From the NCBI RefSeq assembly GCF_002245895.1, contig NZ_NPJZ01000001.1, positions 1,524,501 through 1,588,500 on the forward strand: 64,000 nucleotides of DNA, read 5' to 3'. Shown in pieces: positions 1 through 64,000 of the stretch. The DNA is from Rhodococcus sp. OK302 (GTDB lineage Bacteria; Actinomycetota; Actinomycetes; Mycobacteriales; Mycobacteriaceae). Each line of letters starts with the position of its first letter. Within the stretch, counting starts at the first letter, position 1. The position numbers and the translations under genes are program-made. The notes beneath the pieces were generated by a model. The model saw only the letters and a list, made by a program, of their open reading frames with translations, was not told where the DNA came from and made no database searches.

Positions 1-298
1 AATTCTGTCGCATTTCGTCGTGTCCTGACTCTCGGCCGAGATCGCGGGACAGTTAGCCGCCATGCCTTCGCAACCCCAGCAAACGTGTTTTGCTCACACA
101 AAACGGTGCTGAGCCATAGCTCGGGAACCTGACGGGCACGGTCGTCGTTGGGATAAGTGACGAGCATTTGAGCGAGCTGCTTGGCTGCTGACGGGCACAG
201 ACGGGACCGACCACGGTAACCTGCAGGTGTCGGTTGACAGCCGGCGGCGACCGGCAGACCCGCACTCCCGAAAGGACCGGCCACATCGGCCGACCTGT
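1..298. other. Upstream region of ftsH, no gene seen
   Basis: No convincing coding region on either strand. The in-frame extension of ftsH to 227 has no family-like sequence and no ribosome site, so it is treated as untranslated. The region probably holds the ftsH promoter, but no clear -35/-10 pair could be assigned by eye. Confidence 0.5.
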
Positions 299-2875
299 AT
301 GAACCGTAAGACTGTGTTCCGTAACGTGCTACTCGTAGCCGTAGTGCTGTTGGTGATTTACGCCTTCAGCTACTTCGGCAATGACACCCGTGGCTTCAAG
401 ACCGTCGATACGTCGGTCGCGATCTCCCAACTCGACGCCAAAAACGTCAAGTCTGCGCAGATCGACGACCGTGAGCAGGTTGTTCGCCTGTGGCTCAAGG
501 ACGGCAACGACGCTACCGATGGCCAGACGCAGATTCTCGCGAAGTTCCCTGAGAGTGCGTCGCAGGAGATCTTCACCGACATCCAGAAAGCAGAGCTCGA
601 GAAGTTCAACACCACCGTCACCACCCAAAGTTGGGTGACGTCGATTCTCCTGTTCGTGCTGCCGATGGTCATCCTGTTCGGCATCTTCTTCTTCGTCATG
701 AACCGCATGCAGGGCGGCGGTGGCCGCGGCGGTGTGATGGGCTTCGGTAAATCGAAGGCCAAGCAGCTGAACAAGGACATGCCCAAGACCACGTTCGCCG
801 ACGTCGCCGGTGCGGACGAAGCTGTCGAAGAGCTGTACGAGATCAAGGACTTCTTGCAGAACCCGGCCCGCTACCAGGCCTTGGGCGCAAAAATCCCGCG
901 TGGTGTCCTGCTGTACGGACCTCCCGGTACCGGAAAGACGCTGCTCGCTCGCGCTGTCGCAGGCGAAGCCGGCGTTCCGTTCTTCACCATCTCCGGTTCC
1001 GATTTTGTCGAGATGTTTGTCGGCGTCGGCGCTTCGCGTGTTCGCGACATGTTCGAGCAGGCCAAGCAGAACAGTCCCTGCATCATCTTCGTCGACGAGA
1101 TCGACGCAGTCGGCCGTCAGCGTGGCGCAGGACTCGGCGGCGGACACGACGAGCGCGAGCAGACCCTCAACCAGTTGCTCGTCGAGATGGACGGCTTCGG
1201 TGACCGCACCGGCGTCATCCTGATCGCTGCAACCAACCGTCCCGACATCCTCGATCCGGCTCTGCTGCGTCCAGGCCGTTTCGACCGTCAGATCCCCGTC
1301 GGTGCTCCGGACCTCGCCGGCCGTCGCGCAATCTTGCGAGTCCATTCGCAGGGTAAGCCGATCGACCCCAACGCTGACCTCGAAGGTCTCGCGAAGAGGA
1401 CCGTCGGTATGTCCGGCGCCGACCTCGCCAACGTCATCAACGAAGCTGCGCTGCTCACGGCCCGCGAGAACGGCACGGTCATCACGGAAGCCTCACTCGA
1501 GGAATCCGTCGACCGCGTTGTCGGTGGACCGCGTCGTAAGAGCCGCATCATCAGTGAGCACGAACGAAAGATCACCGCCTACCACGAGGGTGGACACACT
1601 CTCGCGGCGTGGGCGATGCCCGATATCGAGCCCATCTACAAGGTCACCATCCTCGCTCGCGGCCGCACCGGCGGTCACGCAATGACGGTGCCCGAGGACG
1701 ACAAGGGCTTGATGACGCGATCCGAGATGATCGCTCGTCTGGTCATGGCAATGGGTGGACGCGCTGCCGAGGAACTGGTGTTCCACGAGCCCACCACCGG
1801 CGCTTCTTCGGATATCGACATGGCTACCAAGATCGCTCGCGCGATGGTCACCGAATACGGCATGAGTGCCAAGCTCGGTGCAGTCCGCTACGGCCAGGAG
1901 GGCGGCGATCCGTTCCTCGGCCGTTCGATGGGCGTGCAGTCGGACTACTCGCACGAGATCGCTCGCGAAATCGACGAGGAGGTGCGCAACCTCATCGAGG
2001 CCGCGCACACCGAAGCCTGGGCAATCCTGAGTGAGTACCGTGACGCACTCGACCTCATTGCTACTGAACTGCTCGAACGTGAAACGTTGACGCGCAAGGA
2101 CCTCGAGAAGATTCTTGTCGGCGTCGAAAAGCGTCCGCGCATCACGGCTTTCAATGATTTCGGTGGCCGTACGCCTTCGGATCGTCCGCCGGTCAAGACA
2201 CCTCGTGAATTGGCAATCGAGCGCGGAGAAACGTGGCCGGAGCCCGTCCCGGCACCCGTACTGGTTAAGGCCGGTGCGTCTGCTGTTGTGAACGGTGGAC
2301 CTTCCAATGGTTACGTGCAGCCCAACGCTCCTCAGCAGTCCGCTCCTCAGCAGTCCGCGCCCCAGCAGCCCACACCGCAGCCGGGTACGCCCGACTACGG
2401 TGCGCCTGCCGGTTGGTCTGCTCCGGGCTGGCCGCCGCGTGAAAACCCGACTCAGGCTTACCCCGGCCAGCAGTCCGGCGGATATCAGGGTGCTCCCAAC
2501 CCGGGACAGAACCCCGGTGCGCAGCCCGCTCCCGGTCAGTACGGTCAGCCGCAGAGTCACCCGGGTGAGCAGGCATATCCCGAGCAGCAGCAATATCCCA
2601 GTCAGCAGCAGCTCAACCAGCAGCAGTACCCCAACCAGCAGCAGTACCCCGGCCCGCAGCAGCACGCGGGACAGCAGTATCAGGGACAGCCGCCGGCTCA
2701 GCCGAACTACCCGGTGCAGTATCCGAACGGTGGCCCGTTCGCTGATCCGAACCGCGGTAATTCCGGTGTCGAAAGCACTGGGCAGTGGCAGGCGCCGGAA
2801 CCTGAGCAGAACGCCACTTCGGGAGACGAAGGTCCGAGCACGATGCGCTGGGACGGACCGGACGGATCTCGTTGA
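299..2875 (+). CDS. ftsH: ATP-dependent zinc metalloprotease FtsH
   Basis: Membrane-anchored AAA+ protease that extracts and degrades misfolded or short-lived membrane and cytosolic proteins. The 858-residue product has an N-terminal membrane segment (about 5-25), a small extracytoplasmic domain and a second segment (about 112-135). An AAA module follows with Walker A GPPGTGKT near 207, and then the zinc motif HEGGH at about 429-433. ATG at 299 is chosen because the MNRKTVFRN start matches the family; the 24-residue upstream extension does not. After about residue 640 comes a tail of some 220 residues rich in Pro, Gln, Gly and Tyr with repeated QQSAP and QQYP units. This makes the protein longer than the roughly 640-760 residues usual elsewhere. 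It heads the folate gene block, as in mycobacteria. Confidence 0.97.
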
Positions 2876-2934
2876 TCACTCGCCGTTAGGCTCGTACGGC
2901 GGGGCAATGAAATAACTTTTCGAGGAGCGTTCGG

Positions 2935-3552
2935 TTGTCGGTGAATGATGTGGCCAGTGATCTGGTGTCGCTTGGAACAGGGCGCCAGTTCGATCAGGCC
3001 CGGGCAGAAGCAGCAGTTCGTGAATTGCTGATCGCGGTGGGCGAAGATCCCGACCGTCAAGGTCTGATCGATACCCCGGCCCGTGTGGCACGGTCGTACC
3101 GGGAGATCTTTGCCGGGCTGTACACCGAGCCGGATGAGGCGCTCAACACGACGTTCGACGAAGGCCATCAGGAATTGGTGCTGGTGCGGGACATTCCGAT
3201 GTTCTCCACCTGCGAGCACCACCTGGTGTCCTTCCACGGGGTCGCCCACGTCGGCTACATTCCGGGTAAATCCGGAAAGGTCACGGGTCTGTCCAAGCTT
3301 GCTCGCGTGGTCGATCTGTATGCCAAGCGGCCGCAGGTGCAGGAACGTCTGACCAGCCAGATCGCCGACGCTCTGATGCGCAAGCTCGATCCTCGCGGTG
3401 CGATTGTCGTCATCGAGGCCGAGCACTTGTGCATGGCAATGCGTGGCATTCGCAAGCCCGGAGCGAGCACAACGACGTCGGCGGTTCGTGGGCTCCTTCA
3501 GTCCAGTGCTGCTTCGCGTTCCGAGGCTCTGGACCTCATACTTCGTAAGTGA
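2935..3552 (+). CDS. folE: GTP cyclohydrolase I
   Basis: Converts GTP to 7,8-dihydroneopterin triphosphate, the first step of folate synthesis, in the cytosol. The 205-residue protein has the zinc site CEHH (C93) and the partner Cys in HLCMAMRG (C166), plus family motifs such as [10 protein letters not shown]. The start is a TTG seven bases after a GAGGAG ribosome site; a GTG six bases further on is the alternative. A weak hairpin (CGCCGT/ACGGCG, 2881-2901) lies between ftsH and this gene. The stop overlaps the GTG of folP by three bases, indicating translational coupling. Confidence 0.97.
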
Positions 3553-4409
3553 TTGACGTGAACTCAGCGGGAGTAACCCCGGCCCGGACGCTGGTGATGG
3601 GAGTTCTCAACGTCACTGCGGATTCGTTTTCGGACGGTGGTCGTTTCCTCGATCGCGATGCGGCTGTTTCACGTGGACTCGAACTTCAAGCTATCGGTGT
3701 CGACATTGTCGATATCGGCGGCGAATCGACCAGGCCGGGTGCAATTCGAGTCGATTCGGAACTCGAAGTGGCTCGCGTCGTGCCGGTCATCGAAGAACTT
3801 GTAGCCGCCGGGATCCGTTGCAGCGTCGATACGATGCGGGCGTCGGTTGCCGCTGCCGCAATCGAAGCCGGTGCAGCGATTGTCAACGACGTATCCGGTG
3901 GTCGCGCTGATTCCGATATGGCAGCAGTGGTCGCTGACGCCGGTGTCCCGTGGATTCTGATGCATTGGCGTTCGGCGAGTGATTACGTGCACGGCGGTGG
4001 CGCCGATCATTACGACGACGTCGTTCGAGATGTGCGCGAAGAACTGATGACGCAGGTTGACTGCGCGTTGAAAGTCGGTGTCGATCCGTCCGCGATCATT
4101 CTTGATCCGGGTCTGGGTTTCGCGAAGAACGCCGACCACAACTGGGCGTTGCTGCATGCACTGCCCGAGTTCAATGCCTTGGGTTTTCCCGTACTGGTGG
4201 GCGCGTCACGTAAACGTTTCCTCGGGTCCCTGCTCAGCGATTCCGATGGAACCCCGAGGCCACCGGCAGGTCGCGAAACCGCGACGGCTGTTGTTTCAGC
4301 ACTTGCTGCGCGCGACGGCGCGTGGGGCGTTCGTGTGCACGACGCGCAGGCGTCGCTCGATGCCGTTGCGGTTGTCGCAGCCTGGTCCCGCGGACGAGAA
4401 AGGGCCTGA
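3549..4409 (+). CDS. folP: Dihydropteroate synthase
   Basis: Condenses 6-hydroxymethyl-7,8-dihydropterin pyrophosphate with p-aminobenzoate to 7,8-dihydropteroate; the family is the target of sulfonamides. At 286 residues it is a normal TIM-barrel length. Recognisable motifs are [15 protein letters not shown] (pterin site), [17 protein letters not shown] and the phosphate/pABA loop [12 protein letters not shown] overlaps the folE stop as GTGA, and folB begins one base after the stop, so the gene sits inside a tight folate operon. Confidence 0.97.
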
Positions 4410-4410
4410 C

Positions 4411-4776
4411 ATGGGTGATCGGATCGAGTTGCGAGGGCTGAAGGTTCGAGGCAACCACGGCGTCTTCGACCACGAAAAGCGTGATGGCCAAGACTTTTTC
4501 ATCGACATCACCGTGTGGATGGATTTGGCTCCGGCAGCCGCGTCGGACAATCTCGAGCACACCCTGCATTACGGGGAGTTGGCCGAGGCCGCCGCTGCGA
4601 TCGTCGGCGGTCCGTCGCGGGATCTCATCGAAACTGTTGCCGCTGAGATCGCAGACAACGTAATGACCGACGCGCGGGTGGAGAGCGTCGAGGTTGTCGT
4701 TCACAAGCCGTCGGCGCCCATTCCGTTGGTTTTTGCCGATGTTGCCGTCGTCGCGTATCGAACGAGGCAGAAATGA
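4411..4776 (+). CDS. folB: Dihydroneopterin aldolase
   Basis: Cleaves 7,8-dihydroneopterin to 6-hydroxymethyl-7,8-dihydropterin and glycolaldehyde. The 121-residue protein begins [21 protein letters not shown], typical of FolB (the G-hGVFDHE motif carries the catalytic region), and ends with the conserved [10 protein letters not shown] strand. ATG is one base after the folP stop; folK overlaps its end by four bases (ATGA). The reading frame stays open upstream inside folP, but that extension is not family-like. Confidence 0.96.
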
Positions 4777-5276
4777 CTCGGGCCGTTCTGTCGATCGGTT
4801 CCAACATAGGAGACAGCCTGGCTCACCTGCAGTCTGCGGTGGACGGACTCGGCGACGCTGTCGTGGCAGTGTCACGGGTCTATTCGACGGCCCCGTGGGG
4901 TGGCGTCGAGCAGCAGGATTTCCTCAACGCGGTGATCCTGGTCGACGATCCGAATGCCGGCAGCTACGACTGGCTTCTGCGGGCCCGGAAACTCGAAGAA
5001 GATGCTGATCGGGTTCGGGATCAACGCTGGGGGCCGCGCAGTCTGGACGTCGACGTCGTGGACTGTGAAGGGATTGTCAGTGCCGATCCGGAGTTGACCT
5101 TGCCGCACCCGCGCGCACATCAGCGGGCATTTGTTCTCATTCCCTGGCTCGACGTCGATCCGGGCGCGACGTTGGCGGTCGATGGTGCTGTGGTGTCGGC
5201 GGCGCAGATACTTCAGGGTCTTGATCAATCGGAGCGAGAGGGAGTACTCGCAACGGATTCGGTTCTCCTTCGGTGA
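4773..5276 (+). CDS. folK: 2-amino-4-hydroxy-6-hydroxymethyldihydropteridine pyrophosphokinase
   Basis: Transfers pyrophosphate from ATP to 6-hydroxymethyl-7,8-dihydropterin, making the substrate of folP. The 167-residue protein shows the N-terminal SIGSNIGDS strand, YSTAPWGGV, and the signature [15 protein letters not shown], which carries the ATP- and Mg-binding aspartates. It starts with ATGA overlapping folB, and its TGA overlaps a GTG of the next gene. It is the last folate enzyme in the operon. Confidence 0.96.
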
Positions 5277-5761
5277 CTGAAGAGGATCAGGGGATGAAGC
5301 CGACAAAGATCAGTGAACTCCTGGTTTTGGCAGTGGTGGCGGCGGTCGCCACGTGGATTCTGATTCGTGTGTTCTACGGTTCGATGCCGCCGATTCCGGT
5401 GTACGCAGGTGCTTCGCTGTATTTGGCTGCCGGAGCCGAAGTTGTGATCGCGTTTGTCATTCGGTCCCGGATCAAAGAGCGACAGGTCGGCGACGGGTAC
5501 CGACAGCTTCATCCGATCACCGCTGCTCGGATACTTGCACTCGCTAAAGCGTCCGTTTTGGTCGGTTCAGCTACCGCTGGTGTGTGGATTGGGGCGTTGG
5601 TGTATCTCATCCCACAACGATCGGTTTTGAGGGCCGCCGCCGCTGACACACCAGGGGCTTGGGTCGGGCTGGGTGCCGCAATTGCGCTGGTAGCGGCTGC
5701 TTTGTGGCTCGAACACTGCTGCCGGACGCCGGAAGATACACCTGACGAGCCAGCTCACTGA
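5273..5761 (+). CDS. DUF3180 family membrane protein
   Basis: Protein of up to 162 residues, a homologue in position and type of the mycobacterial gene that follows folK (Rv3605c). Four hydrophobic segments are visible: LLVLAVVAAVATWILIRV, a second near YAGASLYLAAGAEVVIAFV, a third near LVGSATAGVWIGALVYLI, and a C-terminal one ending in ALWLEHCC. The GTG at 5273 overlaps the folK stop; ATG at 5294 (MKPTKISELL), just after AGGATCAGGGG, is equally plausible and looks more like the family start. Function is unknown. The co-transcribed position suggests expression with folate genes rather than a folate role. Confidence 0.85.
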   Translation: MTEEDQGMKPTKISELLVLAVVAAVATWILIRVFYGSMPPIPVYAGASLYLAAGAEVVIAFVIRSRIKERQVGDGYRQLHPITAARILALAKASVLVGSATAGVWIGALVYLIPQRSVLRAAAADTPGAWVGLGAAIALVAAALWLEHCCRTPEDTPDEPAH

Positions 5762-5830
5762 AGGCGTGGTGGGCGAATCGCGTAGATGAGGTCCGTGGCT
5801 CGCGCGTGCTTGACCAGTACCCTGGCAACC

Positions 5831-6907
5831 ATGACGAATTCTGGTCGATCGAAGTCTGCGCGCCGTAGCAAGCGCAGCGCGAGCCAGATGATCGTTGCCG
5901 GTCTTCTTGCTCTCGCCGTCATCGCATCACTGTTCCTGATCTTCAGTAACAGTGTTCAACTCCTTCGCGTGGGACTGGTGGTGGCGCTCTGGGCAGCCAC
6001 CCTGGGCGCGATCGCGATGACCAAATACCGTCGCGAATCAGCACTCGACAAAGCCAAGGTCGCAGATCTGCAGACCGTCTACGAGCTACAACTCGAGCGT
6101 GAGATCTCGGCGCGACGAGAATACGAATTGAGTGTCGAGGGCCGCGTCCGCCGCGAAGTCAGTGCCGACGCCGAAGAACTGTCCGCTCTGCGAGCGGAAC
6201 TAGTGGCGCTGCGACGCAATCTCGAAGCGCTCTTCGACGGTGGTCTGCTTCCCGAGCGGCCAGCTCTGAAAGCTGATTCGACCCGCGTCGGAGAGCTTGG
6301 CGGAGGTCCGTATCGGGCTTATCAGCCGGCCGCATCGGGTCTGTATGTACCCGGAGCCGGGCAAAATGCCACCGGATCGCCGAGTCCTCAAGTGGGTGGC
6401 CTCGCCTCGCCGAGCCCTCAGGTGGGGGGCCTCGCTTCGCCCAACGACGGTCCGGTCACAGCCGAGACCACAGTCGTGTTCGCCGAAACTTCGTGGCGTG
6501 AGTCCTTTGCGAAAAACCCGGGATCGAAAACTGTTCCGGTGAAAGGTAATTCGCAGAAGGCTCAGCGTGTTCACGATGCCGAGGTATTCGAAGACCGCGC
6601 CCCGTCGGCACCAAAACTTGCCGTACCTGTTGTCGAAGAGTCCGTTGTCGAAGAAGTTGTCGTCGAAGAAGTGGTGGTCGAAGAGGCCGCTGGTGTCCAA
6701 GAATCTGCCGTGGATGCGCCGGACGCCCCAGTCACAGAGGCGGAATCCGAATCCTCGGACGAGCCGCGTCGTCGACGTCGTGCTGTTCCGGAAGACGCGG
6801 ACAGCGGTGCGCATTCCAATGGGCTGACGGTTGCCGAGATCATGGCGAATCTCAGTTCCGCGAATTCAGGAGAAGGCTCGGGGCGTCGTCGGCGTCGTGA
6901 GGAGTGA
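5831..6907 (+). CDS. DUF6779-like membrane protein with repeats
   Basis: A 358-residue protein in the place of mycobacterial Rv3604c. ATG at 5831 (MTNSGRSKSARRSK) is preferred to the open frame at 5786. Basic residues precede two hydrophobic segments (MIVAGLLALAVIASLFLIF and LLRVGLVVALWAATLGAIAM). A charged, probably coiled-coil region follows (about residues 70-145, rich in E, R and L). The C-terminal half is low in complexity: a 10-residue unit SPSPQVGGLA occurs twice as a 30-bp DNA tandem repeat (6377-6436), followed by a VVEE/VVVEE repeat near residues 268-290 and Arg-rich stretches. The architecture suggests an envelope-associated scaffold; no catalytic motif is seen. Confidence 0.8.
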   Translation: MTNSGRSKSARRSKRSASQMIVAGLLALAVIASLFLIFSNSVQLLRVGLVVALWAATLGAIAMTKYRRESALDKAKVADLQTVYELQLEREISARREYELSVEGRVRREVSADAEELSALRAELVALRRNLEALFDGGLLPERPALKADSTRVGELGGGPYRAYQPAASGLYVPGAGQNATGSPSPQVGGLASPSPQVGGLASPNDGPVTAETTVVFAETSWRESFAKNPGSKTVPVKGNSQKAQRVHDAEVFEDRAPSAPKLAVPVVEESVVEEVVVEEVVVEEAAGVQESAVDAPDAPVTEAESESSDEPRRRRRAVPEDADSGAHSNGLTVAEIMANLSSANSGEGSGRRRRREE

Positions 6908-7039
6908 GGCTGACAGCCGCGAGGACTGAGTCCTAGATCACCCGCTCGTCCATAGCGTCGCATGTCTCGCGGAGGATATTCTCTCGGATAGAACGTCTGG
7001 TACCCGCCGAGCGGGACTGGAACGAACGAGAGGAATCCG

Positions 7040-7981
7040 GTGACTTCCTTCGGGATCACTAATGGACCTGTGCCTGCGCGATTGACAGTTGGAATTGTCT
7101 CGGCAGGTCGGGTCGGAACTGCTGTAGGTGCCGCGCTGGAGCGTGCCGGACATATCGTCGGCGCTTGTTCCGCGGTGTCCGCAGCTTCAGTTGCACGGGC
7201 GGCCAAGCGTCTTCCCGAGTCCGAAATCCTTCCGGCCGCCGATGTTGCTGCACGCTCCGAACTGCTGATCCTTGCTGTTCCGGATGATCAGTTGGCGGAC
7301 TTGGTCAAGGGCCTGGCAGCGACGCAGTCGGTAAAGCCCGGCACCCTTGTTGCTCATACTTCCGGGGCCAACGGCATCGCCATCTTGGCGCCGCTGACGG
7401 ACCTGGGCGCCCTTCCGCTGGCCATTCATCCGGCGATGACGTTCACCGGCCACGACGAGGACACCGCACGGTTGTCGTCGGCATGTTTCGGAATCACGGC
7501 CGCAGACGACATCGGATATGCGATCGCGCAGTCGCTCGTTCTGGAAATCGGTGGCGAGCCGGTACGCGTTCGCGAAGAGAACCGCGCGCTCTATCACGCT
7601 GCGCTGGCGCACGGCAGTAATCACCTGGTCACGCTGGTGGTGGATGCCGTCGAGGCTCTGCGCGCATCGTTGGAGGGTGACGAGCTGCTCGGTCAGCAAC
7701 TGATCGACGGTGATCCGGGTGGCGTCGCCGAACGAGTTTTGCAGCCACTCCTTTCTGCTGCTTTGGACAACGCGTTGCGACGCGGCCCTTCGGCCCTGAC
7801 CGGGCCGGTGGCTCGCGGTGATACCGAGGCCGTTGCGACACATTTACGAGTACTGACGGATCTCGACCCGGAGCTTGCAGCCGGATATCGGGCGATGTCT
7901 TTGCGATCGGCCCAGCGGGTGGGCGCCCCCACCACATTGTTCGACATCTTGACTGAAACAGGAGGTGACCGTCGTGAGTGA
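7040..7981 (+). CDS. DUF2520 Rossmann-like protein
   Basis: A 313-residue homologue of mycobacterial Rv3603c. The N-terminal NAD(P)-binding fold has the glycine motif [14 protein letters not shown] and resembles NADP oxidoreductases of the ProC/F420 type. The C-terminal DUF2520 domain contains the His-rich helix [12 protein letters not shown]. The start is GTG at 7040 after a GAGAGG site. Its last eight bases overlap panC, and its gene always sits beside pantothenate genes in relatives, so a redox or regulatory role near pantothenate metabolism is inferred, not shown. Confidence 0.88.
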
Positions 7982-8906
7982 TTTGCAGGGCGGATACAAG
8001 CGCGGCGAACTGACAGTGCACCACGATGCGGACAAGCTTCGGCGGGTCTCGCGGGCATTGCGTGGCGTCGGACGCCAGGTGGCATTGGTGCCGACGATGG
8101 GTGCGCTTCATGCCGGGCACATCGAGCTGGTTCGTCAGGCAAAGCTCACGGGCGCCGTTGTGATCGTGTCGATCTTCGTCAACCCGCTGCAGTTCGGCAC
8201 CGGCGAGGATCTGGACGCGTACCCGCGCACTCTTGACGCCGATCTGGAACTGCTTCGCGCCGAGGGCGTCGAGTTGGTGTTCGCACCGACAGTCAAGACG
8301 ATGTACCCGCGTGGCCAGCGCACCACGATCCTGCCGGGGCCGTTGGGCAGCGAACTCGAAGGCGGCGCACGTCCGACGCACTTTGCGGGCATGTTGACGG
8401 TGGTGGCGAAGCTGCTGCAGATCGCTGCTCCCAATCACGCGTACTTCGGCGAGAAGGATTACCAGCAGCTGACGCTGATCCGTCAGATGGTGTGGGATCT
8501 CAACTTCGACGTGCAGATCATCGGGGTTCCGACGGTCCGTGAGTTCGACGGTTTGGCTTTGTCCTCGCGTAACCGCTACCTCGACGAGGGTCAGCGCACG
8601 GCTGCTGTTGCATTGTCGGCGGCCCTGATTGCCGGCGCACATGCCGCAGCGGGCGGAGCCGAAGGAATTCTCGAGACCGCACGCGCTGTGCTGGCTGCGG
8701 TTCCCGAGATCGAGGTGGATTACCTCGAGGTTCGCGGCGTTGATCTCGGACCCGCTCCGGAGCGCGGCGACGGCCGTTTGTTGGTGGCCGCCAAGCTCGG
8801 TACGACGCGTCTGATCGACAACGTGGGTGTTGCTGTGGGAACAGGATTCCTCGAGCGCGACACCGATCCTTCCGCTGACGCTGTAGACGACCTGCTCGCT
8901 CACTGA
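7974..8906 (+). CDS. panC: Pantothenate synthetase
   Basis: Ligates D-pantoate and beta-alanine with ATP, via a pantoyl-adenylate. The 310-residue protein has the nucleotidyl-transferase motif MGALHAGH (HxGH), GEKDYQQL and the KMSKS-like SSRNRYL. GTG at 7974 lies eight bases after a perfect AGGAGG (7960-7965); an in-frame GTG at 7965 falls inside that ribosome site and is unlikely to be used. The gene overlaps the DUF2520 gene by eight bases and is followed by panD, which supplies its beta-alanine. Confidence 0.97.
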
Positions 8907-8933
8907 TCGCTTTTTACGAGAAGAGGCCCGGAA

Positions 8934-9380
8934 ATGTTTCGCACAATGATGAAGTCGAAGATCCACCGCGCCACGGTGACGCACGCCGACCTGCATTACG
9001 TCGGCTCGGTCACCGTCGATCAGGATCTGATGGATGCTGCTGATCTGCTCGAAGGTGAGCAGGTGTGCATCGTCGACATCGACAACGGCGCCCGGCTCGA
9101 GACTTATGTCATTGCGGGCGAGCGTGGCACGGGTGTCATCGGAATTAACGGTGCGGCAGCGCATTTGGTCAAGCCTGGCGATCTGGTCATCCTTATCGCA
9201 TATGGCGTGATGAACGAGCAGGAAGTCAAGGAATATCAGCCGCGCGTGGTGTTCGTCGACGCTGACAACAAGCAGATCGAACTCGGCAGTGATCCGGCAC
9301 ATGCGCCGGAAGGCTCCGGTTTGATCACGCCGCGCATGCTGTCGACTTTGGATGCTTCGCGCGAATCCAGCCTGGTGTAG
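8934..9380 (+). CDS. panD: Aspartate 1-decarboxylase (proenzyme)
   Basis: Pyruvoyl-dependent enzyme making beta-alanine from L-aspartate for pantothenate. The 148-residue zymogen has the self-cleavage site G24-S25 in LHYVGSV; Ser25 becomes the pyruvoyl group. K9, Y58-region residues and the GINGAAAHL loop of the active site are present. ATG at 8934 is used; internal Met5 or Met6 could also serve. Its stop lies two bases before the coaX start. Confidence 0.97.
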
Positions 9381-9382
9381 CG

Positions 9383-10198
9383 GTGCTGCTCACGGTCGAT
9401 GTGCGGAACACCAACATCGTTCTCGGCCTGTTCACCGGGGTCGGTGAGTATTCGAAGCTGGTGCAGGACTGGCGAATGCGTACCGACCCGCGGATGACAG
9501 CTGACGAGTTGGCGTTGACGTTCCGGGGGCTGCTGGGTCAGCACGTCGATCAAATCACCGGAGTTGCTGCGCTGTCGACTGTTCCGTCGGTGTTGCGTGA
9601 GATTCGGGTGATGCTCGAACGCTACTGGGGGCATGTTCCGCATGTGGTGGTCGAGCCCGGGGTCCGTACCGGGGTGCCGCTCCTGGTGGACAACCCCAAA
9701 GAGGTCGGTGCCGACCGGATCGTGAACAGTCTTGCCGCGCACTATCTTTACGAGAGTGCGTGCATCGTCGTCGATTTCGGTACCTCGACGTGTATCGACG
9801 TCGTTTCGGCCAAGGGGGAGTTCCTCGGCGGTTGTATCGCGCCCGGGCTCGAAATCTCGACCGATGCCTTGGCGTCGCAGTCTGCCGCGCTGCGCAAGGT
9901 CGAGTTGGTCCGTCCGCGTTCGGTGGTCGGAAAGAACACGGTGGAGTGCATGCAGTCCGGGGCCGTGTTCGGGTTTGCCGGACTGGTCGACGGGTTGGTG
10001 CGCCGTGTCCGCGAGGAGTTGCCGGAGTTCAGTGGCCCCGATGTGGCCGTCATAGCTACCGGAGACAGTGCGCCCCTGATCATTCCGGAATCCTCCACCA
10101 TCGAACATCTCGAACGTGATCTCACTCTGGAAGGGCTGAGGTTGGTGTTCGAACGCAATCAGGCACGTCGTGGATCGGGTCGTCGGCCGGTCGAGTGA
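9383..10198 (+). CDS. coaX: Type III pantothenate kinase
   Basis: Phosphorylates pantothenate, the first committed step to coenzyme A, and completes the panC-panD-coaX run. The 271-residue ASKHA-fold protein shows the phosphate-1 loop [24 protein letters not shown] and the GCIAPGL segment typical of CoaX. The start is GTG. The DVRNTN form (R instead of the usual G) is also the form I recall from mycobacterial CoaX, so it is not a defect. Confidence 0.96.
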
Positions 10199-10247
10199 CG
10201 AAGTAGATTCGGTTCACCTGTTTCGCGATTGCAGAAGTTGTGCCACA

Positions 10248-10298
10248 ATGGTCAACGTGAATCGTTGCATGAGTGCTCAGGAGTGTTGTCGAGGCTGA
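10248..10298 (+). CDS. Cys-rich leader peptide uORF
   Basis: A 16-codon ORF, M-V-N-V-N-R-C-M-S-A-Q-E-C-C-R-G, ends 40 bases before the cysteine dioxygenase gene. Three of 16 codons are Cys, including an adjacent TGT-TGT pair close to the stop; Cys is otherwise rare in this genome. AGGAG at 10279-10283, inside the Gln-Glu codons just before the Cys pair, is complementary to CTCCT at 10322-10326, which lies next to the downstream ribosome site GGAG (10328-10331). Cys-rich uORFs that attenuate sulfur genes are known in mycobacteria; here the downstream gene degrades cysteine. Translation is inferred, and no clear ribosome site precedes the ATG. Confidence 0.7.
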   Translation: MVNVNRCMSAQECCRG

Positions 10299-10338
10299 CC
10301 GCTGCCTTGACCAATTCACATCTCCTTGGAGCTAGCTC
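10299..10338 (+). promoter_or_regulatory. Attenuator segment before cysteine dioxygenase
   Basis: Forty-base stretch between leader stop and GTG. It contains CTCCT immediately upstream of the ribosome site GGAG, so the CTCCT can pair with AGGAG in the leader ORF or locally mask the ribosome site. The local stem is short (about three pairs with a four-base loop), so this reading needs folding. Confidence 0.4.
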
Positions 10339-10974
10339 GTGCTATCCACATATTCTGCAGATCTCTCTGTTTTAGTCCCTACTCTTGCATCTGACGGCGG
10401 CGTTTCCGCAGGTCGCAGTGCTAATCGTGGCTCTTCCGGACGTCGCCGCACCGGGGCTTCGTTGCCGACGCGGTTGCGTACCGCTGACCTCCTTCGCCTC
10501 ACTGACGAGGGTGCCAACGGTGTTCTCGACGGACGTTTCGACCACCTCATTCCCGAGGCGTTTTCCACCACGGAGCGCTGGGCAACTCGCCTGCATTCCG
10601 ACGACGACGTCGATGTCTGGCTCATCAGTTGGGTGCCGGAACGCAACACCGAATTGCATGACCATGCAGGATCTTTCGGTGCGCTCACGGTGCTCAGTGG
10701 TTCGCTCACCGAATATCGTTGGGCTGGTGAAGAATTGCTGGAGCGTCAACTCGACGCCGGCGATCAGGCGGCCTTTCAACTCGGGTGGGTACACGACGTC
10801 GTACGGACGCCGGAGGCATCCAGTGAGCCAATCGAAATCAGTGCTGATTCACCAACTTTGAGTGTTCATGCCTACTCTCCGCCGTTGACGGCAATGTCCT
10901 TCTACGAAGTGACGGATCACCGCACACTTCGCCGCACCCGTACCGAGCTGACCGACCAGCCCGAAGGAGCCTGA
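10339..10974 (+). CDS. Cysteine dioxygenase
   Basis: Non-haem iron cupin enzyme that oxidises L-cysteine to cysteine sulfinate. The 211-residue protein carries the cupin iron ligands HDH (H107, H109) in TELHDHAGSFGALTVLSG and H177 in SVHAYSPPL, both diagnostic of the family. The N-terminal 50 residues are low in complexity and basic. GTG is seven bases after GGAG. It is two bases upstream of a rhodanese gene, suggesting a shared operon for cysteine sulfur disposal, and is probably controlled by the Cys-rich leader ORF. Confidence 0.92.
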   Translation: MLSTYSADLSVLVPTLASDGGVSAGRSANRGSSGRRRTGASLPTRLRTADLLRLTDEGANGVLDGRFDHLIPEAFSTTERWATRLHSDDDVDVWLISWVPERNTELHDHAGSFGALTVLSGSLTEYRWAGEELLERQLDAGDQAAFQLGWVHDVVRTPEASSEPIEISADSPTLSVHAYSPPLTAMSFYEVTDHRTLRRTRTELTDQPEGA

Positions 10975-10976
10975 AA

Positions 10977-11399
10977 ATGACTATCGACCAAATGCTTGAC
11001 GACGCCCGCACTCAGATCGATCGCATGTACATTTTCCAGCTCACCGAGGCATTCCACCGCGGGGCGATCTTTGTCGATATTCGCCCGCAGGCTCAGCGCG
11101 CCATTGAAGGAACCCTTCCCGGCGCTCTCGCCATCGAGCGCAATGTCCTCGAATGGCGTCTCGATCCCAGCAGCAGCGCGCACCTCGCTCTGGCCACCGA
11201 CCACGACGTCGAGTGGGTCATCGTCTGCTCCGAGGGATACACCTCGAGCCTGGCAGCTGCGTCGTTGCAGCAGCTCGGCCTGCGAAACGCTACCGATCTC
11301 GCGGGCGGATACAAGGCCATCAAGGCCGCCGGACTACTCGGTGCGCTCAGCGGTGTGCGTCATTGCACCCGTGAGTTGGCGGCGGTCGCAGCTCACTAG
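10977..11399 (+). CDS. Rhodanese-like sulfurtransferase
   Basis: Single-domain rhodanese of 140 residues. The active-site loop CSEGYTSS places the persulfide-forming Cys at 84, preceded by the VDIRPQAQR strand that marks rhodanese domains. It follows the cysteine dioxygenase by two bases, so it likely handles sulfane sulfur or sulfite formed downstream of cysteine oxidation. Its last 66 bases overlap the convergent AraC-type regulator gene. Confidence 0.9.
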   Translation: MTIDQMLDDARTQIDRMYIFQLTEAFHRGAIFVDIRPQAQRAIEGTLPGALAIERNVLEWRLDPSSSAHLALATDHDVEWVIVCSEGYTSSLAAASLQQLGLRNATDLAGGYKAIKAAGLLGALSGVRHCTRELAAVAAH

Positions 11400-12329
11400 T
11401 CCCGCTTCGCGGAACGATCTCGGACTCATGCCGTGATGGCGGGTGAATGCCGTCGTCAGCGCAAAGGGACTGGAGTAGCCCACTTCTCGTGCGATGGACG
11501 ACACCGTCCGGCTCGGGTCGGCGAGTAGATTCGCGGCAACGGAGAGTCGCCATTGCGTCAGATACCCAACTGGTCCGATGCCCAATTGTGCGGTGAATCG
11601 GCGCGCGAAAGCGGCACGGGAACAGCCGGTTTCATGGGCCAAGCTTTCGACGGTCCACCGGTGTTCCGGTCGGTTGTGCATGAGCCGCAAGGCATGACCG
11701 ATGACGGGATCTTCGTACGCTGTGATCCACTGTGGTGCATGATCCGGATGCTTGGTGAACCACGTTCGGACGGTTGAAATCAGAACCAAGTCGAGGAGAC
11801 GATCAAGCAAGACTTCCTGTCCGGGTCCGTCGGCGGATATCTGTTGTCCCAGAAGCGTTGTCATCGACTCTGTTTCGGTACTTCGTCGTACGACCGCGAC
11901 AGGAGCAAGACTGTCGAGAATCTGCCGACTGACGTAGCTGTCCAAACGGTATGTGCCCGTGAGCATGACGGTCTGGCCGTTCGTCGAGTTGCCCCAGGTG
12001 CGAATGCCGAGAACCGACATGTCCTCGAGTGGTGAACCGTCGACCGCTGTGCAGTTCTGCATTTCGTCGATGATGACGTGAATCGGGGTGTCGGGATGGT
12101 CGGCGACCGTGTAAGAGTCGGGTCCGCGCAGAAGTGCGACGTCTCCGGTTGCAAGGTTCTCGGTCTGGCCGGTATCGGAGATGACGACGGCACTGCCGTG
12201 GAGGACAGCCAGCACCGTGACTGGCGCGTGGTCTTCGATGCGAAGTGACCAGGGCGGATCAAGAAGCGAACGCAGCAGAAATGCTCCCTCTGCTCGCGAT
12301 CCCGACAGCATCATCGACAGTGCATCCAT
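11334..12329 (-). CDS. AraC family regulator with cupin sensor
   Basis: A 331-residue transcription factor. The N-terminal half is an AraC-binding cupin (residues about 1-190, with SLRIEDHAPVTVLAVLHG). The C-terminal half has two helix-turn-helix motifs: SLAHETGCSRAAFARRF, then SSIAREVGYSSPFALTTAF, followed by MSPRSFR. It diverges from the NmrA-like/DUF1772 pair with about 80 bases between starts, so those genes are its likely targets. The 3' end overlaps the rhodanese gene tail by 66 bases in antisense. The ligand is unknown. Confidence 0.93.
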   Translation of the reverse strand: MDALSMMLSGSRAEGAFLLRSLLDPPWSLRIEDHAPVTVLAVLHGSAVVISDTGQTENLATGDVALLRGPDSYTVADHPDTPIHVIIDEMQNCTAVDGSPLEDMSVLGIRTWGNSTNGQTVMLTGTYRLDSYVSRQILDSLAPVAVVRRSTETESMTTLLGQQISADGPGQEVLLDRLLDLVLISTVRTWFTKHPDHAPQWITAYEDPVIGHALRLMHNRPEHRWTVESLAHETGCSRAAFARRFTAQLGIGPVGYLTQWRLSVAANLLADPSRTVSSIAREVGYSSPFALTTAFTRHHGMSPRSFREAGLVSCDRRQLTGAMTHTAERTE

Positions 12330-12409
12330 AATTTCACGGTAGACGCAGGCGTATGTTTTTGCGACTTTCAGCTATGGATCGTATTGCTTTGGCGCGGTCG
12401 AATGAGTAC

Positions 12410-13243
12410 ATGACTACAACACCTGGCATTCAATCGGCGGTAGTGATCGGTGGTACCGGAAAGACCGGTAAGCGCGTTGCTCAGAGGTTGGCGGCGGCGG
12501 GAGTGGAAACCCGAATCACATCCAGAACATCCGGGACGATTTTCGACTGGAATGACCGCGATACGTGGCGAGCGGCGGTGACCGGCGTCGACGGTGCATA
12601 TGTGACGTACGCACCCGATCTGGCGGTGCCCGAATCGAGTGCCGATGTTCAAGAATTTGCGGACATTGCACAACGTAGTGGTGTTCGCCGGATCGTTCTC
12701 CTGTCGGGCCGCGGTGAACCGGCCGCGCAGAAAGCTGAGCAGACTCTTTCCGTGAGCGGCTTGGCTTGGGCAGTGGTGCAGGCAAGTTGGTTCGCTCAGA
12801 ACTTCAGTGAGGGTTATCTGCTCGAACCGATTCAGACAAGGCATCTGGCACTTCCGGTCGGCGGGGTGGGGGAGCCGTTCATCGATGTCGACGATCTTGC
12901 CGATGTAGCGGTAGCCGCGTTGACGCGTGCGGATCTCGTCGGCCGAGTTCTCGAGGTGACAGGCCCGCGGACACTGACGTTCGCTGAGGCTGTGGATGCG
13001 ATTTCGGTGGCGTCGGGACGCCTGGTGTCTTTCGAAACAATTGAACTGCAACAGTTTTCCGAAGGAATGAAGGAGGAAGGTGTCCCCGATGACGTTGTCG
13101 GCCTCCTGGCGTACCTGTTCTCCGAGGTTCTCGACGGACGCAACGAATATGCGACGGGCGTCGTCGAGGACGTGTTGAGAAGGCCGGCTCGGGATTTCAG
13201 CGTCTTTGCTGCTGAGGCTGCGCGAACGGGGGTCTGGTCGTGA
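12410..13243 (+). CDS. NmrA-like NAD(P)-binding protein
   Basis: A 277-residue atypical short-chain dehydrogenase/NmrA family protein. The Rossmann motif VVIGGTGKTGKRVAQRL is at the N-terminus; further on are LLSGRGE and WAVVQASWFAQNF, conserved in this family. ATG at 12410 (MTTTPGIQSAV) is preferred; the upstream extension to 12353 overlaps the divergent promoter. The family includes quinone oxidoreductases and redox sensors. The gene overlaps or abuts the following DUF1772 gene and is divergent from the AraC regulator. Confidence 0.88.
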   Translation: MTTTPGIQSAVVIGGTGKTGKRVAQRLAAAGVETRITSRTSGTIFDWNDRDTWRAAVTGVDGAYVTYAPDLAVPESSADVQEFADIAQRSGVRRIVLLSGRGEPAAQKAEQTLSVSGLAWAVVQASWFAQNFSEGYLLEPIQTRHLALPVGGVGEPFIDVDDLADVAVAALTRADLVGRVLEVTGPRTLTFAEAVDAISVASGRLVSFETIELQQFSEGMKEEGVPDDVVGLLAYLFSEVLDGRNEYATGVVEDVLRRPARDFSVFAAEAARTGVWS

Positions 13244-13257
13244 AGAAAGAGGAAGTC

Positions 13258-13743
13258 ATGTTGGAAGTCCTGATCGGGTTGACCGCTTTCGGCGCGTTAC
13301 TGGCCGGTGGCGCATTGTTCGCATTTTCGTCTTTCGTGATGCCGGCTCTGCGATCGGTGGATGCGCACTCCGCAATCACGTCGATGCAGGCGATGAATGT
13401 CGAAGCGCCGCGTAGCGCGTTGATGCTGCCTCTGGTGGGATCGGCAGTCATGGCGATCGCTGCAGCAGTCTGGGCATCGATATCGAGACCGGAAGGCTGG
13501 GTTCTTGCCCTCGTCGGATGCGTCGGCGTTCTCGCTGCGTTTGCCGTGACCGTGATCTACCACGTCCCCCGCAACGACGCATTTGCATCGGTCGGGACTG
13601 CCGACGAAGCATCCTGGATTGCTTACGCGGCCGGCTGGACGATGTGGAATCACGTTCGCGTCGGCCTCTACCTGGCGTCGGGAATCGTGCTCGCCGTCTC
13701 AGCAGTACTACCAGCGATACGCACGGTGGACGCGGCCCAGTAG
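13258..13743 (+). CDS. DUF1772 membrane protein (anthrone oxygenase-like)
   Basis: A protein of 161 residues with four hydrophobic segments: [59 protein letters not shown] and a C-terminal [14 protein letters not shown]. The DUF1772 family includes anthrone-oxygenase-like proteins. ATG at 13258 follows AGAGGAAG; GTG at 13240 would overlap the preceding stop. It is probably co-transcribed with the NmrA-like gene; together they suggest oxidation of a small aromatic or quinone compound, which is inference only. Confidence 0.82.
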
Positions 13744-13754
13744 TCTTGTACCCC

Positions 13755-15266
13755 GTGAGTGATGTAGAAGCGCAGCCAGTCGACGACACCCCCGAGCAGC
13801 TCCGGATCCGACGCGAAAAGCGTGAGCGAATCCTGGCGCAAGGGCAGGAGGCGTACCCGGTCTCCGTGGATCGCACCCACACCTTGGCGCAGATCCGCGC
13901 CGAGTACCCGGAACTCGAGCCTGACACCGCTACCGGCGTGATTGTCGGCGTCGTCGGCCGCGTCATCTTCATGCGCAATACCGGCAAGCTGTGCTTCGCC
14001 ACCCTGCAGGAGGGCGACGGTACCCAACTGCAGGCCATGATCAGCCTCGCCGGCGTCGGCGAAGACGCATTGGCTGCCTGGAAGTCCGACATCGACCTCG
14101 GCGACTTCGTCTTCATTCACGGCGAGATCATCAGCTCCCGCCGCGGTGAGCTCAGTGTGATGGCCGACGCGTGGCAGATCGCCTCCAAGGCGCTGCGTCC
14201 CCTGCCGGTCGCGCACAAGGAGATGAGCGAAGAGTCTCGCGTGCGTCAGCGCTACGCGGATCTGATCATTCGCCCCGAAGCTCGCGACAACGCACGCAAG
14301 CGCGTCGCGGTGGTTCGCGCACTGCGCAATGCGCTCGAAGATCGGGGTTTCCTCGAGGTCGAGACGCCGATGCTGCAGACGTTGCATGGCGGCGCTGCGG
14401 CGCGTCCGTTCGTCACACATTCCAATGCACTCGATATCGACCTGTACCTGCGTATCGCGCCGGAACTTTTCCTCAAGCGTTGTGTTGTCGGCGGTATCGA
14501 GAAGGTCTTCGAGATCAACCGCAACTTCCGCAACGAGGGCGTCGACTCCACTCACTCGCCCGAGTTCGCGATGCTCGAGACGTACGAGGCTTACGGGACT
14601 TACGACGATTCCGCGAAGATGATCCGCGAACTCGTTCAGGAAGTCGCGCAGGCAGCATTCGGTACCCAGGTCCTCACACTTGCCGACGGTTCCGAATACG
14701 ACGTCAGTGGCGAGTGGCAGGTTCTCGAGATGTACCCGTCGCTGTCGGCGGCCATCGGTACCGAGGTCACCCCGGATACGACGGTCGACGAACTTCTTGC
14801 CTTGGCGGAGAAGGTCGGCCTCGAGGTTCCCAAGGACAAGGGCTACGGCCACGGAAAGCTCGTTGAAGAACTGTGGGAGCACCAGTGCGGCGATCAGCTG
14901 TACATGCCGACGTTCGTGCGCGACTTCCCCGTGGAAACATCACCGTTGACGCGTGATCACCGCAGCAAGAAGGGTGTCACGGAGAAGTGGGACCTCTATA
15001 TTCGCGGTTTCGAGTTGGCCACCGGCTACTCGGAGTTGGTTGACCCGGTCATCCAGCGTGAACGTTTTGTCGATCAGGCGAGACTCGCGTCGGCCGGTGA
15101 CGACGAGGCCATGGTCCTGGACGAGGAATTCCTCGCAGCCATGGAGCAGGGTATGCCGCCCACCACCGGAACCGGCATGGGCATCGATCGCCTGCTGATG
15201 GCCCTCACCGGCCTCGGTATTCGTGAGACGATTCTGTTCCCGATCGTGCGGCCGTCAGCTCGCTAG
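13755..15266 (+). CDS. lysS: Lysyl-tRNA synthetase, class II
   Basis: Charges tRNA-Lys. The 503-residue protein has an N-terminal OB-fold anticodon-binding domain (about 60-165) and a class II catalytic core with motif 1 ([10 protein letters not shown]), motif 2 ([10 protein letters not shown]) and motif 3 ([15 protein letters not shown]). GTG at 13755 ([15 protein letters not shown]) is chosen; the frame is open back to 13518 only as an artefact of the overlapping DUF1772 gene. In mycobacteria lysS is next to lsr2; here about 5 kb of accessory DNA separates them. Confidence 0.97.
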
Positions 15267-15280
15267 ATCTGTACTCGATG

Positions 15281-15316
15281 AGGGTTCGGCTGCACATGTT
15301 GCGGCCGAACCCTTTT
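15281..15316. terminator. lysS terminator
   Basis: Inverted repeat GGGTTCGGC (15282-15290) and GCCGAACCC (15304-15312) followed by TTTT, 15 bases after the lysS stop. It also abuts the stop of the convergent small gene, so it may act on both strands. Confidence 0.8.
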
Positions 15317-15693
15317 CAGATTGGTCGCTCCCACGGAATTCGGTACGGGTCGTAGTACTCGTCAACGACGGGCTTCGGTGGCGCCGGATACCAGATGACG
15401 CGTGGTGACTGCTTCAACTCGATAACTTCGATCGGCAGAACCTTCACCCGCGATTCGATTTGGTCCCAACGACATTCGCCATTGGCCACTCGCTCGGCGT
15501 ACTGCCGAAGCTCCGGTGATGCCCCTTCTTTCGCTGCCAGCGCATCCATCAGTTCGTCAGTCACATCGGTTCTGGGATCCCAGTCTCCGTTGGAAACCCG
15601 ATCCAATCTTATTGCGGCCGTATCTACTTGCGCTGCGGCATTCATGATTTTGTTGTAGATGCTGCGCAATTCGGGCGGGACATCGCTACTCAT
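15316..15693 (-). CDS. Hypothetical protein, 125 aa
   Basis: Soluble, mainly helical 125-residue protein beginning MSSDVPPELRSIYNKIM and ending in a Pro- and Tyr-rich tail (VIWYPAPPKP, DEYYDPYRIPWERP). No membrane segment or catalytic motif was seen. ATG overlaps the stop of the frameshifted upstream gene by four bases, so the two were expressed together. The pairing of a long secretion-substrate-like protein with a small soluble partner suggests a chaperone or antagonist of that protein, but this is a guess. Confidence 0.7.
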   Translation of the reverse strand: MSSDVPPELRSIYNKIMNAAAQVDTAAIRLDRVSNGDWDPRTDVTDELMDALAAKEGASPELRQYAERVANGECRWDQIESRVKVLPIEVIELKQSPRVIWYPAPPKPVVDEYYDPYRIPWERPI

Positions 15694-16909
15694 ACGGCAT
15701 CAGCCCAGGGATCTTTTCCGGAACCTGGCGAGTAGCCGGATTTCGGAACATTCATCGGGCCTTCGGCATCGGCAGTGCGAGTCACCGCGAGCGTCAGTTC
15801 CGTCCTCTTCTTTGCAGTGTCCATCTTTGCGACAACGGGGGCCAGTACCTTTTCGGACAGTTCGCTGAGTGCGCCGGACGGCGAGGTGACGAGGTCAAGA
15901 TATTCACGCAAAGCGTCTACTAGGGTGCGGATGTCCTCAACGATCTCACGGATTTTTCCGGCGGTTGCAAGGATTCCGATACTGAGATCGGCACTTGTGG
16001 CAACCGGGGCGATCATGGGAATTTTACTGAGAAACATTTTGACTGCGGCGGTAACGCCATCGATTGTCACCAATTCTTCGAGCTTGTTCTTCAAAAATCT
16101 CAGCGCCGTTTCGATCCCTCGTTTGATCATGTCCGAAATGACGTAAAGAACTTCCTTGGATACATTGCCGACGGGGCCCTCCCAGACCATCGCGGCCGTC
16201 AGTTTGCGTGAGTAATCTTGAAATTCGACGCTGGCCATGCCATCCCAGGATTCGTCGACGCGTTTCGTGCCTTGCTCGAGGTTCTTGCCGCACTTCTCGA
16301 TCCCGTCGCCGGAAGTCTTGTAGCGTCGCCAATTCGCTTGAGTTCGTTCCAGTTTCCGCTGAGCGGTTTGATCAGGTGCTCGAGCGGGCTCCAATTTGTC
16401 AGAACTTTGATCCCGTTGTCGACGTCCCCTACCCATCCAGCTGCGTCGGCAATGACTCTGCGGATATCGTCGGTCGCGGACTGGGGCGAGGGAAAGTCGA
16501 CGGGGTTTGCCGGTTTGTACTCGGCCGGACTTTCGTAGGGCAACGCAGCCCCGGGGATAGGATTTTCGGAATTGTAAGGAGATGTGTCCACAATCGACAT
16601 TGCACTATGAGCGTTCAGTGCGTCGTAGTTACGGTTCTCTTGATCGTGGTACATCCACGCTGCTCGATTGAGATTAAATCCGGTCGTGCCACAGTCCGAG
16701 GCTAGGTTGGCGTAGCGGCGGTACGTGACATCGGTATACGCCTGGAGTGGAGTTGCGAGCAGTCGCATCAACTCTCCGTCAAAATCTCCGAACGGAGGGG
16801 TGTGGTGCAGCACTAAACGACAGCCGACACCAGCGTCCTCGCCGATGTGGGTAGCAAGATTTGACAGTCCGGCAATCTCAGTCGAGTTAACGGTCAATGT
16901 TTTGCCCAT
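15690..16909 (-). pseudogene. Frameshifted type VII secretion substrate-like gene
   Basis: Two overlapping frames together make one protein of about 405 residues. The N-terminal frame starts at 16909 (MGKTLTVNSTEI) and is family-like to NWNELKRIGDA; the other frame resumes at YKTSGDGIEKCGKNLEQG and runs to the stop at 15690. A single missing base within GC-TAC near 16322 explains the break. The N-terminal about 100 residues are helical with a mid-protein polar kink and resemble EspC/WXG100-type ESX substrates; the middle is long amphipathic helix. It may be dead, or a sequencing error, but nearby genes carry similar lesions. The exact family was not recognised. Confidence 0.65.
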
Positions 16910-17113
16910 AGTTGGTGCCCGCCTTCCCTAGTCTTCCGATTTACGGATCGTTGAGATGATGCTGCTAATTGTGTTCTGGTCGAGTGAGTCTGAAAGTCCT
17001 TGGTCTGCTTGAATTAGGAAAATCATGACTTCGGCGGTGGCATAGCCAGGCGTGGCAATGATGTCGAATGTTGCGGAGGGCGGATCACACCCGTCCTCTG
17101 GGGGATATTGGTG

Positions 17114-17116
17114 GCG
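17114..17116. repeat. IS target-site duplication GCG (left copy)
   Basis: GCG at 17114-17116 is repeated at 18409-18411 directly outside the other IS end. Joining the flanks gives TTGGTGGCGGTTGCGG, identical to the uninterrupted paralogue at about 19287-19302. Confidence 0.9.
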
Positions 17117-17141
17117 TGAGGTTCACCCCGGATGGTGGACA
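17117..17141 (+). repeat. IS left terminal inverted repeat
   Basis: TGAGGTTCACCCCG then GATG then GTGGACA; 22 of 25 positions match the right end read in reverse complement. Confidence 0.9.
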
Positions 17142-17183
17142 CCGAGATAGCGGGACTAAAGGTTCCGCTGGGAGGATGTCCTC

Positions 17184-17489
17184 ATGTCCCGCAAGCGCAG
17201 GTCGTTCACGACCGAGTACAAGGTCGAAGCCGCCCGCCGGGTGATCGATACCGGCCGCACCATCGCCGAGGTCGCCCGCGACCTCGGGTTAAGCGAGAAT
17301 CTGCTCGGGCGGTGGGTCGCCGACGAACGACGACGCATCGATGCTGCTGCAACGTCCGGAGATCAACCGTTGACCGCCGCGGAACGTACCGAACTGGCAC
17401 GACTGCGCAAGCAGGTCTCCGAGCAGGAGAAAGACATAGCGTTCCTGAAAAAAGCGTCCGCGTACTTCGCGGCGCATCAACAAAAGTAG
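17184..17489 (+). CDS. IS3 family transposase OrfA
   Basis: A 101-residue DNA-binding subunit. An N-terminal helix-turn-helix (TIAEVARDLGLSENLLGRWV) is followed by a leucine-zipper-like helix (LTAAERTELARLRKQV) and the typical FLKKASAYFA end. The AAA-AAA codons at 17448-17453 are the likely -1 frameshift site that fuses it to OrfB. ATG follows GGAGGATGTCCTC, a good ribosome site. Confidence 0.95.
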   Translation: MSRKRRSFTTEYKVEAARRVIDTGRTIAEVARDLGLSENLLGRWVADERRRIDAAATSGDQPLTAAERTELARLRKQVSEQEKDIAFLKKASAYFAAHQQK

Positions 17490-18379
17490 AGCTCTACACG
17501 TTGATCGCTGCGGAGTGCGCGAACTTCGCGATCCACCGGATGGCGCGACTCCTCAATGTCTCGACCTCCGGTTTCTACAAACACCAAGAACGCAGTGTCC
17601 GAACACGATTGGGTGAACGGCAACAGCGGCGCGCGGACCTGGAAGTGAAGATCCTCGACATCCACAGAGAATCGAAAGGTGTGTACGGGTCCCCGCGGAT
17701 CACCGCCGAACTTCACGACGGCGGGGAGATTATTACCGAGAAGACCGTCGCGAAGATCATGCGGTCACTCGGCATCGTCGGAATCAGCCCGCGCACGTTC
17801 AAAATCCGTACCACCGTCGCCGACCCGTTTGCTTCCTTTCCGGACGACCTGGTGCAACGACGGTTCGATCAGGGCCGCGTCGACGCCGTGTGGACTTCCG
17901 ACATCACGTACCTGACCTGCGGTGAAGGTGACATGTACCTGTGCGCAATCAAGGACGAGCACTCGAAGAAGGTTCTGGGATGGTCGGTGGCCGATCACAT
18001 GCGGACCGAACTGGTCATCGAAGCCTTGGACATGGCGGTAGCAGCTCGCGGCGGGGATGTCGCCGGCACAATCATGCACTCGGACAGAGGAAGTCAATAT
18101 ACGGCCGACATCATGAAGCAGGCGTGCGAACGGTACGGGCTGCGCCGTTCGATGGGAGCTACCGGAATATGCTGGGACAACGCCGGCGCGGAGAGTCTGT
18201 GGTCCACGTTCAAGCACGAGTACTACTACCGACACGCTTTCGCCTATGCATCGGAATTAGTTGCTGCAGTTGACAACTGGATGCACATCTACAACACTCG
18301 CCGTAGGCACTCCACGATCGGGATGCTCAGCCCCACGAACTACGAAAAGTCACTGACCGCGACCTTGATGGTCGCGTGA
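17453..18379 (+). CDS. IS3 family transposase OrfB (frameshift product)
   Basis: DDE integrase-fold catalytic part of the transposase, about 308 residues, read in the -1 frame after the six-A run; there is no good independent start. Catalytic residues are visible in WTSDITYL (first D), HSDRGSQYT (second D) and DNAGAESLWSTFKHE (E). Upstream is the HTH_21 segment (IHRESKGVYGSPRI). The frame is intact to the stop 29 bases before the right end. The OrfAB fusion would be about 398 residues. Confidence 0.93.
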   Translation, partial: SVRVLRGASTKVELYTLIAAECANFAIHRMARLLNVSTSGFYKHQERSVRTRLGERQQRRADLEVKILDIHRESKGVYGSPRITAELHDGGEIITEKTVAKIMRSLGIVGISPRTFKIRTTVADPFASFPDDLVQRRFDQGRVDAVWTSDITYLTCGEGDMYLCAIKDEHSKKVLGWSVADHMRTELVIEALDMAVAARGGDVAGTIMHSDRGSQYTADIMKQACERYGLRRSMGATGICWDNAGAESLWSTFKHEYYYRHAFAYASELVAAVDNWMHIYNTRRRHSTIGMLSPTNYEKSLTATLMVA

Positions 18380-18383
18380 CCAC

Positions 18384-18408
18384 TGTCCACTTTTCGGGGT
18401 GAACCTCA
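18384..18408 (-). repeat. IS right terminal inverted repeat
   Basis: Reverse complement reads TGAGGTTCACCCCG, AAAA, GTGGACA, matching the left end. It is followed by GCG at 18409-18411, the second copy of the target duplication. Confidence 0.9.
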
Positions 18409-19002
18409 GCGGTTGCGGTGTATCGGACAGCGGGGCGTCCGGAGATGGTGAAGTGCGTTGCGTCGCTGTAGGTGATGATCGCGGGAGCGCCGTTTTTGTC
18501 GGCGAAGATTGTGTCGGCCTTGTGGACCCATTCTTGTGCGGCGGTGTCGATGTCGACGCCGTTTCGCCCAGTTGCCCCGGTCATCGCGAGAGTGCTGCCG
18601 TCTGATTCGGCGCAAAAGTTGTACTTGTATTGACCAATCGCGCCGAAGAGAATTGTGTCTTTGTACGTGGTCCAACCGGATGCGGCGGTTGCCATGTTTC
18701 GCCAATCGGGTGGGATGTCGTAGGTGAGGCCGAATTTGGTGGCAATGGGTTGAGGTTGGCCGGGTTCGACCGCAATCTTGGTTGGTGGGCGATCCATCGA
18801 CGGAAAGCCGGGTGGTAGTGGAAGTGGAGGTGTTGTCGGCGTCGCGCTCAGGTATGTGCTTGGCGCTAAGGCGGATTCGAGTGTTTCCGGGCTGGGAACG
18901 TCGTCGATACGTGAGTTTCCGATGTGGCCCATGATGAAGACGAACGCGTAGAGTCCGACGATGGCGCCTCCGATGTTGAGTATCGCCCGGTAGAGATCTC
19001 TT

Positions 19003-19905
19003 TTAGAGTTGTTGTCTGCCACATTTCCCCCGTTCGCACATCACCCCCTGATGTGTCCGCACAAACTCTATCGGTTTGAGGTCGAAGTAGTTGTGTGTGG
19101 TGGCCTGCCGTTCCGTCGGACGGATGGTGGAGATGACTTGATCGACCGTGGAACGGTCTAGGGCGCTCGGCAGGCCTTGGTAGGACTCGATTACGAAAAC
19201 CAATACTTCGGCGGTGGCATAGCCGGGCGTGGTCAGGACATCGAATGTTGCTGACGGAGGGTCGCATTCGTGATCTGGCGGGATGTTGGTGGCGGTTGCG
19301 GTGTAGTGGATGGCGGGGCGGCCGGAGATGGTGAAGTGGGTGGGTTCGTTGTAGATGATGCTGGCGGTATTGCCGTTCTTATCGGCGAAGATTGCGTCGG
19401 CTTGTGGACCCATTCTTGTGCGGCGGTATCTATGTCGACACCATTGCGTCCGGGTGCGCCGGTCATCGCTAGTGTGCTGCCTTTGATATCCGCGCAGTAG
19501 TTGTATCCGTATTGTCCGATGGCACCTACCGTGATTGGTTCGTCTTTGGTGTTCCATCCAGCGACAGATCGAGCGATATTTCGCCAACCTGGTGGAATGT
19601 CGTAGGTGAGGCCGAATTTGGTGGTAATGGGTTGGGGTTGGCCGGGTTCGACGTGAATCACCGGTGGAGGTTGGCTCATCGACGGGAATCCTGGTGGTAG
19701 TGGAAGTGGAGGTGTTGTCGGCATCAAGCTCGCGTATGTTCCTGGTGCTAAGGCTGATTCGAGTGTTTCAGGGCTGGGGACATCGTCGATGCGTGAGTTT
19801 CCGATGTGGCCCGTGATGAAGACGAAGGCGTAGAGTCCGACGATGGCGCCTCCGATGTTGAGTATCGCCCGGTAGAGATACTTTTCTTGCGTCGTTGTCT
19901 GCCAT
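19003..19905 (-). pseudogene. Frameshifted tandem paralogue of membrane-anchored protein
   Basis: Closely similar to the IS-split gene: the same membrane segment (LNIGGAIVGLYAFVFI), Pro-rich linker and FGLTYDIPPGWRN domain. The ATG at 19905 corresponds to the start of its neighbour, but an extra base near 19881 shifts the frame before LYRAIL; a longer ORF from ATG 19988 would bypass this. A missing base near 19401 (AAGCC against AAGGCC in the neighbour) then splits the protein between EWVHK and ADAIFADKNG. The second half runs to a stop at 19003, overlapping the next start by 20 bases. Function unrecognised; the Cys-containing domain probably lies outside the membrane. Confidence 0.75.
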
Positions 19906-19975
19906 ATTTCCCCTGTTCGCGCATCACCCCCTGATGTGCCCGCACGAATTCTGTCGGCTAGAGGTCGCCGAGTTC
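19906..19975 (-). repeat. Remnant 3' tail of a further tandem copy
   Basis: These bases resemble 19023-19090, the 3' coding tail of the copy above (shared core GCATCACCCCCTGATGTG with few changes). They indicate that the duplicated unit, about 880 bp, once had another copy upstream. Confidence 0.6.
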
Positions 19976-20238
19976 GTTCGAACAACATCCTTGCAAAGTT
20001 CTCGAGGCGCCGATGGTTGAATCACTGCTCATTCCGGCGCGATGGTTTCAACATGCTCGGTCGAGCGGACTCGGTGAGGTATCGAACGCACCTCGATGAG
20101 CGGCGGCCAAAATATGTTTCTCAGTGAAACGCGGACAATTGGGTCGGAACAGGATCCTGCATAAAGCAGACAGGACGTTCGTCCAAGTGTTAACGTCGCA
20201 GCTTGACAAGCATTTTTACAACTAGTGGGGACGGGGTC
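19976..20238. other. Intergenic region upstream of lsr2
   Basis: About 260 bases between the remnant array and lsr2. No credible gene; the open frame at 20203 is only an extension of lsr2. It presumably holds the lsr2 promoter. It is more AT-rich near 20170-20225 (TTGACAAGCATTTTTACAACTAG), where TTGACA could be a -35 box. Confidence 0.45.
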
Positions 20239-20577
20239 ATGGCGAAGAAAGTTGTCGTCACATTGGTCGATGATCTCGACAAGGGCTCGCAGGCTGACGA
20301 GACTGTCGAATTCTCGATCGACGGGGTCGGATACGAAATCGATCTGACGTCGGCGCATGCTGCGGAACTGCGAGATATGTTGAGCGCGTGGATTTCTCAC
20401 GCACGCAAGTCTGATGCGCGCAAGGGGGCCAACGGTGCGACTTCGAAGTATCGTCCGATTTCCGAACGGGATGAGAGTGCGAACATTCGTGAGTGGGCAA
20501 AGACCGCCGGCTATGTGATGGCTCCGCGCGGTCGCATCTCGATCGAAGTGCGCAAGGCCTACGAGAACGCAATCTGA
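20239..20577 (+). CDS. lsr2: Nucleoid-associated protein Lsr2
   Basis: H-NS-like xenogeneic silencer that binds AT-rich DNA and bridges it. The 112-residue protein has the N-terminal oligomerisation domain (MAKKVVVTLVDDLDKG) and the C-terminal DNA-binding domain with the AT-hook-like R-G-R at 97-99 in APRGRISIEV. ATG at 20239 is the family start; the longer frame from 20203 is not. It lies directly beside a decaying IS-bearing island, the kind of DNA it silences. Confidence 0.97.
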   Translation: MAKKVVVTLVDDLDKGSQADETVEFSIDGVGYEIDLTSAHAAELRDMLSAWISHARKSDARKGANGATSKYRPISERDESANIREWAKTAGYVMAPRGRISIEVRKAYENAI

Positions 20578-20693
20578 GTAGATACAAGCGTCGACTGGGC
20601 AGATTTCGGACTCACTTCCTCGAAACGCCATGCGGGCAGGTGTCGGTTTGTTAGCGTCGCGTCCGTTCGCATCTGTCATCAGAGGAGTCGATC

Positions 20694-21641
20694 GTGCGCA
20701 GAATCGGTTTTTTCGGGGGAGCGGTCCTTGCCGCGGCAATGCTCGTCGGGACGGTTTCGACGTCGGTGGCGTCGGCGCAGGCCCCCTTGCCTGTTCCCAA
20801 TGCATTTCTTGCCGGCGTTCCACTGGAGTTGGGTAATCCGGGTGGATCTGCTCCGGGATCGAATGACTTTTCATGCAAGCCGACTGCGGCACATCCCAAT
20901 CCTGTTGTGCTCGTGCATGGTACGGGTGGTAATCGTCAGACCAACTGGGCTACCTACGCGCCGTTGCTTGCCAATGAGGGCTACTGCGTTTTCGCATTGA
21001 CCTACGGCAATTTTCCCGATCAGCCCTGGCCGCTGTCGGCTATCGGTGCGATGCAGGAAATTTCCTCCAGTGCAGAACAATTGTCGAGTTTTGTCGATCA
21101 AGTTCTAGCGGCCACCGGTGCCGAAAAAGTTGACCTGATCGGCCACTCCCAGGGCACGATCATCAGTGGCTATTACGCAAAGTCTCTCGGCGGTGCAGGC
21201 AAGGTGGACAACGTAGTCTCGGTGGCGCCGCTGTGGAAAGGAACGCTCGGGAACGAGCAGGTAAGCATCGGTCGTACTCTGCGTGATCTCGGAGTATCCG
21301 AGACGGCGCAGGCAGGGTTCCCCATCTGTAAAGCCTGCCTGAACATGGGGGCGGGTTCGGACTTCATCGAGGCTCTTCGCGCCGGTGGCGTTTATGCGCC
21401 CGGTGTTCGATACACCAACATCACGACGCGCTACGACGAACTGGTCCTTCCGTACACAAACGGTCTGGAACCAGGACCGAATGCAACAAATATCGTTGTG
21501 CAGGACAGTTGCGAGCAGGACATCTCCGATCACCTCGCGATTGCCGCGTCGCTGCGAGCTGCGACCTTTGCTCTCAACGCGCTCGATCCTGCGCACCCGC
21601 GACCGGTACCGTGCAATCCGGTCTGGCCCATTGTGGGTTGA
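20694..21641 (+). CDS. Secreted lipase/esterase (class 2 lipase type)
   Basis: A 315-residue exported alpha/beta hydrolase. The signal peptide (RRIGFFGGAVLAAAMLVGTV, cleavage after ASAQA) covers about 31 residues. HGTGGN is the oxyanion-hole strand and GHSQG holds the nucleophile Ser152; an acidic residue and His near DISDHLAIA complete the triad. Four or more Cys after the signal could form disulfides. The start is GTG at 20694. Related actinobacterial proteins hydrolyse triacylglycerol or short esters. Confidence 0.92.
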   Translation: MRRIGFFGGAVLAAAMLVGTVSTSVASAQAPLPVPNAFLAGVPLELGNPGGSAPGSNDFSCKPTAAHPNPVVLVHGTGGNRQTNWATYAPLLANEGYCVFALTYGNFPDQPWPLSAIGAMQEISSSAEQLSSFVDQVLAATGAEKVDLIGHSQGTIISGYYAKSLGGAGKVDNVVSVAPLWKGTLGNEQVSIGRTLRDLGVSETAQAGFPICKACLNMGAGSDFIEALRAGGVYAPGVRYTNITTRYDELVLPYTNGLEPGPNATNIVVQDSCEQDISDHLAIAASLRAATFALNALDPAHPRPVPCNPVWPIVG

Positions 21642-22033
21642 GTTTCCAGTGAGAGTCGTTTGACCGGCGCCGGGAACCGACGATTCCTCATGCGTACCGA
21701 CGATGCCGCTCCCGATAATCGGCTCAACTGGTCTTGAACTCGCCTTGCGCACCTGTTCGCTTCAGGCGTACAGGAACCGGGAAACGATTGCCGGAGCTGC
21801 GACGTTATGGAATGTAAGCAAGCCGGTATCCCCTGCCAATCGGGTGGAGGAGCAGCAGGTGGACTTCGCGCCCACTAGAGTAATAAGTGGGGTCGTGCAA
21901 CCTAAGTCGATTCGTGGACGTCATGTCCGCTGACCGGCGAGGCGATCAGTCTGTAGTGCCGGAGCGAAACGCGGCGACCAGGGACGAGACATCCGGTCTC
22001 GAACCTGCCCGCCGGAGAGTGTGAGGGAGAGCG
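21642..22033 (+). promoter_or_regulatory. Long upstream region of clpC
   Basis: About 390 bases without a credible gene, in front of clpC. It probably holds the clpC promoter and a long leader. One candidate regulator site is listed separately at 21754-21771. Confidence 0.5.
21754..21771 (+). promoter_or_regulatory. Candidate ClgR box
   Basis: TGTTCGCTTCAGGCGTAC fits the corynebacterial ClgR consensus WNNWCGCYNANRGCGWWS at all but one position (C where A is expected). ClgR activates clp genes in actinobacteria. The site is about 260 bases before the clpC start; the consensus is recalled, not searched. Confidence 0.45.
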
Positions 22034-24577
22034 ATGTTCGAGAGGTTCACCGATCGCGCGCGGCGCGTTGTTGTCCTGGCTCAAGAAGAAGCCAGGATGC
22101 TCAACCACAACTACATCGGTACGGAGCACATCCTCCTCGGCCTCATTCACGAGGGCGAAGGTGTTGCCGCCAAGTCGTTGGAGTCGTTGGGTATCTCCCT
22201 CGAGGGAGTCCGCAGCCAGGTCGAGGAGATTATCGGCCAGGGCCAGCAGGCTCCGTCCGGTCACATCCCCTTTACTCCGCGTGCCAAGAAGGTCCTGGAG
22301 CTGAGTCTGCGCGAGGCGCTGCAGCTCGGACACAACTACATCGGCACGGAGCACATTCTGCTCGGTCTCATCCGCGAGGGTGAGGGCGTCGCAGCTCAGG
22401 TTCTGGTCAAGCTCGGTGCCGATCTCAACCGCGTCCGCCAGCAGGTCATTCAGCTGTTGTCGGGCTACCAGGGCAAGGAGCCCACCGAAACCGGTGGCAC
22501 TCGCGGAGAGGCCGGCACGCCGTCCACCTCGCTGGTGCTCGACCAGTTCGGTCGCAACCTGACGCAAGCTGCCCTCGAAGGCAAGCTGGATCCGGTCATC
22601 GGCCGCTCGAAGGAAATCGAGCGTGTCATGCAGGTTCTCTCGCGTCGTACCAAGAACAACCCGGTTCTCATCGGTGAACCCGGTGTCGGTAAGACCGCTG
22701 TGGTCGAGGGCCTGGCTCAGGCAATCGTCAACGGCGAGGTCCCCGAGACCCTCAAGGACAAGCAGCTGTACACGCTCGACCTCGGGTCGCTCGTGGCCGG
22801 CAGCCGTTACCGCGGTGACTTCGAAGAGCGCCTCAAGAAGGTTCTCAAGGAGATCAACACTCGCGGCGACATCATCCTGTTCATCGACGAGCTGCACACT
22901 CTTGTCGGTGCGGGCGCGGCCGAGGGCGCTATCGACGCGGCCTCCATCCTCAAGCCCAAGCTGGCCCGCGGTGAGCTGCAGACTATCGGTGCCACCACTC
23001 TCGACGAGTACCGCAAGTACATCGAGAAGGATGCTGCTCTCGAGCGTCGTTTCCAGCCCGTGCAGGTGGGCGAGCCCACCGTCGAGCACACCATCGAGAT
23101 CCTCAAGGGTCTTCGTGATCGCTACGAGGCTCACCACCGCGTATCCATCACTGACGGTGCACTCGTTGCAGCTGCGACGCTGGCGGACCGCTACATCAAC
23201 GACCGCTTCTTGCCGGACAAGGCGATCGACCTCATCGACGAGGCGGGCGCGCGAATGCGCATCCGTCGGATGACTGCACCGCCGGACCTGCGCGAATTCG
23301 ACGATCGCATCGCCGACGCGCGTCGCGAGAAGGAATCTGCGATCGACGCGCAGGACTTCGAGAAGGCTGCGAACCTGCGCGACAAGGAGAAGACCCTCGT
23401 CGCTCAGCGCGCAGAGCGTGAGAAGCAGTGGCGTGCGGGCGACCTGGACGTCATCGCCGAGGTCGACGACGAGCAGATCGCCGAGGTTCTGGGCAACTGG
23501 ACCGGCATCCCCGTCTTCAAGCTCACCGAGGAGGAGACCACGCGTCTGCTCCGCATGGAAGACGAACTGCACAAGCGGATCATCGGACAGGAAGAGGCCG
23601 TCAGGTCTGTCTCCAAGGCGATCCGTCGTACCCGTGCAGGTCTGAAGGATCCCAAGCGTCCCTCGGGCTCGTTCATCTTCGCCGGCCCGTCGGGTGTCGG
23701 TAAGACGGAGCTGGCGAAGTCGCTCGCCAACTTCTTGTTCGGTGACGACGACGCTCTGATCCAGATCGACATGGGCGAGTTCCACGACCGCTTCACCGCT
23801 TCGCGTCTGTTCGGTGCCCCTCCCGGGTACGTCGGATACGAAGAGGGCGGCCAGCTCACCGAGAAGGTCCGTCGCAAGCCGTTCTCCGTGGTGCTGTTCG
23901 ACGAGATCGAGAAGGCACACCAGGAGATCTACAACACGCTCCTGCAGGTGCTCGAGGACGGCCGTCTCACCGACGGTCAGGGTCGTACCGTCGACTTCAA
24001 GAACACGGTGCTGATCTTCACGTCCAACCTCGGTACGTCCGACATCTCCAAGGCTGTCGGCCTGGGCTTCAGTTCGGGCTCGGGTAGCGGATCGAACTAC
24101 GAGCGTATGAAGCTCAAGGTGCACGACGAGCTGAAGAAGCATTTCCGTCCGGAATTCTTGAACCGTATCGACGACATCGTCGTGTTCCATCAGCTCACGA
24201 ACGAGCAGATCGTTCAGATGGTGGACCTGATGCTTGCTCGTGTCGAGAAGGCACTCAAGAACAAGGACATGACCATGGAGGTCACCGACAAGGCCAAGTC
24301 GCTACTGGCCAAGCGCGGATTCGATCCGGTACTGGGTGCGCGGCCGCTGCGTCGCACCATCCAGCGTGAGATCGAGGACCAGATGTCGGAGAAGATCCTC
24401 TTCGGAGAGATCGGACCCGGGCACATCGTGCTCGTCGACGTCGAAGGCTGGGACGGCGAAGGCTCGGGCGAGGACGCGAAGTTCACGTTCACGCCTACCA
24501 AGAAGCCGATCGATGTGCCGGACGCGCCGCCGATCGAGCTGTCCAAGGCCGGCGAGAGTGAAAGCGCTGCAGAGTAA
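22034..24577 (+). CDS. clpC: ATP-dependent Clp unfoldase ClpC
   Basis: Hsp100 unfoldase that feeds substrates to ClpP. The 847-residue protein begins with two Clp_N repeats ([24 protein letters not shown] and a second [11 protein letters not shown], about 1-150). The first AAA domain has Walker A GEPGVGKT at about 214, then a UVR-like coiled coil (about 420-455, [13 protein letters not shown]), and a second AAA domain with GPSGVGKT near 551. The C-terminus is acidic. ATG follows GAGGGAGAGCG. Position next to lsr2 and lysS matches mycobacteria, where ClpC1 is essential. Confidence 0.98.
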
Positions 24578-24597
24578 GTAGTACAGAGCACTAACGA

Positions 24598-24630
24598 GAA
24601 CGGGCGGTACCCATTGGGTGCCGCCCGTTC
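24598..24630 (+). terminator. clpC terminator hairpin
   Basis: Near-perfect inverted repeat GAACGGGCGGTACCCA / TGGGTGCCGCCCGTTC, starting 20 bases after the clpC stop. Little T follows, as usual for high-GC actinomycetes. Confidence 0.75.
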
Positions 24631-24660
24631 GTGTATTTGAAAGTGGAGGGGCAGAAGGAA

Positions 24661-25140
24661 ATGAACGATATCGACATGGGGCATCTTCGTCGTTGCGTCG
24701 AATTGGCAACGGAGGCCTTGGATGCCGGCGACGAGCCGTTCGGGTCCGTCCTCGCTGCTGCTGACGGAACTTTTCTCGCTGAGGATCGAAACCGGATTGC
24801 CGGTGGAGACAGTACCCGCCATCCGGAATTCGAATTGGCCAGATGGGCTGCTCAGTACTTGACGCCGGAAGAGCGTTCCACCGCAACGGTATTCACCTCC
24901 GGTGAGCACTGCCCGATGTGTGCGGCCGCTCATGCCTGGGTGGGACTGGGCAGGATCGTATATATCTGTTCTGCCGCGCAACTCGGTGAATGGTTGGCGG
25001 AGTGGGGAGTGCCGCCGGCGCCGGTGAAGTCTCTGTCGATCAACGAGGTTGCCCCGAATGTTCCTGTGGAAGGTCCGATTTCAGAATTGCTGCCACAGGT
25101 TCGCGAACTACATCACACGCTGCACTCGCGCAGCGTTTGA
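24661..25140 (+). CDS. Nucleoside deaminase family protein
   Basis: A 159-residue zinc-dependent cytidine/deoxycytidylate deaminase-fold protein. The zinc site is TRHPEFELARW (HPE instead of the usual HAE or CAE) plus SGEHCPMCAAA (C-x2-C). The Glu needed for proton shuttling is present. ATG at 24661 is nine bases after GGAGGGG. It sits between two similar GGGCGG-type hairpins, so it is probably a single-gene transcript. The substrate (guanine, cytosine or another base) cannot be told from sequence alone. Confidence 0.85.
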   Translation: MNDIDMGHLRRCVELATEALDAGDEPFGSVLAAADGTFLAEDRNRIAGGDSTRHPEFELARWAAQYLTPEERSTATVFTSGEHCPMCAAAHAWVGLGRIVYICSAAQLGEWLAEWGVPPAPVKSLSINEVAPNVPVEGPISELLPQVRELHHTLHSRSV

Positions 25141-25155
25141 TGTTTCGGACGATCT

Positions 25156-25186
25156 ACGGGCGGCACCTCGATGAGGCGCCGCCCGT
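25156..25186. terminator. Bidirectional terminator
   Basis: ACGGGCGGCACCTC / GAGGCGCCGCCCGT with a three-base loop, between the convergent deaminase and acyl-CoA synthetase genes. Related in sequence to the clpC hairpin. Confidence 0.75.
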
Positions 25187-25205
25187 CAGGCTTGTTCAGT
25201 GAGAA

Positions 25206-26795
25206 TCAGGAAACTGCGTCGACTGATCGAACCTTCTCGCGCAGTTCACCCTTGACTACCTTGCCACTTGCATTGCGCGGCAGGGCTTCCACTACAACGA
25301 TGTCCTTGGGATGCTTGTAGCGGGCCAAGCGATCGTCGAGGAACGTGCCGAGTTCTTCGATTGTCAGATCAGCGCTGGCGCCGGGTGCCATGGCGATAAT
25401 CGCTACGGGCACTTCGCCCCACTTGGCGTCGGAGCGCCCGACAACTGCGGCTTCGACAATCAAGTCGTGTTCGTAGAGAGCATTCTCGACCTCGGCGCAG
25501 TAGATGTTCTCACCGCCGGAGATGATCATGTCCTTCTTGCGGTCCACGACGTACACAAAGCCTTCGTCGTCGACACGAACCAGATCGCCGGAGTGGAACC
25601 ATCCGCCGGTGAAAGCGTCGGCAGTGGCTTGCGGGTTGTTCCAGTACTCGCTCATCATCGTCGGGCCGCGGTAGACGATCTCGCCGATCTCTCCGGGGGC
25701 GACGTCGTCCATGTTCTCGTCGACAACACGCGCCGAGATCGTCGGGATGACACGTCCCACGGATCCGAGTTTGCGAATTGCGTCTTCACCGTCGAGAACG
25801 CAAGTGATAGGTGACATTTCGGTTTGGCCGAAGACCGCGACGTTGAACGCATCGGGGAAAGATTCCGCCATTGCACGCAGGATCGTGTCCGATGACGGCG
25901 CCGCGCCCCAGGAAATGTTCTTCAGTGACAATGCGCGGGGTTGCGCCTTTTGGACGGCACACACCGCCTGCCACTGAACCGGAACGAGGAACAGGCTGGT
26001 GACCTTCTCGGCTTCGAGAACGTCGAGAAGTGCACCCGGGTCGAAAGCCCCGAGCGGGTGGATAACAGTGGCAGTGCCCAATTGCAGGCTGGGAGCGATG
26101 GATCCGAGGGCCGCGATATGGAACATCGGCGTCGCGCAGAATCCGATGGAATCCTCTTTGAACAGATGGAATGCGCGGATGCAGGTCAACGACTGCGACG
26201 CGAGATTGGAGTGCGAGAGCACCGAACCCTTCGGACGCCCAGTGGTTCCCGAGGTGTACATGATGAGTGCCGGTGTGTCATCGGGGATGTCGCGAGGGAT
26301 GTGGCTGTCTCCGGTCTCGGCGATCAAGTCCTCGTATGTGAGGCTGTCACCTTCGGCCGGCGCTCCGACGGTGATGGAGATGTCGATACCATCGGAGGCA
26401 GCGCGCGCTGCGGCAGCTAGTGGAGCGAGCGGTCCTTCTGCGACAATGACTTTGGATCCCGAGTCGTTGACCAGATAGGTGACCTCGGGCGGGGTGAGAC
26501 GGAAGTTCACCGGTACTGCGATCGCGCCCAACGCATTGGTGGCAAGCACTACCTCGAGGTATTCGGGGCGGTTGAGCATCAGGATCAAGACGCGGTCGCC
26601 GAAGCTGACGCCGCGCCGGGAGAGGGCGTCGGCAAGTTTGTCGACGCGTTCGCTCAGTGTGCTCCAGGAGATGGAATCACCGAGGAATCGCAATGCGGTG
26701 TGATCAGGAATCATCTGCGCGTGGTGAGCGACTTGGTTGTTCCAGTTGGTACGTCGCAAACGCTGTACCTCGGACGCTGTATCGATGGAGGCCAT
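25206..26795 (-). CDS. fadD5: FadD5-like acyl-CoA synthetase
   Basis: ANL-superfamily adenylating enzyme of 529 residues that activates a fatty or other carboxylic acid to its CoA thioester. Motifs: P-loop-like YTSGTTGRPKGS, DRKKDMIISGGENIYCAEVE (A8 hinge) and the C-terminal Lys in RNASGKVVKGELR. The segment FGDRVLILMLNR and GAIAVPVNFRLTP resemble mycobacterial FadD5, which in M. tuberculosis belongs to mce1. ATG at 26795 follows GAGGAAA. The enoyl-CoA hydratase gene ends 20 bases upstream, so the two form a beta-oxidation operon, probably controlled by the divergent double-TetR regulator. Confidence 0.9.
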   Translation of the reverse strand: MASIDTASEVQRLRRTNWNNQVAHHAQMIPDHTALRFLGDSISWSTLSERVDKLADALSRRGVSFGDRVLILMLNRPEYLEVVLATNALGAIAVPVNFRLTPPEVTYLVNDSGSKVIVAEGPLAPLAAAARAASDGIDISITVGAPAEGDSLTYEDLIAETGDSHIPRDIPDDTPALIMYTSGTTGRPKGSVLSHSNLASQSLTCIRAFHLFKEDSIGFCATPMFHIAALGSIAPSLQLGTATVIHPLGAFDPGALLDVLEAEKVTSLFLVPVQWQAVCAVQKAQPRALSLKNISWGAAPSSDTILRAMAESFPDAFNVAVFGQTEMSPITCVLDGEDAIRKLGSVGRVIPTISARVVDENMDDVAPGEIGEIVYRGPTMMSEYWNNPQATADAFTGGWFHSGDLVRVDDEGFVYVVDRKKDMIISGGENIYCAEVENALYEHDLIVEAAVVGRSDAKWGEVPVAIIAMAPGASADLTIEELGTFLDDRLARYKHPKDIVVVEALPRNASGKVVKGELREKVRSVDAVS

Positions 26796-26815
26796 GTACG
26801 GTTTCCTCTCTTGAA

Positions 26816-27616
26816 TCACTTGAAGTTCGGTGCGCGTTTCTGGAGCATTGCTGTTGCGCCCTCGGCAAAGTCGGCGCTGACAAGAAGTTCTACTTGACCA
26901 GTCTTTTCGAGTTCCAAGGCTGTATCGATGCGGTCGAGTGTCGCGGCATTGAGGGCAGCTTTTGTGAGTTCGAGAGCGAGTCGAGGTGCTTTCGAGGTAC
27001 GCGTCGCGATGGCTTCGATGTGGGCCGCGAATTGATCGTCGGGAAGCGTTCGAGAGACGAGGCCGAAATGTTCTGCATTCTCGGCCGACACCCTTTCGCC
27101 GAGTAGGAACATCTCGGCGGCCCGGGCTCGTCCGATGGCTGCAGGTACCAAGGCGCTGGCGCCGCCGTCGGGCATCAGTCCGATGTTGACGAATGACAGA
27201 AGGAAGTACGCACTTTCGGCGGCGTACGTCAGGTCTGCGGCAAGAGCTATGGAGACGCCCACGCCGGCGGCCGGGCCGTTGACTGCGGCTATCACTGGTA
27301 CTGCGGTGCTCGTGATAGCGCGGATCACGGCGTTTGCAGAGTCCATGACGACATGGGGATCGGCCGGATTCATCGCGGCAGCCGCGAGGTCGGCTCCGGT
27401 GCAGAAGGCACGTCCGGTTCCGGTGATGACGATGGTGCGAACGTCAGGGTTGTTGTCGGCACCGGCAATGGCGTCGGCAAGCGCGTTCATCGTTTCCAGG
27501 TCGATCGCGTTCATGCGCTCGGGGCGGTTGAACGTCAATCGCAGGACGCCGTTGTGGAGTTCCGACAGCAGGCCGGCCGTGGCGGTCGTCATGCCGAACC
27601 GGAACGGGTTTTGCAA
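26816..27616 (-). CDS. Enoyl-CoA hydratase/isomerase family protein
   Basis: Crotonase-fold protein of up to 266 residues. Conserved features: FNRPERMNAID, the oxyanion-hole segment GTGRAFCTGADLAA and AAVNGPAAGVGVSIALAADL, and SFVNIGLMPDGGAS; one of the two catalytic Glu positions appears as Asp or Gly here, so the exact reaction (hydration or isomerisation) is open. The start may be 27616 or ATG 27592 (MTTATAGLL); neither has a strong ribosome site. It is upstream of, and likely co-transcribed with, the fadD5-like gene. Confidence 0.9.
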   Translation of the reverse strand: MQNPFRFGMTTATAGLLSELHNGVLRLTFNRPERMNAIDLETMNALADAIAGADNNPDVRTIVITGTGRAFCTGADLAAAAMNPADPHVVMDSANAVIRAITSTAVPVIAAVNGPAAGVGVSIALAADLTYAAESAYFLLSFVNIGLMPDGGASALVPAAIGRARAAEMFLLGERVSAENAEHFGLVSRTLPDDQFAAHIEAIATRTSKAPRLALELTKAALNAATLDRIDTALELEKTGQVELLVSADFAEGATAMLQKRAPNFK

Positions 27617-27761
27617 AACATGCGAATCATCAGCTCACAGCTACTTTCTTACGGTCGGTCTGATCGAAGGTGTTCCGTTGGTGCAAGCCGAAACTCGTGC
27701 CGGTGGTGTTGACTTCGGTGGTGGACTTTTCTGCAAGACTTGTGCGAATGTCGGTTAACAT

Positions 27762-27791
27762 AACACCCTGAGTGAGCCTGTCAAGGGTGTT
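27762..27791. promoter_or_regulatory. Candidate operator of the double TetR regulator
   Basis: Inverted half-sites AACACCCT (27762-27769) and AGGGTGTT (27784-27791), perfect over eight bases with a 14-base spacer, in the divergent promoter region just before the regulator start. The position fits autoregulation plus control of the echA-fadD operon. Confidence 0.5.
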
Positions 27792-27832
27792 CGGAGAAAA
27801 TGAGTACGGTTGCTGAACGGATGGAGGGATAC

Positions 27833-29044
27833 ATGCCCACACGGACGCGCGTCGCTGTAGGTGGTGGTGAATCCGCTCCACGTACCCGACCGAAGGATCG
27901 CAAGGCGCAGATCGCGGCCGTTGCGGCCGAGGCTTTCAGCGAACGCGGCTACCACGCGGTCGGTATCGACGATATTGCGTCGGCGGTCGGAGTGTCCGGT
28001 CCGGCGCTGTATCGCCATTTCCCCAACAAGTACGCGTTGTTCGTCCACGCGGTAGAGAACCTGTCCCGGGCGTTGCTCGACGCGACTGATGCGGCACGGT
28101 GCGCGCGTGACGATCCACGCGAACAGTTGCAAGCCGTGATGGTTGCGGTCATCGGCGTCACCCTCGAGAATCGGCGTCGGGGCGGACTCTATCGATGGGA
28201 AGGCCGCTATCTGGAAAAGGCGGATCGCGAGAATCTGCGCCTCGAGGTGCTTGCGTTACGTCAACGGATAGCGGACCCATTGTCGACGGTCCGTCCGGAA
28301 CTCGATCGTGCACACCTCGACCTCGTCACATTAGCCGTCCTGAGTGTGATCGGAAGTGTCACGGCACATCGGTCGGCGTTGCCGCCCAAACAGATCGAAG
28401 CATTGATGCTCTCCGTGTGCTGGTCGGTTATCGATATCGATCTATCGCAGATCGCGCCTTCGGCCGATTCCACGAAAATAATGAAGCAGATTCCGGGACT
28501 TGTCCGAACGTCGAAACGTGAAGTACTGCTTCATGAAGCGGTACTTCTCTTCTACGAACGCGGTTATCACGAGGTCAGTATCGAGGAAATCGGAACTGCT
28601 GCCGGCATCACCGCTTCGAGTGTGTACCGGTACTTTCCGAGTAAGGCAGATCTTCTTGCTGCGGCATTCCATCGTGCGTCTGATCGACTGAACGTGACTT
28701 TGGGTTCGGCGTTGGCAGAATCGGAGACCCCGCTGCAGGCAGCCCACACCCTTGCCGAGAGGTACGTCGCTGTCTTCTTCGCTCAGAGTGAGTTACTCGC
28801 CGTGTATTTCGCGGAAATCGGAAACTTGCCCGATGATGCACGTGCGGAATTGCGCAAGATTCAGCGACTCAACATCGAAGAGTGGGCGCACCTGTGCGTC
28901 GAAGCGAGGCCCGAATTGACGGTGGTGCAAGCGAGATTCCTTGTTCACGCGGCATTGGGACTGGTGTTCGACGTAGGTCGCATCGTTGGCTTCTCGGAAG
29001 CGGAACGAGTCTCGGCATTGTTGTGCGCGACGTTGCTCGGCTGA
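27833..29044 (+). CDS. Regulator with two tandem TetR domains
   Basis: A 403-residue protein made of two TetR units. The first helix-turn-helix is near the N-terminus (YHAVGIDDIASAVGVSGPAL then YRHFPNKYALF); the second lies about 240 residues later (YHEVSIEEIGTAAGITASSV, YRYFPSKADLL). Each is followed by a helical ligand-type domain. Ordinary TetR proteins have one unit and dimerise; this one could act as a built-in pseudo-dimer. ATG at 27833 follows GGAGGG at short spacing; ATG 27800 is an alternative. Divergent from the echA-fadD5-like operon, so it likely represses it in response to an acyl-CoA. Confidence 0.88.
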   Translation: MPTRTRVAVGGGESAPRTRPKDRKAQIAAVAAEAFSERGYHAVGIDDIASAVGVSGPALYRHFPNKYALFVHAVENLSRALLDATDAARCARDDPREQLQAVMVAVIGVTLENRRRGGLYRWEGRYLEKADRENLRLEVLALRQRIADPLSTVRPELDRAHLDLVTLAVLSVIGSVTAHRSALPPKQIEALMLSVCWSVIDIDLSQIAPSADSTKIMKQIPGLVRTSKREVLLHEAVLLFYERGYHEVSIEEIGTAAGITASSVYRYFPSKADLLAAAFHRASDRLNVTLGSALAESETPLQAAHTLAERYVAVFFAQSELLAVYFAEIGNLPDDARAELRKIQRLNIEEWAHLCVEARPELTVVQARFLVHAALGLVFDVGRIVGFSEAERVSALLCATLLG

Positions 29045-29108
29045 AGTGGGTAGGTTTGAACGGCAAGGCGTTCACCGATCCATCCGTCGACGGAAGCAGG
29101 GACACCCA

Positions 29109-29543
29109 ATGCCAACTCGTACCGCACGCACCGCCTGGAACGGCACACTCGAAGCCGGGTCCGGGCAGGTCGAACTCACCAGTTCCGGGGCCGCGACCTT
29201 CAACGTCTCATTTCCCAAACGTGCTGCCGACGAAGCCGGCGGCACTACAAGTCCTGAGGAACTGATCGCAGCAGCGCATTCCTCCTGCTACGCAATGCAG
29301 TTGTCGGCGCTGATCGCTGAGGCCGGCGGAACTCCGCAGAGTCTCGACATCACCGCCGATGTTTCGCTGGGCCCCGACACCGTCGGCTTCAAGCTCACCG
29401 GCATCACGCTCACCGTCCGCGCCGAGGTCGACGGTCTCGACGCGGACGCATTCGCGAAAGTTGCGCAGGCAGCGAAGGAAACATGCCCGGTCAGTAAGGC
29501 CCTGACGGGCGTCGAGATCACGCTGGACGCGGCACTGGATTAA
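29109..29543 (+). CDS. OsmC family peroxiredoxin
   Basis: A 144-residue OsmC/Ohr-type thiol peroxidase that reduces organic hydroperoxides. The two reactive cysteines are in AAHSSCYAMQLS and KETCPVSKAL, at the expected spacing. The N-terminal TARTAWNGTLEAGSG strand is typical of the OsmC branch. ATG at 29109 is used. It lies 64 bases after the TetR regulator gene and is convergent with a membrane-protein gene whose 3' end it overlaps. Confidence 0.93.
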   Translation: MPTRTARTAWNGTLEAGSGQVELTSSGAATFNVSFPKRAADEAGGTTSPEELIAAAHSSCYAMQLSALIAEAGGTPQSLDITADVSLGPDTVGFKLTGITLTVRAEVDGLDADAFAKVAQAAKETCPVSKALTGVEITLDAALD

Positions 29544-30000
29544 CGGTTCCGTACTCGAGCGCCCCCTCCGGCGCTCGAGTACGGTTTCGCGTGATCACGA
29601 AATAGCTCGCGATCAGGATCGGGAGTACCCAGAGATCCGAGGGGTCCCGGTAGACGAGGATCGGCGCGAAATCACCGCTGAATCCCTTTGCCGCCCAACG
29701 GAGAAATCCGATCGTGTATTCATACGCGTCGCCAACCACCGGAATCAGTTTCACAGCAGCGAAGCCGATTCCGGTGACAGCGACAGACCAGGCGATCGCT
29801 GCGGTGCCTACTAAAGTTCGGCGAGCAACTTCCAATACGGAAAGTAGCAGGATCGGGAACAGGAATACTCCGGCGATATCGGAGAGCTTCCCGGTCAACA
29901 CATTCCCGAACGCATCTTTGAGTACGTGATCGTTGATCAGGACTACGGCGACGGAGATGAGTACCAACGGTCGCAGCAGCAGATCGCCTGGGCGGTTCAC
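29518..30000 (-). CDS. Hypothetical membrane protein, 160 aa
   Basis: Four to five hydrophobic segments are visible (LLLRPLVLISVAVVLIND; LSDIAGVFLFPILLLSVLEV; AIAWSVAVTGIGFAAVKLIP; LWVLPILIASYFVI). No family recognised. GTG at 30000 overlaps the stop of the DUF4352 gene as GTGA, so the two are translationally coupled. The last codons run into the osmC gene and across its terminator hairpin. Confidence 0.7.
   Translation of the reverse strand: MNRPGDLLLRPLVLISVAVVLINDHVLKDAFGNVLTGKLSDIAGVFLFPILLLSVLEVARRTLVGTAAIAWSVAVTGIGFAAVKLIPVVGDAYEYTIGFLRWAAKGFSGDFAPILVYRDPSDLWVLPILIASYFVITRNRTRAPEGALEYGTVNPVPRPA
29549..29584. terminator. osmC terminator inside convergent gene end
   Basis: CCGTACTCGAGCGCC / GGCGCTCGAGTACGG, 15-base perfect arms with a six-base loop, followed by TTTCG. 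It starts five bases after the osmC stop and lies within the 3' coding end of the opposing gene. Confidence 0.8.
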
Positions 30001-30512
30001 GAGAGGTTGATGGTTGCCGAACCGGACGACAACAGGTCGCACTTGAACTGCAGGCGCAGGCCCGTAGCTGCCTCGGGGACCTCATAGGACAGTTCGCCGC
30101 GCTTGGCTGCTCCGGGGGCGAGTTCGCCGTCGACGGTGGACGTACTGCTGTCGGTGATGGTCATGTTGTAGGACTTGTTCGCGCTGTCCTGTAGTTCGAA
30201 GCACATCACCGAGGACACAGTCTCGGGCTTGTCGTTGTTATTGGTCACCTCTGTGTCGATCACGACGTAGCGATTTCCGGGATCCGGGGCCAGGAACTGG
30301 TTTGTCGAGACGTACGGGTCGACAACGCCGTGTACCTGGACGCGCCAGTCTCCGAGGTCGACGACGTCGCCGACTCCGAATGTCGAAGCGGGCGCCGACG
30401 ATGATCCGCCGCCTTCGGCCTTCTTTGCTTCGTTGGATTCGCCCGAAGCGATGGTCGCGAACAGTGCTGCGCCGACGGCCAGGATAACGAGGGGAGTGCG
30501 GAGGGATCGCAT
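29997..30512 (-). CDS. DUF4352-type exported protein
   Basis: A 171-residue protein with an N-terminal hydrophobic signal (LRTPLVILAVGAALFATIAS) lacking a lipobox Cys, a Ser/Gly linker, and a beta-rich domain (VVDLGDWRVQVHGV, NRYVVIDTEVTNN) typical of DUF4352 immunoglobulin-like domains. ATG at 30512. Coupled to the membrane protein that follows. Probable cell-envelope protein of unknown role. Confidence 0.78.
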   Translation of the reverse strand: MRSLRTPLVILAVGAALFATIASGESNEAKKAEGGGSSSAPASTFGVGDVVDLGDWRVQVHGVVDPYVSTNQFLAPDPGNRYVVIDTEVTNNNDKPETVSSVMCFELQDSANKSYNMTITDSSTSTVDGELAPGAAKRGELSYEVPEAATGLRLQFKCDLLSSGSATINLS

Positions 30513-30702
30513 GATGTGCGCCTTTCGAGAGTGGGTATGGCACTAGTCAACGGTGTTGCGGGTGCCTGGCGCGTCGGCCGAATGATCGGGTCGGCTCCTC
30601 CTTTCGGTCGGTGTTCTTGCGCGTCGGGGGTCCTTTCGGTTGATTCGAGTCGTCGGTGGCAGTAGATACGCTTACTCGGTGATCACTACCCGAGGAAGTA
30701 CT

Positions 30703-31893
30703 GTGCGGCGACGCGTATGGACAACTGCCGCCGTCTCCTTGAGCATCTTCTGTTCGCTCATGACAGTGAGCATTGCCGGGTCGTCGGGAAATATGCCACC
30801 GTGGAATATCGGTATCGGATTTGTCTTGAGCGTGACCGGCGGGATCGCTCTCATCTGGCGCCATCAGCGTCCCTGGGAAGTTCTCGCAATCACGTTGGTG
30901 GGGCCTCTGTTCTTCGTAACCGATGCAACTGCCGCACTGATCGCATTGTTCACAGTTGCTCGCTTCGCCCGCGGGCCGCGGCTGATTGCTGCCGGGGTGG
31001 CGGTCTATGTGGTGTGTGGAATCTCGTTGACTTACGACGCTTTTCGCGATCGGGAGTACTCGGCACTCACTCTGGGAACTGCCATGCCGAAAGACGGCAC
31101 GGAGCTCGAGCAGTACAACTTGGCAATCTGGATTCCGTGGCTTGTCGCAGCAGTAATGGTCGGCGTCGTTCTCGCGCTGTCACTACTCGTCCGAACCAAA
31201 TCGGCGCTTGTCGAGGCAGAGCACGTCCGTGATTTGGCTACCGAGAAAACCGATGTCATGCGTGACGAGATGATTCGCACCGAGGAAAGAACGCGCATTG
31301 CCCGCGACATGCACGACACCATCGCGGCCAGTTTGAGTCGAATCTCGTTGTTCGCGGGCGGACTGCAAGTCAGTGCCGCTGACAATCCCGAGAAGGTGGT
31401 CAACACGGCGGCAATGATTCGGACGACGGCACATGAGGCGTTGGACGAACTCAAAAGCATCGTGGGAGTGCTTCGCGGAACCGGTGATCGAGGTGCTCGA
31501 AGCGGGCATCAGGGCATCGACGCCGTCGGCGACCTGGTCAACGGAGCGCGGGCCGCCGGAATCCATTGCCGCCTCGAAACCGAATTGCTTCCCGGTGACG
31601 TGGGCATGTTGGCCGGACACGTTTGTTATCGCGTTGTGCAGGAAGCGCTCACGAATGCGCAGAAGTACGCCAGTGACCAGGCTCTGGTCATCTCTGTCAC
31701 GGGATCACCGCATGACGGCATTCGGATCATGGCACGGAACAGGCTCAGCGATCTGCCGGCGATGACGAAGGTCGGTTCGCGGTCGGGACTGAGAGGTTTG
31801 GCCGAGCAGGCACGAGAGATCGGCGGAAAGGTCGAGGCCGGCGTTGTCGGTCCCGATTTCGTGGTCAGTTGCTGGGTGCCCTGGTTCGCGTAG
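30703..31893 (+). CDS. Sensor histidine kinase (NarL-type system)
   Basis: A 396-residue kinase of the HisKA_3 class. The N-terminal half has several membrane segments (AVSLSIFCSLMTVSIAG to IWIPWLVAAVMVGVVLALSLL). The phospho-acceptor His204 is in RIARDMHDTIAASLSR, followed by a HATPase domain (VVQEALTNAQKYAS and the GLRGLAEQAREIGG ATP lid). GTG at 30703, six bases after GAGGA, is preferred to the upstream TTG at 30640. It pairs with the response regulator that begins 50 bases downstream. The signal is unknown. Confidence 0.9.
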   Translation: MRRRVWTTAAVSLSIFCSLMTVSIAGSSGNMPPWNIGIGFVLSVTGGIALIWRHQRPWEVLAITLVGPLFFVTDATAALIALFTVARFARGPRLIAAGVAVYVVCGISLTYDAFRDREYSALTLGTAMPKDGTELEQYNLAIWIPWLVAAVMVGVVLALSLLVRTKSALVEAEHVRDLATEKTDVMRDEMIRTEERTRIARDMHDTIAASLSRISLFAGGLQVSAADNPEKVVNTAAMIRTTAHEALDELKSIVGVLRGTGDRGARSGHQGIDAVGDLVNGARAAGIHCRLETELLPGDVGMLAGHVCYRVVQEALTNAQKYASDQALVISVTGSPHDGIRIMARNRLSDLPAMTKVGSRSGLRGLAEQAREIGGKVEAGVVGPDFVVSCWVPWFA

Positions 31894-31942
31894 CCCTTCT
31901 GTGTCTGGATCTGTCGGTGGCGCTCGGTAATCTGAGCGCACC

Positions 31943-32596
31943 ATGAACACAGACTCGCGCATTACGGTGCTGATTGTCGACAACGACGCCTGGGTTCGGC
32001 GCGGGATGAAAGACATCCTCGAGGCCGCTCCGGACATCGTGGTGGTTGCCGAGGCCGAGGACGGAGACCAGGTTGCTGCCAAGGTCACTCGATTTCGCCC
32101 TCACGTCGTGCTGATGGATCTCAAGATGACGCGTGTCGGTGGTTTGGAGGCGACGCGTGAGCTGATGTCCATGCCTAATCCGCCCAAGGTCATTGCGATG
32201 ACGGCATTCGACGTGGATGGCGTCGTAGTCGAGGCGGTGGAGGCCGGAGCGCACAGTTTTATGCGGAAAGACGGTGCACCAGAAGACTTTCAGCAGGCTG
32301 TACGCGTCGTTGCGTCGGATCACGCCTTGTTCAGTCGGGATTCGCTTCGAGCGATCGTGGCGTCTGCTCCACGTCAGCAGGTTCCGGATCAGGCGGCTTT
32401 GTCGGTCCTCACCGACCGTGAGCGCGAGGTTCTGGCAGAGTTGGCCACAGGTCTGGGGAACAGCGATATTGCGGCGCGCATGTACCTCGGTGAGACCACG
32501 ATCAAGTCGCACATCTCGTCGTTGTTCTCGAAACTCGGAGTGAACAACCGGGTGAGTGCGTCGTTGGTTGCGTACCGATGTGGCCTGGTCACCTGA
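31943..32596 (+). CDS. NarL/FixJ family response regulator
   Basis: A 217-residue regulator. The receiver domain carries the phosphorylation site D59 in VVLMDLKMTRVGG and the acidic pair near DNDAW; the conserved Lys is in FMRKDGAP. The C-terminal LuxR-type helix-turn-helix is LTDREREVLAELATGLGNSD with IAARMYLGETTIKSHISSLF. Partner of the upstream histidine kinase. Its 3' end seems to have been copied along with the following oxidoreductase gene in a tandem duplication. Confidence 0.95.
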   Translation: MNTDSRITVLIVDNDAWVRRGMKDILEAAPDIVVVAEAEDGDQVAAKVTRFRPHVVLMDLKMTRVGGLEATRELMSMPNPPKVIAMTAFDVDGVVVEAVEAGAHSFMRKDGAPEDFQQAVRVVASDHALFSRDSLRAIVASAPRQQVPDQAALSVLTDREREVLAELATGLGNSDIAARMYLGETTIKSHISSLFSKLGVNNRVSASLVAYRCGLVT

Positions 32597-32637
32597 TGTC
32601 GGGATTAATCGGACCCGTTTGTGTTGTTGCACCTTCG

Positions 32638-33312
32638 GTGACTGATCAAATTGTGATTGACCAAGACGCGACCGGCCAGGACATCGTTGTCGAGGTGTGG
32701 TCGGATGTTCTTTGCCCATGGTGCTACATCGGCAAGACCCGTTTTCACGCTGCGCTCGACAGGTTCGAGAACAAGGACCGCGTCAAGGTCATCTGGCGTT
32801 CGTATCAGCTGGCTCCCGAGACTCCGGTGGGTGAGGGCCGCGCAGTGGTTGATGCCATGGCCGCGCGGCGAGGCACCACACCGGATCAGCTGGGAGAAGT
32901 CCTCGACCACGTCACGGCCACGGCAGCCGAGCTCGGTCTGGAATTGAATTACGACACTGCCCTCGCATCCAACACCTTTGACGCTCACCGGTTGCTTCAC
33001 TTGGCCGGGGATAAGCAGTCGGACCTTCTGGATGCACTGTTCAAGGCCTACTTCAGGGACGGCAAGATGATCGACGACCGTGAAGAACTGGTCCGCATCG
33101 CCGTCAGCGTGGGATTGGATGCGGATACGGTTCGGGATCAACTTGCTTCCGACGCAGCAGCCGACGCGGTTCGCGAGGATCTGTCGATGGCGCGTCAGTT
33201 CCAGGTGAGCGGTGTTCCGTTCTTTGTTGCCAACCGTGCAATAGCGGTCTCCGGTGCACAAACGGAAGACGTGTTCTTGCAGTTACTCGCTGCGGCTTCC
33301 CAACCTGCCTGA
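32638..33312 (+). CDS. DsbA/FrnE family oxidoreductase, copy 1
   Basis: A 224-residue 2-hydroxychromene isomerase/DsbA-fold protein of the FrnE type. The redox motif is CPWC in WSDVLCPWCYIGKTRF; the cis-Pro loop is SGVPFF. No signal peptide, so it acts in the cytosol. GTG at 32638 (MTDQIVIDQD) is preferred: the 60 bases before it are the same in both copies because they derive from the regulator's 3' end, not because they code. Very close to copy 2; most differences fall between residues about 75 and 110. Confidence 0.9.
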   Translation: MTDQIVIDQDATGQDIVVEVWSDVLCPWCYIGKTRFHAALDRFENKDRVKVIWRSYQLAPETPVGEGRAVVDAMAARRGTTPDQLGEVLDHVTATAAELGLELNYDTALASNTFDAHRLLHLAGDKQSDLLDALFKAYFRDGKMIDDREELVRIAVSVGLDADTVRDQLASDAAADAVREDLSMARQFQVSGVPFFVANRAIAVSGAQTEDVFLQLLAAASQPA

Positions 33313-33380
33313 GCTATCCGATGTGGCCTGGCCGGATGACGTCGGGATTATTCGGAGCAGTGTTTGTTGTTGGACCTTCG

Positions 33381-34055
33381 GTGACTGATCAAATTGTGAT
33401 TGACCAAGATGTGACCGGCCAGGACCTCACCGTCGAGGTGTGGTCGGATGTTGCGTGCCCGTGGTGCTACATCGGCAAGACCCGATTCCAAGCTGCTCTC
33501 GACCGTTTCGAGAACAAGGATCGCGTCAAGGTCATCTGGCGTTCGTACCAGCTGGCTCCCGAGACTCCGGTGGGCGAGGGCCGCACCGAACTCGAGGCTC
33601 TGGTCGAGATGAAGGGAATGGCTCCGGATCAGGTGCGGCAGATGTTCTCTTCGGTTGCGAATACGGCAGCCGAGGTTGGCCTGGATCTCGATTTCGATAC
33701 CGCGATCGCCGCCAACACCTTCGACGCACACCGGTTGCTTCATCTGGCCGGAGACAAGCAGGCTGACCTACTCGAGGCTCTGTTCAAAGCGCACTTCAGT
33801 GACGGCAAGGTGATCGACGACCGCGAAGAACTGGTCCGCATCGCTGTCAGTGTGGGATTGGATGCGGATACCGTCCGCGCGCAACTTGCCTCCGACGCAG
33901 CAGCCGACGCGGTTCGCGAGGATCTGTCGATGGCGCGTCAGTTCCAGGTGAGCGGTGTTCCGTTCTTTGTTGCCAATCGTGCAATAGCAGTGTCCGGTGC
34001 TCAGCCCGAAGAGGTGTTCTTGCAGTTGCTCACTCAGGCCTCCGAGTCGGCCTGA
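33381..34055 (+). CDS. DsbA/FrnE family oxidoreductase, copy 2
   Basis: A 224-residue near-twin of the upstream gene, with CPWC in WSDVACPWCYIGKTRF and SGVPFF. Starts, lengths and C-termini (DVFLQLL / EVFLQLL) align without gaps. The variable patch (RTELEALVEMKGMAPDQV here, RAVVDAMAARRGTTPDQL in copy 1) lies in the helical insertion that shapes the substrate site, suggesting divergence in specificity. Its last 22 bases overlap the convergent GAF regulator gene. Confidence 0.9.
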   Translation: MTDQIVIDQDVTGQDLTVEVWSDVACPWCYIGKTRFQAALDRFENKDRVKVIWRSYQLAPETPVGEGRTELEALVEMKGMAPDQVRQMFSSVANTAAEVGLDLDFDTAIAANTFDAHRLLHLAGDKQADLLEALFKAHFSDGKVIDDREELVRIAVSVGLDADTVRAQLASDAAADAVREDLSMARQFQVSGVPFFVANRAIAVSGAQPEEVFLQLLTQASESA

Positions 34056-35338
34056 TGCAATCGGCTGGCGCACACTGCCGGAGCACTCGAGAACGGCAGT
34101 AGGTATGCGCCGACGTCGGGGACGGAGAGGGTGACGTCTGCAGCGTCGACAAACCTGTAGGGCTGCGCCGCAACAACTCCCGCCAAATTCTTACGTAGAC
34201 GAGACATTTCGGCCCGTACGGTTACCGTGCGGGCCGAGTCTCCGAACAGATCATGCGCCAACTGCGATGCTGTTCGTCCGCTCCGCTCGGATCCCAGGAG
34301 AAACAGAATTTCCGCATGCCTCGGTGTGGGAGAGTACGTCCATTCCCCAGATCCTGATGTCACGGTCACGGACATGTTCTCGGAGTCTCGGAGGTCGATG
34401 TGTATCGCGGCGGCCGCGATCTCGGTGCCGGACGTCGTCGGGCGAATTAGCCAACCGCCGGGGAGCGGATTCAATTCGCACAGACCGAGCGACGGAAACC
34501 AGGTCTTGCCGGGCGTCATTGCAGTGGGAAGCAGGATTCGCGTGCGATGTGGGAGCGAATCGACTGCAGCAACCCAGCCGTGAGAATCGGTAACCAGTGC
34601 CGGAGAACTGCCACGCGCAAGCATCGGTGCTGCGACAGAACGTAATTGGTCGAGGTTGTCGCGATGTTTGTCGCGCAAGTGCGATTGGGCGAGGCGTGCG
34701 ACGGCGTCGACCAGGGCAAGAGTGGTGGGATGGACGGTTTTGGCCGGGCCGCTGATGTCCACGACACCGATGACACGACCGTCGCGCGGATCTCGGATCG
34801 GTGCACCGGCGCAGGTCCACGAATGATGGCTGCGCGCATAGTGTTCGGCCGAAAATATCTGGACGGCCTGACTTGACACCAGTGCGGTGCCGATGGCGTT
34901 GGTGCCGACCGAATTCTCTGCCCAGTTCGCGCCCTCGATGAATCCGAGCCGTGCGGCCTGATCCAGTACGCGATGGGAACCGCTGCGCCACAGCACTGTT
35001 CCGTGGATATCCGCGACCACCATGATGTTTTCACCGCTCGCGGTAACTGATTCGAGCCCGCGAGTCACATCGTCGAGAACGTCGTAGAGGCCGGATTCGC
35101 GGCGTCGTAGGTCTAGTTCGGCTACATCCATCGACGGTTCGGTGTGATTCTGCTCGGGATCTACTCCGAGATCTTTCAAGCGCTGCCAGGACTGACGCAC
35201 CACATCGCGGGGGCGTGCCGGCGATTTGTCGCCGGCCATCGTCGCGTCGTACACCGCGGCGAGGGTCCTCGCGTAGTTACGAGGATCCTCGCCGGGTGGC
35301 ATCGCGGGTTCGGGTAGCCGAGTCTCGACAGTGGACAT
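34034..35338 (-). CDS. GAF-domain transcriptional regulator without AAA domain
   Basis: A 434-residue protein. The N-terminal part is like AcoR-type activators: VVRQSWQRLKDLGVDPE, then a GAF sensor (GANWAENSVGTNAIGTAL, CAGAPIRDPRDGRVIGVVDISG; about 90-225). The AAA+ sigma-54 interaction module that normally follows is absent. The C-terminus instead has a winged-helix-like region (RTASQLAHDLFGDSARTVTVRAEMSRLRK). This layout occurs in actinobacteria, which lack sigma-54. The 3' end overlaps the FrnE copy 2 end by 22 bases. Confidence 0.88.
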   Translation of the reverse strand: MSTVETRLPEPAMPPGEDPRNYARTLAAVYDATMAGDKSPARPRDVVRQSWQRLKDLGVDPEQNHTEPSMDVAELDLRRRESGLYDVLDDVTRGLESVTASGENIMVVADIHGTVLWRSGSHRVLDQAARLGFIEGANWAENSVGTNAIGTALVSSQAVQIFSAEHYARSHHSWTCAGAPIRDPRDGRVIGVVDISGPAKTVHPTTLALVDAVARLAQSHLRDKHRDNLDQLRSVAAPMLARGSSPALVTDSHGWVAAVDSLPHRTRILLPTAMTPGKTWFPSLGLCELNPLPGGWLIRPTTSGTEIAAAAIHIDLRDSENMSVTVTSGSGEWTYSPTPRHAEILFLLGSERSGRTASQLAHDLFGDSARTVTVRAEMSRLRKNLAGVVAAQPYRFVDAADVTLSVPDVGAYLLPFSSAPAVCASRLHQADSEA

Positions 35339-35467
35339 GTCAGCGGCTGATCGATCCGGTGGTTGTGGCGCTCATCCAGGTCTCCTCGTTGGCATTGGCC
35401 GATGAGAGAGTTATATGTGATGGCGACCACACTATAGAAGGGTTGCAGGTGGTTGCAATGTGCAGAG

Positions 35468-36910
35468 TCAGACCTTCGCGACAGGCTGCGGTGCAACCAT
35501 TTCGACTGGAGGATTCACCTTTCGGGCCGGAATCAGCGTCGTGATGGCGGCCGCGAACAGTGCGGCGCCGCAAGCGATGAGAAGGCCGGTGCGGAATCCG
35601 GCTTCCGTCGGCAGGGTGTGCCCGCCGAAGTCCATGCTCATCTGCGCGAGAACAACGCCGACGACGGCAGCGGAGATCGAGGTGCCGACCGAGCGCATCA
35701 GTGTGTTGAAGCTGTTTGCCGATCCGGTAGCGGACGGCGGGACAGCGCCCATGATCAGTGCCGGCATCGAGCCGTAGGCAAGGCCGATTCCCGCGTTGCA
35801 GATGCACGTGACGATCAACAGTCCCCAGGGCGTTCCCATGAGGAACATCGAGGATCCGTAACCCGCGGCGATGACCAGAGTTCCGAGCAGCAGCGTTATT
35901 TTGGGCCCCCGGCTAGCGGAGAGTTTTGCGCCGGCGACTGAGACAGTCATCATGACAAACCCGCCGGGTAGCATCCACAGTCCCATTGCCAGCATCGACT
36001 GTCCCATGCCGTATCCGGTGGCTTCGGGCAGCTGAAGGAGTTGCGGAAGGATCAGTGCCTGGGCGTACATTGCGAAGCCGACTGCGATGGAAGCCCCATT
36101 GGTGAACAACACCTGAGGCCGCGCGGCGATGCGGAGATCGACCAACGGATCGTCGGTGCTCAGCTCCCACCAACCCCAGGCTGCCAGGACGATGATGGTG
36201 GTCGCGAACAGTCCGAGGATCGATCCGCTGGTCCAGCCCCAGTCGCCGCCTTTCGAGACGCCCAGGAGGAGCGATATCAAGCCGACTCCCAGGCCGAGGG
36301 CGCCGATCAGATCGAAGCGGCCACCGGGATTGTGCACGGGTGTGGTGGGAACGAAGAACCAGATCAGCACTGCGATGGCAACGCTGAGGACGGCAGATCC
36401 CCAGAAGAGGACGCGCCAACTGGTGTGCTCTGCCACGGCAGCAGCCATGGGGAGTCCGAGGGCTCCGCCGATGCCCATGGAAGAGCTCATCAGGGCGATT
36501 GCGGAATGCAGTTTCTCCGGGGGGAATAGATCGCGCAGTGCGCTGATACCCAACGGGATCATGCCGACGCCGATGCCCTGGAGTCCGCGGCCGATGACCA
36601 TCGGCATCAATGACGACGCCGTAGCGGCGACAACTGATCCGGCAATCAGGGGAATCGAGCAGATCAGGATCATCTTTCGTTTGCCGTACAGATCGCCGAG
36701 TCGGCCGGTGATCGGTGTTGCCACTGCGCCTGCGAGCAATGTGGCCGTGATGACCCACGACGCGTTGGATGCCGATGTGTTGAACAGTTTGGGGAGATCC
36801 CCGATCAGTGGCACGACGATCGTCTGCATGAGCGCAGCGACGATGCCCGCAAATGCGAGCACTCCGACGAGGCCGCCGGGGCGGACGTCGGGTTGCGTCG
36901 AACTTTCCAC
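35468..36910 (-). CDS. MFS drug exporter, DHA2 (14-TM) type
   Basis: A 480-residue proton-driven exporter with about 14 membrane segments. Markers: ASWVITATLLAGAVATPITGRLGDLYGKRKM (motif A) and GLQGIGVGMIPLG. GTG at 36910, six bases after AAGGAG, is chosen; the longer frame to 37177 covers the divergent promoter. It is transcribed away from a MarR regulator, a common arrangement for an inducible efflux pump. Confidence 0.94.
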   Translation of the reverse strand: MESSTQPDVRPGGLVGVLAFAGIVAALMQTIVVPLIGDLPKLFNTSASNASWVITATLLAGAVATPITGRLGDLYGKRKMILICSIPLIAGSVVAATASSLMPMVIGRGLQGIGVGMIPLGISALRDLFPPEKLHSAIALMSSSMGIGGALGLPMAAAVAEHTSWRVLFWGSAVLSVAIAVLIWFFVPTTPVHNPGGRFDLIGALGLGVGLISLLLGVSKGGDWGWTSGSILGLFATTIIVLAAWGWWELSTDDPLVDLRIAARPQVLFTNGASIAVGFAMYAQALILPQLLQLPEATGYGMGQSMLAMGLWMLPGGFVMMTVSVAGAKLSASRGPKITLLLGTLVIAAGYGSSMFLMGTPWGLLIVTCICNAGIGLAYGSMPALIMGAVPPSATGSANSFNTLMRSVGTSISAAVVGVVLAQMSMDFGGHTLPTEAGFRTGLLIACGAALFAAAITTLIPARKVNPPVEMVAPQPVAKV

Positions 36911-36940
36911 GCGCTTCTCCTTATTTGTATAAAGTAAAGA

Positions 36941-36952
36941 ATCGTTTACGAT
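36941..36952. promoter_or_regulatory. Candidate MarR operator palindrome 1
   Basis: ATCGT-TT-ACGAT, a perfect 12-base palindrome about 30 bases upstream of the exporter start in the exporter/marR intergenic region. Confidence 0.4.
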
Positions 36953-36961
36953 GCGAACGAG

Positions 36962-36974
36962 TTGCATCATGCAA
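36962..36974. promoter_or_regulatory. Candidate MarR operator palindrome 2
   Basis: TTGCAT-C-ATGCAA, a perfect 13-base palindrome 21 bases from the first. Either site could bind the MarR dimer. Confidence 0.45.
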
Positions 36975-37082
36975 GAGATGTGCAGCATACATATCGTTTG
37001 TAGTGTGCACATACCGGTGGGGTACCGTCGGGCCGGATCCCGTATGGACGGGGGCAAAGAGTGGATCGACAGAAGGACCGGC

Positions 37083-37538
37083 ATGGACAAGCCCACGCAT
37101 TTGATCGAATTCGAGACCATGCTCCTGGGGCGATATCTGACCATGCAGGTCCCTCGATCCAAGCGTGACGGCAGCAATCTCGACCGCAGTGCCTACACGT
37201 TGTTGAGTCGCATCAGTATTGACGGCCCGATGTCCATCGGTGAACTCGCTGACGCCTTCGGGTTGGATACGTCGACGCTGAGTCGTCAAACATCATCGAT
37301 GTTGAATTCCGGACTTGTAGAACGTATTTCGGACCCGGAGGGGGGAATGGCGCGCAAGTTTCGGATCACCGACGAGGGGGCGCGCAAGCTCGAAGCCGAG
37401 CGTGCCGACAATATCGTCGGCCTGGGTCAGGTAATGGAAGATTGGGATCCCGAGGACGTCGCCACCTTTGCGTCATGGCTGCAGCGTTTCAATACCGACA
37501 TCGAAAGGCTTGCCGGGCGGCCCTGGCCCCGTACGTAG
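37083..37538 (+). CDS. MarR family transcriptional regulator
   Basis: A 151-residue winged-helix regulator: recognition region MSIGELADAFGLDTSTLSRQ, wing with ERISDPEGGMARKF. ATG at 37083, five bases after AAGGA, gives the usual MarR length; ATG 37044 and 36951 are less likely. Divergent from the DHA2 exporter, its probable target; it could also read on into the monooxygenase gene 98 bases downstream. Confidence 0.92.
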   Translation: MDKPTHLIEFETMLLGRYLTMQVPRSKRDGSNLDRSAYTLLSRISIDGPMSIGELADAFGLDTSTLSRQTSSMLNSGLVERISDPEGGMARKFRITDEGARKLEAERADNIVGLGQVMEDWDPEDVATFASWLQRFNTDIERLAGRPWPRT

Positions 37539-37636
37539 TTGGAGTTCGGTCCTCCGGCATTGCAACGGATTGCAACGCTTGTGACCTGAGCCTGCGATGC
37601 GGTGTGCTGTGTATCACATTCCGAGAAGGAGAAGTG

Positions 37637-39463
37637 ATGACGCAAACCATCGATTCCACGGTTTCACCCACAGTGGCTGTGACACCTCAGGATCGCGTCG
37701 ACGCCTGGCTGGCAGATTTCGAAGCAGCACTGGCAGCTCGCGACATCGCACGCGTCGCAGAAAAATTCGCCTACGACAGTTTCTGGCGTGACCTGGTGAC
37801 GTTCACGTGGAACATCAAAACCGTCGAAGGACGTGAGCAGATTGTCGACATGCTCACCGAGCGTCTCGACGACACCGATCCGTCTGGATTTCGCACCACC
37901 GAGACGCCGGACGAAGCTGACGGAGTCATTTCTGCCTGGATCGAATTCGAGACTGCAACCGGCCGGGCCCACGGACACCTTCGATTGAAGGGTGATGAGG
38001 CCTGGACATTGCTGACGTCTCTCCAGGAACTCAAAGGCCACGAAGAAGGTAAAGGAACCCGTCGACCCCGCGGGGCGAAGCACGGTGCCGACCCCAACCG
38101 CGTGACCTGGGCAGAGCAGAAGGAAATCGAAGACCGCGAACTCGGTTACACCGCACAGCCTTACGTCGTGATCGTCGGCGGCGGACAGGGCGGTATCGCG
38201 CTCGGCGCCCGTATGCGTCAGCTCGGTGTCCCGGCCGTCGTGATCGACAGTCACGAACGCCCCGGCGATCAGTGGCGCGGACGCTACAAGTCCCTGTGCC
38301 TGCACGATCCGGTCTGGTACGACCACCTGCCCTACATGCCGTTTCCCGACAATTGGCCGGTATTCGCCCCCAAAGACAAGATCGGCGACTGGCTCGAGAT
38401 GTACACCAAGGTCATGGAGGTTCCGTACTGGAGTTCCACCACCTGCACCTCGGCGTCGTTCGACGAGAAGGCGCAGGAATGGACAGTCAACGTCAACCGA
38501 AACGGTGAAGTGTTGACGTTGCGGCCCAAACAGTTGGTGATGGCGACCGGGATGTCCGGCAAGGCGAACGTTCCGACGTTCCCGGGGCAGGACACATTCC
38601 TCGGCGATCAGCACCACTCGAGCAAGCATCCCGGCCCGGATCAGTACGTAGACAAGAAGGTTGTGGTCATCGGGGCGAACAACTCCGCACACGACATCTG
38701 CGGGGCGCTGTGGGAGAACGGCGTCGACGTCACGATGGTGCAGCGCAGTTCGACGCACATCGTGAAGTCGGATTCGTTGATGGACTTGGGCTTGGGTGAT
38801 CTGTACTCGGAGCGTGCACTGGCTGCCGGAATGACCACACACAAAGCTGATCTCACGTTCGGATCACTGCCGTACCGGATTATGCACGAATTTCAGATTC
38901 CCGTGTACGACGCAATCCGTGAGCGGGACAAGGACTTCTACGACAGGCTCGAGAAGGCCGGCTTCGAGCACGACTGGGGCGACGACGGTTCGGGCCTGTT
39001 CATGAAGTACCTACGACGCGGCTCGGGCTACTACATCGACGTCGGCGCAGCCGAGTTGGTTGCCAACGGAGATATCAAGCTGGCACACGGGAATGTTCGT
39101 GAATTGACCGCTGACAGTGTCATTCTCGAAGACGGTACGGAACTGCCGGCCGATGTCGTGGTGTACGCAACCGGTTACGGCTCGATGAACGGGTGGGTTG
39201 CCGATCTGATCGGTCAAGATGTTGCGGACAAGGTCGGCAAGGTGTGGGGCCTCGGCTCGGACACGACCAAGGACCCGGGCCCGTGGGAAGGCGAGCAGCG
39301 CAACATGTGGAAGCCGACGCAGCAGGAAGCTCTCTGGTTCCACGGAGGTAATCTGCATCAGTCGCGGCACTATTCGCTGTATCTCGCGCTTCAACTCAAA
39401 GCGCGTTACGAGGGCATCCCGACGCCGGTGTACGGCTTGCAGGAAGTGCATCATCTGAGCTGA
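37637..39463 (+). CDS. Flavin-dependent monooxygenase with NTF2-like N-terminus
   Basis: A 608-residue protein. Residues about 20-135 form an NTF2/SnoaL-like domain (VDAWLADFEAALAARDIARV, DSFWRDLVTFTWNIKT). The rest is an FAD/NAD(P) monooxygenase: FAD loop VIVGGGQGGIALG from about 179, NADPH loop VVVIGANNSAHDI from about 342, with FPGQDTFLGDQHHSSKH resembling the FMO/Baeyer-Villiger fingerprint. The C-terminal ATGYGSMNGWV is conserved in the group. ATG follows AGAAGGAGAAG. Substrate unknown; ketones, amines or sulfides are possible. Confidence 0.9.
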   Translation: MTQTIDSTVSPTVAVTPQDRVDAWLADFEAALAARDIARVAEKFAYDSFWRDLVTFTWNIKTVEGREQIVDMLTERLDDTDPSGFRTTETPDEADGVISAWIEFETATGRAHGHLRLKGDEAWTLLTSLQELKGHEEGKGTRRPRGAKHGADPNRVTWAEQKEIEDRELGYTAQPYVVIVGGGQGGIALGARMRQLGVPAVVIDSHERPGDQWRGRYKSLCLHDPVWYDHLPYMPFPDNWPVFAPKDKIGDWLEMYTKVMEVPYWSSTTCTSASFDEKAQEWTVNVNRNGEVLTLRPKQLVMATGMSGKANVPTFPGQDTFLGDQHHSSKHPGPDQYVDKKVVVIGANNSAHDICGALWENGVDVTMVQRSSTHIVKSDSLMDLGLGDLYSERALAAGMTTHKADLTFGSLPYRIMHEFQIPVYDAIRERDKDFYDRLEKAGFEHDWGDDGSGLFMKYLRRGSGYYIDVGAAELVANGDIKLAHGNVRELTADSVILEDGTELPADVVVYATGYGSMNGWVADLIGQDVADKVGKVWGLGSDTTKDPGPWEGEQRNMWKPTQQEALWFHGGNLHQSRHYSLYLALQLKARYEGIPTPVYGLQEVHHLS

Positions 39464-39473
39464 CGCCTGCTTG

Positions 39474-39521
39474 TGCTGTGCGCCTTTATTAACCGCGGGC
39501 GGTTAATAAAGGCGCACAGCA
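39474..39521. terminator. 48-bp perfect palindrome, probable bidirectional terminator
   Basis: Arms of 23 bases, TGCTGTGCGCCTTTATTAACC plus GC, repeated exactly in inverse after a GG spacer. It lies between the convergent monooxygenase and cbtA genes. Stem sequence TTTATTAA could supply a U-rich end in either direction. It is unusually long and perfect for a terminator. Confidence 0.7.
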
Positions 39522-39524
39522 GTT

Positions 39525-40277
39525 TCAGCGAACAGCGAACTTTTTCGCGATTTCGACTTCCTTCGAGGCGCGCTCGGTGAGGAAGGCGAAAGCCAATCCG
39601 AGAACGAGCCACAACGTCGCCTGCGTAGCGAGCGACGACAATCGGAACTCCCACAGCAGAGTTGCCGGAAAATCGTCGCCGACCTCGTTGATCGTGGGCA
39701 GTGATACGTAACCGATCGCGACGATCACCAAGAACGCAGCAACTGGAGCGGCGATCCGGACACTGAGGAACTCATGAGCTGAAACAGCTTTCGCGGCGGC
39801 TGCCGCAGCGGTGACGGCCAACAAGCCCAGAATGACGGTGGCAAGCCACAGCAGCGTCCGCTGGTTGATGGTGTCGGGATCGCCGACAGCGGGAGGATTG
39901 GCCGGGTACTTGAAGAAGGGCACGGCTTCGATAGCGAGCCACCCGCCTGTAGCGATGGTTATTGCCAACAACGGCCCGGCCATCGAGGTGATCCGTCGGG
40001 TGTAGTTGGCAACTACGGCGAAGATCGCGCCCAATGCCAATCCGGCCAATGATGTGGCGAGAAACAGTCCGGCGCGTTGACCGTCACGAGTAACGAGGGG
40101 TGCTTCTTCGCTGCCATGGGTATGTCCGCCGGCACTGCTGGCTTCCTCGATCGCGATGGCGGCATTGACGTGCGGTTCACCCAGCACGTATGCAACCCCG
40201 CCGGCAAGGATGCCCGCGATCAAACCGGCCAACAAGCCACGAATCAGAAGCTTCGTGAAATTGTCGGCTAGTGGCAC
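39525..40277 (-). CDS. cbtA: CbtA family cobalt transporter subunit
   Basis: A 250-residue membrane protein with about six segments (LLIRGLLAGLIAGILAGGVAYVLG; AGLFLATSLAGLALGAIFAVVA; ending ATQATLWLVLGLAFAFL). The His-containing loop GGHTHGSEE, typical of CbtA, may bind metal. Start GTG at 40277 overlaps the cbtB end by about ten bases. Downstream of a cobalamin riboswitch, which fits uptake of cobalt for vitamin B12. Confidence 0.92.
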   Translation of the reverse strand: MPLADNFTKLLIRGLLAGLIAGILAGGVAYVLGEPHVNAAIAIEEASSAGGHTHGSEEAPLVTRDGQRAGLFLATSLAGLALGAIFAVVANYTRRITSMAGPLLAITIATGGWLAIEAVPFFKYPANPPAVGDPDTINQRTLLWLATVILGLLAVTAAAAAAKAVSAHEFLSVRIAAPVAAFLVIVAIGYVSLPTINEVGDDFPATLLWEFRLSSLATQATLWLVLGLAFAFLTERASKEVEIAKKFAVR

Positions 40278-40462
40278 GGCACGCCCATCAAGTGGCGTCC
40301 GTCGTGCATCAGTTCATGCATGTACATGCCGGTGCGCGAGATTGCGCCCTGGTCGAATCCGACCACGTAGAGAGTCAGCATCGCGAGCACAACTATTGCT
40401 GCGGCGATGAAAGCGAGACGAGTCGAATCGATCGACGTGTCGGGAGAATAAGCGAGTGCCAT
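40268..40462 (-). CDS. cbtB: CbtB family cobalt transporter subunit
   Basis: A 64-residue protein with one membrane segment (LAFIAAAIVVLAMLTLYVVGF) and the diagnostic His-rich C-terminus MHELMHDGRHLMGVPCH. ATG at 40462 is five bases after a perfect AGGAGG; the longer frame to 40498 is not needed. It partners CbtA, and its stop overlaps the cbtA start. Confidence 0.93.
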   Translation of the reverse strand: MALAYSPDTSIDSTRLAFIAAAIVVLAMLTLYVVGFDQGAISRTGMYMHELMHDGRHLMGVPCH

Positions 40463-40484
40463 CGAAGCCTCCTGGGATTTCGCG

Positions 40485-40612
40485 TCCCCTAGGTCCATGC
40501 GATGGCCGAAGTGTCTGGCTGTCGAGGTTGTTCACCTCGAATTACAGTGGCGCGACCGCTCCGGGCTTTCACCGGATTCCTGTCGGACCATCGCGTTTAC
40601 AAGCGAACCATA
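40485..40612 (-). ncRNA. Cobalamin riboswitch
   Basis: On the minus strand the region reads GATGGTCC, then CAGGAATCCGGTGAAAGCCC, GGAGCGGTCGCGCCACTGTA (the B12-box-like core with GCCACTG), and closes with CATGGACC. A hairpin CGAGGTGAACAACCTCG and a later AGACACTTCGGCC follow as in known AdoCbl aptamers. It ends just before the cbtB ribosome site, so cobalamin binding probably blocks translation of cbtBA. Confidence 0.88.
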
Positions 40613-40628
40613 GCAGCGAATGGCGTCT

Positions 40629-40675
40629 GATCGTGAAGGATTTTGTTCGCCAGGCGAGCGAAATCCTTCACGATC
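40629..40675. terminator. 47-bp near-perfect palindrome after mhuD
   Basis: GATCGTGAAGGATTTTGTTCGCC and its inverse, 23-base arms with two mismatches that become G-U pairs in RNA, one base between. Starts six bases after the mhuD stop (minus strand) and lies upstream of the riboswitch, so it should separate the two transcripts. Confidence 0.7.
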
Positions 40676-40680
40676 GTCAC

Positions 40681-40989
40681 TCAACTCTTGGCTGGGACGT
40701 CCAGAACTACCTCGAATTCGAGCAGCGACGCACCCGAAGCGACGGGCTTCGCGCGCTCACCGGAGTGCGCTGCGCGGGCCGGACCGTCGCGCCAGTCGGC
40801 GAACGCCTGCTCGGTCTCCCACTGCGTCACCACGAAGTAGCGGCTCTCGCCCGCGGTGGGGCGGAGGAGTTGGAACCCGAGGAAACCGGGAGAGTTCTCC
40901 ACTGCGGATGCGCGTGCTGCGAAGCGCTTCTCCAGTTCGGGGCCGGCGCCCTCGGGAATTTCGATTGCATTGATCTTCACGACTGCCAT
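40681..40989 (-). CDS. mhuD: MhuD-type haem-degrading monooxygenase
   Basis: A 102-residue ABM-fold dimer-forming protein, very like mycobacterial MhuD (Rv3592), which degrades haem to mycobilin and releases iron. The key residues keep the same numbering: N7 (KINAIE), W66 (ADWRDG) and the haem ligand H75 (ARAAHSGE). ATG at 40989 (MAVVKINAIE) is chosen; the frame upstream crosses the divergent promoter. It diverges from an alpha/beta hydrolase, as in mycobacteria. Confidence 0.92.
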   Translation of the reverse strand: MAVVKINAIEIPEGAGPELEKRFAARASAVENSPGFLGFQLLRPTAGESRYFVVTQWETEQAFADWRDGPARAAHSGERAKPVASGASLLEFEVVLDVPAKS

Positions 40990-41024
40990 GTATCCGACAT
41001 TACCGCGCGCGCTCACCGCGTACG

Positions 41025-41777
41025 GTGACACTCGTGTTGCATGACGAAGGTGGGACGGGTCAGCCGATTCTTTTGTTGCACGGCCTCATGGGTAGTGCAC
41101 GAACCTGGCGCCGGCACGTGCCGTGGATTCGCGAGTTCGGACACGTCTACACGTTTGACGCGGCCGGGCACGGTCGACCTGCACCGAAGGAGCTGACGAC
41201 GGAGGCGTTCGTCGAGGACGTCGCGGCGGCAGTAGCGGGAATCGACGAGCCGATGATCGTGATCGGGCACTCGATGGGCGCTCTCCACGCCTGGTGTTTT
41301 GCAGCGGCACATCCGGAAAAGGTACGGGCGTTGGTCCTCGAAGACATGGCACCCGACTTCCGCGGACGCACCGCGGAGAACTGGGCGCAGATGGTATCGG
41401 CGTGGCCTCAGCCTTTTGCTACCGAGGATGCGGCAAAGGAGTTTTTCGGTCCGGTTGCCGGACAATACTTTCTGGATTCATTCACCCGTCGCGACGACGG
41501 TTGGTACCTCCACGGTGACGTCTCCACATTCCGGGATATCTCCGAGGAATGGGGAACGCGCCATTTCTGGGACCAGTGGGCTGCGGTGACTGCGCCGACC
41601 TTGCTTATCGAGGGCGAGTACACAATTACACCGGACGGTCAGATGCGTGAGATGGCGCAGCGTCCGGGAACGCAGTACGTACGCATTGCTGACGCCGGAC
41701 ACTTGGTCCACGACGATCAACCGCAGAGTTATCGGGACGTCGTGACGGAATTCTTGATAGCTCAGAGAGCGAGCTGA
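41025..41777 (+). CDS. Alpha/beta hydrolase
   Basis: A 250-residue cytosolic hydrolase. LLLHGLMGSARTW is the oxyanion strand, GHSMGA the nucleophile elbow, and the His is in DAGHLVHDDQP; an acidic residue is near LIEGEYT. GTG start at 41025 gives MTLVLHDEGG. It is the neighbour of mhuD in mycobacteria as well (Rv3591c position). The substrate is unknown. Its last 16 bases overlap the convergent HIT gene. Confidence 0.9.
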   Translation: MTLVLHDEGGTGQPILLLHGLMGSARTWRRHVPWIREFGHVYTFDAAGHGRPAPKELTTEAFVEDVAAAVAGIDEPMIVIGHSMGALHAWCFAAAHPEKVRALVLEDMAPDFRGRTAENWAQMVSAWPQPFATEDAAKEFFGPVAGQYFLDSFTRRDDGWYLHGDVSTFRDISEEWGTRHFWDQWAAVTAPTLLIEGEYTITPDGQMREMAQRPGTQYVRIADAGHLVHDDQPQSYRDVVTEFLIAQRAS

Positions 41778-42187
41778 CTGCGGATCGACTCTCCTGCCTG
41801 CTCGAGTTCGACAGCTCGCCGGGCCAGCAGGCCCGCGGCGAACTTCGCTTTGTCTCCGAGGTGCCGCGGGACGACGTGTAGGTGGGAATGGAAGACCGTC
41901 TGCCCAGCCGCGCGTCCGTCGTTGACCAGAAAATTGACTCCGTCCGCCGCGATATCGCATCGACGCAGTGCTCCGGCTACCAGCGTCCCGACGCGGAACA
42001 TCTCAGCGCCCTCGTGGTTTTCGAGTTCGTCCAGGTTTGTCGCATGGCGCTTGGGGACTACGAGCGTGTGCCCGCGACTGACCGGTCGTGCATCGAGGAA
42101 GGCCAGCACGGTCTCGGTTTCGAGGATCCGGATCGCCGGTTGGGCGGCTCCGACGATGTTGCAGAAGATGCAGGTATCGGTGTTCAT
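41762..42187 (-). CDS. HIT family nucleotide hydrolase/transferase
   Basis: A 141-residue histidine-triad protein. The triad is HSHLHVVPR, with the N-terminal CIFCNIV (possible zinc pair) and GHTLVVPKRH. ATG at 42187 is the family start. HIT proteins of this HINT/Fhit-like group hydrolyse nucleoside phosphoramidates or dinucleotides. Followed on the opposite strand by the hydrolase tail; the LuxR gene ends 28 bases upstream. Confidence 0.93.
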   Translation of the reverse strand: MNTDTCIFCNIVGAAQPAIRILETETVLAFLDARPVSRGHTLVVPKRHATNLDELENHEGAEMFRVGTLVAGALRRCDIAADGVNFLVNDGRAAGQTVFHSHLHVVPRHLGDKAKFAAGLLARRAVELEQAGESIRSQLAL

Positions 42188-42215
42188 GCCTACAGAATGT
42201 ATCCGGTCGACCGAT

Positions 42216-44816
42216 TCAGAGCAGTCGAAGTTCCCGTGCCCGGGTGAGGGCTTCCTTTCGATTGTGCGCACCGAGTTTGCGATACATCGTGCGCAGCTGG
42301 GTCTTGATCGTATTAACGGATACGAAGAGTTTGTCGGCCATTGCCGCCGAACTCAGTCCGTCGTCGATCAGTGAGAGGACGGTGCGTTCACGTTCGGTCA
42401 ATGTGACGATCTGCAACGATTGTGGAAAAGCTTCGGCTGGAATCACTTTCAAGAACTGTGCGAGTGCGCTGGAATTGGTTTCCGCCAGGGATTCGAGCTG
42501 ATCGATGTCGGGCCGGGCAATGGTCGAGAACGACCGCAGATTGCCGGTCTGATCTGCGATGCTGCACGCTTTGGACCAGGCCTCTGCGGCTCGCCGGTGT
42601 TCACCCAACTGGCAATGTGCGACGGCCTGAACGAGGAGTGTTTCCATCTGTGCGCGCGGGTATGATTCACCGGCCCAATCGAATTGGTGGCACAGTGCCA
42701 CTGCGGCTTCGTTCTGTCCCGTCTTCTGGCGGAGTCGGGCAACAGACGTCAGGGTCCACGGATTGTCTGCCGGGTCGTCGATCTCGGCGGCCAGCGCCGA
42801 CGCTTTGTTTCCGTCCCCGAGAGCAAGAGTGAGATCGATTTCGGTCGAACGCATCAGTGGGCCGGCAAACGAACCTGGTTTCAGGTGCTTCTGATGTGCG
42901 TCAACCGCGCTGTGTAACAAGGACAGTGCGGAGAATGTGTCCCGACGAGCCAGCGCGTATTGGCAATGGGCGTAGATGACAAATGCCCACAGTTCTTCCC
43001 TCTCGGCCGCGTGACCCAGCGCAGTGAGGGCTTCGTCTGCCGCAGCAAAGTCGAGAGTGTCGAGCGATGCAAGCGTGCGGGCGACCAATCCGGATACCTT
43101 GACCATCGATCGGAGCCTGTCGTGAGCATCCGGATGCCGGTACTCGAGTTGGGTCCATCGCTGCGATTGCAGGGGTTCGCCGACTATCGCCCAGTTCATT
43201 GCAGCACTTCCGGCAGCGTTGATGGCGATATAGTCGGCTCCCTGCGATTGGCCTCCCCGGTAGGCCGTTCGCATCTCGATAGTCGACTCTGCGAACCTTC
43301 CGTTCAACTGAAATGTGATTCCCCATTGCAGGTGCATGATCGGGAGTTGCGCGGTCACGTCGTCAGGATTGTTCTCGAGAGCGCTTCGGCTCAATTGCGA
43401 TAGGCGACGGGTTGTTTCGGCTGCCTGCTCGTATTCGCCGGCTATGCGCAACATGATCGATTGCACGCAGCCGACGCTGAGTGCGTCTTTTGCGCTATCT
43501 CCGGCGCCGAGTGCCCGAAGTTCTTCCGGAGAGGTAGGGAGCGTATCGACGAGGCTGACATTTTTGGTCATGTGCATGGTGTAGAGGTTGCGTCCCGCTT
43601 TGACGGCAACGTTCTTTCCGACGGCTTTTTCCGGAAGCCTTTGCAGTGCAGAGCGAATGGTTTCCAAGTTGTCGGAGATCATCGTGACCCAATGATGTTC
43701 GATAATGTGGACGACGAGTTGCCAATCATGTGCTTCGACGGCGTACTTCAGTGCCGACGCGTGGCGTCCGGAATCGAGTCGGTAGTGCGCGAGCAGCGAC
43801 ATCTGTTGTGCTGGATCAATTCCGGACTGCGCTTGCAGTGCGAGGATCGAACGTCGAACTGCTGGAGCAAGTTCCCACGTTTCCTCGGTCTCGGTTTCAA
43901 TTCGGGAGAAAGTGCCGACGGTCTCCAGGAGGAGGAGGCGCCCGCGAATGTGCTCGCGAGATTCGCCTGACTCGAACAGATGGCGTGCGGTATCCACGTC
44001 AAGGGTTCGTGCCGTCGCGCACGTCACGATGAACTCGCGATGGTCGGCGATTTCGGAATCGGCGAGGATTTTCTCGTGTATGTATTTGTTGATGGCGCGT
44101 TGCAGGTTCAGTTCGAGAAGATCCCCTCGACGGTCTTGTTGCGGAAGGGCTTTGACGACTGAAACGACTGATCGCACCAGGGCGGGCAGTCCGCCCGTCG
44201 TCGCGGTGATCTGCTCGGCTTCGCCGGGAAGCAGAGTTGTGTCGGAGAGGCCGAAGAGCATTCGGGTGTCTTCGATGCTGAACAGCAGGTCGTCAGCACC
44301 GATCAGTGTGTGATCGATGTCGAGGAGATAGGGCTCGGGGAAAAGTGTCAGGCCCGACAGTGTTACGACGAGATCCAGGTGGTGGCATCGAGATACAAGT
44401 TCGATCAGTTGGCTTTCCAACTCGGCGTTCGGAATCCGATCCGGACGGATCAACACGAGTTGTACGGATCTGTCTGACTCGGCCAGCGCTGCGAGGAGAT
44501 CTGTATACGAATCGGCGGGTGTGGCCGAAATTGCGATACCCGACTGACTGCATTGGCGGAGGACCATCGACCAGTAATCCGCGGTGCTAGAACTGGGATG
44601 GGGGGCGGCAACCCAGACGGGTAGGCGTCCGGACGTGCTACGCGTGTGGAGCCAGGATGCCAGGAGCGCAGATTTGCCGTATCCAGCCGGTGCGCGCACG
44701 ATCGTCAGTGCGGTTCGACGATCCAATGTCGCAAAGAGGCTTTGGCGGGGGAGCAACTCGGAGAGGGATCGACGTTCGGGCATGTTCGCCGTCAACTCCC
44801 CGTCCCGCCCCAACAT
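42216..44816 (-). CDS. Large MalT-like LuxR family regulator
   Basis: An 866-residue LAL-type regulator. The N-terminal ATPase has Walker A APAGYGKSALLASW (near residue 42). A long helical TPR-like region occupies the middle, and the C-terminal LuxR helix-turn-helix is LTERERTVLSLIDDGLSSAA with ADKLFVSVNTIKTQLR. ATG at 44816 is used; ATG 44783 (MPERRSLSELL) is an alternative. No obvious target operon is adjacent. Such regulators respond to a small ligand or protein and to ATP. Confidence 0.9.
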   Translation of the reverse strand: MLGRDGELTANMPERRSLSELLPRQSLFATLDRRTALTIVRAPAGYGKSALLASWLHTRSTSGRLPVWVAAPHPSSSTADYWSMVLRQCSQSGIAISATPADSYTDLLAALAESDRSVQLVLIRPDRIPNAELESQLIELVSRCHHLDLVVTLSGLTLFPEPYLLDIDHTLIGADDLLFSIEDTRMLFGLSDTTLLPGEAEQITATTGGLPALVRSVVSVVKALPQQDRRGDLLELNLQRAINKYIHEKILADSEIADHREFIVTCATARTLDVDTARHLFESGESREHIRGRLLLLETVGTFSRIETETEETWELAPAVRRSILALQAQSGIDPAQQMSLLAHYRLDSGRHASALKYAVEAHDWQLVVHIIEHHWVTMISDNLETIRSALQRLPEKAVGKNVAVKAGRNLYTMHMTKNVSLVDTLPTSPEELRALGAGDSAKDALSVGCVQSIMLRIAGEYEQAAETTRRLSQLSRSALENNPDDVTAQLPIMHLQWGITFQLNGRFAESTIEMRTAYRGGQSQGADYIAINAAGSAAMNWAIVGEPLQSQRWTQLEYRHPDAHDRLRSMVKVSGLVARTLASLDTLDFAAADEALTALGHAAEREELWAFVIYAHCQYALARRDTFSALSLLHSAVDAHQKHLKPGSFAGPLMRSTEIDLTLALGDGNKASALAAEIDDPADNPWTLTSVARLRQKTGQNEAAVALCHQFDWAGESYPRAQMETLLVQAVAHCQLGEHRRAAEAWSKACSIADQTGNLRSFSTIARPDIDQLESLAETNSSALAQFLKVIPAEAFPQSLQIVTLTERERTVLSLIDDGLSSAAMADKLFVSVNTIKTQLRTMYRKLGAHNRKEALTRARELRLL

Positions 44817-44999
44817 CCGTGTATTCCCTTTGTTTTCTTGTATTCGGAAGGCCCTACCTAATCCGACTAGTCATATCGGGAAATATCGGAACAATCCGGT
44901 TGCTTGGGGAATCGTAGTCGGTACGCATCAAATATGTCCGATTTAGGGCATTTTTACTGGGAAATATCCGCCACAATAGATTGGCCGACCGATGCAGTC

Positions 45000-45929
45000 T
45001 CAGGCGTTGCCCTCGCCGGCCAATGCGAACAAACCATCGTCCGTCTGTTCGACCAATCCGTCGACCAGCAGGGAATGCAACGCGCGATCGCGCTGACCAG
45101 GGTCGGTGGGCCACACGATGTCCAACTGCGCACGCTCGACCGGACGGTGACACTCACGCAGCACCGCCATCAACTTGCCGCGAACCTGACGATCGGTTCC
45201 GGCAAATTTCTGCACCTTCTTCGGCGGCCCGGTGTGAGCGGGTTTTCCGGCCGCCACCCAGGCACAGTTCGGCAGCGGGCAATCGTCACAGCTGGGTGCC
45301 CGAGCCGTGCAGATCAAGGCGCCGAGTTCCATCAGCGCGGCAGAGTACGTGGCAGCCCGCTCCCGCGTCCGCGGTAGCAACTCGGCCACATCGGCCAGAT
45401 CTCTTGTGTTCGAGGGATTTCCCGGTTCAGCGATACCGTGAACTGCGCGGGCAACTACGCGTCGAACATTGGTGTCCACGACGGGAACTCGCTGCCCGTA
45501 GGCAAAACATGCCACCGCGCGAGCAGTGTACGAGCCGATTCCCGGCAGCGTCAGCAAGGTGTCGACGTCAGTTGGAACCGCATCCCCATGGTGGGTAGCG
45601 AGGACGCCCGCGCATTCGTGCAGTCGAAGCGCGCGCCGCGGATACCCGAGCTTTCCCCAGGCACGTAGTACCTCCGCTTGGCTCGACGCAGCCATCGCCG
45701 AGGGGACCGGCCACCGCTGCACCCACTCTTCCCAGATGGGGGCGACCCGGACCACCGGCGTCTGCTGGAGCATGATCTCGCTCATCAGAATCTGCCAGGC
45801 ACTGACGCCTTCGCGTCGCCACGGAAGATCTCTTGCCGTCGCCGCATACCATTTCAGCAGGACAGAAGACTCGACTGCCACCTTGACTGACACACTCCCG
45901 GGAATTTGATCTCCGCATCGACCTGGCAT
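45000..45929 (-). CDS. mutY: A/G-specific adenine DNA glycosylase
   Basis: Removes adenine mispaired with 8-oxoguanine. Up to 309 residues: EIMLQQTPVVRV (catalytic Glu region), helix-hairpin-helix LPGIGSYTARAV, catalytic Asp in VVDTNVRRV, and the 4Fe-4S cluster Cys in ICTARAPSCDDCPLPNC. The start is uncertain: ATG 45929 or GTG 45893/45881 would give MutY of similar length. The C-terminal 8-oxoG recognition domain is short, as in actinobacteria. Confidence 0.95.
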   Translation of the reverse strand: MPGRCGDQIPGSVSVKVAVESSVLLKWYAATARDLPWRREGVSAWQILMSEIMLQQTPVVRVAPIWEEWVQRWPVPSAMAASSQAEVLRAWGKLGYPRRALRLHECAGVLATHHGDAVPTDVDTLLTLPGIGSYTARAVACFAYGQRVPVVDTNVRRVVARAVHGIAEPGNPSNTRDLADVAELLPRTRERAATYSAALMELGALICTARAPSCDDCPLPNCAWVAAGKPAHTGPPKKVQKFAGTDRQVRGKLMAVLRECHRPVERAQLDIVWPTDPGQRDRALHSLLVDGLVEQTDDGLFALAGEGNA

Positions 45930-45969
45930 CGACGTTCGGCGTCACTGTACCGGCAGGTGCCGACGCGTA

Positions 45970-46524
45970 TCAGAGCAGTTGGACGTTGCTCAGCTTCCAT
46001 TTCCCGTCTTCGCGAACGAGCGAGAGCTGCATACGGTTGCGATCGATGCGAGGGTCAGGTGAATTGGTGTTGGTGATGGTCTGATCAAGGAAGACCAGGA
46101 CCTCGGCACTGTCACGATCGCTGTCGGCCAGCCCCGCGGAAATGATCTGCGCCGACGACGTGGCCTGATACTGAACGATCATGTCTTGGAGGTTGGCAGC
46201 GACCTGGGCGTACTGGCCGGCGAACTCGCCAACCGAGTTTTCCCGTACGACGGACAGATTCTGATCGAGGTTCTGGAAGTTGTACGTTGCAAGATCTGTC
46301 GCGAATTGTCGCCCACGTTCCAGCGCGGTGGTGCGGGCTTCGTCGTCGAGTGAGTGTTGCCACGTGGTGTATCCACCCCAGCCGAGGGCCGAGACCACAA
46401 CCAGAGCGCCGACGACGGCCAGCAGAGTGTTCCTCCCGAAGCGCCGTTTCGGGACTGTGGGTGCTGGCGCCTGGGATTCGTCGTCATCGGACTTTGTGAC
46501 ATCGGACTTCGTGAGATCGCTCAA
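45970..46524 (-). CDS. Mce-associated membrane protein
   Basis: A 184-residue protein with a polar N-terminus, one membrane segment (LLAVVGALVVVSALGWGGYTTW) and an extracytoplasmic domain of the Mce-associated (Mas) type related to NTF2-fold proteins (FATDLATYNFQNLDQNLS; WKLSNVQLL end). TTG at 46524 overlaps the mceF stop by four bases (TTGA). It is the only Mas gene here; many mce operons have two or more. It probably stabilises the Mce complex. Confidence 0.9.
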   Translation of the reverse strand: MSDLTKSDVTKSDDDESQAPAPTVPKRRFGRNTLLAVVGALVVVSALGWGGYTTWQHSLDDEARTTALERGRQFATDLATYNFQNLDQNLSVVRENSVGEFAGQYAQVAANLQDMIVQYQATSSAQIISAGLADSDRDSAEVLVFLDQTITNTNSPDPRIDRNRMQLSLVREDGKWKLSNVQLL

Positions 46525-47759
46525 TGTGTTCCTTGTACTAGTAGTGCGGCAAATGAGTTGTCTCCGAGCACTGTTTTCTGGCCGCCGTTCAAACCCAGAC
46601 GAATCGATGTGCCGTCGCCGGCCGCGACGGTGCCCACTGCGGGGTCGTATTCGACAACACCTCCGATTGTTCCTGTTCCGGCTGGAATATTCTGCGAGCC
46701 GCGGTTCTGGATTTTGCCCGATCGGTCAGTACAGTGCTGGTCTTTGTCGAGTGTGGTCGGCGAGACATCCTGCACGGTGCGGCGTGGGGTGTCGTAGATA
46801 CAGACGGGACCGACCGCGGTGATCAAATCCAGCTGCGCACGACCATCCCTGACGATGCTACCGAGTTTCTCGAACCCCTTGGGTACCACCACGAGTAGCG
46901 TATCGACAGCCCGCATCCGCGCTGTGACGATTTGACTGGAAACCAGAGAATTCGCCAGCAGGAGGCTGAACGGTTCACGGCTTTGCTCGATGAGAGGCAG
47001 TATCTGATTGTCGAGGACGGCGGGACTTCGATCGAGCAGAGTGCGCAGCTGTGGATCCGAAGACCTGACTTGATCAGTCAATTGTCGAAGTGTCCGAGCA
47101 ACATCCGGGAGTGCTGCCACGTTGTCCTCGTTGGCCGTGTAGAGAGTGCGTGAATTCTCGACGAGAGTGTTGAGGTGGGGTTGGTTGAGCGCGACGGACC
47201 GGGCGATAACATCAAAATTGTCAACCAGGGCTTGCAGATCCGGTCCTAGTCCCCCCAGTCCGGTGCCGAGTTCACGTGAGAGCGTCCGGAGGTCGGCGGG
47301 ATCGACGGTGTCCGCAGTCGTATTGAAGTTTGCGATGACCGTACCCAGTGGCACCGGTATCGATGTTCGTTCACGAGGTACGACGGATCCATCGACAAGA
47401 TAAGGGCCGCTGTCGGATTCAGAAGACAGCTGTACTTTTAGTACCGGAACAGCGGTGTCCTGGCTGATGGCCGCAACGGTATCGAGTGGAATCTCTCGAT
47501 CGGCAGAGATGTTCAGAGTGAGAACAACCAGGTCTCGTTCAGCTGACAGCCGCACAGATTCGACATCTCCGACGGTGACCCCGCGATAGGCCACTTCCGA
47601 ACCCTGCGCAATTCCGGCGGCATTTTCCAATTCGACTGTTACCGCGAAGCTCCCGGTGAACGGATCACCGGCACCGACCTGGCGCACAACGTAAGTCGTG
47701 CTGATCACGGCGATCAGAAGAAACGCAACGATCTCGAAGTAGACGGTCCTGTTCTTCAT
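46521..47759 (-). CDS. mceF: MceF family protein
   Basis: A 412-residue substrate-binding subunit of an Mce lipid importer. One N-terminal membrane segment (YFEIVAFLLIAVISTTYVV) precedes the MCE domain (VTVELENAAGIAQGSEVAYRG), a helical region predicted to form part of the tube, and an exported C-terminus. ATG at 47759 is family-like. It is overlapped by 95 bases of the extended mceE frame, unlike the four-base joins elsewhere in the operon. Confidence 0.95.
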   Translation of the reverse strand: MKNRTVYFEIVAFLLIAVISTTYVVRQVGAGDPFTGSFAVTVELENAAGIAQGSEVAYRGVTVGDVESVRLSAERDLVVLTLNISADREIPLDTVAAISQDTAVPVLKVQLSSESDSGPYLVDGSVVPRERTSIPVPLGTVIANFNTTADTVDPADLRTLSRELGTGLGGLGPDLQALVDNFDVIARSVALNQPHLNTLVENSRTLYTANEDNVAALPDVARTLRQLTDQVRSSDPQLRTLLDRSPAVLDNQILPLIEQSREPFSLLLANSLVSSQIVTARMRAVDTLLVVVPKGFEKLGSIVRDGRAQLDLITAVGPVCIYDTPRRTVQDVSPTTLDKDQHCTDRSGKIQNRGSQNIPAGTGTIGGVVEYDPAVGTVAAGDGTSIRLGLNGGQKTVLGDNSFAALLVQGTH

Positions 47760-48843
47760 CGTGTCCCCCGAGCAGAGGTGTTGCCGGTGTTCCCGGTGAC
47801 GTAGCAGGAAGCGGTGGCAACGGCGGTGCCGCACCCGGGATTATCTCGTTCAGCACTCCGGTGACAGTTCCCTCGATATCAACATTGAGATCGATATTGA
47901 CGTAATCACTCGGACTGGCGCGTTCGAGGAGAACCCGGGCGTTGTCGAGGTTCGTCATCGTGTCACCCAGTGTCGGGCCCATCGCCGAAAACTGATCGAG
48001 GATCGGCGACAACCGTTCCGTCACGTCGGCTATCTGATCGGATGACTGGTCGAGAACGGAATTTGTTGCGGTACTGAGCCTGTCCGTCTCGTCCAGCAGA
48101 TCGAGCAAGGGTTGCCGCTGGTCGGCGACGACGCTCAATGCGGGTGTGAGAGTTCGCAACCCCTCGTCGATAGTGGCGCTTTCGTCGCTGATGACCGTAC
48201 TGAGACGGTTCAGTGAGTCCAATGCGGAATTGACGGAGTCCTTCCGCTCGTCGAGGGTGCCCAGAAGTGAATCGAGGCGGGCTAGGAGATCCGTGACGGT
48301 GCCTTCGCGGCCGTCCAGAATTTGATTAGCTTCGTGCACGATATTCTTCACCTGCGCCAAACCGCTTCCGTTCAGCAGAGTTCCGACGGCGCCGAGCAAT
48401 TGTGCGACGTCAGGCCCGCGCAGGGTCTGTGAGCGCAAGATCCTTGCCCCGGGTTCGAGCTTCGCCCCTGATTCGAACGTTGCCCCGCTCGACTCTGTTG
48501 GGACCTCGAGATTGACGAAGGCGTCCCCGATAGGCGTGGACAATTCGATTCTCGCCCGAGTCTCCGTGGGTAGCGAGATGGTCGAATCGATCTCGGTCTG
48601 AACAACTGCCGCAAAGTGATCGGCGCTCATCGACGTGACGCGGCCGACCACAGCCTGCCCGATTCTGACCTCGCCACCGATCGGGAGTAGCGACGCATCG
48701 ACAAATTCCATGGTCAACGGATACGAATCACCAGTCATCCCTTGCCCGAGAGGAAGGTGCTGGAAATTGAGGCTGCATCCAGTCAGTATCGACGTGAGTG
48801 CCAGTGCAGCAAGTGCTCCCAGTGTTGATCGTGATACAGACAT
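47665..48843 (-). CDS. mceE: MceE family lipoprotein with odd C-terminus
   Basis: A 392-residue Mce subunit with lipoprotein signal (LAALALTSILTGC), MCE domain (LTMEFVDASLLPIGGEVRIG) and long helices. ATG at 48843 overlaps the mceD stop by one base (TGATG). The C-terminus should end near PATPLLGG: adding one G to the five-G run at about 47762-47766 would give a TGA that overlaps the mceF ATG in the usual way. As read, the frame instead adds about 31 charged residues (HDEEQDRLLRDRC...) in the mceF region. Confidence 0.9.
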   Translation of the reverse strand: MSVSRSTLGALAALALTSILTGCSLNFQHLPLGQGMTGDSYPLTMEFVDASLLPIGGEVRIGQAVVGRVTSMSADHFAAVVQTEIDSTISLPTETRARIELSTPIGDAFVNLEVPTESSGATFESGAKLEPGARILRSQTLRGPDVAQLLGAVGTLLNGSGLAQVKNIVHEANQILDGREGTVTDLLARLDSLLGTLDERKDSVNSALDSLNRLSTVISDESATIDEGLRTLTPALSVVADQRQPLLDLLDETDRLSTATNSVLDQSSDQIADVTERLSPILDQFSAMGPTLGDTMTNLDNARVLLERASPSDYVNIDLNVDIEGTVTGVLNEIIPGAAPPLPPLPATSPGTPATPLLGGHDEEQDRLLRDRCVSSDRRDQHDLRCAPGRCR

Positions 48844-49925
48844 CAACGACCCCCGCCCAAAATCCAGGCAAGATCAGGACCTGCTGCCGTCGAAGGGAAT
48901 TCGATGGGGTTGACGAGCCCCGGACCACTGCACAACGGAAGTGGCATTCTCTCGCAGAGTGCTCGCGTTGTGTCGAACTGCGAAACGTTGGTCGCGACAT
49001 TGAGTCGGACTCGCGCTCGGCCCTCCTCGGTGACGAGGTTTGCGACGTTCTGAAATCCGGTCGGTGCGGTATCGATGATCTCGCGAAGCTGATCTTGTTT
49101 AGTGGCAATCGATCCCGTCAGTTGGGCGAGCTTACCCAGGTCAGTGGGAACGGTGCTGCCATGTTCGGTCAGCAGCGCCGACACCTGCCCCAATACAGTC
49201 GTCATAGAGGTCAGCGCGCCGCTGATATCGCTTCGCTGCGAAGAGAATTCACGGGCGGTGGCGGTGACGGAATTTGACAGTGAGTCGACCTGAGACTGAT
49301 TGTCGGCGATCAACTGAACCAGGGTTCCGAGGTTGGCCACCAATTCGGTAATGTCCGGACTTGCCCCCGCCAGTACCGAGCTGGCCTGCGAAATCGACTG
49401 CACGGCATCGTGGAATGCCTGGCCGTTGCCATCGAGTATCTGAGCACTGGAGTCGATGAGATCGCCTATCCCGGAACCACCCGCGCCTGGTCCGAGCGCG
49501 ACGGTCAACTCGTTGACCGACTTGGTGAGTTGATCCCAGGTTAGTGGTGAATGTGTGCGTTCGAGTGGAATCAGCGCGCCGTCGGGGAGGAACTCGCCGT
49601 CCTCGTAACCTGGACCGAGTTCGACGGTCCGATCACTGATGACAGCGGGGGACAGAACCCAGGCATTGGCGTCTACCGGAATCCGGGTTCCCTTCGGGAG
49701 GCTCAGCACCACGTGGACCCGTGATCCGGCGGGGGTCACGCTTTCTACTCGGCCGCTGGGAACCCCGAGAATCGTGACGGTATTGCCGGCGAAGACCGCG
49801 TCGGTCGACGCGAATTCTGCAGTGAGCCTGAGATTGTTGCTGTCGCGGGTGACAAACAGTATGCCTCCGATCGCGCAGAGCGCTACCACTGCAAGGATTG
49901 TGAGTTTCTTCCCGGTGGCGGTCAT
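48843..49925 (-). CDS. mceD: MceD family protein
   Basis: A 360-residue Mce subunit: N-terminal membrane segment (LTILAVVALCAIGGILFV), MCE domain (AEFASTDAVFAGNTVTILGVPSG), helical domain and a C-terminus ending DLAWILGGGR. ATG at 49925 overlaps the mceC stop by four bases. Confidence 0.95.
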   Translation of the reverse strand: MTATGKKLTILAVVALCAIGGILFVTRDSNNLRLTAEFASTDAVFAGNTVTILGVPSGRVESVTPAGSRVHVVLSLPKGTRIPVDANAWVLSPAVISDRTVELGPGYEDGEFLPDGALIPLERTHSPLTWDQLTKSVNELTVALGPGAGGSGIGDLIDSSAQILDGNGQAFHDAVQSISQASSVLAGASPDITELVANLGTLVQLIADNQSQVDSLSNSVTATAREFSSQRSDISGALTSMTTVLGQVSALLTEHGSTVPTDLGKLAQLTGSIATKQDQLREIIDTAPTGFQNVANLVTEEGRARVRLNVATNVSQFDTTRALCERMPLPLCSGPGLVNPIEFPSTAAGPDLAWILGGGR

Positions 49926-50914
49926 CGGCACCCCTGTACAAGTCCCACGACGCACAACCAGTTGTCCGGAATGAGCGTGGACGGGGAGTTGAGGTCCAGC
50001 CAGTTTCCGTTACCCGTTGCGTTGGTGACGTACCGAACGCTCGGGGCGAAGTTCTCCAGCAGCGTCGTCAATGATTGCTCGTTCTCTGCGAGGACTGCGG
50101 TCACGTCATGAACGTCGGCCAGGACGGAATCGACCAGCGGTTGGTTCTCTCCGAGGAATTGTGCTGCCGTGGTGGTCAATTGATTCAGATCGCGGATAAG
50201 TGAGTTCAACACCTCCCGACGGTCTGCGATCGTTGCCATCACGAGATCGGCGTTTCCCAGTAGGGTTTCCAGGGTTTCTTTCTGCTCGACCAAAGTGGCG
50301 GTGGTCTGCTGTGCCCCGGTCAGGAGTGAGCGAACGGCGTCGTCGTTGTCGGTGACAACCACGGAGAGGGTAGTGATGCTGTCGAGGGACCGTCGGATCA
50401 ATTCGGGATCGTCCGGGGAAGTATCGGAGACCACGGTCAGCATGTTCCGAAGTTGTTGCAGATCAAGGTTGTCCGCGGTCGTTCCTGCGCCGCGGCCGAG
50501 ATCGTCGAGGGTGAAGGGGACGCTGGTGTTCTCGATCGCGATGGAACTGCCGGACGGCAGCGAACGCGAACCTTCGGGGGTGATGTCGAGTGAGCGTCGG
50601 CCCAGCAGAGTCGAGATCTTGATGTCGGCCCGCGAATCTTCACCGAGAGTGACGCCGTTGTCGAGTCGGAACGCGACGTCGACGGAGTTGCCGCGCACCG
50701 ACAGTGACGTCACGACGCCACTCGGAACACCCGCGACATTGACTGGATCGTCGGGTGAGAGACCAGCTGCAGTGGCAAACTGAGCGTGGAACTCGTTTGT
50801 CTTCACCTTCAGGATCAGTTGGGGCACAGCTAGTGCTGCCAGAACGATTCCGATAACCACGAGGATGCAGACGATTCCGGCGCGAGCCGGATGTTTGACG
50901 GTGAGCCAGTTCAT
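49922..50914 (-). CDS. mceC: MceC family protein
   Basis: A 330-residue Mce subunit with membrane segment (AGIVCILVVIGIVLAALAV) and MCE domain (FHAQFATAAGLSPDDPVNVAGV). The helical region follows and a short Cys-containing end (NWLCVVGLVQGC). ATG at 50914 overlaps the mceB stop by four bases. Confidence 0.95.
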   Translation of the reverse strand: MNWLTVKHPARAGIVCILVVIGIVLAALAVPQLILKVKTNEFHAQFATAAGLSPDDPVNVAGVPSGVVTSLSVRGNSVDVAFRLDNGVTLGEDSRADIKISTLLGRRSLDITPEGSRSLPSGSSIAIENTSVPFTLDDLGRGAGTTADNLDLQQLRNMLTVVSDTSPDDPELIRRSLDSITTLSVVVTDNDDAVRSLLTGAQQTTATLVEQKETLETLLGNADLVMATIADRREVLNSLIRDLNQLTTTAAQFLGENQPLVDSVLADVHDVTAVLAENEQSLTTLLENFAPSVRYVTNATGNGNWLDLNSPSTLIPDNWLCVVGLVQGCR

Positions 50915-51921
50915 CGGCACACCGCCGAACGTTCGGGTCCGCCGAGGGGGGCCGACTGGCCGAGCGCACTGAGGCGGAAGTTGCAGATGTAGATGTTCGC
51001 CCAACTTCCGTAGCTCATCGCAACCCCGAGTTGTGTGAAGAGTTTGTCGAAGGTCGTGATCCCGGTGGCCACAGAATCACGATTGTCGATGACAACCGCA
51101 GCCGATCGGTCGACGGAGGTCAGCGTGGTCGCTAAGGTCGGTTGGACCCTTGACAGCAGATCTGCCAGTGATCCGGTCAGTGCTCCGGCGGAATCCAATG
51201 TGGCCGAGATCTGTTCGCGATCTTCGGCGAGACCGGCGACCAGTGTGTCCAAGGCATTGATCATTTCCACGAAATTCGGGCGGTTCCGGGTTGTCACCGC
51301 AAGGACTCTGTCGAGGTTGGCCGTCAGTTGGTCGAGAACCGCATCGCGAGCGGCGAGGTTCTCTGAAACTGCGACGGTTCTTTCCAGAAGGCTTGTGATA
51401 GTTGAACCTTGGCCCTGGAAGACCTGAACAATCTGTGTTGCAAGTTGATTGACCTCTTCGGGATCCAGAGCGTCGAACAGTGGGCGGAAGCCGCCGAGGA
51501 TGTCGGTCAGGTCGATAGCCGGTTGCGTCTGCTCCAGTGGGAGGGTTGCGCCGGGGGAGAGGTAGTTGGATGACGCGATGCCACTGGGGCCGGGTTCGAT
51601 CGAAACCGTTCGGGCTCCGAGCAGGTCGGCGTAGCGCACCACAGCGCGTCCGTCGGACGGGATGCGTTGTGCTGCTTCCAAGTCGAAGGTGACAACCGCC
51701 TGGTTGTCGACCAGTTCGACGCGATCGACCCGACCTACCCGAACCCCGGATATTTGGACGTCGCTGCCGGTGACCAAGCCCGAGGCGTTGACAAAGACGG
51801 CACGGTACTGCGAACTGGGCCCTGAAATCGGATTGATCAGGGTACTCACGACAACGATGGTGGCCAGGACCGAGAGGGCTGTGAACAATCCGAAGCGGAT
51901 CAAACTCTTCTGCACGGTCAT
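50911..51921 (-). CDS. mceB: MceB family protein
   Basis: A 336-residue Mce subunit: membrane segment (FGLFTALSVLATIVVVSTLI), MCE domain (YRAVFVNASGLVTGSDVQISGV) and helical domain. The C-terminus IYICNFRLSALGQ is typical of MceB. ATG at 51921 overlaps the mceA stop by four bases; the frame further upstream lies inside mceA. Confidence 0.95.
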   Translation of the reverse strand: MTVQKSLIRFGLFTALSVLATIVVVSTLINPISGPSSQYRAVFVNASGLVTGSDVQISGVRVGRVDRVELVDNQAVVTFDLEAAQRIPSDGRAVVRYADLLGARTVSIEPGPSGIASSNYLSPGATLPLEQTQPAIDLTDILGGFRPLFDALDPEEVNQLATQIVQVFQGQGSTITSLLERTVAVSENLAARDAVLDQLTANLDRVLAVTTRNRPNFVEMINALDTLVAGLAEDREQISATLDSAGALTGSLADLLSRVQPTLATTLTSVDRSAAVVIDNRDSVATGITTFDKLFTQLGVAMSYGSWANIYICNFRLSALGQSAPLGGPERSAVCR

Positions 51922-53162
51922 CCGCCCACCACCGTGGTTCCGCGGAGGACGGGGCCGAGTAGCAGTGTGTCCAAAGCTGTTCCACCCTGTGTGGGCGCCG
52001 ATGGTCCACTCTGTGTCAGGGCTGAGATCAGGGCTTGTTCGGGCGAACTGCCTACCGGGCCGACGGTTCCACCGAATGTGGTCGGAACGGCCGGGCAATT
52101 GGGTCCGGCAGCGTCGGCGGTGTCTTTGGGGCCGTCGGTGTTTTCGGGGCCGTCGTATCGGGGACAATCTGTAGCACGGTAGGGGTACAGGTCACGGACC
52201 GAAAGTTTCAGATCGGTGCTCAGCCAGGGTCCGTGCGCCAAAGCAGGGGGAAGATTGACGGTCAAACTTCGAAGGCCGGTGTAGAAGGTCGTGATCTGAT
52301 CCGGACGCGAAGTGACTGCGGCGGTGAGGGAATCGGAATCGTCGACAAGAGTGATCATACGATCTAGATTGTCGCCGATCATGGTCGCGGATGCGGAAGC
52401 GCTGCGCGTTCCGGCAGCGAGTAGTGCTGCAAACCCATCGGATTTTTCGACGAGGGTTTTCGAGATGGTGATCGAGTTCTCGAGCGTTGCCAGTAGATCC
52501 GGTGCACTGCGTTCGAGTTGGCCGGCGAGGACTGCGATGTCGTCGAGATCGTCACCGAGATGGTCGATGACGGGTTGTGCGCCGACGAGGGCGGTGTGAA
52601 CGGCGTCGAGGGATTGGCCGAACTGACTTCCCTTGCCACTCAGTGCGTCCGACACCGAGGTGAGGGCCGCGTTGATGTCGGCAGGGTCCAGTGACGACAC
52701 GAGTGAGTAGATGCGCGAGATCGATTGGTACAGCTGTACCGCCACTTCGGACTGGTCGGCGGACAATTCGGTGCCCGGTGTGAGCGCGGAGCCGCGCATC
52801 AGGCCGTCGGGTTGAACCAGATCGACGAAGAAGTCGCCGAAGATGTTGCGAGGCATGAGACGCACCTGTGTCGTCGACGGTATGTCCGCGAATGAGCCTT
52901 CGTCGATGGCCAGCGCCACTGTGGAACTGGCCGGGCCGGCTTCGATGTTCGCGACGGATCCCACGACAACACCGCGATACTGCACGGACGATCCCACCCG
53001 GAGTGCGCCGGCGCTTGCGGGTATCACGGCGCTCACCTCGGCTGATGCGCTGTGGGTGTCGGTTCCGCGAGTGAACAGGAAGGCATACGCGGCGAGAAGC
53101 AGCGCTATCGTGAACAGTCCGCGAAACGCAAGCCGGATTCGGCTGGTATCTGTCGTGTTCAT
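51918..53162 (-). CDS. mceA: MceA family protein
   Basis: A 414-residue Mce subunit, first of the six. Membrane segment (LFTIALLLAAYAFLF), MCE domain (AEVSAVIPASAGALRVGSSVQYRG), helical domain, and a Pro/Thr/Gly-rich tail with Cys (ATDCPRYDG, GPNCPAVP). ATG at 53162 overlaps the second YrbE stop by four bases. Confidence 0.95.
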   Translation of the reverse strand: MNTTDTSRIRLAFRGLFTIALLLAAYAFLFTRGTDTHSASAEVSAVIPASAGALRVGSSVQYRGVVVGSVANIEAGPASSTVALAIDEGSFADIPSTTQVRLMPRNIFGDFFVDLVQPDGLMRGSALTPGTELSADQSEVAVQLYQSISRIYSLVSSLDPADINAALTSVSDALSGKGSQFGQSLDAVHTALVGAQPVIDHLGDDLDDIAVLAGQLERSAPDLLATLENSITISKTLVEKSDGFAALLAAGTRSASASATMIGDNLDRMITLVDDSDSLTAAVTSRPDQITTFYTGLRSLTVNLPPALAHGPWLSTDLKLSVRDLYPYRATDCPRYDGPENTDGPKDTADAAGPNCPAVPTTFGGTVGPVGSSPEQALISALTQSGPSAPTQGGTALDTLLLGPVLRGTTVVGG

Positions 53163-54004
53163 CCGGTCAAGCCCGGTACCTGTGGCTTCAATCCCCACAG
53201 CGCAATCGTCATTGCAACGTCGGTGAAGGCGAGAAACACGATGCTGGTGCGTAGTGCCCGCCCGGCCGCTCGTCCCACGCCTTCGGGGCCACCGGTTGCG
53301 GTGTATCCGTAGTAGCAGTGCACCAGCGTGACCACGACCGCGAACACCAGAACTTTCACGAGGGATAACCAAATGTCGTTGGGGGAGAGGAAGAGACTGA
53401 AGTAGTACCCGTACGTTCCTTCGGATTGTCCTTTGATCCGGGTGACGGCGAGGGCTGTTGCCATGTAAGAAGCGAAGAGCCCCACGAGGTACAGCGGAAC
53501 GACGGCGATGAGCGCCGCGATCATGCGGGTGGTCACGAGGTGGCGGAGGGAAGGGATGGCCATGACTTCGAGGGCATCGATTTCTTCGGAGATTCGCATC
53601 GCACCGAGTTGAGCGGTGAATCCGGTTCCGACCTTGGCTGCCAACGTGATTGCGGCAACCAAAGGAGCTACCTCACGGGTGTTCGCGATGGCGGACATCA
53701 CTCCGGACAGCGGAGCGAGCCCCACCAGATTGAGGCCGCGATAACCTTCGAGTCCGATCTGGGAGCCGGCAAAAAACGAGATGGCGAAGATGACCATGAC
53801 GCTGCCACCGCCGGCCAGGAGGGTTCCCGATCCGAAAGCCACTTGCGCGACCAGACGTGCTACTTCACGCCAGTACCGCCTCAATGTCGCCGGAATCGAC
53901 GCGATCACTTTTGCGTGGAACGTGAATTGATCGCCTAGCCGGCTCAGCCCGTCGACAGCTCGGGAGCTCGTCCGTTTAGCGCGAATGACGATGGGCAGGT
54001 GCAT
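53159..54004 (-). CDS. yrbEB: YrbE-family Mce permease B
   Basis: A 281-residue MlaE-type permease with five to six membrane segments (SVMVIFAISFFAGSQIG; VAAITLAAKVGTGFTAQLGAM with the conserved EEIDALEVM motif; IALIAVVPLYLVGLFASY). It forms the membrane channel with the first YrbE. ATG at 54004 shares one base with the upstream TGA. Confidence 0.95.
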   Translation of the reverse strand: MHLPIVIRAKRTSSRAVDGLSRLGDQFTFHAKVIASIPATLRRYWREVARLVAQVAFGSGTLLAGGGSVMVIFAISFFAGSQIGLEGYRGLNLVGLAPLSGVMSAIANTREVAPLVAAITLAAKVGTGFTAQLGAMRISEEIDALEVMAIPSLRHLVTTRMIAALIAVVPLYLVGLFASYMATALAVTRIKGQSEGTYGYYFSLFLSPNDIWLSLVKVLVFAVVVTLVHCYYGYTATGGPEGVGRAAGRALRTSIVFLAFTDVAMTIALWGLKPQVPGLTG

Positions 54005-54855
54005 CAGTAGGCGCCCTTCACGGACACGAAGAGCGGATAGAGCTGAGTGATAGCGAGATTCGCGACGAAGACGAGAACAAACGAGAGCACAACGGTTTCG
54101 TTGACGGCGTCACCGACGCCCTGCGCTCCCCGTTTCACCGTCAATCCTTTGTAGCTGGCCACGATTCCCGAGATCAAGGCAAACGCAACGGCTTTGATAC
54201 CGGATACGACAAAATCGCTCGGTTGGCTGAACTGTACGAGGTTGCGAAGAAAGCTCTGCGCGTTGCCGTCGAGAACCAAGACGTGTACGAAAAGGCTTGC
54301 GCCCAAGCCGATCACAAGAACTATCGAGTTCAGCAGTAGGCACACCAATGCGATGGCAATCATCCTCGGCACGACCAACCGTTCGAGCACCGGCAATCCC
54401 AGTACTTCCAAGGCGTCGATCTCCTCGCGGATGGTTCGGGCGCCGAGGTCGGCGCAAATCGCGGAACCGCCGACACCGGCGATGATGAGTGCGCAGACCA
54501 ACGGTCCGGCTTGCCCGATGATGAGAAAGGCGACCACTGCGCCGCTGTAGGCGCCGGCGCCGATTTGGTCGGCGAGTGATCCGATCTGGAGTGCAACACC
54601 AACACCGAGCGGAATCATCACCAGTGCGGACGCTACTGCTGTGACATGCGCGAGAAACCACATTTGCTCGATGGCTTCGCGCCAGGCGAGTCGCCGGCGT
54701 CGTACTGCGGTGATTGCGGCGAGGCACACACGGACGGTGAAGGTGAACAGGAGTCCGATCTCGGAGAGCAGGTTCGCGACGAGATTCGACTTGGCTTGTG
54801 CCGGGAGCTCCGGCGCGTCAACCGGACGACTGTCGTTTTCAGCTGGTGTGGTCAC
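54004..54855 (-). CDS. yrbEA: YrbE-family Mce permease A
   Basis: A 283-residue MlaE-type permease and first gene of the mce operon. It shows LIIAGVGGSAICADLGARTIREEIDALEVL and several membrane segments. Start GTG at 54855. About 220 bases separate it from the divergent carbonic anhydrase gene; no regulator gene is in the operon. The ATPase partner (MceG) is not encoded here. Confidence 0.95.
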   Translation of the reverse strand: MTTPAENDSRPVDAPELPAQAKSNLVANLLSEIGLLFTFTVRVCLAAITAVRRRRLAWREAIEQMWFLAHVTAVASALVMIPLGVGVALQIGSLADQIGAGAYSGAVVAFLIIGQAGPLVCALIIAGVGGSAICADLGARTIREEIDALEVLGLPVLERLVVPRMIAIALVCLLLNSIVLVIGLGASLFVHVLVLDGNAQSFLRNLVQFSQPSDFVVSGIKAVAFALISGIVASYKGLTVKRGAQGVGDAVNETVVLSFVLVFVANLAITQLYPLFVSVKGAY

Positions 54856-55007
54856 GCAGATCGTCCTCCCCGTCTTCTTGCTGCAGGACGTGCCTGCGAG
54901 GCTCGCCCAGATGTACCCCCGTACATTCGCGGACGAAGTGTTAGTGCTTCAGATCACAAAGGGTGACGGTATCAGGAAACTGACTCTGAAGTAAGTTCGG
55001 ATTCGCG

Positions 55008-55031
55008 TCCCGGAAACCTTCCCGGAAACCT
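55008..55031. repeat. 12-bp tandem duplication before carbonic anhydrase
   Basis: TCCCGGAAACCT occurs twice in direct succession, 44 bases before the carbonic anhydrase ATG. It may be a binding site or a simple slip. Confidence 0.6.
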
Positions 55032-55074
55032 TTCCCGATGAGCCGGACAATCTCGGCGGGTGCACAATATTGGA

Positions 55075-55701
55075 ATGCCACATACAAGTCCGCTGAACGC
55101 TTGGAAGTCCCTCCGCGAGGGAAATGAGCGATTTGTGAACGGCACGTCGATACACCCCAGCCAAGGCATCGCCGATCGGGCGAAACTGGTCAACGAACAG
55201 CACCCCACCGCCGTGCTGTTCGGCTGTGGAGATTCGCGTGTCGCTGCTGAGATCATCTTCGATCAAGGGCTCGGCGACATGTTCGTCGTTCGCACCGCCG
55301 GTCACGTTCTCGACGATTCGGTGTTGGGTTCCATCGAGTACGCCGTACATATTCTGAACGTGCCGCTCATCGTCGTGCTCGGACACGATGGTTGTGGCGC
55401 GGTCAAGGCCACACTCGACGCTCTCGACAAGGGCAAGATTCCCGACGGCTTCATCCGCAGTGTGGTCGAGCGTGTTGCGCCGTCCATCCTCATGGGCCGG
55501 CAGGAAGGGCTGTCCACCGTCGACGAACTCGAGGGCCGACACGTAGTCGAAACCGGATCGCTCATCATGCAGCGCTCCCGAATCATTGCCGACAAAGTCG
55601 AAAAGGGCACGTGCGCAATCGTCGGCGTCACCTACGCACTCTCCGAGGGACACATGCGTTTGCAGGGTGCTGTCGGTGAAATCGGCGAGTCAATCGAGTA
55701 A
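55075..55701 (+). CDS. Beta-carbonic anhydrase
   Basis: Interconverts carbon dioxide and bicarbonate. The 208-residue protein has zinc ligands C51, H104 and C107 (FGCGDSR and LGHDGCGA) and the Asp53-Arg55 dyad. It resembles mycobacterial Rv3588c (canB); Ala in FGCADSR is replaced by Gly. ATG at 55075 (MPHTSPLNAWKSL) is preferred to GTG 55060. Confidence 0.95.
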   Translation: MPHTSPLNAWKSLREGNERFVNGTSIHPSQGIADRAKLVNEQHPTAVLFGCGDSRVAAEIIFDQGLGDMFVVRTAGHVLDDSVLGSIEYAVHILNVPLIVVLGHDGCGAVKATLDALDKGKIPDGFIRSVVERVAPSILMGRQEGLSTVDELEGRHVVETGSLIMQRSRIIADKVEKGTCAIVGVTYALSEGHMRLQGAVGEIGESIE

Positions 55702-55784
55702 TCGAAAGAACCACGCTCAGGTAGGTGCCGACACGCCGCCCCAGCTGACCGTTAGTCGGGCCTTCGCCAACTACCGTTGAGACC

Positions 55785-56525
55785 GTGTTGGAACCGAATG
55801 GGCCACTGCCCCCTCAGATTTACTGGCGTCGACGGGCGCTGGCCATCGGTGCTGCAGTCGTTGCCTTGGCCTTGATCGTCTGGTTGATTTCTGCCGTCGT
55901 CGGCGGGGGTAGCGATTCCCCCGAGGCGGACGCTGCGGCCGCGAGTTCTTCGCTGACCCCGGAAGTGTCTTTCACTCCCAATCCGTCCGGAAGCAACGGC
56001 TCCGGCGGTAGTGGCGGCGGCGGCAACGGCGGCTCGGCCGATTCCGGCTCGGGTGGTTCTTCGGCGTCCACGTCGGGCAGGTCGACCACATCGCCGACCA
56101 GCGCCGTCCCGGTGCCGGCGGGTCAGTGCGCGGACTCGTCCCTCGCCGTCAAGGCGACCGCCGACAAACCCACGTTTGCCGGTGGCGAGGAACCGACCTT
56201 CACGATCGTCATCACCAATATCGGCTCGGCCGGCTGCAATCGCGATTTGGCGGGTGGTCTTCAACAGGTGCTCGTCTACAGCATCGACGGCAAGACCCGG
56301 CTGTGGTCCAACGTCGACTGCTACCCGCAGCCGGCTCCGGATATCCGCAACCTCGAACCGGGCGAGCAGGCTGCATTCAAGGTCGCTTGGTCCGCCACAA
56401 CGTCGAATCCGGATTGCGCCACCTCCCCGAACCCGCAGCGCAACCCCGTGGGCGCCGGCGCGTACACGGTTGTCGGACAACTCGGAGCATTGCGGAGCGG
56501 CGCGGAGCCGTTCAATATCGCCTGA
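55785..56525 (+). CDS. Membrane-anchored protein, Rv3587c type
   Basis: A 246-residue protein. Membrane segment (RALAIGAAVVALALIVWLISAVV), a Ser/Gly/Pro-rich linker of about 65 residues (SGSNGSGGSGGGGNGGS), then an extracytoplasmic beta-rich domain with four Cys (GQCADSSLAVK, AGCNRDL, VDCYPQP, NPDCATS), probably two disulfides. Start GTG at 55785. It occupies the place of mycobacterial Rv3587c, whose function is unknown. Confidence 0.85.
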   Translation: MLEPNGPLPPQIYWRRRALAIGAAVVALALIVWLISAVVGGGSDSPEADAAAASSSLTPEVSFTPNPSGSNGSGGSGGGGNGGSADSGSGGSSASTSGRSTTSPTSAVPVPAGQCADSSLAVKATADKPTFAGGEEPTFTIVITNIGSAGCNRDLAGGLQQVLVYSIDGKTRLWSNVDCYPQPAPDIRNLEPGEQAAFKVAWSATTSNPDCATSPNPQRNPVGAGAYTVVGQLGALRSGAEPFNIA

Positions 56526-56535
56526 TCCGGCTCGA

Positions 56536-57633
56536 TCAGTTGTACGAGCCGGTGATCGACGACTCGGCCAGCCGCGACAATCCTTCGCGGATATGACGAG
56601 CCCACAGTCCGCCGATGCCTTCGACGGACTGGAGGTCGGCTGCCGTCGCGGCCAGTAGAGCCTGCAATGTGCCGAACGATGTGACGAGTCGGTTGATCTG
56701 ATGGAACTGAAGTCGCGGTACGCGCATGAGGACTCGGTATCCGCGCGGCGTCATCGGAGTGTCGAGAGCTTCGATCGTGCCCGGGTAACCGAGCACCCGC
56801 GCGAGGGTGGTCAAGTCCAGGAGATCGGCGTCGGTGACGCGGTCGAGGGCAGCGAGCACGTTGTCCATTGCCGCGGTTTCGATGGGTTCGGGTCCGGCAA
56901 GGTAGTCACGCACGATCAGTTGACGCGCAATGTCGTTGTCGCCGACCAATTCTTCGAGCTGAAGCGCAAGCTGGCGGCCGTCGGTACCGAGTTCGAGAAC
57001 GTCCTGTTCGATCTCGACCGATACGCGTCGAACCATTTCGAGTCGCTGTACGACGGTCAATGCGTCTCGCAACGTCACGAAGTCTTCGATCTCGACGACG
57101 GACAGCGCCCGGGTGACTTCGTCGAGACGTGCCTTGTAACGCTCGAGGGTGGCGACGGCCTGATTCGCTCGCGAGAGGATCGTGGCCGAGCCTTCGATGA
57201 CGTGCCTGATGCCGCCGACATAGACGCTGACGATGGACATCGACTGACTCACCGATACAACCGGATACCCGGTCTGGATCGCCGTACGTTCCGCAGCACG
57301 GTGCCGAGTGCCGGATTCGACGGTCGGGATCTTGTGGTCGGGTACGAGTTGTACGTTTGCGCGGACAATGTGCGAACCGTCGGTCGAGAGGACGACAGCG
57401 CCGTCCATTTTCGACAGTTCTCGAAGCCGGGTAGGTGCGAACGCCACGTCGAGGTTGAAACCGCCGTCGCACAACGCTTCGATCTCGTCGTCGTACCCGA
57501 GGACGATCAGAGCGCCTGTTCGGCCGCGGAGAATGCGTTCGAGTCCGTCGCGCAGGGCGGTGCCGGGTGCCAACCTGGCGATGGTCTCTCGCAATGCCGA
57601 CGACGACTGGGTATCCGCCATCGCACTGATCAT
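56536..57633 (-). CDS. disA: DNA integrity scanning protein DisA (diadenylate cyclase)
   Basis: Makes c-di-AMP from two ATP and binds branched DNA. The 365-residue protein has the N-terminal DAC domain ([19 protein letters not shown]: the DGA and RHR motifs), a helical spine, and a C-terminal helix-hairpin-helix ([15 protein letters not shown]). ATG at 57633 is seven bases after AGGGAG; ATG 57621 is possible. Convergent with the gene upstream, as in mycobacteria near radA. Confidence 0.97.
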
Positions 57634-57717
57634 TGAGAAACTCCCTGCTGAGGTTGACGTCACTATGTCCGAGTCCGAAGGTTGCTGCGGACTCGTCTGC
57701 GTTTAGATTACCTATCC

Positions 57718-58278
57718 ATGAGTAGCACCTGGACCTTGCCTGACGACCTGACCGTGCCCGAGCCCGTCGATTTCTTTCCCGCCCCGGGTGAGAAGCTGCC
57801 GCAACACTGGTCGAAGTGCTTTGGTTGCGGTGACGATCAGCCTGCCGGAATGGCGATGAGTTTCCGGGCGGGTGAGGGCCTGGAGGTGACCGGGCGCCTC
57901 GAGGTCGCGAAGAAGTATCAGGGTGGCCCCGGCGTGATCCACGGAGGGATCCTGTCCACAGCTTTCGACGAGGTTCAGGGCGTGGCCTGCATGGTTCTGG
58001 GTGTGCCGGTGGTGACCGGGCACCTCGAGATCGACTTTGCCCGTCCGATTCCGCTGGGTTCGGTTCTTGAGTTTCATGCTCGCGTCGAAGGCACGCTCAG
58101 GCGCAAGGTCTACACGACCGCCGAGGCATTCATCGTGGAAGGCCCCGCAGCGGATCCTGATGTTGCAGTGGGTACTTCGCGTGGGCTGTTCCTGACCATC
58201 ACCCCGGAACATTTCGCGAAGACCCAGGAGTTTGCGGACGGTGTGCCGACTTCACCGTTCGGAACCTCGTCGATGTGA
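57718..58278 (+). CDS. PaaI-type hotdog thioesterase
   Basis: A 186-residue hotdog-fold acyl-CoA thioesterase. Motifs: CFGCGDDQPAGM (the C-x-G-C segment), VIHGGILSTAFDEVQG (catalytic helix with the Asp/His region) and GHLEIDFARPIPLGS. ATG at 57718. It is divergent from disA and ends ten bases before the convergent radA gene. Confidence 0.9.
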   Translation: MSSTWTLPDDLTVPEPVDFFPAPGEKLPQHWSKCFGCGDDQPAGMAMSFRAGEGLEVTGRLEVAKKYQGGPGVIHGGILSTAFDEVQGVACMVLGVPVVTGHLEIDFARPIPLGSVLEFHARVEGTLRRKVYTTAEAFIVEGPAADPDVAVGTSRGLFLTITPEHFAKTQEFADGVPTSPFGTSSM

Positions 58279-58283
58279 ACCTG

Positions 58284-58299
58284 CCGGTCACTTGACCGG
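58284..58299. terminator. Weak hairpin between thioesterase and radA
   Basis: CCGGTCA-CT-TGACCGG, seven-base arms, overlapping the radA stop. Weak, but placed where both convergent genes should end. Confidence 0.35.
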
Positions 58300-59721
58300 G
58301 GTGAGTTTGGGCCGAGTCGAGCCTTGCTTACCTCCGAGCAATCCGGCATACGACAAGGCTTCGCCCAAATTTGTCACTTCGTTTACTCGCATGCCGGGGA
58401 TATTCGGACCGGAATCGACCGGCACAATCGCACTGGTGAATCCCAACCGGGCGGCTTCGATCAGACGGCGATTGACGCCGGCAACGCGTCGTACCTCGCC
58501 GGCGAGTCCGACCTCGCCGAGAATGACGAGTCCGTTCGGAACAGGCTTTCCTTTAACCGCGGAAGCGACGGCAACGGCCAAGGCCAGGTCTGCGCCGGGT
58601 TCCGTCATACGCATTCCACCCACCGTCGCGGCGTAGACGTCGCATTTGGCGATCGATACTCCGGCGCGGCGTTCGAGAACGGCCAGGACCATGGCAACGC
58701 GCGCGGTGTCGAGTCCACTGACAGCTCGGCGAGGAGTGGGTAGGGGTGTGGAGGCCACGAGCGCCTGAACTTCGCCCAGCAGTGGACGTTTGCCGTCCAT
58801 CATGACGGTGACGGCAGTGCCCTCCACAGCCACTTCCCGATGGTGGAGGAACAGTCCCGAAGGATCGCTGATCTCGTTGATGCCCTGATCGGTCAGTTCG
58901 AAGCAACCCACCTCGTCGGCAGCTCCGAATCGGTTTTTGACGCCGCGGACCATGCGCAGCGTGGAGTGCTTGTCGCCCTCGAAATGCAGAACGACGTCGA
59001 CAAGATGCTCGAGCGAGCGAGGTCCGGCAACCGCTCCGTCCTTGGTCACGTGGCCGATCAGGAGCACCGGGATTCCGGTGGTCTTGGCGAGCGAGGTCAA
59101 GGCGCTGGTGACTGCCTTGACCTGCGTGACGCCACCGACGACGCCGTCGACGTCGGCCGCGAGCATGGTCTGCACCGAGTCGACGATCAGCAGACTGGGT
59201 TTGACCTGTTCGACGTGGCCGAGGATGGTCGCGAGGTCGGATTCGGCAGCGAGATACATCCGCTCGTGGACGGAATTGGTGCGGTCTGCGCGGAGCCGGA
59301 CCTGCCCCGCAGATTCCTCGCCGGTGACATACAGTGCGCGGTCCTCGGGGCTTCGCATCGCCCAGCGATACACGACCTCGAGTAGCAGCGTGGATTTACC
59401 GACGCCAGGCTCACCGGCCAGCAGGACCACTGATCCGGGGACCACTCCGCCGCCGAGTACGCGGTCGAGTTCTCCGATTCCGGTGGGCTTGGCCTGGGTG
59501 CTCTTGCTGTCGATCTGGGTGAGGGGAGTAGCGGGCGTTGTGGGCAGGACAGCGCTCGACCCGGCTTTGGCGAGCGATGCCCCGGCTCGACTGGCAACAG
59601 GGGCGACGACGGCGACTTCCGACATCGAGCCCCACGTATCGCAGTCGGGGCAGCGGCCAACCCATTTGGGCACGACGGATTTGCATTCGGAGCACCGGTA
59701 GTTCGATTTAGCTTTGGCCAC
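58288..59721 (-). CDS. radA: DNA repair protein RadA
   Basis: RecA-like branch-migration helicase, 477 residues. The N-terminal zinc finger is C-x2-C...C-x2-C ([17 protein letters not shown]); Walker A is [11 protein letters not shown]; the RadA motif is [14 protein letters not shown]; the C-terminal Lon-like domain contains [15 protein letters not shown] at 59721. Located between disA and lpqE as in mycobacteria; in mycobacteria RadA and DisA interact. Confidence 0.97.
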
Positions 59722-59729
59722 CGGGACAG

Positions 59730-59766
59730 ACTAGAGGCGGGGTCCGACATGGACCCCGCCTCTAGT
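59730..59766 (-). terminator. lpqE terminator
   Basis: ACTAGAGGCGGGGTCC / GGACCCCGCCTCTAGT, 16-base perfect arms with a five-base loop, between lpqE and radA on the minus strand. Confidence 0.85.
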
Positions 59767-59792
59767 TCGATCTTTCGGATTGAGCGTGAAAC

Positions 59793-60428
59793 TCAGTGTC
59801 CGGCTTCAGCAACGTCCGGAGACTTCTCCGACTCGTTGCGTTCGAGCTTCGGGCCCGCGTCGACGGGAACCTGGACCGTTACCGGACCGGCCTTCTCGAA
59901 AGTGAAGGTGATCGGGATGGTCAGGCCCGGACGGACGCCGGCCTTGATGTCCTGCAGCAGAACGAGAGCGAGTGCATCAGGTGCGTCGCTGTTCTCGTCC
60001 TTGTTTGCGATCTGCTTGTCGGCTTCGGCCTCGGCGGCTGCGCCGGCGGGAAGCTCCCCGGCCTGCAGAGATGTCTGCGGCTTGAGGGTGAATCCGGCGA
60101 CCTCTTCACCGGCGACGATGCGCGCGGCGTAGTCGGTGTTGATGCTGACGAGCTTGTCGGTGGTGTCCAGGCTGTCGTTCACGATCGTGAACGCCAACAC
60201 GGCGGTGCCGCCGGGCTCGATGCTGTATTCCTCGGACGAGGGGTAAGCGATGTGAACATTGCGCAGGGCGATGTCACCGACGTTGGCACTGTTGCCGTTC
60301 ACAGCGGCCTGCTGCACGGCGGTTTGGCTCACTTGGCCCGAGCTGCATGCGGACAGCGCGATGGCTGCGCCTGCAGCCAGTGCAATGGCGGTAGCGACTC
60401 GGCGAGTCGGCTTGCGGATAGCAGTCAC
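59793..60428 (-). CDS. lpqE: LpqE-like lipoprotein
   Basis: A 211-residue lipoprotein. The signal has a lipobox (ALSAC, Cys28), then a PCuAC/DUF461-like beta domain (VAFT-type ALAFTIVNDSLDTTDKLV) and an acidic C-terminus. Start GTG at 60428. It holds the position of mycobacterial lpqE. Copper or envelope functions have been suggested for the family; the Met/His copper motif is not obvious here. Confidence 0.85.
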   Translation of the reverse strand: MTAIRKPTRRVATAIALAAGAAIALSACSSGQVSQTAVQQAAVNGNSANVGDIALRNVHIAYPSSEEYSIEPGGTAVLAFTIVNDSLDTTDKLVSINTDYAARIVAGEEVAGFTLKPQTSLQAGELPAGAAAEAEADKQIANKDENSDAPDALALVLLQDIKAGVRPGLTIPITFTFEKAGPVTVQVPVDAGPKLERNESEKSPDVAEAGH

Positions 60429-60662
60429 GGTTTGTCCTCCAGGGCGTCAGGTTCGCACTCCACTAGGCAGAGTAGTAGTCAGCTCTCGGGAGCCGGTCGC
60501 TGGGTGGCCACAACGGTTGTCTGCGTGGGCTTTCGGGGAGCCGTATACAGACCGCAGAGACTGGTTGCATGCACGTACAACAGGCACTGTCAACCCCTAC
60601 GCTCAAGCAAGGATGCCCCTGACCTGCGCAGTTGATGCATGGCCGGTTCTTCGGCGTGTTAA

Positions 60663-61181
<519 letters not shown>

Positions 61182-61205
61182 ACTGACTACATAAAAAAGC
61201 TGACA

Positions 61206-61883
61206 ATGTCAGTAGTAGCGCTGGTTCCCGCCGCAGGCCGGGGAGTGCGATTGGGTGAGCCATTGCCCAAGGCATTCGTCGAGCTCGGCGGGCGCACCAT
61301 GCTTACACTCGCGGTCGAAGGTCTCCGGAAATCCGGTGCCGTCGACCGCGTTGTTGTGATTGTGCCGCCGGAACTCGTTCAATCGGTTGCCGCGGATCTG
61401 GGTCGTAGTGACGACGTCGACGTGGTCGCCGGGGGCTCGGAGCGGACCGATTCGGTTCGGGCTGGGCTCGAGGCTGCCGGGGATGCTGAGTTCGTGCTTG
61501 TGCACGATGCCGCGCGGGCACTCACGCCGCCGGCGATGATCGCTCGTGTCGTCGACGAGTTGAAGGCCGGCAGTGTTGCCGTCATTCCGGTGCTGCCGGT
61601 GACGGACACCATCAAGTCCGTGGATGTTCTCGGCACCGTTACCGGTACTCCACTCCGTTCGGAGTTGCGTGCGGTCCAGACGCCACAGGGATTTTCCACG
61701 GAGGTGCTCAGACGGGCATATGTCGCCGGGGATCTGGCCACCGACGATGCTGCTCTGGTCGAGCGGCTGGGCGTGTCCGTGCAAACAATCGACGGTGACG
61801 CGTACGCCTTCAAGATCACCACGCCACTCGACCTCGTGCTGGCGCGAGCACTGCTGAGTGCGGAATCACAGGACGGAATCTAG
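61206..61883 (+). CDS. ispD: 2-C-methyl-D-erythritol 4-phosphate cytidylyltransferase
   Basis: MEP-pathway enzyme joining CTP to methylerythritol phosphate. The 225-residue protein has the CTP loop LVPAAGRGVRLGEPLPKAF and the VHDAARALTPP segment. ATG at 61206; the stop abuts the ispF ATG (TAGATG), so the two are coupled. Confidence 0.97.
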   Translation: MSVVALVPAAGRGVRLGEPLPKAFVELGGRTMLTLAVEGLRKSGAVDRVVVIVPPELVQSVAADLGRSDDVDVVAGGSERTDSVRAGLEAAGDAEFVLVHDAARALTPPAMIARVVDELKAGSVAVIPVLPVTDTIKSVDVLGTVTGTPLRSELRAVQTPQGFSTEVLRRAYVAGDLATDDAALVERLGVSVQTIDGDAYAFKITTPLDLVLARALLSAESQDGI

Positions 61884-62360
<477 letters not shown>

Positions 62361-62371
62361 GATCGCTGGTC

Positions 62372-63766
62372 GTGACCCTGCGCCTATACGACACCGGTAC
62401 GCGGGCCCTTCGGGATTTTGTTCCGTTGGTCCCCGGACATGCATCGGTGTACCTGTGTGGGGCGACGGTTCAAGGTGATCCGCACATCGGCCACGTGCGT
62501 AGCGGCGTCGCATTCGACGTATTACGACGATGGCTCCTTGCCGGCGGCAACGACGTTGCTTTTGTTCGCAATGTGACGGACATCGACGACAAGATCCTGA
62601 ACAAAGCTGCCGACGCCGGCCGTCCCTGGTGGGAGTGGGCCACGACGTTCGAGCGTTCGTTCACGTGGGCCTACGACCAGTTGGGCGTGTTGCCGCCGTC
62701 CATCGAACCGCGGGCTACGGGTCATGTGACGCAGATGGTCGAGATGATGGAACGCCTCATCGCGAACGGGCATGCGTATGCGTCGGGTGGTGACGTCTAC
62801 TTCGACGTCCAGAGTTATCCCGAGTACGGCGCACTGTCCGGGCACAAACTTGACGACGTCCACCAGGGCGAGAGCGCAGCCGAAGGTAAGCGCGATCCGC
62901 GCGACTTCACGCTGTGGAAGACAGCGAAGCCCGGTGAGCCCTCGTGGCCGACGCCGTGGGGCCGCGGCCGTCCGGGTTGGCATCTCGAGTGCTCGGCAAT
63001 GGCAGAGTTCTACTTGGGTGCGGCATTCGATATCCATTGCGGTGGACGCGATTTGGTTTTCCCGCATCACGAGAACGAGATCGCGCAGGCAAAGTGCGTC
63101 GGCGACGATTTTGCTCAGTACTGGTTGCACAACGGCTGGGTCACCATGAGTGGCGAGAAGATGTCCAAGTCTCTGGGCAATGTGTTGTCGGTGCCGAATG
63201 TATTGAAAAAGGTTCGCCCACAAGAACTTCGGTACTACCTCGGTAGTGCGCACTATCGCTCCAATCTCGAGTACTCCGACGATGCCCTCGAAGAGAGCGC
63301 AAAGTCGTATCAGGGTCTCGAGGCGTTTGTCCTGCGCACGCACAAGCGTGCGGGCGGTGTCGAACTCGGCACGTGGACAGAAGGTTTCGCGGCGGCACTC
63401 GACAACGACTTGTCGGTGCCGATCGCGTTGGCAGAGATTCACGGAAAAGCGAGCGAGGGTAATACCGCGCTCGCAGCGGGAGATCTGGATGCCGCACGGG
63501 TGGCTGCCGGTCAGGTGCGAGCGATGCTCGCGATCCTGGGCGTCGACCCGCTCGATGCGCATTGGTCGCAGTCCGGTGGCGACATCGAGACGGCAATGGA
63601 AGCTTTGGACGTGTTGGTGCGCGCAGATCTCGATCGGCGGCAGCAGGCACGTACGGAAAAGAACTGGGCGGTGGCGGACGAGGTCCGTGATCGCCTCATC
63701 AAGGCGGGTATCGAAGTAACCGATACCCCCGACGGACCCGAATGGTCCCTGAAGGCAGGGCAGTAA
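62372..63766 (+). CDS. cysS: Cysteinyl-tRNA synthetase
   Basis: Charges tRNA-Cys. The 464-residue class I enzyme has the HIGH motif in [11 protein letters not shown], the zinc ligands (C29-region YLCGATV and [15 protein letters not shown]) and KMSKS in [10 protein letters not shown]. Start GTG at 62372, eleven bases after ispF. It matches mycobacterial cysS1 in context. Confidence 0.97.
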
Positions 63767-63768
63767 CA

Positions 63769-64000
63769 ATGGCTGGAAACTCGAGCAGGCGCGGCGCAAT
63801 CCGTAAGGGCGGCACCAAGAAGGGCCAGGTTGCCGGTTCCGGCGGCAAGCATCGTCGCGGTCTCGAAGGGCGAGGCGCAACACCGCCCGCCGCGGAACGC
63901 ACCAAGCATCCCGCGGCAAAGCGCGCAGCTCGCGCCGCGCGTGCGGACGAAAAGCAGAATCAGGGTCGCGGTGGCCGTCCGGGTCCCGGCCGCAAGGTTC
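63769..64000 (+). CDS. rlmB: 23S rRNA 2'-O-methyltransferase RlmB (5' part)
   Basis: Only the first 77 codons lie in the window: a Lys/Arg/Gly-rich N-terminus ([38 protein letters not shown]), the usual extension of actinobacterial TrmH/RlmB methyltransferases acting on 23S rRNA G2251. It begins two bases after cysS. The catalytic SPOUT domain is beyond the window edge. Confidence 0.88.

Follow-up and report, generated by a model that had tools for sequence, protein, structure and literature searches.

The cysteine dioxygenase (CDO) gene of Rhodococcus sp. OK302 and the rhodanese gene behind it are preceded by a short upstream open reading frame (uORF) that ends in two adjacent cysteine codons, and a short ORF ending in Cys-Cys was found just upstream of CDO in 143 of 163 loci of the family. 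Comparative sequence analysis and fold models point to a ribosome-controlled leader sensing cysteine as the best reading. More specifically, the leader is proposed, with a probability of roughly 0.55, to act as a ribosome-mediated translation attenuator over the CDO and rhodanese operon, with cysteine scarcity as the ON state. The DNA analyzed here (the window) is a stretch of 64,000 nucleotides, and the features of the locus are compiled in Table 1. The gap between coaX and CDO_I comprises 140 bases and the rhodanese gene starts two bases past the end of CDO; an AraC-type regulator with a Cupin_6 domain, encoded on the minus strand at 11334-12329, separates the rhodanese gene and lysS. The protein was also considered as a possibly mislabelled enzyme for another thiol. 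Its best solved relatives carry the name cysteine dioxygenase and 162 of the 163 CDO homologues contain a W..R motif N-terminal to HDH, which by eye resembles the signature of Arg-type CDOs.

Table 1. Features of the leader and its neighboring genes (positions within the window)
Feature	Position	Strand	Basis
coaX (type III pantothenate kinase), upstream neighbor	9383..10198	+	PF03309
Extended -10 element (TG 10241-10242, hexamer CACAAT 10244-10249)	10241..10249	+	TGNYANNNT in 87 of 104 distinct leaders
Leader ORF, 13 codons, VNRCMSAQECCRG up to the stop	10257..10298	+	13-codon start available in 125 of 143 Cys-Cys leaders
P1 5' arm, uORF codons 4-6	10267..10274	+	codon-anchored pairing counts
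GCUC of the uORF, pairs with GAGC 10329-10332	10275..10278	+	covers three of the four Shine-Dalgarno bases
P2 5' arm AGGAGUGU, pairs with CUCCU 10322-10326 and ACA 10318-10320	10279..10286	+	MFE fold
Cys-Cys codon pair TGT TGT, presumed sensor	10284..10289	+	Cys-Cys in 143 of 163 loci
P3 5' arm GUCGAGGC, pairs with GCCUUGAC 10304-10311 around the uORF stop	10288..10295	+	
Shine-Dalgarno site GGAG of the CDO gene	10328..10331	+	read from the sequence
P1 3' arm, with the CDO start codon GTG 10339-10341	10335..10342	+	pairs with uORF codons 4-6
Cysteine dioxygenase-type protein (CDO_I), 211 aa	10339..10974	+	PF05995, 47.5 bits, cut-off 23
Rhodanese-domain protein, 140 aa, next gene of the operon	10977..11399	+	PF00581

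A first-pass annotation of this DNA had described a 16-codon ORF with three Cys codons, two of them adjacent and near the stop, 40 bases before CDO, and all of this is read in the sequence. The frame from ATG 10248 encodes MVNVNRCMSAQECCRG, ends with TGA 10296-10298, 40 bases ahead of the CDO start codon, and has Cys codons at 10266-10268, 10284-10286 and 10287-10289, the final two forming a pair located two codons before the stop. ATG 10248 was rejected as the start of translation, because it lies partly within the -10 hexamer and many relatives lack it; the start that the relatives have in common lies 13 codons before the stop (GTG in 95 and ATG in 9 of 104 distinct leaders), and the uORF is therefore likely to begin at GTG 10257. 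Upstream of it, the 104 leaders share T and G at -16 and -15 (97 and 90), Y and A at -13 and -12 (91 and 93), T at -8 (91) and C at -1 (91). The extended -10 element is spaced by seven bases from GTG 10257, the distance expected for a transcript that begins on the start codon, which places the ORF at 10257-10298; transcription probably starts at 10257 and would yield a leaderless mRNA. The annotation had named a transcription start downstream of 10298 as an argument against its reading. The conserved -10 element upstream of the uORF speaks against such a start, while a consensus scan found no full two-hexamer sigma-70 promoter at the leader. The motif GARTGYTGYCGNNNNTGA occurs at this locus only, with no further copies in the genome.

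CDO homologues were collected by searches of 151 relatives and 331 family genomes. Of the family genomes 213 were matched, and the 163 loci analyzed comprise 61 plus the best 102 of the other 152; this sample was chosen by score, excludes weaker family CDO matches and leans to closer CDO relatives. The leader peptides (given here up to the stop) end in ECCRG at 114 loci, in another Cys-Cys sequence at 29 and with a single Cys at 9, and none was found at 11 under a strict rule (under a looser one, L030 and L168 do show a Cys close to the stop). The same search for Cys-Cys ORFs on the reverse strand gave 1 of 163, so that the uORF exceeds chance, and from these comparisons it is judged to be real, old and strongly conserved. 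The pair is encoded by TGT-TGT at 136 of the 143 loci, by TGT-TGC at 2 and by TGC-TGT at 5, and it is kept in peptides that otherwise differ, such as ...WNRMCCC, ...MCMCCR and ...GFCECCRP. In the window leader only two Cys are adjacent; some relatives have three or four. The conservation of Cys codons that the annotation had asked for thus extends to the adjacent pair but not to the first Cys (10266), which is absent, e.g., in L023, L028, and L034.

Cys leaders of other sequence precede CDO further afield. Five more distant family CDO loci all have other leaders with Cys-rich endings, e.g., ...AQKCCLR and ...DACCPQNCRAL. Among nine loci from other families of the order (L062-L070, counted separately from the 163), seven (L062-L066, L068, L069) carry a third kind of leader, approximately FW..RR...FD..C near the stop, which is absent in L067 and L070; this leader peptide is longer and conserved between families. 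A pattern scan of named genomes returned at least 119 loci and, among the matches listed, 55 have CDO within 900 bases behind, including Rhodococcus erythropolis, R. opacus, R. jostii, Rhodococcoides fascians, many Nocardia, Prescottella agglutinans, Aldersonia, and Speluncibacter. The other 64 listed matches include 11 rhodanese loci and two at which the sequence ends early (L248, L285); most of the remainder come from records titled as unrelated bacteria and look like chance matches, as judged with 18 of the loci viewed.

Folding of the window leader gave -39 kcal/mol, 2.6 standard deviations below shuffled sequences, and over 104 distinct leaders the mean z was -3.6, with 89% below -2. These leaders form the main set (115 of the 143 Cys-Cys leaders, 104 distinct), defined by a GTG or ATG start at 13 codons, a Cys-Cys pair with two codons between it and the stop, a distance of 30-80 bases to CDO and a recognizable Shine-Dalgarno (SD) site. 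The MFE shape is one long hairpin in which the uORF pairs with the SD site and start codon of CDO; pair probabilities are 0.94-1.0 at 10329-10331, and 10328 is unpaired with 0.94. The pairing of AGGAG (10279-10283) with CTCCT (10322-10326, one base from the GGAG), to which the annotation had drawn attention, is present and its AGGAG side is conserved, but it constitutes only the middle part of this longer hairpin.

Both arms of P1 are anchored on codons, which allows scoring independent of any alignment. Over the 104 leaders 85.3% of the P1 cells are paired, compared with 81.1 ± 0.6% for shuffled partners (0 of 1000 as high) and at most 54% when the arms are slid by 1-4 bases; on 52 distinct arm pairs the values are 81.0% and 76.7 ± 1.0% (0 of 5000 shuffles). 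In P3, 93.3% of cells are paired in 52 sequences, three of which show a double change from A-U to G-C, and pair 33-54 is unpaired in 24 of the 52. An alignment count over four P1 pairs and P3 in these 52 sequences gave 94.6% paired cells (0 of 500 shuffles; at most 45% when slid) and 6 cells changed on both sides (1 of 500 shuffles as high). Its other measures are mixed, as the covariation score was reached by 19 of 500 shuffles, the number of pairs with double changes (2) by 103 of 500 and the number of further pair types (8) by every shuffle. The 5' arm of P2 is nearly invariant, so covariation there says little. Structural support rests mainly on P1 and the slid controls, P2 and P3 varying little, and the sequence comparison indicates that the base helix P1 is kept by compensating changes. 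The masking hairpin is present in some leaders of other type (L043, L046, L145) and absent in L052, L060, L143, L154, L166, and L170, and several Cys-Cys leaders from the genera designated g29, g9, and g8 form it weakly or not at all. Within 10150-10450 no terminator-like site was found, and an attenuator with an intrinsic terminator was rejected since no terminator hairpin lies between uORF and gene. A known Rfam cis-regulatory element was likewise rejected, the sole match being on the other strand with an E-value of 3.7, far below the gathering score. In Nocardia-type leaders (L034, L110, L111, L123, and others) more copies of GCCTCGAC, TTCGAGGC, or CCTCGAC are present between the uORF stop and CDO; these could form mutually exclusive 1:2, 2:3, and 3:4 hairpins resembling those of a classical attenuator.

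The effect of ribosome position was modeled by forbidding pairing under a 28-base footprint and computing the cost of opening the region from SD to start codon, which was scored in the 103 of 104 main-set leaders with GGAG in place. The mean cost is 13.9 kcal/mol with no ribosome, 7.8 with the first Cys codon in the A site, 7.8 with the second, 8.8 at Arg, 8.9 at Gly, and 10.3 at the stop. The first Cys codon costs less than the stop in 87 of the 103 leaders and the second in 83, and the stop costs less than no ribosome in 96. The value is 7.1 ± 2.9 for eight further GGAG-started ORFs of the window (200 codons or longer) and 14.6 for CDO itself; judged by these costs, a leader stalled at Cys is much like an ordinary gene, and a leader free of ribosomes is masked. 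In the window leader with a ribosome at the stop, 10329-10331 and the start codon stay paired with 10267-10278, and in the stalled state a local hairpin of 10328-10330 with 10345-10347 remains. Opening is similar for ribosomes anywhere from the fourth codon to the second Cys (means 7.0-7.8 in 51 leaders) and the cost climbs only past the pair (8.7, 8.8, 10.3), hence nothing in the fold is specific to the Cys codons, which in the model are only the last positions that fully open the ribosome-binding site (RBS). The model predicts that a stall at the Cys codons should raise expression, low cysteine being the ON state.

According to the proposed attenuation, a ribosome supplied with plentiful Cys-tRNA would clear the Cys codons, terminate at TGA and leave, upon which the hairpin would form and CDO and the closely spaced rhodanese gene would be poorly translated. 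With Cys-tRNA short, the ribosome would wait at TGT-TGT and cover the 5' arm (about 10269-10299), thereby opening the ribosome site, so that CDO and rhodanese would be made. This reading is supported by the retention of Cys-Cys in differing peptide contexts, with TGC in seven cases, by the Cys-ending leaders of other sequence before distant CDO genes, and by the covariation of P1 together with the lower opening cost upon a Cys stall. It is further supported by the SD site and start codon staying shut with a ribosome at the stop, by the lack of a terminator-like site, by a similar Cys leader before a NIR_SIR gene in the same genome, and by the Cys leaders of mycobacteria, with cysteine-dependent attenuation reported for M. 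smegmatis in the excerpts cited below. It is weakened by the physiological oddity of making a cysteine-consuming enzyme under cysteine shortage, by an opening that is not specific for Cys codons and leaves a local hairpin in the stalled window leader, and by the g29, g9, and g8 leaders without a hairpin and the mixed alignment covariation.

The opposite direction had been put forward in the first-pass annotation: at high cysteine free passage of the ribosome would raise CDO, and a stalled ribosome would free CTCCT to mask the RBS. Such control would suit the removal of excess cysteine, the uORF and the AGGAG and CTCCT elements do exist, and more distant genomes also have Cys leaders before CDO, two of them lacking a rhodanese gene, so that the argument from a gene that destroys cysteine keeps some force. 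That argument is not decisive, as leaders elsewhere serve rhodanese alone. Masking of GGAG by CTCCT was rejected on the fold of the window leader with a ribosome at either Cys codon, in which their pairing probability is about zero, and the fold models have the stall opening the RBS, from which cysteine would be expected to lower expression; this direction appears unlikely. A degradative enzyme could also be induced by its substrate if the nascent ...ECCRG peptide held the ribosome at high free cysteine or a related thiol and thereby opened the RBS. TnaC, the leader of the tryptophanase operon, acts by such ligand-induced arrest, and likewise contains the sensed amino acid and precedes a catabolic gene. 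The E, R, and G beside the Cys pair are kept at 114 of 163 loci, any ribosome held before the stop opens the RBS, and the order-level leaders have the longer peptide FW..RR...FD..C in common. Against arrest, the conserved codons also serve as arms of P2 and P3, Cys codons persist in unrelated peptides with up to four Cys, which fits tRNA sensing, and, in contrast to TnaC, a ribosome at the stop codon is expected from the fold to have little effect, with the window RBS staying shut; an arrest peptide is thus rated as rather improbable.

Two further explanations dispense with either RBS masking or cysteine sensing. Translation of the uORF might govern Rho-dependent or other transcriptional control, as is proposed for mycobacterial cys leaders without hairpins in the available text of PMC1262725, and several g29, g9, and g8 leaders have no masking hairpin; this hairpin is conserved in the ECCRG group and an intrinsic terminator is absent, which makes control of this kind quite improbable. 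Simple translational coupling, with uORF translation merely opening the hairpin, would agree with the similar opening by a ribosome at any position between the fourth codon and the second Cys, but the Cys pair is kept beyond the need for pairing, with synonymous changes and in unrelated leaders, and coupling is regarded as very improbable.

Rhodanese follows CDO in 68 of 69 family loci (L001-L061, L071-L078), the 69th (L048) being cut off. At eleven loci CDO is missing and a leader of the same type stands before the rhodanese gene (R. marinonascens, R. gordoniae, R. aetherivorans, other Rhodococcus, Williamsia, and one record titled Kitasatospora), and all 11 sit between coaX and lysS. At least six of the eight P1 pairs form in 9 of 11 scored CDO-less leaders (L336 and L337 fall short; Williamsia leaders were left out). 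In CDO-less Rhodococcus (L194, L261, L276, L277, L280, L288) the rhodanese N-terminus looks like a fused CDO N-terminus, which would fit loss of CDO through an internal deletion sparing the start site. The record titled Kitasatospora arboriphila (L247) shows the coaX-leader-rhodanese-lysS block as in Williamsia and is possibly a mislabelled or contaminated assembly, or a transfer.

The association with rhodanese extends beyond these loci. Two loci of the genus designated g30 (L057, L059) encode the CDO and rhodanese domains in a single open frame and have no Cys leader before CDO, and a leader precedes a second rhodanese-like gene at coaX in these genomes (L359, L362). A further 36 rhodanese loci of the family were inspected: a leader with Cys-Cys or Cys-x-Cys immediately precedes the gene at 22, a Cys leader lies before a distant CDO at 5, and none was found at 9; many of the 22 have replaced the active-site Cys (SSDG, SEDGHDAE). 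At L356, L358, L360, L363, L364, and others a rhodanese-like gene without catalytic Cys has its own ECC leader, and some of the genera concerned also contain a CDO-rhodanese operon with a different Cys leader. The order-level loci L065 and L066 have leader and CDO and no rhodanese gene behind, nor elsewhere at E 1e-8. With these two loci and the 9 of 36 rhodanese loci without a Cys leader, rhodanese was rejected as the one constant target; by sequence comparison the leader accompanies the operon or either gene alone, not rhodanese only. This lowered the probability given to the attenuator from 0.6 to 0.55 and slightly raised that of the first-pass model. A wider proposal is tentative: a cysteine-scarcity switch would drive CDO and rhodanese across Rhodococcus, Nocardia, Prescottella and allies, with CDO serving sulfur re-allocation and not detoxification; unrelated Cys leaders would have arisen before CDO elsewhere, and one leader family would have stayed with rhodanese through loss of CDO and of the active-site Cys.

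In M. smegmatis, low cysteine reportedly raises expression by freeing a masked RBS, as the work of Canestrari et al. from 2020 is said to describe. The leader resembles the mycobacterial leaderless polycysteine short ORFs in its short and probably leaderless frame, its contiguous Cys codons near the 3' end, a sulfur or cysteine operon downstream and, as far as sequence and folding suggest, control of downstream translation by ribosome movement through the Cys codons; folding and covariation indicate an RBS-masking structure removed by a stalled ribosome in the main 104 leaders. In contrast to those ORFs it comprises 13 codons with usually only two adjacent Cys, and CDO and rhodanese lie downstream with a long covarying hairpin that includes the start codon. 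Excerpts of the literature, citing Canestrari et al. (2020), report cysteine-dependent elongation control or attenuation for M. smegmatis (PMC9031893, PMC13236596, PMC9094748), in one of them as translation attenuation in the sense given above, together with cysteine biosynthetic genes (PMC13236596). For Mycobacterium and others, leaders with runs of Cys codons were predicted ahead of cys operons (PMC1262725, excerpt), and leaderless Cys-rich uORFs were described before cysA2, Rv0485, and nirA in mycobacteria (PMC4633059, excerpt). In these excerpts the actinobacterial leaders likewise have a short upstream ORF in which consecutive Cys codons lie close to the stop; they differ in the downstream genes, and those of PMC1262725 have no conserved terminator hairpin, whereas an RBS-masking hairpin is conserved here. 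The uORFC-8-2 motif before cysS in Rhodobacterales likewise has two tandem Cys codons in the leader stem and, according to the excerpt of PMC8632094, an intrinsic terminator, which the CDO leader lacks. A literature search, in which Canestrari et al. (2020) was not covered, did not find this leader before CDO.

As far as seen, what is new is the target, a cysteine-consuming enzyme together with rhodanese. If the proposed attenuation is correct, control by Cys codons would extend from biosynthesis to a cysteine-consuming operon and the role attributed to cysteine dioxygenase in Rhodococcus and Nocardia would be called into question. The small rhodanese-domain protein, at times without catalytic Cys, is flagged as a recurrent target of such leaders, and the small leader with its base-pair covariation is suited to a simple reporter assay. 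The CDO leaders of g29 end in, e.g., CECCRP, and ribosomal protein S3 of one g29 genome differs at three of 191 residues from PDB chains that are probably mycobacterial, so a CDO leader may already be among published loci. Beside the cysH/cysD and cysE matches of the window's own genome no Cys leader was convincing, except at the head of the NIR_SIR stretch. There, a leaderless-looking Cys leader (L386), MTGLGVRLVARRHVDFKRVCSSTCLPSCCC up to its stop, lies some 860 bases ahead of the NIR_SIR match at 5,089,554; its start region, CACAATGGTCGAC-ATG, nearly equals the CACAATGGTCAAC-GTG of the window, and the stretch it heads also has two PAPS_reduct matches.
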